This document shows, in pieces, positions 1 through 40,801 of a stretch of DNA of 40,801 nt. The stretch is from positions 1 through 40,801 of the forward strand of contig JAHLFN010000083.1 of assembly GCA_018883725.1 (NCBI GenBank). Reading direction: 5' to 3'. The stretch is from Candidatus Fusobacterium pullicola. GTDB lineage: Bacteria; Fusobacteriota; Fusobacteriia; Fusobacteriales; Fusobacteriaceae. Below the pieces are notes generated by a model, which saw only the letters and a list, made by a program, of their open reading frames with translations, made no database searches and was not told where the DNA came from. The position numbers were made by a program, and so were the translations under genes. Numbering within the stretch: the first letter of the stretch is position 1; the number at the start of each line of letters is the position of its first letter.

Positions 1-6
1 TTTCAT
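1..6 (-). CDS. Start of an unidentified gene (left-edge fragment)
   Basis: Only the first two codons (ATG AAA) are inside the window. An ideal ribosome site, GGAGGTG at 14-20 on the minus strand, lies 7 bases before the ATG, and a plausible extended -10 promoter lies further upstream. The gene reads out of the window to the left, so the product cannot be judged. It follows cca but is separated from it by a terminator, so it is probably a separate transcription unit. Confidence 0.55.
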
Positions 7-41
7 AATGGTTCACCTCCTAATCAAAAAAGTACTTAAAT

Positions 42-50
42 AGTATATCA
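42..50 (-). promoter_or_regulatory. Possible extended -10 promoter for the left-edge gene
   Basis: The minus strand reads TGATATACT (TG-N-TATACT), an extended -10 element about 35 bases before the start codon at position 6. The -35 position falls in the T-tract of the cca terminator and is a poor match. Promoter and terminator would therefore abut. Confidence 0.4.
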
Positions 51-62
51 TATTTTTGGCAA

Positions 63-101
63 CAAAAAAAGACCTTCTTCAAATTTTTTGAAGAAAGTCT
101 T
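63..101 (-). terminator. Intrinsic terminator after cca
   Basis: The arms 69-83 and 87-101 form a stem of about 15 pairs with one mismatch and a 3-base loop. On the minus strand it is followed by seven T residues. It lies just past the cca stop codon and ends the lptD-thrS-cca run. Confidence 0.9.
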
Positions 102-107
102 AGTTTT

Positions 108-1388
108 TTAATTATAGACCTGAGTAGTTACCTCTGTTTTTATTTTGAAATTTTTTTTAACTAACTTCATATCTAAATAATTGTGAGCTAGTTCTAATAA
201 TTTTTCTTTACTGTTGTACTCTGGATACTCTAAGACTTTTTCTAATAAATAATTTAATATCTCTCCTACTGTTTTTCCTGCCACTATTCCATTTTCTAGT
301 AGATCTTTTCCAGTTATTTTTAAATCCTTTATTTTTACTGGAAGTTGTTTTTCAACAATATTTTGGAATATTTTTTCTAATCTCTCTATCTGTTCTAAAT
401 TATTAGCTTTTTTCTTTGCCTTTAATACCTTAAAATACCTCTGTATATCCTCATATTCTAATTGATTCATCATTTTTTTAATAAAGATTACTTCATCAAG
501 TTCCTTTGGAATTACTTGATATTTTATAAGCTTATATACTAGCTCTATACTTTTTTTATCATATCGTAATCTTATCATTATTTTTTTTACCATTTGTTCT
601 AAGTTATGAAAAAGAATTACAAGTCTTACAATTAGATCACTATCAGCCTCACTTAAAAAGTGAAAAATATCATCACTTTTTTCTTTATCTCCTCTATACT
701 CTTTCCACTCTGGAATAATTATCTCCAATATACCCTCATTAGCTAAAATTTCTAAAATAATATGAGCATTTTTCCCTACCATTATCTTATTTAATTCCTC
801 TCTTACTCTTTCAGAGGAAAGTTCTTTTATCAATTGAGAATATTTTGAAATCTCTTTAATATCTTCAATTAAATATTTCAAATCCTTTGTAGATAAAAAT
901 CTAAAATATCTCAAGATTCTTAAAGGATCTTCCTCTATTCTTCTTTTACACACTCCTACAAACCTTAATATCTTCTCTTCTATATCTTTTTTAGAATTTT
1001 CATCTCCATAATAGAACTCTTTTCCATCATAAGCTATTGCATTAATTGTAAAATCACGTCTTTTTAAATCATCATATATATTTTTAGTAAACTCTATCTC
1101 CTGTTCTTTTCTTTCCTTTGGAATTCCCTTATCTTGCCTCATTTTAGCTATCTCATAATGTACTCCATCTATTTTTATTTGAATAATTCCGAAATGCTTT
1201 CCTATCTCTTTAGGATAATACTCTTTAAAAATATTTAATAATTTATCATACTCAATATCTGTAACAAAATCACAATCCTTTGGTTCTAATCCTAGAAGAG
1301 TATCTCTTATAAATCCACCTACTATATAGCCCTGTCCATTTTCTTGTAGTATCTTTAAAATTAATTTTATATTTTTATCTAATTTCAA
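108..1388 (-). CDS. cca: CCA-adding tRNA nucleotidyltransferase / poly(A) polymerase family
   Basis: This is a class II nucleotidyltransferase, most likely the enzyme that builds or repairs the 3' CCA of tRNAs in the cytoplasm. Residues 21-33 carry the GG-x3-RD-x-LLG helix, D38 and D40 are the metal-binding DxD pair, residues 110-121 hold RRDFTINAIAYD, and E153-D154-x2-R157 is the nucleotide-recognition EDxxR motif; an alpha-helical tail follows. Length (426 aa) is normal. The start codon is TTG, chosen because GGAGGTG sits 5 bases upstream and no ATG is better placed. It is the last gene of the lptD-thrS-cca run. CCA-adding and poly(A)-adding members of this family cannot be separated with certainty by motif alone; the CCA role is preferred because every bacterium lacking some encoded CCA ends needs one. 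Confidence 0.92.
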   Translation of the reverse strand: MKLDKNIKLILKILQENGQGYIVGGFIRDTLLGLEPKDCDFVTDIEYDKLLNIFKEYYPKEIGKHFGIIQIKIDGVHYEIAKMRQDKGIPKERKEQEIEFTKNIYDDLKRRDFTINAIAYDGKEFYYGDENSKKDIEEKILRFVGVCKRRIEEDPLRILRYFRFLSTKDLKYLIEDIKEISKYSQLIKELSSERVREELNKIMVGKNAHIILEILANEGILEIIIPEWKEYRGDKEKSDDIFHFLSEADSDLIVRLVILFHNLEQMVKKIMIRLRYDKKSIELVYKLIKYQVIPKELDEVIFIKKMMNQLEYEDIQRYFKVLKAKKKANNLEQIERLEKIFQNIVEKQLPVKIKDLKITGKDLLENGIVAGKTVGEILNYLLEKVLEYPEYNSKEKLLELAHNYLDMKLVKKNFKIKTEVTTQVYN

Positions 1389-1418
1389 TATTTCACCTCC
1401 CTTTACTCCAAAGAATAA

Positions 1419-1459
1419 AGAGCAAGTATAGCTCAGTATAAACTTGCCAAACTTGCTCT
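1419..1459 (-). other. Inverted repeat between thrS and cca
   Basis: Nine-base perfect arms (1419-1427 and 1451-1459) enclose a 23-base loop. The loop contains a second copy of ACTTGC (1442-1447), so the left arm can pair with either copy, giving two exclusive hairpins. The following minus-strand sequence is only moderately T-rich (TTATTCTTT) and runs straight into the cca ribosome site. It could be a weak terminator, an attenuator or a processing site. Confidence 0.5.
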
Positions 1460-1494
1460 AATTATTTTTTATTTATCATAATTTACTAAATAAA

Positions 1495-3408
1495 TTATTT
1501 ATCAAATTTTACTTGAGCTTCTTCAACGATCATATCTAAGAATTCACCAAGTTTCATAGAAGTTTGCTCTTGAGAACCTCTTCTTCTGATATTAACTTCT
1601 CTATTTTCAACCTCATTTTTACCAATGATTAATTGAACTGGTATCTTATATTTTCCATTAGCTTCTCTTATTTTATATCCTATAGACTCAGCTCTATCAT
1701 CTAATTCAACTCTGATTCCTCTTTCTAATAAAGCTCTATAAATTTCTTGAGCATAAGGAACAGTATCATCATTGATAGTTAATAGTTTTACTTGAGTTGG
1801 TGCTAACCATAATGGGAAAGCTCCTGCATAGTGCTCTATTAAGATTCCTATAAATCTCTCTATTGAACCATACACAACTCTATGTATCATTACTGGTCTA
1901 TGTTTCTCTCCATCTTCACCTATATAGCTTATATCGAATCTTTCAGGTAAGTTAAAGTCTAATTGGATAGTTCCACATTGCCAAGTTCTTCCAATAGCAT
2001 CTTTAATTTTGAAGTCTAATTTTGGTCCATAGAAAGCTCCATCTCCTGGATTTAATTTATATGGTTTACCAATTTTATCTAATGCTCCTGCTAAAGCTGC
2101 TTCTGCCTTTTCCCAGATCTCATCTGAACCGATAGCTTTTTCTGGTTTTGTAGATAATTCTATATGATATTCAAATCCAAATAGTTTACTATAGAATTTA
2201 TCAATTAGATTTACTACTCCAATGATTTCACTTTCAATTTGATCAGGTGTCATGAAGATATGAGCATCATCTTGAGTAAAGCTTCTAACTCTCATAAGTC
2301 CATGTAAAGCTCCTGAGAACTCATGTCTATGAACAGTTCCTAACTCTCCACATCTAATAGGTAAATCTTTATATGAGTGTAATTGATGTTTATAAGTAAT
2401 TACTCCCCCTGGACAGTTCATTGGTTTTATAGCAAATTCTGTCTCATCTATTGTAGATGTATACATATTCTCTCTATAGTTGAACCAGTGTCCTGAAGTT
2501 TCCCATAACTCTTTATTTAACATTATTGGAGTCATTATCTCTGTATATCCAGCAAGAGTATGCTCTCTTTTCCATAAATTGATAAGAGTATTTCTTATAG
2601 CCATTCCCTTTGGTAAGAATATTGGGAATCCTGGTCCATATTCACTTATAAAGAATAGATCTAACTCTTTTCCTAATTTTCTGTGGTCTCTTTTCTCAGC
2701 TTCCTCTAATAGAGTTAAGTAATCTTTTAATCTTTTTTCATCTGCAAAAGCAAATCCATATATTCTTTGTAACATCTTATTGTTAGAGTCTCCTCTCCAA
2801 TAAGCTCCTGCTACTGATTTTAATTTGAAAGCTTTTAGGTAAGAAGTAGATGGAACGTGAGGTCCTCTACATAGATCCATAAACTCACCTTGTTTATAGA
2901 AAGATAACATCTCTCCTTGAGCTATTTCCTTTATAATTTCTACTTTATACTCTTCTCCTAGCTCTTCAAAGTGCTTTATAGCCTCTTCTCTAGTCATCAT
3001 TATTCTTTCAATTTTTTCATTTTCTTTTACAATTTTTTTCATTTCAGCTTCTATTTTAGCTAAATCTTCCTCTGTAAATTGTACTTTTGGATCAAAATCG
3101 TAATAGAATCCATTTTCAATAGCTGGTCCTATAGCTACCTTTGTTCCTGGAAATAATCTAACTACTGCTTGTGCCATAAGGTGTGCAGTAGAGTGTCTTA
3201 TTACCTCTTCTCCCTCTTCAGTTTCTGGAGTGATAAATTCCACTCTAGCCTCTCCATCTATCACAGTTGACATATCTACTAATTCATCATTTACTTTAGC
3301 AGCAACTGATTTTTTAGCAAGAGAGTTACTTATACTTTTAGCTATAGTAAATAGATTTACCTCTCCTTCGAACTCTTTTACGTCTCCGCTTGGTAATATT
3401 GCTTTCAT
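1495..3408 (-). CDS. thrS: Threonyl-tRNA synthetase
   Basis: This cytoplasmic class II synthetase charges tRNA-Thr. Domains in order: TGS domain (about 1-61), the editing domain with the HSTAHLMAQAV motif near residue 72, the catalytic core with the zinc-site PMNCPGG motif, motif 2 (RCGELGTVHRHE), motif 3 (PVMIHRVVYGSIERFIGILIEH in part) and the C-terminal anticodon-binding domain (from about 535). Length (637 aa) is typical. GGAGGA lies 6 bases before the ATG. It follows the lptD-like gene by 37 bases, too little for a T-box leader, so no threonine-sensing leader is visible and it is probably co-transcribed with lptD. Confidence 0.98.
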   Translation of the reverse strand: MKAILPSGDVKEFEGEVNLFTIAKSISNSLAKKSVAAKVNDELVDMSTVIDGEARVEFITPETEEGEEVIRHSTAHLMAQAVVRLFPGTKVAIGPAIENGFYYDFDPKVQFTEEDLAKIEAEMKKIVKENEKIERIMMTREEAIKHFEELGEEYKVEIIKEIAQGEMLSFYKQGEFMDLCRGPHVPSTSYLKAFKLKSVAGAYWRGDSNNKMLQRIYGFAFADEKRLKDYLTLLEEAEKRDHRKLGKELDLFFISEYGPGFPIFLPKGMAIRNTLINLWKREHTLAGYTEIMTPIMLNKELWETSGHWFNYRENMYTSTIDETEFAIKPMNCPGGVITYKHQLHSYKDLPIRCGELGTVHRHEFSGALHGLMRVRSFTQDDAHIFMTPDQIESEIIGVVNLIDKFYSKLFGFEYHIELSTKPEKAIGSDEIWEKAEAALAGALDKIGKPYKLNPGDGAFYGPKLDFKIKDAIGRTWQCGTIQLDFNLPERFDISYIGEDGEKHRPVMIHRVVYGSIERFIGILIEHYAGAFPLWLAPTQVKLLTINDDTVPYAQEIYRALLERGIRVELDDRAESIGYKIREANGKYKIPVQLIIGKNEVENREVNIRRRGSQEQTSMKLGEFLDMIVEEAQVKFDK

Positions 3409-3445
3409 CTTTCTTCCTCCTATTACATCAATTTTTCAATTTTTT

Positions 3446-6400
3446 CTAATCTATTACCTTTTCTACTTTTAATCCATCAAACATATATAGTTGTGGATCA
3501 GTATGTTGTTTAGCGTCTGTTTCAGCTCCAAATCCAAATATTGGATTAGCTGGGAATGTAAGTAGTGTAAATTGAAGAGCTGCTCTCCACTCATAATCTC
3601 TAGCACTCAATACATACTCTTTCTCGAATGCCACTGACCATTGATAGTAACCCATCTCTTTTCCTATCTCAATTCCTATACCATCAAGTGATGATTTTCT
3701 TCTTCTTTCATCATCTTTTACTCTGTCTGTTAAGTCTTCATAAAATTTAGCATAAGTTTTTAAAATCCAACCCTCACTTGGTTTTCCTATCTTAGTAACT
3801 AGACTTAATTTATGCTCTCTATCAATTCTTGTCCACTTACTATTTTTCCAATTAGAGTTTTCTTCAACTTCATATCCTATACCAAATCTATTTTGGGAAT
3901 AGAAAATTTTAAATTGAGTCTCTTCAAGAGAATCCCAATAATCTCCTGTTCTCTTATATCTCGCTTCATTTCTTTGTAACATTAAATTTACTTTAAAATT
4001 ACGTTTATAATCTCCCATATCCGTAAAATTATCATAAATACTTCTATTTAGTTTAAAATCTACATGATTTCTTTCTCTATTTCTTAATATATCTCTTACT
4101 CTATATATCTCTTGTGGAGTAAGTGAGGTAGAGTCTTTATCATACTCTATTTTAGCATATCTTCTAAGTTCCTCATCTGTAAATCTCTTATCTCTGTATT
4201 CATATCTAAATGAGATTATATCAGAGTTTCTACTGTTATATTTTGTTCCATCTAAACTTAAATTTTTAGCTCCAGGCTCACTATGATCATATATTTCATA
4301 AGTAGCTCTATAGTAATTTTCTACCTCTCCTCCATCTAAGAACGATAATCCGTAAATTTGATTTTTAACATCTAATTCTTTTTCTAAAGTGGTATAGTTC
4401 TTTCTTTTATCTCTACCTTCACTAAAATCTAGTCCTAGTTTGTTTTCGTCAAAACTATATTCATATGAGTATGTATTTAATGTAATTCTTTCTTTAGAAT
4501 TATCCGGTGCATCATACTCAAATCCATTTATATAGTATTTACCATCACTATTTCCTATATCCCATACCTTTGAATCAATAGTATTATTTTGATAAGATAG
4601 CTTATGTTGAGCTATATAATAATCTATTCCATAATTTCTAAAAGTATAATAGTTATAGTTTTCTCTATCTCTTGTTTCATCAGTATATTTTTTATCCTGT
4701 CCATAATTTAATACAACTGATTTATCTCCATCTATTTTAAACTCTAAGTCATTTTTTATAGCTTCACTATTCAACTCTTTAGTTGCTGGATTTTCTGCTC
4801 TTTTATAGTCCACAGTATAAATAGTTTCTGTATTTCCTATTGTTGTACTAACAGAATCTACAACTTGGTAAATATTGTCCTTATTTTTCAATCTGATATA
4901 TTTAGCACTTCTGCCATCAGTATCACTGCCAAAATCTACATTTCCTGAATCATAATCATATCTTTGATAGAACAATGTTAAATTATTAGCCATAGATAAA
5001 TCAACACTTCTATTGACATTATCCTCATTGTTAAATAGAGTCATTGTATGATTTAATTTCAATTGTGTTCTTACTGTAGAATCCTCACCAGTTGCATAAT
5101 TCCCTCTACCTTTATTGCTGTATGGATTGTATCCTTTAGTATACTTATCGTATCTTAATCCACCAAATAGAGCAAGCTCTCCAAAATTATCTAAATCTAT
5201 CTCATTTCTTTCAGCACTCACTTCATAAAAATCTGACTCGTTTACATATTTTCTATATCCATCAGCAGTATATATTCCTGTTCTATCCCAAAACTCTTCC
5301 TTTGTCTGTCCACCAGCAAATGAGAATTTTGTAGTCTCATCAAATATGTTTACATATCCTCTCTGTTGCTCAAAATCGCTATAGATAATATTTTCAAATC
5401 TATTATATTGTTTATCTCTAGCATTTCCCTTAATAACATCTTTTCTTAGTGGATCATCTTGTAAATCTAACACTCTAATTTCAGAGTAGTAATCATATCC
5501 AGGTTTTATCTTATAATCTCCATAGAAATCATATTCACCTAAAGATACTCTTAAATCCTTAGTATCATACTTACTATACTCTCTTATTGTACTAGGAGAA
5601 TAATCTGCTATGAAGTTAGTCCCATACATACTTTTATATCTAAGTAAATTATCTAAGTTTGGATCTCTTTCCCATAGTCCTAATCTTCTAAATCTATCTC
5701 CATTTTTTTCATCATAAGAGAAACCTATTTTTGTATCCTTATCTAAAAATTCAAATCCAAAATCTTCAGCTCTTGATTGAGTATCGTTTAAGGTAGAACC
5801 TGGGTCCATATCATATAGATAATTGTAATATCCACCAATTTTATAATCGTTGTTATCCTTTGTTAATTCAACTTGGCTAAATAGCTTATTATCTATTGTA
5901 CTTCCATAAGAGATATCATCTACCTCATCATACACCATCAACGCATATGTCTTTTTATCATCAGTTAATTTTAATCTACTTTTTAAGCTGATATCTCCAT
6001 CTTCACCTAGATTCTTTAAATCAGCATCCATACTGAAAAAACTCATTGTATTGGTTAAATTTGGTCTTTCTCCTTCTGCTTCAGTAGTTCCAAACTTTCC
6101 TTTATTTGCATAATCTATTACTATATCATCTAATCTAGGTATCATATTATAAGTGGCATTAATTGTGTTAAAATAAAGTGTTCCCTTATCTCCATGATAA
6201 TCATGTATATAATTTACTCTATATCTTTTACTTCTCTCTTCATGTTCTATCTGTTCACCTACAGAAGCTCCATTTTTTAAACTTCCCTCTTTTGAGTAAA
6301 CTAACCAATCATCAATATCCAATTTCATAGTACCAAAATTATCAGTCTTATACCAATTTTCCCATCTTCCTACTAGAAATCCCATTCTATCAGCAAATTT

Positions 6401-7204
6401 TGGAGCAAATCCTCCTACATACTTATCTCCTCTATCTCCATATAAAAATCCCCAGCTAGTATTCCAACCATAATAATCATCACTTCCCCATTGAGGAAAA
6501 AGTGGTACCAATGAACCTTGTCTAATATTAGCTCTAAACCAAGGAAATCTAAATGGAAGTTTACTTTCATCTTCAATATAAAAATCACTATTTTTTAAAG
6601 TGATCTGTTTCTCTGGCTCAATTATCATTTGTTCAGATAAAAAATGGTATCCAGCATTATTTGGATCTCTTGTATCAGCTATCTTATAATCAGTAGTCAA
6701 CCAACCATTATTTATAAATATTTTACTATCTCTATATTCAACTTTATCTCCACCAAAATATATTTTATCATTTGGTTTTTCTGCACCTGTTACTTTACCT
6801 ACTTCTAAATATCCGTAGTTGTTATAAAAGGTTCCTTCACTTCCATCTAAAGCTACTTCTCCACCTTTTAAAGATTGTAAGCTAATATCTCCCATATCAT
6901 TGGAAAAAAGAGTTTGTAACTCTCCATTGATATAGGCTCTATTTTTTTCTATATCTCTTTTTAAATCATAAGTTTTTAACTCTAAATCTCCTTGTTTTAG
7001 ATTTAGACCATTCTTTGATTTCATTGTATTATTAATTAAATCTATTTCAACTTCATCTGTTCCCGCTAGAATAGAACCCTCTCTCTCTTTTTTTAGTTCT
7101 ACCCCAGAGCTTGATATATCACCTATCACTGGTAACTTATCCAGTCCCAATATAGTCAGTGATACAACTATAAATGCTACCGCTAACCTTATTTTATCTC
7201 TCAT
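3446..7204 (-). CDS. lptD: LptD-like lipopolysaccharide-assembly outer-membrane protein
   Basis: This very large protein (1252 aa against about 780 in E. coli) looks like LptD, the outer-membrane barrel that inserts lipopolysaccharide into the outer leaflet. An N-terminal hydrophobic stretch (about 6-21) can act as an export signal. An OstA/LptA-like periplasmic part (about 45-200) is followed by a long barrel region of short alternating strands rich in Tyr, Asp and Lys; the PFRFPWF and SLVPLFPQWG segments near 215-240 resemble the LptD junction motif. I see no cysteine anywhere in the protein, so the two disulfides of E. coli LptD are absent. It heads the run lptD-thrS-cca. Family placement rests on domain layout and motifs; another large OstA-type barrel is the alternative. 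Confidence 0.82.
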   Translation of the reverse strand: MRDKIRLAVAFIVVSLTILGLDKLPVIGDISSSGVELKKEREGSILAGTDEVEIDLINNTMKSKNGLNLKQGDLELKTYDLKRDIEKNRAYINGELQTLFSNDMGDISLQSLKGGEVALDGSEGTFYNNYGYLEVGKVTGAEKPNDKIYFGGDKVEYRDSKIFINNGWLTTDYKIADTRDPNNAGYHFLSEQMIIEPEKQITLKNSDFYIEDESKLPFRFPWFRANIRQGSLVPLFPQWGSDDYYGWNTSWGFLYGDRGDKYVGGFAPKFADRMGFLVGRWENWYKTDNFGTMKLDIDDWLVYSKEGSLKNGASVGEQIEHEERSKRYRVNYIHDYHGDKGTLYFNTINATYNMIPRLDDIVIDYANKGKFGTTEAEGERPNLTNTMSFFSMDADLKNLGEDGDISLKSRLKLTDDKKTYALMVYDEVDDISYGSTIDNKLFSQVELTKDNNDYKIGGYYNYLYDMDPGSTLNDTQSRAEDFGFEFLDKDTKIGFSYDEKNGDRFRRLGLWERDPNLDNLLRYKSMYGTNFIADYSPSTIREYSKYDTKDLRVSLGEYDFYGDYKIKPGYDYYSEIRVLDLQDDPLRKDVIKGNARDKQYNRFENIIYSDFEQQRGYVNIFDETTKFSFAGGQTKEEFWDRTGIYTADGYRKYVNESDFYEVSAERNEIDLDNFGELALFGGLRYDKYTKGYNPYSNKGRGNYATGEDSTVRTQLKLNHTMTLFNNEDNVNRSVDLSMANNLTLFYQRYDYDSGNVDFGSDTDGRSAKYIRLKNKDNIYQVVDSVSTTIGNTETIYTVDYKRAENPATKELNSEAIKNDLEFKIDGDKSVVLNYGQDKKYTDETRDRENYNYYTFRNYGIDYYIAQHKLSYQNNTIDSKVWDIGNSDGKYYINGFEYDAPDNSKERITLNTYSYEYSFDENKLGLDFSEGRDKRKNYTTLEKELDVKNQIYGLSFLDGGEVENYYRATYEIYDHSEPGAKNLSLDGTKYNSRNSDIISFRYEYRDKRFTDEELRRYAKIEYDKDSTSLTPQEIYRVRDILRNRERNHVDFKLNRSIYDNFTDMGDYKRNFKVNLMLQRNEARYKRTGDYWDSLEETQFKIFYSQNRFGIGYEVEENSNWKNSKWTRIDREHKLSLVTKIGKPSEGWILKTYAKFYEDLTDRVKDDERRRKSSLDGIGIEIGKEMGYYQWSVAFEKEYVLSARDYEWRAALQFTLLTFPANPIFGFGAETDAKQHTDPQLYMFDGLKVEKVID

Positions 7205-7242
7205 AACTGAAGTCCTCTCTCCAAACTAAATACTATTAGGTA

Positions 7243-7271
7243 ATTATACCATATTTATAAAATAATTTACA
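7243..7271 (-). promoter_or_regulatory. Promoter for lptD-thrS-cca
   Basis: The minus strand shows TGG-TATAAT (perfect extended -10, hexamer at 7243-7248) with a weak -35 TGTAAA at 7266-7271, spacing 17. It lies about 40 bases before the lptD ATG and just after the trxA terminator. Confidence 0.7.
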
Positions 7272-7291
7272 TAGGTTTTTCATTTTTCCTA

Positions 7292-7342
7292 CAAAAATAA
7301 AAACTGGGGCTGTTGCAATTTTTTAAATGCAACACCCTCAGT
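7292..7342 (-). terminator. Intrinsic terminator after trxA
   Basis: Fifteen-base arms 7303-7317 and 7328-7342 pair with two mismatches around a 10-base loop, followed on the minus strand by TTTTTATTTTT. It lies directly past the trxA stop. Confidence 0.92.
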
Positions 7343-7347
7343 CTCCA

Positions 7348-7665
7348 TTATCTTAGCTCATATAATTTTTCTCTAAGTTCTTCTTTGGATTTTAGTCCAT
7401 TTATTTGACAAATTTTATTCCCTGCATTCATAAACATAGTAACAGGTACACTTGTAATTCCAAATTCAGTAGCTAAATTTGGATTTTCATCTACATTTAC
7501 CTTAAATATCTTTATACTTTCCTCTTTAGATATAGTTTCTAAAATAGGAGTCATTATTTTACATGGTCCACACCAATCTGCAATGAAGTTTAAAATTATA
7601 AGACCTTTTTCATCTTTAATACTTTCACTAAAATTTGTATCATCTAAATTTATTAAAGTATTCAA
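7348..7665 (-). CDS. trxA: Thioredoxin
   Basis: This small cytoplasmic disulfide reductase carries the classical active site WCGPC at residues 31-35 and the cis-proline segment TSVPVTMF further on; 105 aa is the normal thioredoxin length. The start is TTG, fixed by AGGAGG 5 bases upstream; no ATG fits the conserved N-terminus. It lies 90 bases downstream of a rubredoxin-domain flavoprotein and is closed by a strong terminator. A dedicated thioredoxin reductase is not in the window. The neighbouring flavoprotein belongs to another oxidoreductase family, so a direct electron-transfer partnership is only possible, not shown. Confidence 0.95.
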   Translation of the reverse strand: MNTLINLDDTNFSESIKDEKGLIILNFIADWCGPCKIMTPILETISKEESIKIFKVNVDENPNLATEFGITSVPVTMFMNAGNKICQINGLKSKEELREKLYELR

Positions 7666-7755
7666 TTTATCCTCCTAATTTCTGAAAATTCTTAATTTTA
7701 GTAGTTAGAAGTTGCTCGCTTATAATTTTACCTTAATTTTAAAAAAAATCAAGTA

Positions 7756-9081
7756 TTAATTATAAATTTTTATTAAAATTTGATTTTTTCTAGTCTCTTC
7801 TCTAACAGCTTTTATTACAGCTACAGATTTTGAAATATCCCCAATTAAAAGGGCTCCTTTTAATATATCATTTTTAAAGAAGAATTTTTTATACATATCT
7901 CTTGTTTCATTATAATCTTCTACAATCTCTGTACAATCAGCTTGACATTTTACCTCACCAATAGAAAGAAGTTGTGTATTCATTCCTTCAAAACTTAGTG
8001 GTTGTATTTGCTCAGTATAAACTTTTTCATCTCCACAAATATTTGCTCCAACTATCTTTCCTTGTTCCATAGCTACTTGCCAAAGTCCAATTATTCTTCC
8101 ATTGTACTCAGCTATATCTCCACAAGCATAAACATCTTTAAGAGATGTTTCCATTCTTTCATTTACTATAATTCCTCTATTTACTTCTATACCACTTGAA
8201 ATAGCAAACTCTTTATTTGGAGCTATTCCAGCACTTATTATTACAAGCTCAGCTTCAATTTCTTTACCATCTTTTAAAAGAACTTTCTCTACTTTTCCAT
8301 CTCCAGCAAATCCTTTTATCTCTACTCCAGTTAATATATTAACTCCTGAAGTTTTTATCATTCTCTCTAAAAGAGCACTTCCTTTTTCATCTAATTGTTT
8401 AGGTAAAACTCTTGGCATAACCTCTAATACTGTTACATTAGCTCCTAAGTTCTTTATTCCCCAAGCAGCTTCTAATCCAAGAACCCCTCCTCCTATTACA
8501 ACAACATTTTTACATTTTTTAGCTATCTCTTTTATCTCTAGAGTCTCTTCTAACTCTCTTATAACTTTTACTCCAGCTAATTCTTTATTTTCAAAAGGTG
8601 GAACAAAACATCTAGCACCACTTGCTATAACTAAGAAATCATACTTTAATTTTTCTCCATTTGAGATAGTAACTGCTTTCTCTTCACACAAAATAGCAGT
8701 AACTTCCTCATTTAACATAACCTTTATATTTCTTTCATCATACCAACTTTGTTTCTTTATCTCCATTCTCTCCATTGGTATATCTGTATCTAATATCTCA
8801 GTAAGTCTTGTTCTGTAATATGGTAGATACTTTTCCTTCGAGATTATTGTTATTCTCGCTTTTTTATTTCTTGTACTTATTGTATCGGCAGCATTTACAG
8901 CAGCTACTCCACCACCTATAATAATTACATCTACTTCTCTTTCAATAGAGTTAGCAGATACATCTACCTCTACTAATTCAAAAAGCTCTTGACCTACACC
9001 ACAAACTGGGCAAGTAGCAGGCTTCTTATCATAATCAAATAACTCATCACAAACTGTACATCTCCATTTTTTTACTAACAT
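7756..9081 (-). CDS. Rubredoxin-domain FAD/NAD(P)-dependent oxidoreductase
   Basis: This 441-residue flavoprotein starts with a rubredoxin-like iron-binding domain (CTVC at 8-11, CPVCG at 24-28) and continues as a two-dinucleotide-fold reductase: the FAD motif IIIGGGVAAVNAA begins near residue 53, the NAD(P) motif VVVIGGGVLGLEAA near 198, and the second FAD motif DVYACGD follows. It resembles NADH:rubredoxin reductases that anaerobes use against oxygen and peroxide. The acceptor is unknown. The ATG at 9081 is preferred, with GAGGTG 6 bases upstream. The frame stays open to 9207, but the extra 42 residues are Lys-rich, lack a ribosome site and would overlap tsaB. It follows tsaB by 58 bases, with no terminator between them. 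Confidence 0.88.
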   Translation of the reverse strand: MLVKKWRCTVCDELFDYDKKPATCPVCGVGQELFELVEVDVSANSIEREVDVIIIGGGVAAVNAADTISTRNKKARITIISKEKYLPYYRTRLTEILDTDIPMERMEIKKQSWYDERNIKVMLNEEVTAILCEEKAVTISNGEKLKYDFLVIASGARCFVPPFENKELAGVKVIRELEETLEIKEIAKKCKNVVVIGGGVLGLEAAWGIKNLGANVTVLEVMPRVLPKQLDEKGSALLERMIKTSGVNILTGVEIKGFAGDGKVEKVLLKDGKEIEAELVIISAGIAPNKEFAISSGIEVNRGIIVNERMETSLKDVYACGDIAEYNGRIIGLWQVAMEQGKIVGANICGDEKVYTEQIQPLSFEGMNTQLLSIGEVKCQADCTEIVEDYNETRDMYKKFFFKNDILKGALLIGDISKSVAVIKAVREETRKNQILIKIYN

Positions 9082-9139
9082 TATTTCACCTCTTAAATTA
9101 TCTAAATATCCTTCCCTACAAGATTTTTTTAACCATATT

Positions 9140-9841
9140 TTATTTACTATTCTTTTCTTTTGCTTCTCTTTCCTCTTTTTCTCTTTCAGCTTGAGATTTA
9201 TTAACATAGAATGGCTCTAAAGTATATAAATTTTCCTCTTCCATCTCAACAGCTAATTGAGCTGCTAAAACACTTCTTGGAATAGAATTTCCCTTTGAGA
9301 TAATTATAGCATTTTCTCCCATACTATCTTTTATTACTTTCTCATATACAGTAGCTCCATCTCCACAGAAAATTACTTTCTTATCTTTAACCTCTTCTAA
9401 AAGAGTTTTCAGCTCTCCATCTTTATACTCTGTAACTCTCTTAAATCCTTCTTTTTTTTCATAAATTGAGTAATATACTCTCTCTTTTCTGGCATCTAAA
9501 AGTGGGATTACAATTCCCTCTCCAGCTTCTATATTTTGAACTAGTAGATCTAATTCATTTATTCCAACTATACTTTTCTTTGTACCATAGCACAATCCCT
9601 TAGCTACAGCTACCCCTATTCTTATTCCTGTAAAAGAACCAGGTCCTACAGATACAGCCACCCTATCTACATCTTTTATCGAAAGTTTTGTCATCTTAAA
9701 TAAATTATCTATCATATTCATTATTACAGCTGAATGATTTACTTTTATATAAAGATTTAATTCTCCAATGACTCCTATTTTATCATCATAAAGAGAAACA
9801 CTTCCTATCTTAGTAGATGTATCAATTGCTAAAACCAACAT
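9140..9841 (-). CDS. tsaB: tRNA t6A synthesis protein TsaB
   Basis: TsaB is the inactive ASKHA-fold partner of TsaD in the complex that puts the threonylcarbamoyl group on A37 of tRNAs reading ANN codons. The N-terminus LAIDTST and the diagnostic segment GPGSFTGIRIGVAVAKGL in residues 66-83 identify it, and 233 aa is the usual size. The tail is Glu/Lys-rich (last 20 residues). Its ATG lies 20 bases inside the 3' end of tsaE, so the two are translationally coupled, matching their joint work in one complex. TsaD and TsaC are not in the window. Confidence 0.96.
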   Translation of the reverse strand: MLVLAIDTSTKIGSVSLYDDKIGVIGELNLYIKVNHSAVIMNMIDNLFKMTKLSIKDVDRVAVSVGPGSFTGIRIGVAVAKGLCYGTKKSIVGINELDLLVQNIEAGEGIVIPLLDARKERVYYSIYEKKEGFKRVTEYKDGELKTLLEEVKDKKVIFCGDGATVYEKVIKDSMGENAIIISKGNSIPRSVLAAQLAVEMEEENLYTLEPFYVNKSQAEREKEEREAKEKNSK

Positions 9842-10286
9842 AGTTTAACATCTCCCTCTCTTTCTCTTCATTTCCCACATATCTTATTTCAACTTCACGA
9901 GTGTTTTCAGTATGGTAGTTAAGTTTCACCTCTATATACTCTTTCGGTAACTCACTCTCTATAATATTTGCCCATTCTATAAGAAGTACTCCACCACTAT
10001 TTAAATAGTCCTCATACCCTACCTCATATATTTCCTCCGCTTCACCTAAACGATAAACATCAAAATGATATAGTGGTAATCTTCCGTCAAGATATTCTAA
10101 GACATAGTTAAATGTTGGGCTTTTAATATTTTCATTAACACCTAATCTCTTTGCAAATTTTTGAGAAAATGTTGTCTTTCCAGTTCCTAAATCTCCTATA
10201 AGAGCTATAACTGTATTTTCACTAGAAAAGTCTGCCAACTTCTCCGCTAACAGATTTAACTCCTCAAATGTGAGAACTTTATTCAT
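9822..10286 (-). CDS. tsaE: tRNA t6A synthesis ATPase TsaE
   Basis: TsaE is the small P-loop ATPase that resets the TsaB-TsaD complex in t6A synthesis. The Walker A motif GDLGTGKTT is at residues 31-39; SPTFNYV, the HFDVYRL segment and LLIEWANI are all typical of the family. The ATG at 10286 (154 aa) is chosen over an in-frame ATG seven codons upstream because GGGAGGA stands 4 bases before it, while the upstream ATG has no ribosome site. The gene overlaps rfaE2 by 8 bases and tsaB by 20, a tightly coupled rfaE2-tsaE-tsaB block. Confidence 0.96.
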   Translation of the reverse strand: MNKVLTFEELNLLAEKLADFSSENTVIALIGDLGTGKTTFSQKFAKRLGVNENIKSPTFNYVLEYLDGRLPLYHFDVYRLGEAEEIYEVGYEDYLNSGGVLLIEWANIIESELPKEYIEVKLNYHTENTREVEIRYVGNEEKEREMLNYVGFSN

Positions 10287-10770
10287 TTTCTCCTCCCTTT
10301 TTTTCATCTTTAAATTGTATCTTTTTTACTATATTAGTAGTTGATTTTCCATCTACAAAAGATAGTATTCTTACTTCTCCACCATTTTTTTCAACTACTG
10401 CTGTTTCTGGAAGTTGATCTTTTGTATAATCTCCACCTTTAACATGAATAGATGGCTTTATCTTTTCCAATGTTTCTATTGGAGTTAACTCATCAAATAT
10501 AAGTGTAAAATCTACAGCTTTCAATCCAGATAACATCTCAGCTCTATCTATCTCATTATTTATAGGTCTAGTAGGACCTTTTAAACTCCTTACAGACTTA
10601 TCTGAATTTACTCCTACTATAAGAACATCTCCCTGTTTTTTAGCTTCATTTAGATATCTTAAATGTCCAACATGTAAAATATCAAAACAACCATTTGTAA
10701 ATACAACTTTTTTACCTTGTAATTTTAACTCTTCTATTACTCTTGCTGCTGTCTCTCTACTCAATATCAT
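10279..10770 (-). CDS. rfaE2: D-glycero-beta-D-manno-heptose 1-phosphate adenylyltransferase
   Basis: This stand-alone nucleotidyltransferase (equivalent to the C-terminal half of E. coli HldE) makes ADP-heptose for the lipopolysaccharide core. It has FTNGCFDILHVGHLRYL with the HxGH site at residues 33-36, then GVNSDKSVRSLKGPTRPI and the C-terminal STTNIVKKI signature. The ATG at 10770 (163 aa) has GGGAGGT 6 bases upstream; an ATG five codons earlier overlaps that ribosome site and is rejected. The kinase half (RfaE1) is not fused here and is not in the window. The gene implies heptose-containing LPS, consistent with the lptD gene nearby. Confidence 0.95.
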   Translation of the reverse strand: MILSRETAARVIEELKLQGKKVVFTNGCFDILHVGHLRYLNEAKKQGDVLIVGVNSDKSVRSLKGPTRPINNEIDRAEMLSGLKAVDFTLIFDELTPIETLEKIKPSIHVKGGDYTKDQLPETAVVEKNGGEVRILSFVDGKSTTNIVKKIQFKDEKKGGENE

Positions 10771-10809
10771 AATACTACCTCCCATATAGCAAGTTTATTT
10801 TCTGTATAT

Positions 10810-10839
10810 ATTTTATCATATTTATATAGTGAGTTGCAA
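10810..10839 (-). promoter_or_regulatory. Likely promoter for rfaE2-tsaE-tsaB
   Basis: TTGCAA (10834-10839) and TAAAAT (10810-10815) are 18 bases apart on the minus strand, and the -10 is extended (TGA-TAAAAT). It lies in the 73-base gap between the Nudix gene and rfaE2, about 40 bases before the start codon. Confidence 0.55.
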
Positions 10840-10843
10840 ATGT

Positions 10844-11482
10844 TTAAAAATTTGTCTCTACTCTTTCTTTTGTATATAGTTCTATAAACTCATATATAAT
10901 CTCTGCTGTAAGTCCCCAAATCATCTCTCCTTGAAAATTATAAAAATAGACCTCTCTTTCTCTTCCAGACCATGAACTCCCATATCTAGCTGGTAGCTTT
11001 AACTCACTTGTTGAAAAAAGTGGCTTATTTTCTACTCCTATTTTCTCTACTCTTGGAATATTGTTTCTAAAAAAATCTATTGGTACTAAAAGAACTCTTT
11101 CAACTTCATTTCTATTATAATTTAACTCCTCTATAGACTCTATATCTATATACCCAGCATAAACTTCTAATATTATTCCATTAGGGCTTACCAACGTTCC
11201 AAATTTTCCTAATACCCTTATCTTTTCCTTTGATACCCCTAATTCCTCTATTGTTTCTCTAATAGCTGTATTCTCAGTTGTTTTATCACTCACCTCATAT
11301 TTTCCACCAGGAAAAGATATCTCCCCTCCCTGTCTTATATGAAGAGCTCTTTTTTCCAATACGATATACTCACTTTTCTCCATTGTTAGTATTCCTATAA
11401 AAACTGCTGAATTTATATATCTCTCTTGACCAATTATTCTCTTTTCTCCATCTTGTAATATATTTAATAACTTTTTTTCCAC
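10844..11482 (-). CDS. Nudix hydrolase, CoA pyrophosphatase-like
   Basis: This cytoplasmic Nudix protein probably splits CoA or its derivatives into 4'-phosphopantetheine and 3',5'-ADP. The CoA-specific signature KRALHIRQGGEISFPGG (residues 44-60) comes just before the Nudix helix with RETIEELG at 75-82. Length (212 aa) fits the CoA-pyrophosphatase subfamily. The start codon is GTG, with AAGGTGA upstream; no better ATG exists in frame. A terminator hairpin lies between upp and this gene with its T-tract ending a few bases before the ribosome site, so expression may depend on readthrough from upp. Substrate is inferred from the signature only. Confidence 0.88.
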   Translation of the reverse strand: MEKKLLNILQDGEKRIIGQERYINSAVFIGILTMEKSEYIVLEKRALHIRQGGEISFPGGKYEVSDKTTENTAIRETIEELGVSKEKIRVLGKFGTLVSPNGIILEVYAGYIDIESIEELNYNRNEVERVLLVPIDFFRNNIPRVEKIGVENKPLFSTSELKLPARYGSSWSGREREVYFYNFQGEMIWGLTAEIIYEFIELYTKERVETNF

Positions 11483-11502
11483 TTCATCACCTTTGTAGTT
11501 TT

Positions 11503-11555
11503 TAAAAAAAAGAAGAAAAATTTCTCTCTTTAATTAGAGGTGAATCTTTCTTCTT
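11503..11555 (-). terminator. Terminator after upp, possibly an attenuator for the Nudix gene
   Basis: Nine-base perfect arms 11510-11518 and 11547-11555, with an inner CTCT/AGAG helix, are followed by a run of T on the minus strand. Inside the hairpin the minus strand carries TCACCT (11538-11543), which is complementary to the AGGTGA ribosome site of the next gene (11487-11492). Confidence 0.82.
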
Positions 11556-11589
11556 TATTACACTTATTTATTTTTTAATTTAAAAGATA

Positions 11590-12213
11590 CTATTTTGTTC
11601 CAAATATTCTATCTCCACAATCTCCAAGTCCTGGGTATATATATCCCTCTGCTGTAAGTCCTTGGTCTATCTTAGCTGTATATATAGCTACATCTGGATG
11701 TTTATTTAACAATTTTGCTATTCCCTCTGGAGCAGCTACAAGACACATAAATATAATATCTTTTACTCCTTGATTTTTTAAATAATCAATTGCATAAACA
11801 GCGGATCCTCCTGTCGCTAGCATAGGATCTACAACTATTACCTTTCTTGAAGTTATATCTACAGGAAGCTTGCAGTAATAATATACTGGTTCTAAAGTTT
11901 CTTCATTTCTATATACTCCTATATGCCCAATTTTTGCTGTTGGTATAAGATCTAATATTCCATCTGTCATCCCTAGTCCAGCTCTTAAAATTGGTACAAT
12001 AGCTAATCTATCTTGAAGTTCACATCCCACTGTTGCCATAAGTGGTGTAGTAACCTCTTTATCTTGTAATTTAAGATTTTTTGTTGCTTCATATGTCATA
12101 AGTTTAGCTATCTCATTTAGATTTTCTCTAAATGATTTAGTATCCGTTTCAATACTTCTCATTATTGTTAATTTATGTTGAATTAGTGGGTGATTAATCT
12201 CTATTACTGCCAT
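11590..12213 (-). CDS. upp: Uracil phosphoribosyltransferase
   Basis: This salvage enzyme joins uracil and PRPP to give UMP. The PRPP-binding loop [12 protein letters not shown] lies near residue 130, LRAGLGM near 77, and the uracil-binding [13 protein letters not shown] motif closes the protein; 207 aa is the standard size. AGGAGG precedes the ATG by 6 bases. It appears as a single-gene unit between the rpmE terminator and its own terminator. No PyrR-type or purine-type leader structure is seen upstream. Confidence 0.98.
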
Positions 12214-12244
12214 TTGTTCCTCCTTATATTTTTATTATATAGTT

Positions 12245-12273
12245 ATTATACTATATTTTTTCTAAAAGAAAAA
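12245..12273 (-). promoter_or_regulatory. Possible upp promoter
   Basis: A perfect TATAAT (12245-12250, minus strand) lies about 30 bases before the upp ATG. The -35 region 17 bases upstream is T-rich and matches TTGACA poorly, so only the -10 is convincing. Confidence 0.5.
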
Positions 12274-12291
12274 TATTTATTTAAGTAATTT

Positions 12292-12324
12292 TTTAAAACA
12301 AAAGAGTAGGATATTAAATCCTAC
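12292..12324 (-). terminator. Intrinsic terminator after rpmE
   Basis: A perfect 7-base stem (12306-12312 with 12318-12324) and 5-base loop is followed on the minus strand by TCTTTTGTTTT. It directly follows the rpmE stop codon. Confidence 0.88.
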
Positions 12325-12340
12325 CCTTCTCATCATTAAA

Positions 12341-12553
12341 CTATTTTTTAATGCTATATTTTTTGTTGAATTTGTCAACTCTTCCAGCTGCATCGATGAA
12401 CTTAGCTTTTCCAGTATAGAATGGATGGCATTTTGAACATACAGCTATTTTAAGTTCGCTCCCTTTAGAATATGTTGATCTAGTTTCGAATTTCTCTCCA
12501 CAAGTACATTCAACAGTTATAACTTCATATTTTGGATGAATTCCGTTTTTCAT
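12341..12553 (-). CDS. rpmE: 50S ribosomal protein L31, zinc-binding form
   Basis: This 70-residue protein sits on the large ribosomal subunit and contributes to inter-subunit bridging. [14 protein letters not shown] at the start and [11 protein letters not shown] are the family signatures. Cysteines 16, 18, 39 and 42 give the zinc-binding C+ form rather than the cysteine-free zinc-starvation form. GAAGGTG precedes the ATG. It is a single-gene unit with its own promoter and terminator, and is divergent from the RNase H gene. Confidence 0.98.
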
Positions 12554-12594
12554 ATTTTCACCTTCCTACAAAAATTTTTCTTAATATCGAAGTT

Positions 12595-12623
12595 ATTTTA
12601 TCACAATTCTTGAATTTGTGCAA
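12595..12623 (-). promoter_or_regulatory. rpmE promoter
   Basis: The minus strand reads TTGCAC (12618-12623), 17 bases, TAAAAT (12595-12600) with TGA just before the -10. The spacing to the ATG leaves a leader of about 35 bases. Confidence 0.75.
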
Positions 12624-12650
12624 CTATTTTTTGATATCTTTTAAAAAAAT

Positions 12651-12679
12651 TTGTAAATTTTTATTTTTTAAGGTAATAT
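12651..12679 (+). promoter_or_regulatory. Promoter for the RNase H / YwaF-like pair
   Basis: TTGTAA (12651-12656), a 17-base spacer and TAATAT (12674-12679) lie about 30 bases before the GTG start at 12711. It is back to back with the rpmE promoter, the two -35 elements being 27 bases apart. Confidence 0.65.
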
Positions 12680-12710
12680 ATCCTTATGAAGAATTTTTTG
12701 GAGGATAATT

Positions 12711-13331
12711 GTGGCAAAAAAATTTTATGCATATTTCTTAGAAAATGAAAAAACTTTTGGAATTGTTGATACTTGGGATGAGTGTAAAAACTTAGTTCAT
12801 GGAAAAAAAGCTAGATACAAATCTTTTCCTAGCGAAGTAGAGTGTAAAAAGTGGTTAGAATCTGGAGCTAATTATGAAAAAAAAGCTGAGATAAAAAAAG
12901 ATATTCAAAAGGAACTTCCAACTGGAATCTATTTTGATGCCGGTACTGGTAGAGGAATAGGGGTAGAAACTAGAGTTACAGATGTAAATGGAACCCCTCT
13001 CTTACAGTTTAACTCTTTAGGATACATACCTAATGAATTTGGAAATATTCATTTAGGAAAGGAAAAAACTAATAATTATGGTGAACTTTTAGGTCTTTTC
13101 CTAGCTCTTGATATTGCTACTAAAGCAAACTATAAAAATATATATGGAGATAGCAACCTAGTTATCTATTTTTGGTCAAAGGGAATCTTTAAAAAAGATA
13201 ATCTTTCTACCGAAACTGTTGATTTAATTTTAAAAGTTATTGAAGCTAGAAAAAAATTTGAGCTTGCTGGTGGAACTATAGAATATATTTCTGGAGATTA
13301 TAATCCAGCTGATCTAGGATTTCATAAATAA
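12711..13331 (+). CDS. rnhA: RNase H1-like protein with N-terminal hybrid-binding domain
   Basis: This protein should degrade the RNA strand of RNA-DNA hybrids. Residues 3-50 form the caulimovirus-type (viroplasmin) hybrid-binding domain and residues 71-206 the RNase H fold, joined by a Lys-rich linker. The carboxylates are D76 (YFDAGTG), E125 (NYGELLG), D147 (YGDSNLV) and D201 (NPADLG). The usual histidine-bearing loop before the last aspartate is shortened to SGDYNPAD and lacks the His, and the protein ends only five residues after D201. The start is GTG with GGAGGA upstream. It is followed after 13 bases by a membrane-protein gene, probably co-transcribed. The activity level, given the missing His, is uncertain. 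Confidence 0.85.
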   Translation: MAKKFYAYFLENEKTFGIVDTWDECKNLVHGKKARYKSFPSEVECKKWLESGANYEKKAEIKKDIQKELPTGIYFDAGTGRGIGVETRVTDVNGTPLLQFNSLGYIPNEFGNIHLGKEKTNNYGELLGLFLALDIATKANYKNIYGDSNLVIYFWSKGIFKKDNLSTETVDLILKVIEARKKFELAGGTIEYISGDYNPADLGFHK

Positions 13332-13344
13332 GAGGAGAGAGATA

Positions 13345-14034
13345 ATGGAAACTTTTAAACTTTTTAGTAATGAGCATTTTGTCTTAATTTTTTCAAATAT
13401 TATATTTTTTATATTTTTACTCTTTATTGCTAACTTTTTTGACAAAAGATATTTTGCAAAAATTACAGCAATCGTAATATTTATTCTTAAATTAGCTGAA
13501 TTAAGCTATAGACATCTATACAATAATGAAGAAATTTTTGAGCTTTTACCCCTTCATCTTTGTAATATCACTTTAATTTTTGTTATAATTATGATGTTAA
13601 GTGGTTCAAAATCTCTATTTCAATTATGTTTTTATTGGAGTGTTGGAGCAATCTTTGCCGTTGCTACCCCAGATGTAAAATACTCTTTTCCAAATTTTAT
13701 GACAGTAAGTTTTTTCATCACACATTTTTATATTCTTTTTGCTGTTGCTTATTTCTATCTATATTTTAGTTTTAGACCGGCTATATGGGGGTATTTCACA
13801 GCATTTTTTACTATTAATATTATATGCTTGGGTGTTTATTTCTTAAATGTACATCTTGGAACAAATTATTTATATGTCAACAGAGTTCCTAGTTTTTCTT
13901 CACCTCTAAACTACTTTGGTGAATGGCCTTATTATATTATTGTAGTAGAATTGATATATATTATACTTACTTATTTACTATACCTTCCATTTAGAAGTAG
14001 AGCAGTAAAGTTTGGAAAAACTAAATTTTACTAA
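13345..14034 (+). CDS. YwaF/TIGR02206-type integral membrane protein
   Basis: This 229-residue protein has about six hydrophobic segments (starting near 12, 38, 70, 97, 122 and 198) and the LPLHLCNI motif near residue 68, which marks the TIGR02206/YwaF family of membrane proteins. Its function is unknown; it acts in the cytoplasmic membrane. GAGGAGAG precedes the ATG. The start comes 13 bases after the RNase H stop, and a clear terminator follows, so the two genes form one short plus-strand operon. No functional link between the two is evident. Confidence 0.78.
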   Translation: METFKLFSNEHFVLIFSNIIFFIFLLFIANFFDKRYFAKITAIVIFILKLAELSYRHLYNNEEIFELLPLHLCNITLIFVIIMMLSGSKSLFQLCFYWSVGAIFAVATPDVKYSFPNFMTVSFFITHFYILFAVAYFYLYFSFRPAIWGYFTAFFTINIICLGVYFLNVHLGTNYLYVNRVPSFSSPLNYFGEWPYYIIVVELIYIILTYLLYLPFRSRAVKFGKTKFY

Positions 14035-14054
14035 AAGTTAATTAAATACAATGT

Positions 14055-14094
14055 AAAACTCAAGGATAAAAAATGTTCTTGAGTTTTATTTTTA
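14055..14094 (+). terminator. Intrinsic terminator after the YwaF-like gene
   Basis: A 10-base perfect stem (14055-14064 with 14078-14087), extendable by two pairs, is followed by TTTTATTTTTAT. It closes the rnhA-ywaF-like unit. Confidence 0.88.
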
Positions 14095-14181
14095 TAAGCA
14101 CTCTCAATATCTCTTTACAATCATCATAATAATTTTTTATTATATATAAAAAAAGAATTATAAATTTTTCTAATATTTATA

Positions 14182-14210
14182 TAGACTTTATTATAAAAAA
14201 ATATTATAAT
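14182..14210 (+). promoter_or_regulatory. Promoter for the TDT transporter
   Basis: TAGACT (14182-14187), a 17-base AT-only spacer and a perfect TATAAT (14205-14210) lie about 45 bases before the ATG. Confidence 0.7.
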
Positions 14211-14255
14211 ATTCTTGTAAATAAGAAATTTTAATTATACTTAGGAGGGCATATT

Positions 14256-15197
14256 ATGATTCTAATCAAAGAAACTTTAAAAAAACTTCCTGTTGCATTT
14301 ACAGGTTTAGCTTTAGGAATATCTGGAGTGAGTGGGGCTTTAGCTGTAATATTAAATCCAGTTGCCTTATATATAGGTAATTTTATTTCTCTACTATTAT
14401 TATTACCTATTATAATAAAAAATATTCTACATTTTGAAACTTTTAAAGAGGAATTAAAACACCCTACACTAGGAAGTTTTATTCCAACTTTAGATATGGC
14501 TCTTATGAATTTTTCTGTATTGCTATATGTATTTTCTCCTATTTTAGGAAAATCTCTATGGCTTCTATGTATAGCTCTACACTTTATATTTGCCGTATCT
14601 TTTATCTACCATAGATTCAACTCTTGGAATTTACACCATATGGTTCCAAGTTGGTTTGTTCCCCCTATTGGAATAGTTGTTGCTTGTGTCGATTCTACAT
14701 CTATGAATATGCCAACTTTAGCACATACTCTTTTCTATATAGGATTCTTTTTCTATATTATAATGCTTCCATTTATGTTATATAGAATTATCTTTGTAGA
14801 AAGAATTGATGATGCTAGATTACCTACATTTGCTATAATGGCAGCTCCACCTAACCTTTGTCTAGCTGGATATTTAGTGGCTTTTAATAATCCTAATCCT
14901 GCAATTATAAATTTTCTTTTCCCATTAGGATTATTTATGACTGCCCTTATCTATATAGCTATGTTTAAAATTTTTAGATTGAGTTTTACTCCAGTATATG
15001 CTTCATTTACTTTCCCTTTAGCTATTAGCTCTACTGCTATACTAAAATATTCACTATATATTAAGCAATTTGATTTAGCTAGAGGAGAGTTTTGGTATAT
15101 TTTTTCTACAGTAGCTACTACCTTTGCAACTCTACTAATAACTTGGATATTTATTAAAATGTTAATATTTGTCAATAAAAACATAATAAATTCATAA
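14256..15197 (+). CDS. TDT-family transporter (TehA/SLAC1-like)
   Basis: This 313-residue protein has about ten membrane helices and fits the tellurite-resistance/dicarboxylate transporter family. Family features are the opening PVAFTGLALGISGVSGAL, HPTLGSFIPTLDMALMNF near residue 69, VPSWFVPPIGIVVACV near 129 and PLAISSTA near 251. Members move anions such as dicarboxylates, sulfite or chloride across the cytoplasmic membrane; which one applies here cannot be told from sequence. AGGAGGG is 6 bases before the ATG. It is a single-gene unit with its own promoter and a terminator that faces the lemA cluster. Confidence 0.85.
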   Translation: MILIKETLKKLPVAFTGLALGISGVSGALAVILNPVALYIGNFISLLLLLPIIIKNILHFETFKEELKHPTLGSFIPTLDMALMNFSVLLYVFSPILGKSLWLLCIALHFIFAVSFIYHRFNSWNLHHMVPSWFVPPIGIVVACVDSTSMNMPTLAHTLFYIGFFFYIIMLPFMLYRIIFVERIDDARLPTFAIMAAPPNLCLAGYLVAFNNPNPAIINFLFPLGLFMTALIYIAMFKIFRLSFTPVYASFTFPLAISSTAILKYSLYIKQFDLARGEFWYIFSTVATTFATLLITWIFIKMLIFVNKNIINS

Positions 15198-15203
15198 ATA
15201 TAA

Positions 15204-15250
15204 AAGAAGAAAATCTTACTTAACTCTTGTAAAATTTTCTTCTTTTTTTA
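15204..15250. terminator. Terminator shared by the TDT gene and the lemA cluster
   Basis: Perfect 11-base arms 15204-15214 and 15234-15244 are followed on the plus strand by TTTTTTT. On the minus strand the hairpin follows the 50-codon ORF stop and is trailed by a shorter T-rich stretch, so it can serve both converging units. Confidence 0.85.
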
Positions 15251-15256
15251 CTATTA

Positions 15257-15409
15257 TTAAATTATTCCTTGTCCATACTGATAATATAGGTATCCTGTAA
15301 CCAATAAAACAAACCCTATTTTTAACATCAGACTAAAATTTTTATATAAAACAAAACATAGTATTATTACTACTAATACAGATATAATCGTCGTATTATC
15401 TAAATTCAC
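15257..15409 (-). CDS. Small 50-residue membrane protein downstream of lemA
   Basis: This short frame starts with GTG at 15409 and ends with TAA at 15257. AAGGAGAG stands about 4 bases before the GTG and overlaps the region just after the lemA stop, so translation can be coupled to lemA. The product has two hydrophobic stretches (about residues 7-21 and 31-43) joined by a short KNFSLMLK turn, and ends YLYYQYGQGII. This gives a likely two-helix membrane protein. I do not recognise a family. The good ribosome site, the position between lemA and the shared terminator, and the absence of any other use for this stretch support it as a real gene. Confidence 0.65.
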   Translation of the reverse strand: MNLDNTTIISVLVVIILCFVLYKNFSLMLKIGFVLLVTGYLYYQYGQGII

Positions 15410-15421
15410 TTTTCTCTCCTT

Positions 15422-15973
15422 CTAAAATTTTACCTTTGGAACCTCTCTAACTTCAGCTTCAACTTTAAATAATGGTTCCTCTTTAAAATTAAATATTCCA
15501 GCAAAAATATTTCCTGGTATCATTCTAATTGCTTGGTTATAAGCTGTTACAGTATCATTGTAAAATTGACGTGCAAAACCTATCTTATTCTCTATATCTT
15601 TAAGTTGATTTTGTAAGTCCATAAAATTAGCATTTGCCTTTAACTCTGGATAACTCTCAGTTACCATCATAAGTCTACTCAGTACACTTCCTAATTCACC
15701 ACTAGCCTTTATCTTCTCATCTATAGTACCAGCCGTTGTATAGTGAGTTCTTGCAGCTATAACTCTCTCTAATGTCTCTTTTTCATGACTTGCATATCCC
15801 TTTACTACCTCTACAAGATTAGGTATAAGATCAAATCTTTTTTGAAGTTGTACATCTATCTGACTCCAAGAGTTTTTTACTCTCTCTTGCAATTTTACAA
15901 ATTTATTTTGATATACTATCCCCATTAAAATTAATAACACTATTAAAACTAAAATTACTATTATAGTTACCAT
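15422..15973 (-). CDS. lemA: LemA family membrane protein
   Basis: LemA proteins have one N-terminal membrane helix and a coiled, mostly helical domain; their biochemical role is not settled. Here residues 2-22 are the membrane helix, and RVKNSWSQIDVQLQKRFDLIPNL in part, LKANANFMDLQNQL, IENKIGFARQFYNDTVTAYN and PGNIFAGIFNF segments are the family signatures. Length (183 aa) is typical. AGGAGGA lies before the ATG. It follows a DUF2207 gene by 22 bases; LemA and DUF2207 or TPM-domain proteins often occur together, so they may act together at the envelope. Confidence 0.95.
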   Translation of the reverse strand: MVTIIVILVLIVLLILMGIVYQNKFVKLQERVKNSWSQIDVQLQKRFDLIPNLVEVVKGYASHEKETLERVIAARTHYTTAGTIDEKIKASGELGSVLSRLMMVTESYPELKANANFMDLQNQLKDIENKIGFARQFYNDTVTAYNQAIRMIPGNIFAGIFNFKEEPLFKVEAEVREVPKVKF

Positions 15974-15995
15974 ATTTTCCTCCTAATTCCTAAAT

Positions 15996-17813
15996 TTAGA
16001 ATGCTCCTCCGCCACTACGGCCTCCTCCGCCACCAGAGGAACCACCACTAAATCCACCACCTTTTCCACTGATGGAAGAATTTGAAGATTTAGCTACACT
16101 CTCAATAGCTCTTTGAGCTACTCTTTCTGTATTTATCTCCATAGTTTTAAACATATTGCTATATAGGTATAGACTCATCAATGAGCTTCCTCTATAACTA
16201 TTTCCCATAATTATATCTGAATTTTCTCCCTTTTGAGCCATTATCTTCTTATACCCTTTAGCTACCTTATCTGCCACACCCAGAGCTACTGCATAGACAA
16301 AATAATGCTCCCATAGTTGAATAGAGGCTAATTTTGCCTCCTCCAAATTACTATAGTCTACTAAAAACTTTCTAAAAGCCTTCCACCTTGAAATAGCCTT
16401 CTCCTTTTCTAAACTTGCTCTTTTTCTTGAAAAAGTATAAGGCATCGTTATAAATCCTAATAAAGAGATTAAAATAAATAGTGAACTTTGGAAATAGTTT
16501 ATCATAAAAACTCCACCTATAAAATATGTCATTCCAGTAATTACACCTAAAGTTGTTGAAAACTTATCTCTCTTATCCATTTTCAAATTTTTAGATAACA
16601 TATCTGTATATACTATAGTTTTCCATCTTTCATAGTTACTATTAAATTCTTTAGCCTTTCCTCTATTTTCTACTACTCTTTCTATCTCTTCAAGAATAAC
16701 TCTCTCTCCATCTCCTAACTCTCTTATATACCAATTTAGGATGAACTTCTCCTCATCTGTTGGAATCCCCTCTGTCTTCTCCTTCAGTCTAAGAATAGTC
16801 TTATTCCCTTCCTCTATAAGCTCTAAATACCCTTTTCTGACTAGATCTAATAGAGTTGCAAAAAGCTCTCTACTATCCGGATACAATCTTTTAGAAATTA
16901 AAGTTCCTGCTACTGCTGGAGAATAATTATCTGGTAACTCTCTAAAATACTCCCCATATTCATTTTCTACCTTGTATCTTTTGCTATTTTTTTGATAGAT
17001 ATAGATTGCTAAAAATACCCACCAAACCATAGCAACACCAAATACAGCTCTTCCAACATATAATCCAACTACTGCCTTCTTCCTTACTTCATTAGCTTCT
17101 TTAGCTAATCTTCCCTCCATATCCAATATCTCTTTTAGAGCAGTTTTATTCTTCATTAATAAGGGATTAAAATCAGTTAAAATATTTTTAGGAAAAAGTA
17201 AATTTACCTCTAAGAATTCTCCTGGATAGTAGTTATTCAAGGTATATCTTACAGTTTTTCTATTCAATATCTCAATATTTCCTGTAAGTGGTCCATGTCC
17301 AAATGCATATATATCATTTTTATCTACACTCTCTGGCAAATTTATAGTTACTCCTATTGTTTTTATTGGACTTTGCCAATCCTTTCCTACCATTTTCCTA
17401 TTTAATTGAGCTATATCTCTATAAACAGTAACCCCTCTTGTCAGAGTATACGTAAATACAAACTCCCTCTTCTCATTTTGACTAGGTGCATAAAGTTTTA
17501 TTTTATACACTCCCTCACTTGTGCTCACACTATAGTTTCCCTCTGCTAGAGCTACACTGTTCTCAGCTTTTTTTAAACTTCCATTATCCTCATAAAAAAC
17601 TTGTAAATTTTCAAGTTTCCCATATCCTAAAGCATCTATATTGTAAAGTATACCATTTATCTTATCTATATCATAAATAACTCTCTCCTCTACATCAAGA
17701 CTTCCATCTCTTTCAATATTAGCTACTATATCTAATTTTTCAATATTATAAGCTGGACTTCCAAAGATAGTTGTGAAAATGAGTATAGATAATATAAGTA
17801 GTTTTTTTAACAT
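15996..17813 (-). CDS. DUF2207 membrane protein with glycine-rich tail
   Basis: This 605-residue envelope protein belongs to the DUF2207 family of unknown function. A signal peptide (about 1-20, ending near FGSPA) is followed by an extracytoplasmic beta-rich domain (to about 240), a membrane helix near 250-270, a cytoplasmic winged-helix-like middle part, two membrane helices near 418-460, and a C-terminal Gly/Ser tail ending GGGAF, typical of the family. The ATG at 17813 is used with GGGGTGG just upstream. A GTG four codons earlier overlaps the TAG of the preceding gene (TAGTG) and could allow coupling, but has no ribosome site. It pairs with lemA downstream. Confidence 0.85.
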   Translation of the reverse strand: MLKKLLILSILIFTTIFGSPAYNIEKLDIVANIERDGSLDVEERVIYDIDKINGILYNIDALGYGKLENLQVFYEDNGSLKKAENSVALAEGNYSVSTSEGVYKIKLYAPSQNEKREFVFTYTLTRGVTVYRDIAQLNRKMVGKDWQSPIKTIGVTINLPESVDKNDIYAFGHGPLTGNIEILNRKTVRYTLNNYYPGEFLEVNLLFPKNILTDFNPLLMKNKTALKEILDMEGRLAKEANEVRKKAVVGLYVGRAVFGVAMVWWVFLAIYIYQKNSKRYKVENEYGEYFRELPDNYSPAVAGTLISKRLYPDSRELFATLLDLVRKGYLELIEEGNKTILRLKEKTEGIPTDEEKFILNWYIRELGDGERVILEEIERVVENRGKAKEFNSNYERWKTIVYTDMLSKNLKMDKRDKFSTTLGVITGMTYFIGGVFMINYFQSSLFILISLLGFITMPYTFSRKRASLEKEKAISRWKAFRKFLVDYSNLEEAKLASIQLWEHYFVYAVALGVADKVAKGYKKIMAQKGENSDIIMGNSYRGSSLMSLYLYSNMFKTMEINTERVAQRAIESVAKSSNSSISGKGGGFSGGSSGGGGGRSGGGAF

Positions 17814-17824
17814 ACTCCACCCCA

Positions 17825-19315
17825 CTAAATATTATATATTTTACTATATTTCTCTTTTAAATATTCAATATAGTATTTCGGATTTAACTCCTCTCCTGTA
17901 ACCTCTTTTATAATTTCAGAAGTAGTTTTTAACTTTCCATATTTATGAATTTTCTCACCAAGCCACTCTCTTATCTTATCCAACTCTCCTCTTTCTAATA
18001 TCTCCACTATATTTAACTCTTTTAACATAGTGTTATATATCTGTGCTGAATAAGCACTTCCTAAGGCATAAGATGGAAAATATCCTACAAGCCCAGCTGC
18101 CCAATGTACATCTTGCATAACTCCTTCACTATCAGTTTCTGGTACTACTCCTAGATACTCTTTCATCTTCTCTTTCCATACTTTAGGTAAATTATCTACA
18201 TCTATAGTTCCATCTACTATTCCCTTTTCTATCTCATATCTTACCATAATATGTAATGAATAAGTTAATTCATCTGCTTCAACTCTAATAAGTGACGGTT
18301 CAACCAAATTTATCTCTCTATAGAAATCTTCTAGCTTTACCTCTTTTAAAAATTGAAAACTCTCTTGAGCTCTTTTATATATGTGATTCCAAAAATGAAA
18401 ATCTCTTCCTATTATGTTCTCATAAAATCTTGATTGAGACTCATGTATCCCCATAGAACCACCTGTTCCTAAGATAGTATCTTGTAAGTTATCCCCTATC
18501 TGTTGCTCATATATTCCATGTCCAGTCTCATGGATAGTACTAAATACTGCCGACATAGGATTATTTTCTATATACTTAGTTGTTAGCCTTACATCATTTT
18601 TAGTTATATTCATAGTAAATGGATGCTCACTCTCTGCACCTATTCCTCTATCAAAATCAAATCCTAAATACTCTCCTATAAATCTATTGAACTGTTTTTG
18701 TTTCTCAATATCTACTTTTTGAAGAAGTTTTTTATCAGGATTTCCAGCCTCTTTAACTTTTTTCAATAGTGGTACTATCTCTGATTTTAAAAGTGAAAAA
18801 AACTCATCTAGTTTTTCACTTGTCATTCCCTTTTCATACTCTTGTAAAATTACATCATATAGATTTTTTTCATCTTTTTTATGATAGTTTGCAAATTTAA
18901 TAGTATATTCAAATATCTTAGCTAAATTTTTCTTATACTTTTCATAATTGTTCTCTGCTTTCGCTTCTTCCCAGACACCTTGAGTTCTAGCTACTAATTC
19001 AGAGTAAGCTTGGTACTCTTGAGCTGGGATCCTCTTCATCTTTTCTATATCCTCTTTTAGTTCCTCGATCTCTTTTCTCTCTATCTCATTTAACTTCTCT
19101 AAGTTCTTACTAAGGAACTCTACACACTCTTCAAACTCCTTTGACGTTGTCAAAATATACTCTTTCATACTTAGATACCCAACTATTTCAGCTAAATAAT
19201 CTTTTCCCTTTTTTGGAGTAGTAGTTTCTAAATCCCACTGTAATACTGCTAAAGCTCCCTCGATCATCTTTTTTTCTTTTATCTTCTCTCTAAATTTTTT
19301 AAGTATCTCTTCCAT
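17825..19315 (-). CDS. M32 family metallocarboxypeptidase
   Basis: This cytoplasmic zinc carboxypeptidase (Taq/Pfu carboxypeptidase family) trims C-terminal residues from peptides. The zinc motif HETGH is at residues 262-266, HPFT at 231-234, GIHESQSRFYENIIGR follows (supplying the third ligand Glu), then IRVEADELTY and the QDVHWAAGLVGYFPSYALG segment, all family hallmarks. Length (496 aa) matches. AGAGGG lies 6 bases before the ATG, inside the end of the nuclease gene. The stop overlaps an alternative GTG of the DUF2207 gene. It fits a peptide- and amino-acid-fermenting life style; its place between a nuclease and DUF2207 gives no direct functional hint. Confidence 0.95.
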   Translation of the reverse strand: MEEILKKFREKIKEKKMIEGALAVLQWDLETTTPKKGKDYLAEIVGYLSMKEYILTTSKEFEECVEFLSKNLEKLNEIERKEIEELKEDIEKMKRIPAQEYQAYSELVARTQGVWEEAKAENNYEKYKKNLAKIFEYTIKFANYHKKDEKNLYDVILQEYEKGMTSEKLDEFFSLLKSEIVPLLKKVKEAGNPDKKLLQKVDIEKQKQFNRFIGEYLGFDFDRGIGAESEHPFTMNITKNDVRLTTKYIENNPMSAVFSTIHETGHGIYEQQIGDNLQDTILGTGGSMGIHESQSRFYENIIGRDFHFWNHIYKRAQESFQFLKEVKLEDFYREINLVEPSLIRVEADELTYSLHIMVRYEIEKGIVDGTIDVDNLPKVWKEKMKEYLGVVPETDSEGVMQDVHWAAGLVGYFPSYALGSAYSAQIYNTMLKELNIVEILERGELDKIREWLGEKIHKYGKLKTTSEIIKEVTGEELNPKYYIEYLKEKYSKIYNI

Positions 19316-19326
19316 TTTTTACCCTC

Positions 19327-19797
19327 TTACTCTTCTCTTTTATTTTTTAATCTATAATCTCTAGGATTTTCTAGATTTTTATCCTTCCACAATCCTCTTT
19401 TCTCCTTCTTAGCTTCTTCATAAGCCTTTCTATAACTTTTCTCTTTACCTGCATGATACTCATAAAACCAAGCATTTCCACTTCTTAACATCTCTAAACT
19501 TATCTCTTTGTTATTAAAATAAACTCTAGCTACTTTTCTCTTATACTTGTCCTCATATAAGACTTTTAATTCTACAGTCTTCTTAAGTATCAAACTTTCT
19601 AAATATTTCTTTGATTCTGCTCCATATTTTTGCTTTAATTCTGGAGCATCTATCCCATACATTCTAACTCTCATTTTTTTTCCATTAGCTTTTACAACAA
19701 AGCTATCTCCATCAGATACCTTCTCTACATAAGCATCTAGAGCATAGGAAAAGATTGAAAGAATTAAGCTCAATATTATTGTAAAAATTTTCTTCAT
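19327..19797 (-). CDS. Secreted staphylococcal-type nuclease
   Basis: This 156-residue protein has a clear signal peptide (about 1-19, ending SYA) and one SNase domain, so it should act in the periplasm or outside the cell as a calcium-dependent DNA/RNA nuclease. Counterparts of the known active site are present: D29 and D31 (SDGDSF), R45, D50 and E53 (RMYGIDAPE), and R87 (DKYKR). It starts 17 bases after the mscS stop and ends 11 bases before the M32 gene. The AGGAGA ribosome site is about 13 bases from the ATG, longer than usual; a weaker AAGAG is adjacent. Confidence 0.93.
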   Translation of the reverse strand: MKKIFTIILSLILSIFSYALDAYVEKVSDGDSFVVKANGKKMRVRMYGIDAPELKQKYGAESKKYLESLILKKTVELKVLYEDKYKRKVARVYFNNKEISLEMLRSGNAWFYEYHAGKEKSYRKAYEEAKKEKRGLWKDKNLENPRDYRLKNKREE

Positions 19798-19814
19798 CTC
19801 TTTTAATTTCTCTC

Positions 19815-20693
19815 CTAATCTTTCTTTAGATTAATATCTATTTTTGGATTTTTTATGCTTAAATCCATTTGTGGGAATGGAATTTCAACATTTACTCCAT
19901 CTAAAGCCTTTTTAATATTATTTAAAGTTTGTTTATACACTGTCCAATAGTGATCGTTTGTAGTCCATCCTTTCAATGCTATATTTATAGAGCTATCTCC
20001 ATAAGACTCTACATGTGAATATACATCTGGATCCTTTAATACAAGTGGATTACTTCTTAACATCTCTTCTAGAGCTTTTCTTGCTATATCTATATCCGCA
20101 TCATAAGCTATACCTATTATAAATTTTAATCTTCTAGTTGGTGTCTTTGTATAGTTGATTATCTTATTTGATATTATTATTCCATTTGGTATAACTATTA
20201 AATCGTTGTTATGTGCTCTTAAAGTCGTTGAAAAAATATCTATATCATAAATATATCCTTCTTCTTCATCTATATTTACCTCATCTCCTACTTTATACAC
20301 TTTAAAGATTAAAATAATTATTCCACCAGCAAAGTTAGATAGGTTATCTTTTAAAGCAAGACCAACACCTATTCCCATTGTTCCAAAAAATGCTAATAAA
20401 CTACTCTCCTTAACTCCCATTATAAGTAAACAAATAGTTATCAATAAAGCATGTAATCCTATATTTAATATAGATCTTATAAAACTTTTTAAAGATTTAT
20501 CTACTACAATTTCCTCTTTTTTCTTTTTTAAACTAAATAGTGGTGTAATCTTTTTTATTGTCTTTATTACTATATAATATAGGAAGATACAAAATACTAA
20601 TTTTAAAGCAAAAAATATTAATTCTACCGTAAAGTTTACAAAAATATTTTTATCGGCTAATTTTAAAACAACTTCATTTAAAAATTTTTCCAT
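19815..20693 (-). CDS. mscS: Small-conductance mechanosensitive channel (MscS family)
   Basis: This inner-membrane channel opens under membrane tension to release solutes during osmotic downshock. Three membrane helices (about 22-45, 75-93, 98-130) are followed by the beta domain and the C-terminal alpha-beta domain. The pore helix shows the Gly/Ala packing pattern (GTMGIGVGLALKDNLSNFAGG), and KVGDEV and VIPNG are conserved family motifs. Length (292 aa) is normal for MscS. It is the first gene of the run mscS-nuclease-M32-DUF2207-lemA-small ORF. An extended -10 promoter lies just upstream. Confidence 0.96.
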   Translation of the reverse strand: MEKFLNEVVLKLADKNIFVNFTVELIFFALKLVFCIFLYYIVIKTIKKITPLFSLKKKKEEIVVDKSLKSFIRSILNIGLHALLITICLLIMGVKESSLLAFFGTMGIGVGLALKDNLSNFAGGIIILIFKVYKVGDEVNIDEEEGYIYDIDIFSTTLRAHNNDLIVIPNGIIISNKIINYTKTPTRRLKFIIGIAYDADIDIARKALEEMLRSNPLVLKDPDVYSHVESYGDSSINIALKGWTTNDHYWTVYKQTLNNIKKALDGVNVEIPFPQMDLSIKNPKIDINLKKD

Positions 20694-20721
20694 CTCTTTT
20701 CTCCTTTGTTTCTTTTTTTAT

Positions 20722-20749
20722 ATTATAGCATATTTATTTTTAGAAACAA
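20722..20749 (-). promoter_or_regulatory. mscS operon promoter
   Basis: The minus strand has TGC-TATAAT (hexamer 20722-20727, extended -10) with TTGTTT (20744-20749) 16 bases upstream. It lies about 30 bases before the mscS ATG. Confidence 0.75.
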
Positions 20750-20783
20750 TTTTTATTTAATTCTATTTATCACATATTAAAAT

Positions 20784-20805
20784 AATAAAAGCTCCCTCTT
20801 TTATT
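20784..20805 (-). other. Second hairpin downstream of glgA
   Basis: Perfect 8-base arms (20784-20791, 20798-20805) enclose a CTCCCT loop; the stem is only A/T plus one G-C. It follows the main glgA hairpin and precedes the mscS promoter. It may be a back-up terminator. Confidence 0.45.
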
Positions 20806-20838
20806 AAAAAATTTATAATTTCCTTAGATAATAATACT

Positions 20839-20873
20839 GGGAGTTACAAATAACTTTTTTATTTGCAACTCCC
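20839..20873 (-). terminator. Hairpin terminating the glycogen operon
   Basis: Fifteen-base arms 20839-20853 and 20859-20873 pair almost perfectly (one G-T) around a 5-base loop, 15 bases past the glgA stop. The trailing minus-strand sequence AGTATTATTAT is only moderately T-rich, so it could also be a 3'-end stabiliser. Confidence 0.65.
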
Positions 20874-20888
20874 ATTTATATTCCTTTA

Positions 20889-22268
20889 TTATACTGTTAT
20901 TTTTTTATATATTTCAATATATTTATCTGCCGATTTATCCCAACTATTATCTCTAGCCTTAGCATTTTTTATAATTCCATTCCATTGAGATTTATCTTTA
21001 TAGATTGAGATAGCATATGAAAGTATCTTTAACATTACATCTCCATTTGGTTCTTTAAACCCAAATCCATCTCCCTCTCCAGTAAATTCATTGTATGGAG
21101 TTACAGTATCTTTCAATCCTCCAGTTTCTCTTACAAGAGGGATAGTTCCATATCTCATAGCTATCATTTGTGATAGTCCACATGGTTCAAAAAGAGATGG
21201 CATTAAGAAAATATCAGCCCCTTCATACACCTCTATAGAAAGTGGTTGATTAAACCCTATATAAGAGCAAACTCTACCTGGGTACTGACTCTCTTTCCAT
21301 CTAAAGAAGTTCTCATAATGTGCCTCTCCGCTTCCAAGGAGTACAAATTGGATTCCAAGATTCATCATTCTATCAAAAGTCTGTGTTATCATATCTATAC
21401 CCTTTTGTCTATCCAATCTTGAGATTATAGCTACTAATGGTATACTTGGATTTACTTCTAAACCTAATCTTTTTTGTAGTTTAGCCTTTAACTCTTCTTT
21501 AGGAGTATTATTTAATTTAAATACATTCCCATCTATTCCATTTACTATTCCTACTAATTTACTATCAAACTTTCTAAAAAGTCCATCTATTCCCTCTCCA
21601 TACTCCGGAGTTTTTATCTCCTCAGCATAAGATTTACTTACTGTAGTTACATAATCTGAATATACTACTCCACCTTTTAAGAAAGATATCATATCATAGT
21701 ATTTTAATCCGTCCTCTTGATAATACTTCCATCTGTCAATCTCTAAAGTTTCTTCCAACTCTTGATTTGGAAAAAACCCTTGGAATCTTAAGTTATGAAT
21801 TGTAAATACTGTCCTTATATTTGTAAATCCTCTCTCTAAAAGATATATTGGAGTAAGAGCAGTATGCCAATCATTACAATGAATAATATCTGGAGTAAAA
21901 CCTGTAATATCAAAAGTTTCTACTACTGCCTTTGTGAAAAAAACAAATCTTTCACAATCATCTAACTCACCATATATTTTAGACCTTGTAAAATATTGCA
22001 TATTATCAACAAAATAATATGTTACTCCTTCTAGTTCATAACTCTCTATTCCTACATAAGCATCATAGTGAGATGCCCAGATTTTTTTATGCCCAAGATG
22101 CTTCATGTTATTTCTGTATTTCTCTGGTATCTGCCCATATTTAGGTAGAATTACTCTTGCATCTATTCCCTTTGCTTTTAATGCCTTAGGTAGTGAGTAA
22201 GCTACATCTCCTAATCCACCAGTCTTTATAAATGGCCAAGCTTCTCCAGTAGCAAAAAGTACCTTCAT
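20889..22268 (-). CDS. glgA: Glycogen synthase (ADP-glucose type)
   Basis: This GT5 enzyme adds glucose from ADP-glucose to the non-reducing ends of glycogen. The N-terminal KTGGLGDV motif with K15 binds ADP-glucose; ISRLDRQKG and EPCGLSQMIAMRYGTIPLVRETGGL in part mark the second Rossmann domain and the catalytic glutamate region. Length (459 aa) is typical for bacterial GlgA. GGAGGAGAG precedes the ATG. It is the last gene of the operon, 13 bases after glgD, next to the GlgC/GlgD proteins that supply its substrate. Confidence 0.97.
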   Translation of the reverse strand: MKVLFATGEAWPFIKTGGLGDVAYSLPKALKAKGIDARVILPKYGQIPEKYRNNMKHLGHKKIWASHYDAYVGIESYELEGVTYYFVDNMQYFTRSKIYGELDDCERFVFFTKAVVETFDITGFTPDIIHCNDWHTALTPIYLLERGFTNIRTVFTIHNLRFQGFFPNQELEETLEIDRWKYYQEDGLKYYDMISFLKGGVVYSDYVTTVSKSYAEEIKTPEYGEGIDGLFRKFDSKLVGIVNGIDGNVFKLNNTPKEELKAKLQKRLGLEVNPSIPLVAIISRLDRQKGIDMITQTFDRMMNLGIQFVLLGSGEAHYENFFRWKESQYPGRVCSYIGFNQPLSIEVYEGADIFLMPSLFEPCGLSQMIAMRYGTIPLVRETGGLKDTVTPYNEFTGEGDGFGFKEPNGDVMLKILSYAISIYKDKSQWNGIIKNAKARDNSWDKSADKYIEIYKKITV

Positions 22269-22281
22269 ATCTCTCCTCCTC

Positions 22282-23448
22282 TTAGTTTTTTCTAGCTCCT
22301 TCTAAATAAGCTAATAAATTTTTATAGTGCTTATCATCCCATTTTATATTTTTTTCTATTACTAACGGATAATTTCTAGAAGCACTTAGTTTTTCATTTG
22401 AATTTATAACATTATTTTTATCTACAATGATATTTTTCAAAACAGCCCCAGCTTTTACAACACTATCTTGTAATAGTATACAATCCTCAACTATAGCTCC
22501 AGCTTCAACTACTGCACCTCTAGCCAAAACAGAGTTTTTTACAACTCCTCCTAACATACATCCATTGGCTATTAAGCTATTATTAACTTCCGCACTCTCT
22601 CTAAATAGTGATGGTGGTGTATCCTTTGTCTTAGTATATATACTTCTTTCTGGATTAAATAAATCGTCTCTAACTTCTTTCTTTAAAAGATCCATATTAA
22701 AATCAAAATACTCTTTTGTTGAGTTAATACAAGATAAGTACCCTTTGAATTCATAACCATTTACCGAAACTCTTCCTACATTTCTTGTTACTAGATCTCT
22801 TACTGTATAGTAAACTCCATCTTGTATTCCATCACATATCATTTTTATTAAAAGTTCTTTACTCATAACAAAAGCTTCTAGAGATATATTTTCATCCTTT
22901 TTAAAGAAAAGATTTTGTCCTATTCCTAAAACCTCTCCATTTTCTCCAATTTTAACACTATCACAATTATCGAATCTCTCATTTGCGTTATTTACATTTT
23001 TATAAACTAATGTTATATCTCTTCCACTAGCCTCATGATGTTTTACCACATCTTTAATATCTAAGTTACAAACCATATGTGAACTTAAAACAACTATATT
23101 TTCTTGCTTACTACGGAAAAAATATTCCATATTTTTCTTAACTCTTTTTATATTAGTTGTATATGTAGAATCTGCCATTTGTTTAAACATAAATATTCCA
23201 TCTTTTTTTCTATCTAAATCCCACTCCGTTCCTCTTCCTATATGGTCTGTAAGTGAGTTTAGATCCTCGTTTCCAGCAAAAATACCAACATTTCTTATTC
23301 CTGCATTTACAAGATTTGACAATGGAAAATCTATTATTCTATATGTCCCTCCTACTGGAACTGATGCAAGTGGTCTCATCTTTGTAAGTGATCTTATATT
23401 ATCTAAATTTTCATCTAAAAATATTATAGCCATGTAATTATTTAGCAT
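22282..23448 (-). CDS. glgD: GlgD, non-catalytic-type subunit of ADP-glucose pyrophosphorylase
   Basis: GlgD pairs with GlgC in ADP-glucose synthesis, as in Bacillus and Clostridium. The N-terminal fold and RIIDFPLSNLVNAGI are retained, but the glycine-rich G-G-x-G-x-R-L catalytic loop of GlgC is replaced by ENLDNIRSLTKMRP and the GDH motif by SSHMVCN, which indicates loss of catalysis. A left-handed helix domain fills the C-terminus. Length is 388 aa. GGGGAGG lies just before the ATG. It lies 22 bases after glgC and 13 before glgA. A regulatory or activating role is known from the family. Confidence 0.95.
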   Translation of the reverse strand: MLNNYMAIIFLDENLDNIRSLTKMRPLASVPVGGTYRIIDFPLSNLVNAGIRNVGIFAGNEDLNSLTDHIGRGTEWDLDRKKDGIFMFKQMADSTYTTNIKRVKKNMEYFFRSKQENIVVLSSHMVCNLDIKDVVKHHEASGRDITLVYKNVNNANERFDNCDSVKIGENGEVLGIGQNLFFKKDENISLEAFVMSKELLIKMICDGIQDGVYYTVRDLVTRNVGRVSVNGYEFKGYLSCINSTKEYFDFNMDLLKKEVRDDLFNPERSIYTKTKDTPPSLFRESAEVNNSLIANGCMLGGVVKNSVLARGAVVEAGAIVEDCILLQDSVVKAGAVLKNIIVDKNNVINSNEKLSASRNYPLVIEKNIKWDDKHYKNLLAYLEGARKN

Positions 23449-23470
23449 ATTTTCCTCCCCTTTATTAAAC

Positions 23471-24616
23471 CTATTTTATAGCATTACTCTTTATTATTTC
23501 TCCCTGTCCGATTACAACAATCTCCTCATTATCCCTAACTACAGTATTTTTCTCTATTCTTACATCATTAGCTAAAATAGCTTTGTTGATAATTACATTT
23601 TCTTCGATTACTGTATCCGCCATTATTACAGAGTTATAGACTTTACTATTTTTTCCTATTTTTACCCCTGGAAAAATAACTGAATTCTTAACTTCTCCCT
23701 CTATTTCACATCCTTTTTCTACAAGAGAAGTTATTACTTTTGCATCATCACTTACATATAAAGGTGGATAAACCCCTTGACGTGTATTGATTCTCCAACT
23801 TTTATCAAATAGATTTAATTCATTATCGTCTTTTAATAGATCCATATGAGCATCCCAGAAGCTTTCTATTGTTCCAACATCTTTCCAATATCCTTCAAAT
23901 GGGTATGCATAAAGTTTCATTTTATCATTTAATAGGTTTGGTATAATATTTTTTCCAAAATCATTACTTGAATTAGGATCTAACTCATCTTCTATTAGAT
24001 ATTTCTTTAAAACACTCCATTTAAATATATATATTCCCATTGAAGCTAGTGTACTTTTTGGATTTTTTGGTTTTTCTTCAAATTCATATATTGAAAAATC
24101 TTCATTAGTATTCATTATTCCAAAACTTGGTGCATCTTTTAAAGGTACGTTAAATACTCCAATTGTTACATCTGCATCTTTTTCCTCATGGAATTTCAAC
24201 ATCTTATCATAATCCATTTTATAGATATGATCTCCTGATAAGATTAATACATGGTCTGGATCATACTTGTCTATGAATGAAATATTTTGGTATATAGCAT
24301 TTGCTGTCCCTTTATACCAACCACCTTCATCATTTTTCTTCGTATGAGGTTGTAATACTGTTACTCCACCATTCATTCTATCTAAATCCCATGGTGATCC
24401 ATTTCCAATATGTTCATTTAAAATATGAGGTTCATACTGAGTTAATACTCCAACTGTATCTATTCCTGAGTTAGAGCAGTTGCTCAACGTAAAGTCTATT
24501 ATTCTATACTTACCTCCAAAAGAAACTGCTGGTTTAGCTATTTTTTCTGTAAGTTTTTTTAAACGACTTCCTTGTCCTCCTGCCAATAACATGGCTATTA
24601 TATGTTTCTTCTTCAT
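23471..24616 (-). CDS. glgC: Glucose-1-phosphate adenylyltransferase, catalytic subunit
   Basis: This enzyme makes ADP-glucose from ATP and glucose-1-phosphate, the committing step of glycogen synthesis. It has the nucleotide loop [11 protein letters not shown] at 13-23 with K28, YRIIDF at 37-42, the [14 protein letters not shown] segment, [11 protein letters not shown] with the catalytic aspartate, and the FEEKP segment that binds glucose-1-phosphate. A C-terminal beta-helix completes the 381 residues. GGGAGGA precedes the ATG. It sits between glgB and glgD. Allosteric effectors cannot be deduced, and the presence of GlgD suggests Firmicute-type control. Confidence 0.97.
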
Positions 24617-24648
24617 ACCTATCCTCCCAAATATATTACTATTTTATC

Positions 24649-26589
24649 TTAAGATCTCTCTTTTGCTTTTTCTTTTTTCCCTTTGTTATTACCTACTTTT
24701 AAAGCTTCCGCTTCTTTTTTATCTTCACTCCCCTCTTTTACTTTTCTCTCTTCAGCTTTAAGAAAAATTACAGAGTTTGCTCCTATATCCACCTGAATAT
24801 GTTGAGGCCTTCCATTCCATACCTCTATAACTGGTTTATATCTCTTTCTCTTACTAAAGTTAGTTCCTCCATATTTTTCATCATCGCTGTTAAGAATCAC
24901 TCTATATATTTTATTTTCTGGAACTCCTATTCTATAACCTATTTTATTCTCTCCAGAAAAATTAAATAGCCCTATTACTTTTTCACTTCCATCTTTTGTT
25001 TTTCTTAAAAAAGATATTGTATTTCCATTATTATTTTCGTGCTCTATCCATTCAAATGTATCCCAACTATCTTCCCAAAGAGCATTCTCCTTTAAATACA
25101 GCTTATTTAGAGCCCTACAATAATCTTGTATTTTTTTATTTTCTTCACTATTCAAGAGTTGCCATTCCAATTGCTCATAGAATCTCCATTCCAATCCTTG
25201 TGCAAATTCATTCCCCATAAAATTCAGTTTTTTTCCGGGATGTAGCATCTGATATGAGTATAAAGCTCTTACATTAGCTAACTGTGCTCCAAAAAATCCT
25301 GGCATCTTATTAACTATTGATTTTTTTCCGTGAACTACCTCATCATGTGAAAGTGGTAACACATAGTTCTCTGAAAAAGCATACATAAAAGAAAACGTAA
25401 GCTTTCCATGATGATCCTTTCTATAAAGAGGATCCTCTTCAAAATATTTTAAAGTATCATTCATCCAGCCCATATTCCATTTGTTATCAAATCCCAAACC
25501 ACCATCTACTGCATGTTTTGTTACATTTGGCCAAGCTGTAGAGTCCTCTGCCATAATTAAACAATTCGGATAATCTTCATGAATTACACTGTTGAATTTC
25601 TTGAAGAAATTTACCGCTCCAAGATTTTCCTTTCCTCCATAAGCATTTGTAAGTCCATCTACATTAGGAAGATATAACATATTAGCCACAGCATCTATCC
25701 TTATTCCATCTAGATGAAATTCCTTAAACCAAAAATTCACATTAGAGATCAGAAAACTTTGAACTTCATATCTCGTTAAATCAAAGTTACAAGTTCCCCA
25801 CTCCTTATTCTCTCCTATTCTTTCATCTGCATACTCATAAGTAGCTGTTCCATCAAATCTATATAGTCCATGACTATCCTTACAGAAATGACCAGGTACC
25901 CAATCTAGAATTACCCCTATATTGTGCCTGTGCATATGATTTACAAAATACATAAAATCTTCAGGGGTTCCATATCTACTAGTTACAGAATAATATCCAG
26001 TACTTTGATATCCCCAAGAAGCATCTAAGGGATGCTCTGTTATTGGCATAATCTCAATATGAGTATAATTCATATCCTTCACATACTCACACAATTTCTC
26101 TGCAATCTCTTTATAGTTTAGAAATTCTCCATTTTCACCTTTTTTCCATGAACCTAGATGAACTTCATAAATATTCATAGGTTTATTTAAACCTGTTATT
26201 CTCTTGTTCATCCATCTAGTATCTGTCCATTTGAACTGTGGTATATCATATATAACTGAAGCTGTATTCGGTCTTAGCTCTGAATAAAAGGCATATGGAT
26301 CAGCTTTAAAAACTACATTTCCATCTGCTTGTTCAACTCTAAATTTATATAGGTCCATCTTCTTTAATCCAGATATTTTTAACTCCCAAATTCCTTCTGG
26401 ATTAATCTTCTTCATAAAGTAATTATCTCCAGTCCAATTATTAAAATCCCCTACTACTGAAATAGCTCTAGCATTAGGTGCCCACACCCTGAAGATAACT
26501 CCATCATCTTCAAAGTGTGCTCCCATATATTTATAAGCTTCTCTGCTCTCCCCTTTATGGAAGAGATATCTATCCAACTCTTTTTCCAA
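24649..26589 (-). CDS. glgB: 1,4-alpha-glucan branching enzyme
   Basis: This GH13 enzyme cuts alpha-1,4 chains and rejoins them as alpha-1,6 branches in glycogen. A CBM48 domain (about 25-105) is followed by the catalytic barrel with DWVPGHF (229-235), the nucleophile D299 (DGIRIDAV), acid E348 (MAEDS) and D416 (LSHDEVVHG), then a C-terminal beta domain. The last 34 or so residues are an unusual Lys/Glu-rich charged tail (from about 613) without counterpart in typical GlgB. The start codon is TTG, set by GGAGGGG 6 bases upstream. Length is 646 aa. It follows glgP by 28 bases. Confidence 0.96.
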   Translation of the reverse strand: MEKELDRYLFHKGESREAYKYMGAHFEDDGVIFRVWAPNARAISVVGDFNNWTGDNYFMKKINPEGIWELKISGLKKMDLYKFRVEQADGNVVFKADPYAFYSELRPNTASVIYDIPQFKWTDTRWMNKRITGLNKPMNIYEVHLGSWKKGENGEFLNYKEIAEKLCEYVKDMNYTHIEIMPITEHPLDASWGYQSTGYYSVTSRYGTPEDFMYFVNHMHRHNIGVILDWVPGHFCKDSHGLYRFDGTATYEYADERIGENKEWGTCNFDLTRYEVQSFLISNVNFWFKEFHLDGIRIDAVANMLYLPNVDGLTNAYGGKENLGAVNFFKKFNSVIHEDYPNCLIMAEDSTAWPNVTKHAVDGGLGFDNKWNMGWMNDTLKYFEEDPLYRKDHHGKLTFSFMYAFSENYVLPLSHDEVVHGKKSIVNKMPGFFGAQLANVRALYSYQMLHPGKKLNFMGNEFAQGLEWRFYEQLEWQLLNSEENKKIQDYCRALNKLYLKENALWEDSWDTFEWIEHENNNGNTISFLRKTKDGSEKVIGLFNFSGENKIGYRIGVPENKIYRVILNSDDEKYGGTNFSKRKRYKPVIEVWNGRPQHIQVDIGANSVIFLKAEERKVKEGSEDKKEAEALKVGNNKGKKEKAKERS

Positions 26590-26617
26590 TCGTTTCCCCT
26601 CCTCATATAAAAAACTC

Positions 26618-28999
26618 TTATAGTTTTACTGGAGTGATATTCCAAATCTCCTCTGCATACTCTTTTATTGTTCTATCCGATGAGAATTTTCCAGCATTAG
26701 CTATATTTTTTAACTGTTTTCTTGCCCAATCCATTCTAAAAGTATACTCTTTATTAATTATTTGTTGAGTTCTTCTATACGCTTCATAATCTTCTAATAC
26801 AAAGTATTGATCTGCCTGATGCCATGGAGCAGTCTCCATAAGTGATCTATGAATGTTGCCATAAACTCCATTTCCTAAATCACTAAATGTTCCATCTACT
26901 AGAGAATCTACAATCTTTTTAAGTCCTTCTACTGAATTATATGGAACATGAGGATCATATCCGCTATTTCTCATTTCCTCAACTTCTTTTACAGTTAAAC
27001 CAAATATATAGTTATTCTCTTTTCCAGCTTCTTCAACTATCTCTACGTTTGCTCCATCCATTGTTCCTAATGTAAGTGCTCCATTTAACATAAATTTCAT
27101 ATTTCCTGTTCCAGAAGCTTCCTTCCCTGCTGTAGATATTTGCTCAGATATATCTGCTGCTGGGAATAATTTTTGAGCTACAGAAACTCTATAGTTTTCA
27201 ACAAATACAACTTTTAACTTTGAATTTACATCTGGATCTTTATTTATCATTTGAGCTACTTCATTTATAAGTCTTATTATTCCTTTAGCTATGAAATATC
27301 CTGGGGCAGCTTTAGCACCAAATATATAAGTAACAGGTGTAAAATTCATATTTGGATTTAATTTTAACTTATTATATAACCCTATTATTTGGAATATATT
27401 TAATAGCTGTCTCTTATACTCATGTAGTCTTTTAATCTGTACATCAAATATTGAATCTGGATCTATCTCTATTCCTTGAGTTTTCTTCAAAAATTCTGCC
27501 AATTCTACCTTTTTCTCATGTTTAATATCCAAAATTCTTTTTAAAACTTTTTCATCGTCTAAATATGCCTCTAATTTTTTTAATTCACTAAGATCTGTTA
27601 TCCAAGAATCTCCTATCAACTCTGTAATTAAGTTTGCTAATTGTGGATTTGATTGTAATAACCATCTTCTTTGAGTGATACCATTTGTTTTATTTAAGAA
27701 TTTTTCTGGATATAGTTCATACCAATCTTTTAACTCTTTATTTTTTAATATCTCTGTATGAAGTGCAGCAACTCCATTTACTTTATGACTTCCATAAATA
27801 GCTAACCAAGCCATATGTATCATATTTCCGTTTATTATTCTCATTCTATTTTGTCTATTTACATCATTAGGAAATCTCTCTTCTAATAATCCTTTTAATT
27901 GATTATCTATTCCTTGAGTTATTTGATAAATTCTTGGTACTACTTGCTCATATAATCCTACCCACCATTTTTCTAGAGCTTCTGCTAATATTGTATGGTT
28001 AGTATATGCAAATGTTTTTTCTACTATGCTCCATGCTTTTTCCCAAGATATCCCCTCTATATCTACAAATATTCTCATTAATTCAGGAATTGCAATTACT
28101 GGATGTGTATCATTTAATTGAATAGCTGTAAATTCTTCAAATTTATCAAAATCATTTCCATGAACTTTCTTATATCTTTTAACTATATCTTGTAAAGAAG
28201 CAGATACAAAGAAGTATTGTTGTTTTAATCTTAATTTTTTCCCCTCATCTGTAGAGTCATTTGGATATAATACTCTTGAAATATCTTCAGCTAAAGTCTT
28301 TTGTTGAGTTGCATGTAGATAATCTTGTTGATTAAATTTTGCTAAATCTAAATCTACTAATGAATGTGCTTCCCAAAGTCTTAAAGTATTTATATTATTT
28401 GTTCCATAACCAATTATCGGCATATCATATGGTACAGCTCTAACACTTCCATCTCCAAATGCTACTATTACCTCATCATCTGGTCTCATTACTGACCATA
28501 CATCTCCATATTTTAACCAAGTTTCTGGCTTTTCTATTTGATATCCATCTCTGAACTCTTGATTAAAGATTCCATTTCTATATCTTATTCCATATCCTTT
28601 TCCTGGTAAATTAAGTGTAGCTAATGAATCTAAGAAACAAGCAGCTAGTCTTCCTAATCCTCCATTTCCTAAAGCTGAATCCTCTTCTGCATCCTCTACC
28701 TTATTGTAATCTATTCCTAACTCCTCAAATAACTCTCTTACCTCTCCTAACATTCCTAAGTTAATTAAGTTATTTCCTAAAGCTCTTCCCATTAAAAACT
28801 CAGCTGATAGATAAAAAGCTTGTTTTTGCTTCTCATAAAGCTTTCCTGTGTCATACCAGTTATCAGCTATATTCTCCATTATAGCTTGCCCTAAAGCTCT
28901 ATAGATTTCAAAATCTTTAGCTTCATTCAACTCTTTCCCAAAACTTACCTTCAAATTTTTTTCAATTTGTTTTCTTAATACCTCTTTTTCTACTCTCAT
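26618..28999 (-). CDS. glgP: Glycogen/maltodextrin phosphorylase
   Basis: This PLP enzyme of family GT35 releases glucose-1-phosphate from the ends of glycogen or maltodextrin. GNGGLGRLAACFLDS lies near residue 112, the IKRLHEYKRQLLN segment near 518, and the PLP-binding segment EASGTGNMKFMLNGALTLGT in 627-646 with K635. Length (793 aa) is standard. AGAGGT precedes the ATG. It is the third gene of the operon, after malQ by 22 bases. Having it in one transcript with the synthetic genes means that breakdown and synthesis are made together and must be balanced by enzyme control. Confidence 0.97.
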   Translation of the reverse strand: MRVEKEVLRKQIEKNLKVSFGKELNEAKDFEIYRALGQAIMENIADNWYDTGKLYEKQKQAFYLSAEFLMGRALGNNLINLGMLGEVRELFEELGIDYNKVEDAEEDSALGNGGLGRLAACFLDSLATLNLPGKGYGIRYRNGIFNQEFRDGYQIEKPETWLKYGDVWSVMRPDDEVIVAFGDGSVRAVPYDMPIIGYGTNNINTLRLWEAHSLVDLDLAKFNQQDYLHATQQKTLAEDISRVLYPNDSTDEGKKLRLKQQYFFVSASLQDIVKRYKKVHGNDFDKFEEFTAIQLNDTHPVIAIPELMRIFVDIEGISWEKAWSIVEKTFAYTNHTILAEALEKWWVGLYEQVVPRIYQITQGIDNQLKGLLEERFPNDVNRQNRMRIINGNMIHMAWLAIYGSHKVNGVAALHTEILKNKELKDWYELYPEKFLNKTNGITQRRWLLQSNPQLANLITELIGDSWITDLSELKKLEAYLDDEKVLKRILDIKHEKKVELAEFLKKTQGIEIDPDSIFDVQIKRLHEYKRQLLNIFQIIGLYNKLKLNPNMNFTPVTYIFGAKAAPGYFIAKGIIRLINEVAQMINKDPDVNSKLKVVFVENYRVSVAQKLFPAADISEQISTAGKEASGTGNMKFMLNGALTLGTMDGANVEIVEEAGKENNYIFGLTVKEVEEMRNSGYDPHVPYNSVEGLKKIVDSLVDGTFSDLGNGVYGNIHRSLMETAPWHQADQYFVLEDYEAYRRTQQIINKEYTFRMDWARKQLKNIANAGKFSSDRTIKEYAEEIWNITPVKL

Positions 29000-29021
29000 C
29001 TTTCTTACCTCTTAATATTTT

Positions 29022-30533
29022 TTATCTATTGAATGTTGTTGTTACTTCTTTTAATCTATTTTTTATATCTTCAGTTATATCTTTTTCTTTCAGTCTCCAC
29101 TTCCAATTTATTCCAACTGTTGATGGTGTATTCATTCTAGCTTCACTGCCTTGTCCTAATAGATCTTGCATCTGTATTAGAACCATATCAGCCTTCGAAC
29201 TCCACAAGGTATCTATACATCTCCACTCAATCGGATTCCAAAAATTTCTTCCCTTTTCTATCAACCATTTTTTTAGATACTCATCACATCTATTTTTTGT
29301 TTCCATATCTAATTTCTCATACCATCCAACAATAGTATCATTATCATGTGTTCCTGTATATGCTACACAATTTTCATCATATCTATGAGGTTGATAATCA
29401 TTCTCCTTCTCTCCAAAAGCAAATTCCAAAATTTTCATTCCAGGGTACTCACTTTTTCTTAATAACCTCTTGACTTGAGGTGTTAATAATCCTAAATCCT
29501 CAGCTATTATGGGAAGTTTCCCTATCTTTCTTTCTATTGTTCTAAATAACTCTATTCCGGGTCCTTTTTCCCATTTACCCTTTATGGCGGTTTTAGCTCC
29601 ATATTTTATACTCCAATATGATTCAAAGCCTCTGAAATGATCTATTCTTACTATATCATAGATTTCAAAGCAAAACTTTACTCTATCAACCCACCATTTA
29701 TAATTTTGTTTCTTTAACACTTTCCAATCGTATAGAATATTTCCCCAAAGTTGTCCTGTCTTACTGAAATAATCTGGTGGACATCCAGCAACCCTTTTTG
29801 GCGTCTTTGATTTTGTATATTGGAATATCTCTGAATTGCTCCAAGTATCTGCACTATCTGTAGCAGCAAAGATTGGTATGTCCCCTATTATCTTTATACC
29901 CTTTCCATTTGCATAATCCTTTAATTTTTTCCATTGCTTATAGAAAGTATATTGTAAAAATCTATAATATTCAAGTTTTTTTTCATTAATCACATTTTTT
30001 TCAAATTTATTTTCTATTTTGTTTTTATATATTTTACTCCATTTTTGCCATGGTAATCCATTAAAATGATCTTTTAATACCATATATAGAGCATAATTTT
30101 CCAACCAATATCTATTTTTTAATACAAATTTTCTATAATCTTCCTCTAATTCTTTATCATTTTCAATTTTTATTAAAAATTTTTCTAAAATCTCTTCTAA
30201 TAATCTTTCTTTTTCAATTTTTACCTGTCCATAATCCAAATTATCATCATAATTTAGACCTCTAAGTTTATCCAAATCACTATCTTTTATATATTCATCT
30301 CTTACAAATTCTTCCATATCTATAAAAAGATAGTTTCCAGCAAAAGCTGAATAAGATTGATATGGAGAATCTCCATATCCAGTTGGTCCCATTGGAAGTA
30401 TCTGCCATAACTTTTGTCCAGTTTCATTTAAAAAATCTACAAACTCATAGGCCTTCTTTCCAAAATCCCCTATTCCATACTCACTAGGTAATGATGATAT
30501 ATGCATCAGTATCCCACTTTTTCTTTCTCCCAT
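29022..30533 (-). CDS. malQ: 4-alpha-glucanotransferase (amylomaltase)
   Basis: This GH77 enzyme shuffles short alpha-1,4-glucans, turning maltodextrins into glucose and longer chains that the phosphorylase can use. ISSLPSEYGIGDFG opens the protein, GYGDSPYQSYSAFAGN is at 52-67, nucleophile D298 lies in VRIDHFRGF, acid E345 in AEDLG and D397 in GTHDNDT. Length (503 aa) is typical of MalQ/DPE1. GGGAGG precedes the ATG. It starts 9 bases after the TrmB-like regulator stop, so the two are surely co-transcribed. Confidence 0.97.
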   Translation of the reverse strand: MGERKSGILMHISSLPSEYGIGDFGKKAYEFVDFLNETGQKLWQILPMGPTGYGDSPYQSYSAFAGNYLFIDMEEFVRDEYIKDSDLDKLRGLNYDDNLDYGQVKIEKERLLEEILEKFLIKIENDKELEEDYRKFVLKNRYWLENYALYMVLKDHFNGLPWQKWSKIYKNKIENKFEKNVINEKKLEYYRFLQYTFYKQWKKLKDYANGKGIKIIGDIPIFAATDSADTWSNSEIFQYTKSKTPKRVAGCPPDYFSKTGQLWGNILYDWKVLKKQNYKWWVDRVKFCFEIYDIVRIDHFRGFESYWSIKYGAKTAIKGKWEKGPGIELFRTIERKIGKLPIIAEDLGLLTPQVKRLLRKSEYPGMKILEFAFGEKENDYQPHRYDENCVAYTGTHDNDTIVGWYEKLDMETKNRCDEYLKKWLIEKGRNFWNPIEWRCIDTLWSSKADMVLIQMQDLLGQGSEARMNTPSTVGINWKWRLKEKDITEDIKNRLKEVTTTFNR

Positions 30534-30542
30534 TGTTCCTCC

Positions 30543-31328
30543 CTATTTTATTAGATTCCTTTTTTCATGAAATGTATTTATTCTTATTTTTTCTTCAAAA
30601 GTATCTTCATAAATTTTAGCTAATTTTGCCATATATATATCACTATGTATATGCTCTGATATTATATTTATAAAAATCTGATTATCTGTTAATATACCAC
30701 TTACTTTATCCCCTATTTTTGTTACAATCAATCCTTTATTTAAATCGGAAACTAACATTATCCTACTTGAATTTTTGAAGCTTTCTATTTTGTTACTCTT
30801 ATGGTAGATCTCCATTCTCAATCCCATATTATCCAATTTATTAAAACAGAAGACTATTATTCTTACCCCTCTATCTATTGCAATTTTTAACTCTTCTCTT
30901 ATCTCTTCTAAATTAAAATCTGTATTTATATAAAGTTCTTTCTTGGTATTGGAAATTATATTTAATAAAGTTGTTTTTATATTTTCCTCTCCCTCTAATT
31001 TATAGAAATACTCCTTTTTATTAGTATTAGTAACTCTACTCAAATCTTTTTTTAAGTTTATAGAATTTTCAAAGTATCTCTTTTCTAACTCTTCAAATAA
31101 GAGCTCCGGATTTTTTGCCTCATACTCCTTACTACTATTTGGAATCATCAAAATATATCCATTTTTATACATATTTTCTAAAGTTTGATATATTGTAGAT
31201 TTTGATAACTCTAATTCCTTAGCCAATTTATAACCATTAGTCCTTCCTAATTTTAAAAGAGTAATATAGATAATCGCTTCTGTTTTTAGAAAACCTACCT
31301 CCATTAATCTATTTATAATTTTCTCCAC
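30543..31328 (-). CDS. TrmB-family transcriptional regulator of the glycogen operon
   Basis: Residues 1-65 form a TrmB-type winged helix (KTEAIIYITLLKLGRTNGYKLAKELELSKSTIYQTLENM region); residues about 105-225 resemble the phospholipase-D-like effector domain of TrmB proteins, which in archaea and some bacteria sense sugars such as maltose or glucose. As the first gene of malQ-glgP-glgB-glgC-glgD-glgA it is the natural candidate for control of this operon and of itself. The start is GTG with GGGGGA upstream. A strong promoter and a perfect inverted repeat lie just before it. The sugar ligand and whether it represses or activates are unknown. Length 261 aa is typical. Confidence 0.85.
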   Translation of the reverse strand: MEKIINRLMEVGFLKTEAIIYITLLKLGRTNGYKLAKELELSKSTIYQTLENMYKNGYILMIPNSSKEYEAKNPELLFEELEKRYFENSINLKKDLSRVTNTNKKEYFYKLEGEENIKTTLLNIISNTKKELYINTDFNLEEIREELKIAIDRGVRIIVFCFNKLDNMGLRMEIYHKSNKIESFKNSSRIMLVSDLNKGLIVTKIGDKVSGILTDNQIFINIISEHIHSDIYMAKLAKIYEDTFEEKIRINTFHEKRNLIK

Positions 31329-31343
31329 TTTTATCCCCCACGT

Positions 31344-31367
31344 TAGTAGTTTTTTATCGAACTACTA
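31344..31367 (-). promoter_or_regulatory. Inverted repeat in the leader of the glycogen operon (operator candidate)
   Basis: Perfect 8-base arms TAGTAGTT and AACTACTA flank an 8-base centre. The repeat sits between the predicted transcription start and the GTG of the TrmB-like gene, a fitting place for an operator that blocks transcription; it can also fold as an RNA hairpin just before the ribosome site. Confidence 0.55.
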
Positions 31368-31380
31368 TTTCTTAGCTACA

Positions 31381-31409
31381 ATTATACTCCTTATATCGTT
31401 TAATTTCAA
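31381..31409 (-). promoter_or_regulatory. Promoter of the TrmB-malQ-glg operon
   Basis: The minus strand reads TTGAAA (31404-31409), 17 bases, TATAAT (31381-31386), close to a consensus sigma-70 promoter. The predicted leader is about 45 bases. No other good promoter is seen between it and glgA, and the intergenic gaps in the operon are 9-32 bases. Confidence 0.85.
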
Positions 31410-31472
31410 GTTTATTTATATTTTTTACAAACATTTTTTTTATTTTACAATCAAAAGTATAGTCAAAATAAA

Positions 31473-31519
31473 TTTTAAAAAAAACCACATCTGATATTAA
31501 AAATATCAAATATGGTTTT
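31473..31519 (-). terminator. Intrinsic terminator after the 67-residue ORF
   Basis: Arms 31481-31498 and 31502-31519 give an 18-pair stem on the minus-strand RNA, including two G-U pairs that would be C-A mismatches on the plus strand, followed by eight T residues. This fixes its direction as minus. Confidence 0.92.
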
Positions 31520-31523
31520 TTAT

Positions 31524-31727
31524 TTAAATCAAATTCTTAAGTAATAATTCTGCCACTTTATACAGGATAAAAACTCCTATACCACAATAAGAGACTAGTA
31601 CTAATAAAGCACCTAATCTATTATCATACTCATAGTTATCCTCTAGCTCCCTATTATCTTTTATATTAAAACTTTTATTTATTTTTTCTAATTCTTCTAG
31701 CTCTAATTTTTCTTTTGCTGTTAACAT
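31524..31727 (-). CDS. Small membrane protein of unknown function (67 aa)
   Basis: I do not recognise this protein. It has a charged, probably helical N-terminal half (LTAKEKLELEELEKINKSF) and one membrane helix near residues 40-60 (GALLVLVSYCGIGVFILYKV), followed by a short tail. The ATG at 31727 is chosen because TGGAGGATA lies just before it; an in-frame ATG nine codons upstream has no ribosome site. It lies 48 bases after a 116-residue ORF and is followed at once by a terminator, so the two small genes likely share the TTGACA promoter at 32173-32178. Confidence 0.7.
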   Translation of the reverse strand: MLTAKEKLELEELEKINKSFNIKDNRELEDNYEYDNRLGALLVLVSYCGIGVFILYKVAELLLKNLI

Positions 31728-31775
31728 CTTTATCCTCCATTTTATAATTTTCATTCTCTATAAAATGAAGTTTTT

Positions 31776-32126
31776 TCAATTTAACAACACTCTTTTTCTA
31801 TCCCAAATTATAATTCCTGTTAAGCCTCGCTCCTTCTTGAAACTAAAACTCTTTTTTTCATTTTTAATACTCAGCATAACAATTGAAACTACTCCAATAA
31901 AATTTGGTATAACATCTCTCAGTTGTTCTACTATATGAGTATTATCATTTATTGAAATTTCAAAAGGAACTATCTCAGGAGAATTAGAAGCAGTATCAGC
32001 CAAAATAATAATATTTTGATTATTTCTGTGCTCAAATAAAGGTGGTAAATTTCTAGAATAAAATATATTAGTTAATACTATTGAAAATATAAAAATTAAT
32101 AATAAAGATACTTTCTTCAATCTCAT
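31776..32126 (-). CDS. Hypothetical envelope protein (116 aa)
   Basis: No family is recognised. Residues 1-24 look like a signal peptide or membrane anchor (LLLIFIFSIVLTNIF), the middle part (about 28-70) would then be extracytoplasmic, a second hydrophobic stretch lies near 73-87 (IPNFIGVVSIVMLSI), and a basic C-terminus would be cytoplasmic. GGGGGGA lies 8 bases before the ATG. It has its own TTGACA-type promoter in the gap after the ankyrin lipoprotein gene and is followed by the 67-residue ORF. The topology is inferred from hydrophobicity only. Confidence 0.65.
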   Translation of the reverse strand: MRLKKVSLLLIFIFSIVLTNIFYSRNLPPLFEHRNNQNIIILADTASNSPEIVPFEISINDNTHIVEQLRDVIPNFIGVVSIVMLSIKNEKKSFSFKKERGLTGIIIWDRKRVLLN

Positions 32127-32150
32127 TCTAGCATCCCCCCTTATTTTTAT

Positions 32151-32178
32151 ATTTTACAATCTTTTAGAATTTTGTCAA
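32151..32178 (-). promoter_or_regulatory. Promoter for the two small membrane-protein genes
   Basis: The minus strand has a perfect TTGACA (32173-32178), a 16-base spacer and TAAAAT (32151-32156), about 25 bases before the ATG of the 116-residue ORF. Confidence 0.65.
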
Positions 32179-32181
32179 TTC

Positions 32182-33057
32182 CTATTTTATTCCTTTACTA
32201 TTTAGAAACTCTAACATCTCTTGATTTTCATTATCTTTAGCTATAGAGATAGCTGAGTCTCCATATGACATATAATTAGGATTTACTCCTAACTCTAAAA
32301 GTTTCTGAACAACTGGGATAAATCCATTAGCTACAGCTCTTAAATATACCTCACCTAAAATATTTTCCTTTTCCTTATTTACTCTCTTTAGCTCATATCC
32401 CTTTATTTTCAAAAGTTCTAAAATCTTTTTATCATCATATGTATAGTAAATAGGATAATTTCCTCTTTCATCAACTTCTAAAAAATTTGCCCCTCTTTCA
32501 CTCATTCTTTCTATAAGAGCTGAATCACCATTAATTCCAGCCCAAAACAATGCATCCCAACCATTTTTATCTTTTAAATAAAAATCAACCTTTTGTGTTA
32601 CAACATATTTTGAATATGCAAGAGGTTTATTTTTTATAAAATACACTAACAATGGCTCATTTTGATTATCATAGACATTTAAGTTAGCTCCATCTTCACA
32701 CAATTTTTTTAGTGTTTCCAAACTTCTTACATAAAATATAGGAGTTTTTCCTAGTATATCCCTCTTTTCAGTATTTACTCCTCTATTTAAAAGAACTTGT
32801 ACAGAGTTTACACTATTATTCATTAATGCTACTGTTAACAAATTTCTTCCCATATCATCTTCATAATCTACTGGAAATCCATCAATCAAATATTTATTCA
32901 ATCTATAGTTATCATCCATTAAAATACTACTATAAACTTGCTCTATTGTAGGAGATGCACTCTCCTTCTTCTGAAAAAGAGTGCACCCACTAAATACTGA
33001 TACTATAACTATTAAACTTATTATTCTAAAAATATTACTCTTCATTTCTCTTTTCAT
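32182..33057 (-). CDS. Ankyrin-repeat lipoprotein
   Basis: This 291-residue protein has a lipoprotein signal peptide with the lipobox FSGC, the lipidated cysteine being residue 25. From about residue 45 to the end run roughly six or seven degenerate ankyrin repeats (for example GRNLLTVALMNNSVNSVQVL, GKTPIFYV, GWDALFWAGINGD, GDSAISIAKDNENQEMLEFL). It is therefore a membrane-tethered protein-binding scaffold facing the periplasm; the partner is unknown. Its first ATG lies 23 bases inside the end of typA, so it is likely co-transcribed with it; a second in-frame ATG four codons later is an alternative start. Confidence 0.85.
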   Translation of the reverse strand: MKREMKSNIFRIISLIVIVSVFSGCTLFQKKESASPTIEQVYSSILMDDNYRLNKYLIDGFPVDYEDDMGRNLLTVALMNNSVNSVQVLLNRGVNTEKRDILGKTPIFYVRSLETLKKLCEDGANLNVYDNQNEPLLVYFIKNKPLAYSKYVVTQKVDFYLKDKNGWDALFWAGINGDSALIERMSERGANFLEVDERGNYPIYYTYDDKKILELLKIKGYELKRVNKEKENILGEVYLRAVANGFIPVVQKLLELGVNPNYMSYGDSAISIAKDNENQEMLEFLNSKGIK

Positions 33058-34852
33058 ATTTTCTTCTCTCTCCCTCTTTCAGATATTTCTTTCTTAATCT
33101 GATATTTTCAGGAGTTACTTCTACAAGCTCATCATCTGCTATATAATCAAGGGCTTGCTCTAGAGTAAATCTTCTAGGTGGAGCTAATTTTACAGCATCA
33201 TCACTTCCTGCAGCTCTCATATTTGTAAGTTTTTTAGTCTTACATACATTTACTACTAAGTCATTTTCTCTACTGTGTTCTCCAACTATCATTCCTTCGT
33301 ATACAGGTATTCCCGGATCTAAGAACAGTGTTCCTCTATCTTGAATGTTATTTAATGCATAAGCTACAGTTACTCCTGGCTCTGTTGCAATTAATACTCC
33401 TCTACTTCTTGTAGGTATCTCACCTTTATGTGGCTCATAATCGTAGAATGAGTGGTTTAATATTCCTGTTCCTTTAGTATCTGTTAAGAACTCATTTCTA
33501 AATCCTATAAGTCCTCTTGCTGGTACTTTAAACTCTAAACGAGTATATCCATCAGTACCTGGTATCATAGATACCATTTCTCCCTTTCTGATACCCATTT
33601 TTTCAATAACTACACCTGTATAGCTATCATCAACATCTATTAAAGCCATTTCAATTGGCTCAAGTTTCTTTCCATCTTCCTCTTTCATAAGAACTCTTGG
33701 TTTTGAAACTTGAATTTCAAATCCTTCTCTTCTCATATTTTCAAGTAATATAGAAAGTTGAAGTTCTCCTCTTCCTTTTACAACAAAGGCATCTGGAGTG
33801 TCTGTTGCTTCTACCTTCATACTTACGTTTGTTTGTAACTCTTTTTGAAGTCTTTCCCAAATATGTCTAGACGTTACAAATTTACCCTCTTTTCCTGCAA
33901 ATGGAGAGTCATTTACCATAAATGTCATAGCTAGTGTTGGCTCGTCAATATCTATTAATGGAAGAGCTATTGGCTCGTTTACATCTGCTAAAGTTTCTCC
34001 GATATCTATATTGTCTATTCCAGCTATACACACTATATCTCCAGCGTGAGCCTCTTGAATCTCTACTCTTTTTAATCCTTCATACCCATAAAGTACAGAG
34101 ATCTTTCCTTTTATCATTTTTCCATCTCTTTTTATAAGCATAACTTCTTGATTTCTTCTAACTATACCGTTATGAATTCTTCCAACAGCTAACTTACCAA
34201 CATAATTATCATATGCAATATTTGTTATTAAGAATTGCATAGGCTTGTTGTCGTCTCCTTCTGGATCCTCAACATGCTCAAGAATAGTTTCAAATAGTGG
34301 AGTCATATCATTACTTTCCTCTTCTAGACTTCTCTTAGCAAATCCACCTTTTCCTGAAGCATATACAACTGGGAATTCAAGTTGTAAATCATTTGCATTT
34401 AACTCAATAAATAACTCATAAACCATATATAATACATCTTCTGGTCTTGCATTTGGTTTATCTACTTTATTTACAACTACTATTGGTCTATGTCCTTGTT
34501 CTAAAGCTTTCTTTAAAACGTATTTAGTTTGAGGCATTGGTCCCTCAAAAGCATCTACTAGAAGTACAACTGAGTCAACCATTTTCATAATTCTTTGTAC
34601 TTCTCCTCCAAAGTCAGCATGTCCTGGAGTGTCTACAATATTGATTTTATAATCCTTGTATCTTACAGAAGCATTCTTAGAGAAAATAGTTATTCCTCTT
34701 TCTCTTTCAATGTCGTTAGAGTCCATTACTCTCTCTTCAACTTTCTCTAACTCATGAGAACCAAATGCTCCCCCTTGTCTTAAAAGACAGTCCACAAGTG
34801 TTGTCTTACCGTGGTCAACATGGGCAATAATTGCTATGTTTTTTATTTTCAT
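33035..34852 (-). CDS. typA: Ribosome-associated GTPase TypA/BipA
   Basis: TypA is an EF-G-like translational GTPase involved in ribosome assembly and stress adaptation. G1 AHVDHGKTT is at residues 10-18, the switch segment [11 protein letters not shown] follows, G3 is [12 protein letters not shown] and G4 is VNKVDKP; domains II, III and V and the unique C-terminal domain complete 605 residues, the normal length. AAGGAAG precedes the ATG. It follows truB by 20 bases and overlaps the ankyrin lipoprotein gene, so truB-typA-lipoprotein form one run. Confidence 0.98.
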
Positions 34853-34872
34853 TATTCTTCCTTCCTTCAGGG

Positions 34873-35730
34873 TTAAAAATATTTATACCCTTTTAATAAG
34901 TTGTTATTTACATTTGCTAAACCTAAGAACTTACCTTCACAGTAAATTCTATATCTTCCATTATCAGCTTGTTGTCTGATAGTATTTCCATTTAAAAATA
35001 GAGTAAGATTTTTTCCACTGTCTATCTCTATATCAGGATATAAGAAAAACTCTTCAACACTTTGAAGAAAATCTAACTTTCCTTCATTGTATAATTTTTC
35101 TATATTTTCGAGTGAGAAAGCATCTTCTATCTTTGAATCTCCAACTCTCTCTCTAACTAATGAGTTCATAGTTGCAAAAGTCCCCAACTCTCTTCCCATA
35201 TCATTTATTAGAGAACGAATATATGTTCCTTTAGATACACCACATCTAATTTTTCCCTTTACTCCATCAAAATCTAAAATCTCAATAAAGTCAATATGTA
35301 TATCTCTTGCCTCTCTCTCTATCTCGATCCCTTTTCTTGCTAAATCATAGAGTTTCTGTCCATCTACTTTAAGTGCAGAATACATAGGTGGAATCTGTTT
35401 TATATCCCCTATAAAACATTTTAAAACCTCTTCTAGCTCCTCTTTTGTAGCACTTTTTTTATCTGAACTCTCTACAGTTTTTCCCTCTATGTCATAAGTA
35501 TCTGTTCTATATCCCAGTTCAAATCCTGCTACATAAACTTTTGAATACCCCTCTATATCTTGAACTAGTCTTGTTGCCCTACCTAAACAAACTACTAAAA
35601 CACCTTCGGCTAGAGGATCTAAAGTTCCTGTATGTCCTATTCTTTTCTCTTTCAATACTTTTCTCAGTACTCTTATTACATCAAAAGATGTAATTCCACT
35701 AGGTTTATTTACATTAATAATTCCTTCCAA
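34873..35730 (-). CDS. truB: tRNA pseudouridine-55 synthase
   Basis: TruB makes pseudouridine 55 in the T loop of tRNAs. The opening GIINVNKPSGITSFDV and GHTGTLDPLAEGVLVVCLGRATRL in part, with the catalytic D38, identify it; a PUA-like C-terminal domain follows. The start is set at TTG 35730 (285 aa), with GGGAG 8 bases upstream, which places the conserved GIINVNKP segment at the very N-terminus as in relatives. The ATG five codons upstream (35745) has no ribosome site but cannot be excluded. It lies 20 bases before typA. Confidence 0.95.
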   Translation of the reverse strand: MEGIINVNKPSGITSFDVIRVLRKVLKEKRIGHTGTLDPLAEGVLVVCLGRATRLVQDIEGYSKVYVAGFELGYRTDTYDIEGKTVESSDKKSATKEELEEVLKCFIGDIKQIPPMYSALKVDGQKLYDLARKGIEIEREARDIHIDFIEILDFDGVKGKIRCGVSKGTYIRSLINDMGRELGTFATMNSLVRERVGDSKIEDAFSLENIEKLYNEGKLDFLQSVEEFFLYPDIEIDSGKNLTLFLNGNTIRQQADNGRYRIYCEGKFLGLANVNNNLLKGYKYF

Positions 35731-35809
35731 GATCTCAACTCCCATATTAGAACTATTGTATATTGTATCATATAATCCTAATTTTTTAAATAGTTTTTTC
35801 TACTTCCAA

Positions 35810-37360
35810 CTATTTTTCCACAATTCCATATCTGTTGCTTGGACTCCAAAGTAGATACTCATGTATTCCTAAATCCTCTAAAGCCTTTACTTGAGCTTCT
35901 ATCTCTTTTTTACCATATGGAATATATCCTTTTACCCATTTAGCTGTAAATGCTTGTAACCATGGTCTTATTTGTGATGGGTAAGTTAAGTTATGGTTTC
36001 TATTTACTCCATCTAGTGTTGTATAATATATAGTTTTATATGGTTCAGCATCTGGTACAGCTATTCCATATACACCTTTTCCATAATGACTTGGATATGC
36101 CATTGGTGATATCATATCTACTTCATTGCTTATCACTTCCCAGTACTGTCCAAGCCCCATATCATCTCCAGAGCTAGCTACTTGTCCATAAATATCTGCT
36201 GATATGTATACCTCTAATGGCTCTAACTCTTTTCTAGCATACTTTAAATACTTTTGAATTGTCTCTGGTTTTGACTCTCCATTAAAATTTCTATAGTCTA
36301 ATTCTTTATCTAATTTTCCTCCATTTGAAGCTGGGAATCTTACATAATCAAACTGTATCTCATTGAATCCAACCTTAGCTGCTTCCTTTGCTACAGCCAC
36401 ATTGTATTCCCAAAGATATCTGTCGTGTGGTGAAACCCAAATTACCCCATCACTATTTGTAAATGGCTTACCAGTTGCTCTTTTTATAATAGCTTTATCT
36501 GGGTGCTTTCCTGCATATGTTGGGTCTTTAAAAGATACTATTCTTGCTATCGTATATATATTATTATCCTTAAGTTTTTTCATAAAAGCATTGATATCTG
36601 CTATTGGATATTTTTTATCATTCTTTCCTAGATACTTTAATTCAGCATCTGTTCTAAATAACATCTTTCCAAAGTCCTCTTTTACATCTATAACAAAGGC
36701 GTTAATACCTGTTCTCTTAGCTAAATCAATCAATTCATCCATTCTTTTACTTGAAGCAGCAGTATTAACAGTAAGATATATTCCTTTTACATCAACTTTT
36801 GGATTATTTGGATACTCTTTCTTAGGAACTGGTGTAAAATCTATATTTTTTAAATTACTTGGAATAACCTTATGAATATCTTCAGTTAAACTTCCTGTTC
36901 TAATCCATCCCTCTCTATTTTCATTATTCTTTCCGTATACTACTCTTTTCCAAAAACTTTTCTCTATATTTGTTTCTACTTCATAAGTACCATCATCTTT
37001 TTTTACTTTTACCTCTTTAGGTGTTTCAATAACTTTTTCCTCTAAAACCTCTACTCTAACAGCTTTTTTCAAACTATCCTTCTGTGTATTAGAGTTTGGC
37101 TCTGAATATATTGGAGTTTTATAATTTATTGTATATGCATAATTTTTTTTCGATGGTTTTTCAGCTACCTTTATCTCTTTTAACGGCAATACTTGTTCCT
37201 GTTCTTTTTCTCTCTCAATTGCCACCTCTTTAACTTTAATCTCCGAAGTTACATTTGTTTTTCCAATCTCTTTAGTAATTCCTACTGTTGTTGTAATAGT
37301 AATTATATACAGAGCTATTATTCCCAATATACTTACTATAAATTTATTATTTCCGTTCAT
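35810..37360 (-). CDS. Membrane-anchored putative glycoside hydrolase (DUF4015) with SH3-like domain
   Basis: This 516-residue envelope protein has an N-terminal membrane anchor (about 7-27), a charged linker, an SH3-like domain (about 73-158, ending GWIRTGSL) that may bind the cell wall, and a putative glycoside-hydrolase barrel (about 190-516) of the DUF4015 type, with VKGIYLTVNTA, the QFDYVRFP motif at 336-343, YISADIYGQV and DMISPMAYPSHY. The substrate is not known; a polysaccharide outside the cytoplasm is likely. GGGAGGT precedes the ATG. It is upstream of truB with an 80-base gap; whether it shares that transcript is unclear. Confidence 0.85.
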   Translation of the reverse strand: MNGNNKFIVSILGIIALYIITITTTVGITKEIGKTNVTSEIKVKEVAIEREKEQEQVLPLKEIKVAEKPSKKNYAYTINYKTPIYSEPNSNTQKDSLKKAVRVEVLEEKVIETPKEVKVKKDDGTYEVETNIEKSFWKRVVYGKNNENREGWIRTGSLTEDIHKVIPSNLKNIDFTPVPKKEYPNNPKVDVKGIYLTVNTAASSKRMDELIDLAKRTGINAFVIDVKEDFGKMLFRTDAELKYLGKNDKKYPIADINAFMKKLKDNNIYTIARIVSFKDPTYAGKHPDKAIIKRATGKPFTNSDGVIWVSPHDRYLWEYNVAVAKEAAKVGFNEIQFDYVRFPASNGGKLDKELDYRNFNGESKPETIQKYLKYARKELEPLEVYISADIYGQVASSGDDMGLGQYWEVISNEVDMISPMAYPSHYGKGVYGIAVPDAEPYKTIYYTTLDGVNRNHNLTYPSQIRPWLQAFTAKWVKGYIPYGKKEIEAQVKALEDLGIHEYLLWSPSNRYGIVEK

Positions 37361-37499
37361 ACTACCTCCCTTGTTCTGTTATTTTTCATTCATACTTGAA
37401 TATTTTATACTATTTTATAAAAAATATCTAGTTTGAATTTATAATATAGCAAATTTAACTTATATATTTTTTAAACAAAGAGAGATTTTTTATATAAAA

Positions 37500-37572
37500 T
37501 ATAATAAAAGGAGAAAAATTTACTTTTAGGTATTGATTTTTAATACCTTTACACAGTAAGTTTTTCTCCTTT
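37500..37572 (-). terminator. Large terminator structure after hup
   Basis: An outer 18-pair stem (37507-37524 with 37555-37572) encloses an inner 7-pair hairpin (37528-37534 with 37542-37548). The minus strand then continues TTATTATATTTT. It starts 12 bases after the hup stop. Confidence 0.8.
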
Positions 37573-37584
37573 AACTATATATTC

Positions 37585-37905
37585 TTATTTAGATTTTTTC
37601 TTTCCTTTTGTTGCTTTTTTCTCTACTACTGGATTCATTTTTTCTAAAAGATTTTTACCCGCTTTAAATTTTGCAACCTTTCTTGCAGCAACTTTCATTG
37701 GTTTTTTAGTTTGTGGATTTATACAAGTTCTCTCTGCTCTTTCACTTGTTTCAAACTTTCCAAACCCTATGAATGAAATGCTATCTCCCTTTACTAACAC
37801 CTCTTCTAATGTATCTAAGAATACCTTTGTTAATCTCTCTGCTTCAGCCTTTGTTTTTAGTTCTGCCTTAGCTCCAAATAATTCTACAAATTCCTTTTTT
37901 GTCAT
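37585..37905 (-). CDS. hup: HU-family DNA-binding protein
   Basis: HU is a nucleoid protein that bends and compacts DNA as a dimer. The conserved GFGKFETSERAERTCINPQTK arm region in part, followed by KVAARKVAKFKAGKNL, and the N-terminal helices (MTKKEFVELFGAKAELKTKAEAE in part) identify it. Length (106 aa) exceeds the usual 90 because of a Lys-rich C-terminal extension of about 15 residues. GGGAGTGA precedes the ATG. It is a single-gene unit with promoter and terminator. Confidence 0.96.
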   Translation of the reverse strand: MTKKEFVELFGAKAELKTKAEAERLTKVFLDTLEEVLVKGDSISFIGFGKFETSERAERTCINPQTKKPMKVAARKVAKFKAGKNLLEKMNPVVEKKATKGKKKSK

Positions 37906-37946
37906 CTGAAATCACTCCCAGTTATTGATTTATTACCCTTACTATT

Positions 37947-37975
37947 AAAATAGCATGTTTTTGTAATAAAAACAA
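37947..37975 (-). promoter_or_regulatory. hup promoter
   Basis: TTGTTT (37970-37975), a 17-base spacer ending TGC and TATTTT (37947-37952) on the minus strand; the layout TTGTTT...TGC-TAT closely resembles the mscS promoter. Confidence 0.6.
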
Positions 37976-37992
37976 TAGTTTTTATTATTTTT

Positions 37993-38442
37993 TTAATTTT
38001 TCTTTTTTATAAATAACTCTACCCAATAATTTTTTCCATCTTTATCTTTAGCCATTCCTATTCCAGTTTCATCATAATTTGAATTTAAAATATTATCTCT
38101 ATGACCTTTTGAATTTAACCATCTCTCCACTACAAATTCAGGTGTATCATGCCATCTAGCTATATTTTCCCCAGCAGCACTAAATTTTATTCCTTTTTTC
38201 TTTATAATATTAAATGTCATTCCATATCTCTTGCTATTATGGGATAAAATCTCCTCTTCAGCCATATCTTTTGCCTTCATTATAGCAATATTATTTAGCT
38301 CTTCATTTATTTTTAAAGGAGTTAGCCCATTCTCTATTCTTGCTTCATTTACCAATTTTAATATTATCTCTTGATACTCTGCTCCCTTTGCTTCTGCTAT
38401 AAACAAAATAAAAACTATAAATATACCCAATAACTTTCTCAT
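37993..38442 (-). CDS. Secreted CAP-domain (SCP/PR1-like) protein
   Basis: This 149-residue protein has a signal peptide (about 1-20, ending AKGA) and a single CAP domain with ILSHNS, FSAAGENIA, WLNSKGHRDNILN and YDETGIGMA motifs, the bacterial YkwD-like type. Its role outside the cytoplasm is unknown. The ATG at 38442 is chosen with GAGGTG 6 bases upstream; a GTG three codons earlier is part of that ribosome site. It is divergent from glgX, the promoters lying back to back, and is followed by the hup promoter region without a visible terminator. Confidence 0.92.
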   Translation of the reverse strand: MRKLLGIFIVFILFIAEAKGAEYQEIILKLVNEARIENGLTPLKINEELNNIAIMKAKDMAEEEILSHNSKRYGMTFNIIKKKGIKFSAAGENIARWHDTPEFVVERWLNSKGHRDNILNSNYDETGIGMAKDKDGKNYWVELFIKKKN

Positions 38443-38471
38443 TTTTTTCACCTCTTTCTATTTTTAACTAA

Positions 38472-38500
38472 ATTATACCATTTTTTTACTTTAATGCCCA
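38472..38500 (-). promoter_or_regulatory. Promoter of the CAP-domain gene
   Basis: On the minus strand TGG-TATAAT (hexamer 38472-38477, extended -10) is preceded 17 bases upstream by TGGGCA (38495-38500). It lies about 30 bases before the ATG. Confidence 0.7.
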
Positions 38501-38509
38501 CCTCTTTAA

Positions 38510-38538
38510 TTGACTTTTAATTCCTTACATTATATAAT
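38510..38538 (+). promoter_or_regulatory. glgX promoter
   Basis: TTGACT (38510-38515), a 17-base spacer and perfect TATAAT (38533-38538), about 35 bases before the ATG. The -35 is only 9 bases from the -35 of the divergent CAP-gene promoter. Confidence 0.85.
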
Positions 38539-38572
38539 TTAACTATAAAATATTGCTTGAAAAGGAGAGATT

Positions 38573-40537
38573 ATGTTTAGTGTTGATTTAGGATTTCCCG
38601 TATTAGGTGCTACTGTACTTGAAACTGGAATTAATTTTGGTATCTATTGTAAAAATAAAAAAAATGTAACTTTAAATATATATGATTTTGCTCATAATAC
38701 AGAGCCTACTTTTTCATTAAAATTGGATGAAAATTTAAATAAGACCGGTGATATTTGGCATATTTTCTTGAGAAAAGCTAAAGAAGGACTTATCTATACA
38801 TGGAATATAGAGGATTCTCCTGAACTTTTAGATCCCTATGCTCTATCTTATACAAACCATAAAAATTGTTCTAAGAAAAAATCTATTGCTGTTAAACAAG
38901 AACTTTTCAAAGAAAGACATCTAAACACCCCTTTAAGTGAAACTATAATATATGAAGTTCATGTTAAATTATTCACACAAAATCTAAATTCCTATGTTAA
39001 ATTTCCTGGTAAATATAAAGGCTTTTTAGAAAAGATACCCTATTTAAAAGATTTAGGAATTACAGCTGTAGAGCTTTTACCTATCTATGAATGGGATGAA
39101 TATACTGGAAGATTTGACGGAAATAATAAGCCGTTAGAAAATATCTGGGGTTATAATCCAATAAGTTTTTTTGCTCCTACTAAAAAATTTGCCACTAGTA
39201 AAAATTTAGATAGCATTAGTGAAATTATTGAATTAAAAGAATTAATAAAAGAGCTTCATAACAACGGAATTGAAGTTATACTTGATGTCGTTTATAATCA
39301 TACTGCTGAAAGTGGAGTAGGAGGATATCTTTATAACTTTAAAGCTATGAGCAATAAAGATTTTTATATTTTAGAAGATGATGGTATTAATTACAAAAAC
39401 TATTCTGGTTGCGGAAATACTTTTAATTGTAATAGTGTTATAGGAAAAGATATCATAATAAACTCATTGAGATATTGGTATTTAGATATGGGAGTAGATG
39501 GATTTAGATTTGACTTAGCTCCTATACTTGGAAGAGATGAAAATGGACAATGGGGAGCTCATTCGGTACTCAGTGATATAGCTCAAGACCCTATCCTTTC
39601 TCATTGTAAACTCATTTCTGAAAGTTGGGATTTAGGTGGATACTATGTTGGAGATATGCCTGCTGGCTGGAGCGAATGGAATGGAAAGTATAGAGATGTT
39701 GTGAGAAAATTTATTAAAGGAGATTTTGGGCAGATTCCAGAACTTTTAAAAAGAATATTTGGAAGTCCTGATATTTTTAAAAGAGATAATCGTTCACCAT
39801 ATAGTAGTATAAATTTTATAAGTTGTCATGATGGTTTCACTCTCTATGATTTAGTAAGTTATAATACAAAACACAATATTAGTAATGGGGAAAATAACAG
39901 AGATGGTGAAAATCATAATAATTCATATAACTGGGGAGAGGAAGGAGAATCTAAAAGTTTAGATATCTTATCTTTAAGAAAAAGACAAATAAAAAATTTC
40001 TTTCTTATTTTAATGATTTCCCAAGGTGTACCTATGTTCTTAATGGGAGATGAATGTGGAAGAACCCAAAGCGGTAACAATAATGCTTACTGCCAAGATA
40101 ATGAAACTACTTGGTTTGACTGGGAAAGGGCAAAAGAATTTGAAGATATTATAGTGTTTGTTAAAAATATGATTAAATTAAGAAAAAATTACTCTATTTT
40201 TAAAAAAGATACATATTGGGAATGTGATGATTGTAAAACTAGCGATGTTATTCTTCATGGAATTAAACTAAATTCCCCTGATTTTTCGTATCACTCTTTA
40301 AGCATTGCTTTTGAATTAAAAGATATTCAAACTGATACTAAATTTTATATTGCTCTAAACTCATATTTTGGTGACTTACAGTTTGAACTTCCTAAATTAG
40401 AAAAAGGTAAAAAATGGTATCCATTAGTTGATACATTTAAAGAAGATAAAGAGAATTTTTCAACGGAAACTCCTCCTTTAGAAAAAAATACATATCTTGT
40501 TAAATCAAGAAGTTCTATCATTTTAATAAGTAAATAA
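38573..40537 (+). CDS. glgX: Glycogen debranching enzyme GlgX
   Basis: This GH13 isoamylase-type enzyme removes alpha-1,6 branches from glycogen trimmed by the phosphorylase. A CBM48 domain (about 1-90) is followed by the barrel with DVVYNHT (238-244), nucleophile D314 (DGFRFDLAP), acid E350 (SESWD) and D420 (SCHDGF), then a beta domain. Length (654 aa) is typical. AAGGAGAG precedes the ATG. It is transcribed on its own, opposite to and about 7 kb away from the glg operon, so its supply can be set apart from that of the other glycogen enzymes. A pullulanase-like role on dietary glucans is a less likely alternative since no signal peptide is seen. Confidence 0.95.
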   Translation: MFSVDLGFPVLGATVLETGINFGIYCKNKKNVTLNIYDFAHNTEPTFSLKLDENLNKTGDIWHIFLRKAKEGLIYTWNIEDSPELLDPYALSYTNHKNCSKKKSIAVKQELFKERHLNTPLSETIIYEVHVKLFTQNLNSYVKFPGKYKGFLEKIPYLKDLGITAVELLPIYEWDEYTGRFDGNNKPLENIWGYNPISFFAPTKKFATSKNLDSISEIIELKELIKELHNNGIEVILDVVYNHTAESGVGGYLYNFKAMSNKDFYILEDDGINYKNYSGCGNTFNCNSVIGKDIIINSLRYWYLDMGVDGFRFDLAPILGRDENGQWGAHSVLSDIAQDPILSHCKLISESWDLGGYYVGDMPAGWSEWNGKYRDVVRKFIKGDFGQIPELLKRIFGSPDIFKRDNRSPYSSINFISCHDGFTLYDLVSYNTKHNISNGENNRDGENHNNSYNWGEEGESKSLDILSLRKRQIKNFFLILMISQGVPMFLMGDECGRTQSGNNNAYCQDNETTWFDWERAKEFEDIIVFVKNMIKLRKNYSIFKKDTYWECDDCKTSDVILHGIKLNSPDFSYHSLSIAFELKDIQTDTKFYIALNSYFGDLQFELPKLEKGKKWYPLVDTFKEDKENFSTETPPLEKNTYLVKSRSSIILISK

Positions 40538-40553
40538 TTATTTAATTACCAAA

Positions 40554-40594
40554 TTTAACTACTCAGCTACTAAAATTATAGCTGAGTAGTTAAA
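40554..40594. other. Perfect hairpin downstream of glgX
   Basis: Fifteen-base perfect arms (40554-40568, 40580-40594) enclose an 11-base loop. Neither strand shows a T-tract right after it, so it is not a classical terminator; it may protect the glgX 3' end or act with the next hairpin. Confidence 0.6.
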
Positions 40595-40632
40595 AAAACT
40601 CAAGAGTGTGAACTCTTGAGTTTTTTATTTTT
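40593..40632. terminator. Bidirectional terminator between glgX and ridA
   Basis: Perfect 15-base arms (40593-40607, 40612-40626) with a 4-base loop carry A-runs and T-runs on both sides, followed by ATTTTT on the plus strand. It lies between the converging glgX and ridA stop codons and can serve both. Confidence 0.9.
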
Positions 40633-40636
40633 ATAA

Positions 40637-40801
40637 CTATTTTACAGCTATAACTTCTATTTCAACTTTTACATCTTTTGGTAATCTTGCTACTTCTACA
40701 CAAGCTCTTGCTGGTTTTACATCCCCTAAATACTCATTGTATACTTCGTTTATTGCTGCAAAATCATTCATATCTTTTATAAATACTCCTGCTTTTACTA
40801 C
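40637..40801 (-). CDS. ridA: RidA (YjgF/UK114) family, C-terminal part
   Basis: The minus strand gives 54 residues up to a TAG at 40637-40639; the N-terminal half lies beyond the right edge. [19 protein letters not shown] and [20 protein letters not shown] carry the family signature, including the conserved arginine before the (A/S)CVEVA motif that binds the substrate carboxylate. RidA hydrolyses reactive 2-aminoacrylate-type enamines made by PLP enzymes, in the cytoplasm. The stop is followed by the bidirectional terminator. Confidence 0.93.

Follow-up and report, generated by a model that had tools for sequence, protein, structure and literature searches.

Does the short stretch of DNA behind lemA in a Fusobacterium contig hold a gene, and would the product of such a gene belong to the LemA/DUF2207 envelope module beside which it is encoded? 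Within the window (i.e. the whole analysed stretch of 40,801 nucleotides from Candidatus Fusobacterium pullicola, genome G000) the minus strand reads, in order, through the genes of an MscS-type channel (19815-20693), a staphylococcal-nuclease-like protein (SNase, PF00565; 19327..19797; an operon neighbour retained genus-wide), an M32 carboxypeptidase (PF02074; 17825..19315), a DUF2207 membrane protein (Pfam matches PF09972 and PF20990; 15996..17825) and LemA (PF04011, E 2.5e-63; 15422..15973), and ends in a frame for a small, putative membrane protein (15257..15409).

Position and signals of the frame behind lemA

The initial annotation had described a GTG-started, hydrophobic frame of 50 codons directly after lemA and, behind it, a terminator, and we recovered both. 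The frame (delimited from the sequence, the list of open reading frames, homologues and dN/dS) lies on the minus strand, as does lemA, the plus-strand translation of the same interval containing many stops. Its GTG (15409-15407) stands 12 nt past the lemA stop (lemA ends at 15422), its stop is TAA, and its 50-codon product reads MNLDNTTIISVLVVIILCFVLYKNFSLMLKIGFVLLVTGYLYYQYGQGII. The ribosome site AAGGAGAG (15414..15421, minus strand) begins right after the lemA stop and is placed 4 nt 5' of the GTG. On the 3' side, folding revealed an A/T-rich hairpin terminator (15202..15246, minus strand; -18.3 kcal/mol, z -5.75 against 200 shuffles), which was missed by a simple G+C-based terminator scan because of its A/T richness; it folds on the plus strand too, and probably also serves a SLAC1/TehA-like transporter gene (14256-15197) that converges on the small gene from the opposite strand. 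Elsewhere in the window, positions 13345-14034 (+) encode a TMEM164-family membrane protein (PF14808, E 5.6e-43), the family being named after an animal protein.

A small gene of this sort is easily missed. When the 224-nt post-lemA region was shuffled 5000 times with its dinucleotides preserved, a frame of at least 50 codons whose start lay no more than 40 nt from the lemA stop arose 16 times, and once together with the core of a ribosome site; as these figures refer to one site picked after the fact, conservation weighs more. Promoter-like sites in the region were not in excess (24 vs 27.0 expected), and the minus strand had none in the gap that separates lemA from the small frame. We consider that the small gene probably forms the last cistron of an SNase-M32-DUF2207-lemA transcript, that it would be translated from its own ribosome site (with probable help from translational coupling at the lemA stop), and that the transcript would end at the hairpin just 3' of it. 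A read-through of the lemA stop, yielding a longer LemA, was considered as well: the register fits in the window, and the candidate was rejected on account of a second in-frame stop between the two frames in the related genome G018.

Coding constraint within Fusobacterium

Of 12 genomes searched in the genus, counting that of the window, four (G000, G020, G018 and G022) encode homologues of the small protein, with identities to the window protein of 98% (G020), 67% (G018) and 44-45% (G022; match E 3.7e-10). The initial annotation had named conservation of the frame and its ribosome site in other Fusobacterium genomes as a check, and absence from close relatives as evidence against it. The outcome was divided: G020, G018 and G022 keep the frame (with ribosome sites ahead of the G018 and G022 homologues whose sequences differ from AAGGAGAG), and G019 lacks it. 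In G018 and G022, inspection of the sequence places a hairpin with a T run immediately 3' of the homologue.

Between species the frame stays intact despite 35-57 DNA changes, which fall mainly at codon positions 3 and 1 (e.g. 14, 4 and 18 differences at positions 1, 2 and 3 for G000-G018). The three species pairs gave dN/dS values of 0.23 (G000-G018), 0.43 (G000-G022) and 0.14 (G018-G022), and neutral simulations (20,000 runs each) remained free of stops with as few amino-acid changes in 0.92%, 2.7% and 0.09% of the runs, respectively, a significance that is to be read as moderate, given the non-independence of the pairs and a dS close to saturation. Both the dN/dS values and the simulations indicate purifying selection on the small-protein sequence. 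We predict the frame to be a translated gene because codon-level constraint, ribosome sites and a hairpin after each copy coincide, and regard it as very probably protein-coding. The opposite reading, of an untranslated 3' sequence that is open by chance and conserved through shared ancestry or RNA structure, would agree with the mere 50 codons, with the GTG or TTG start codons in three of the four members and with the narrow distribution; it is highly improbable in view of the codon positions at which the frame absorbs its changes, of its persistence in G022 beside a different upstream gene, and of the lack of any significant Rfam match for the stretch.

The predicted protein gene evolves faster than its neighbours: identities to the window are 67% / 44% for the small protein vs 87% / 79% for M32 and 89% for LemA. 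Family searches yielded nothing above cut-off in Pfam (best E 0.92 for the window protein) or PHROGs (best 0.12 for the window protein, 0.076 for any member), no match in NCBIfam, and no PADLOC family fitting the window protein (0.048 for one homologue). The locus adds to Fusobacterium a very probable small protein that no profile family covers. In the literature searched, titles and abstract openings contained nothing on Fusobacterium small proteins or ribosome profiling and nothing joining LemA with DUF2207, and titles contained nothing on Fusobacterium mortiferum LemA.

Presence without lemA and DUF2207, and absence beside them

Two genomes separate the small gene from its neighbours. In G022 it follows the M32 gene immediately (19 nt downstream), DUF2207 and lemA being absent from that place; elsewhere in that genome, on other contigs and each with other neighbours, lie one gene for a DUF2207 protein and one for a divergent LemA. 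In G019, which is 99% identical to G018 in both LemA and M32, lemA and DUF2207 are intact, the small gene is absent, and DNA similarity between the two genomes stops at the lemA stop. Across the family, the small gene follows three (G000, G020 and G018) of the 48 lemA copies examined (out of 51 LemA matches; G034:C20 and two short fragments from G031 and G029 were left out). Hence the small gene neither accompanies lemA and DUF2207 throughout nor is confined to loci that hold them. Six-frame profile scans of about 1.5 kb after lemA in G019, G021 and G023-G028 returned only noise in the search for small-gene remnants (best E 0.21, in G027).

The operon tail after SNase and M32 is fluid: G019, G021 and G024-G027 carry DUF2207 and lemA with no small gene, G023 and G028 have M32-lemA without an intervening DUF2207, and the sequence downstream of the operon differs among G000, G018, G019 and G022. 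As a separate observation, the M32 gene of G026 (G026:C1:271436-272873, L116) appears to be broken by several stops and frame changes, while the flanking SNase (before) and DUF2207 (after) genes are open. An M32 tree (from which a filter removed the broken G026 gene and the additional copies in G023 and G028, the second G022 copy being retained) places G022, G000/G020 and the G018/G019 group side by side and requires three changes of the small-gene presence label, the placement of G022 beside the others depending on a poorly supported fork. One gain followed by later losses fits this tree. Most simply, the small gene would have arisen in an ancestor shared by the G022/G018/G000 group, after which DUF2207 and lemA may have been lost at the locus in one lineage (the small gene staying at the operon end) and the small gene itself in another.

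These patterns bear directly on the module role suggested by the initial annotation, of which one part stands, namely a placement suited to co-transcription and translational coupling with lemA. On this reading the peptide would assist the LemA/DUF2207 envelope module as an accessory subunit, its translation coupled to that of lemA and its membrane partner being LemA or DUF2207, as its position directly after lemA in G000, G020 and G018 might imply; G022, moreover, still holds DUF2207 and a divergent LemA elsewhere, and a link in trans is possible there. The module role is nonetheless weakened because G022 keeps the small gene without these neighbours at the locus and G019 keeps a nearly identical lemA without the small gene, and 45 of the 48 examined lemA copies likewise do without it. 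We consider the accessory-subunit role unlikely, and an obligatory one disfavoured. One would naturally suppose that any gene coupled to lemA must serve the LemA/DUF2207 module, and the presence/absence pattern corrects this.

As its presence varies independently of lemA, the small gene probably rides along as an accessory passenger and does not belong to the core of the module. Our preferred explanation, held with moderate confidence, is that of a true small gene which ends the SNase-M32-DUF2207-lemA operon and is not obligatory to the LemA/DUF2207 module. Because it comes and goes independently of lemA and DUF2207, its product can be described, at the level of sequence comparison, as a membrane protein that is narrowly distributed, fast-evolving and seemingly dispensable, and whose gene closes an SNase-M32-(DUF2207)-(lemA) operon. 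No long-standing question is opened by it; it is an ordinary orphan small protein, predicted from sequence.

Topology, candidate function and possibly related peptides in a second genus

The product is, as our best guess, a 50-residue integral membrane peptide, in which a Lys-x6-Lys segment would lie between two hydrophobic stretches. Its initial description as a two-helix protein agrees with hydropathy, which delineates two hydrophobic stretches flanking Lys23-Lys30, and disagrees with AlphaFold2 (run on 2 sequences only), which modelled one continuous helix over residues 3-46 (mean pLDDT 87.3). A helix of that span is too long for a membrane; since the modelled helix would overrun it, both a single helix and a hairpin remain candidates. 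By the positive-inside rule, the Lys-x6-Lys segment would face the cytoplasm. As to function, the most likely reading is that the helices would pack together or against some larger protein of the membrane and so tune that protein.

The small size, the hydrophobicity, the one long helix modelled by AlphaFold2 and the patchy distribution would also suit a toxin-like or stress peptide acting on the membrane itself with no protein partner. We regard this as quite improbable, for the gene is the presumed last cistron of a housekeeping-like operon and has a good ribosome site, the promoter scan and Rfam disclosed no antisense RNA or antitoxin gene, and the PADLOC families do not fit the window's protein. 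Hydrophobic orphan proteins of small size, encoded at the ends of operons, form a general kind, and the window protein resembles them in its approximately 50 residues, its one or two predicted membrane helices and its lack of a domain match, while matching no named family among them.

A profile search of 98 genomes of the phylum recovered the four genus members strongly, followed by 47-residue proteins in G031 and G029 (E 0.0014 and 0.003), values which with this first profile fall among background matches to other membrane segments. Adding these two proteins to the profile brought in G032 and G035, and with the resulting eight-member profile (alignment A6) the set was closed at 8 of the 98 genomes, with the best 70 candidates scored in many genomes, so that a miss is possible; further matches (E 7e-4 to 0.02) were partial, within longer proteins or interrupted by stops, and were taken as background. 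Weak matches in a frame of 155-160 aa, which we take to be signal peptidase II between ileS and glyQ, were set aside as probably unrelated to the small gene. A search of genome contigs with the small-gene profile returned Fusobacterium mortiferum An814 only (apparently the same as G020), and no relatives appeared in viral contigs, with either profile, or in plasmid records. The first alignment (A1), in which, as in A2, the G018 row was one codon out of register (carrying an additional leading residue and lacking its final one; corrected in A3 and A6), underlies the first phylum, genome-contig, viral, PHROGs, PADLOC and remnant searches as well as the hhalign comparison given below.

The additional candidate members belong to a second genus (g5), where four of the seven genomes (G029, G031, G032 and G035) carry them as hydrophobic genes of 47-53 aa with a ribosome site, located ahead of the gene for a MatE transporter (L090, L091, L092 and L093, at about 1490-1640). 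This set, taken as 47-49 aa in the comparison, resembles the window protein in length and in the lysines flanking a short linker (34% identity over 35 ungapped residues), and differs from it in its neighbours, which are MatE (PF01554) on one side and a gene for a divergent M3 peptidase on the other. Profile-profile comparison by hhalign gave a probability of 89.4, E 2e-6 and a score of 30.5 (vs 24.6 for the best of 400 column shuffles), and common descent of the two sets is likely on these grounds. A further step, which we consider doubtful, would be that the peptides of both genera constitute one unnamed family of small membrane regulators, lodged on unrelated envelope and transport operons and tuning a co-expressed larger membrane protein.

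In the same genus we also observed, in G032, a conserved frame of 45 aa that closes on several consecutive Arg residues and resembles a leader peptide (L142 1713-1903), with similar 45-aa frames at L086 2226-2363 and L143 1812-1949, the flanking genes being presumably aspS and argS. The L142 frame lies inside a match to 6S RNA (34.8 bits, the gathering score being 46.4; E 1.5e-5) and is probably an RNA.
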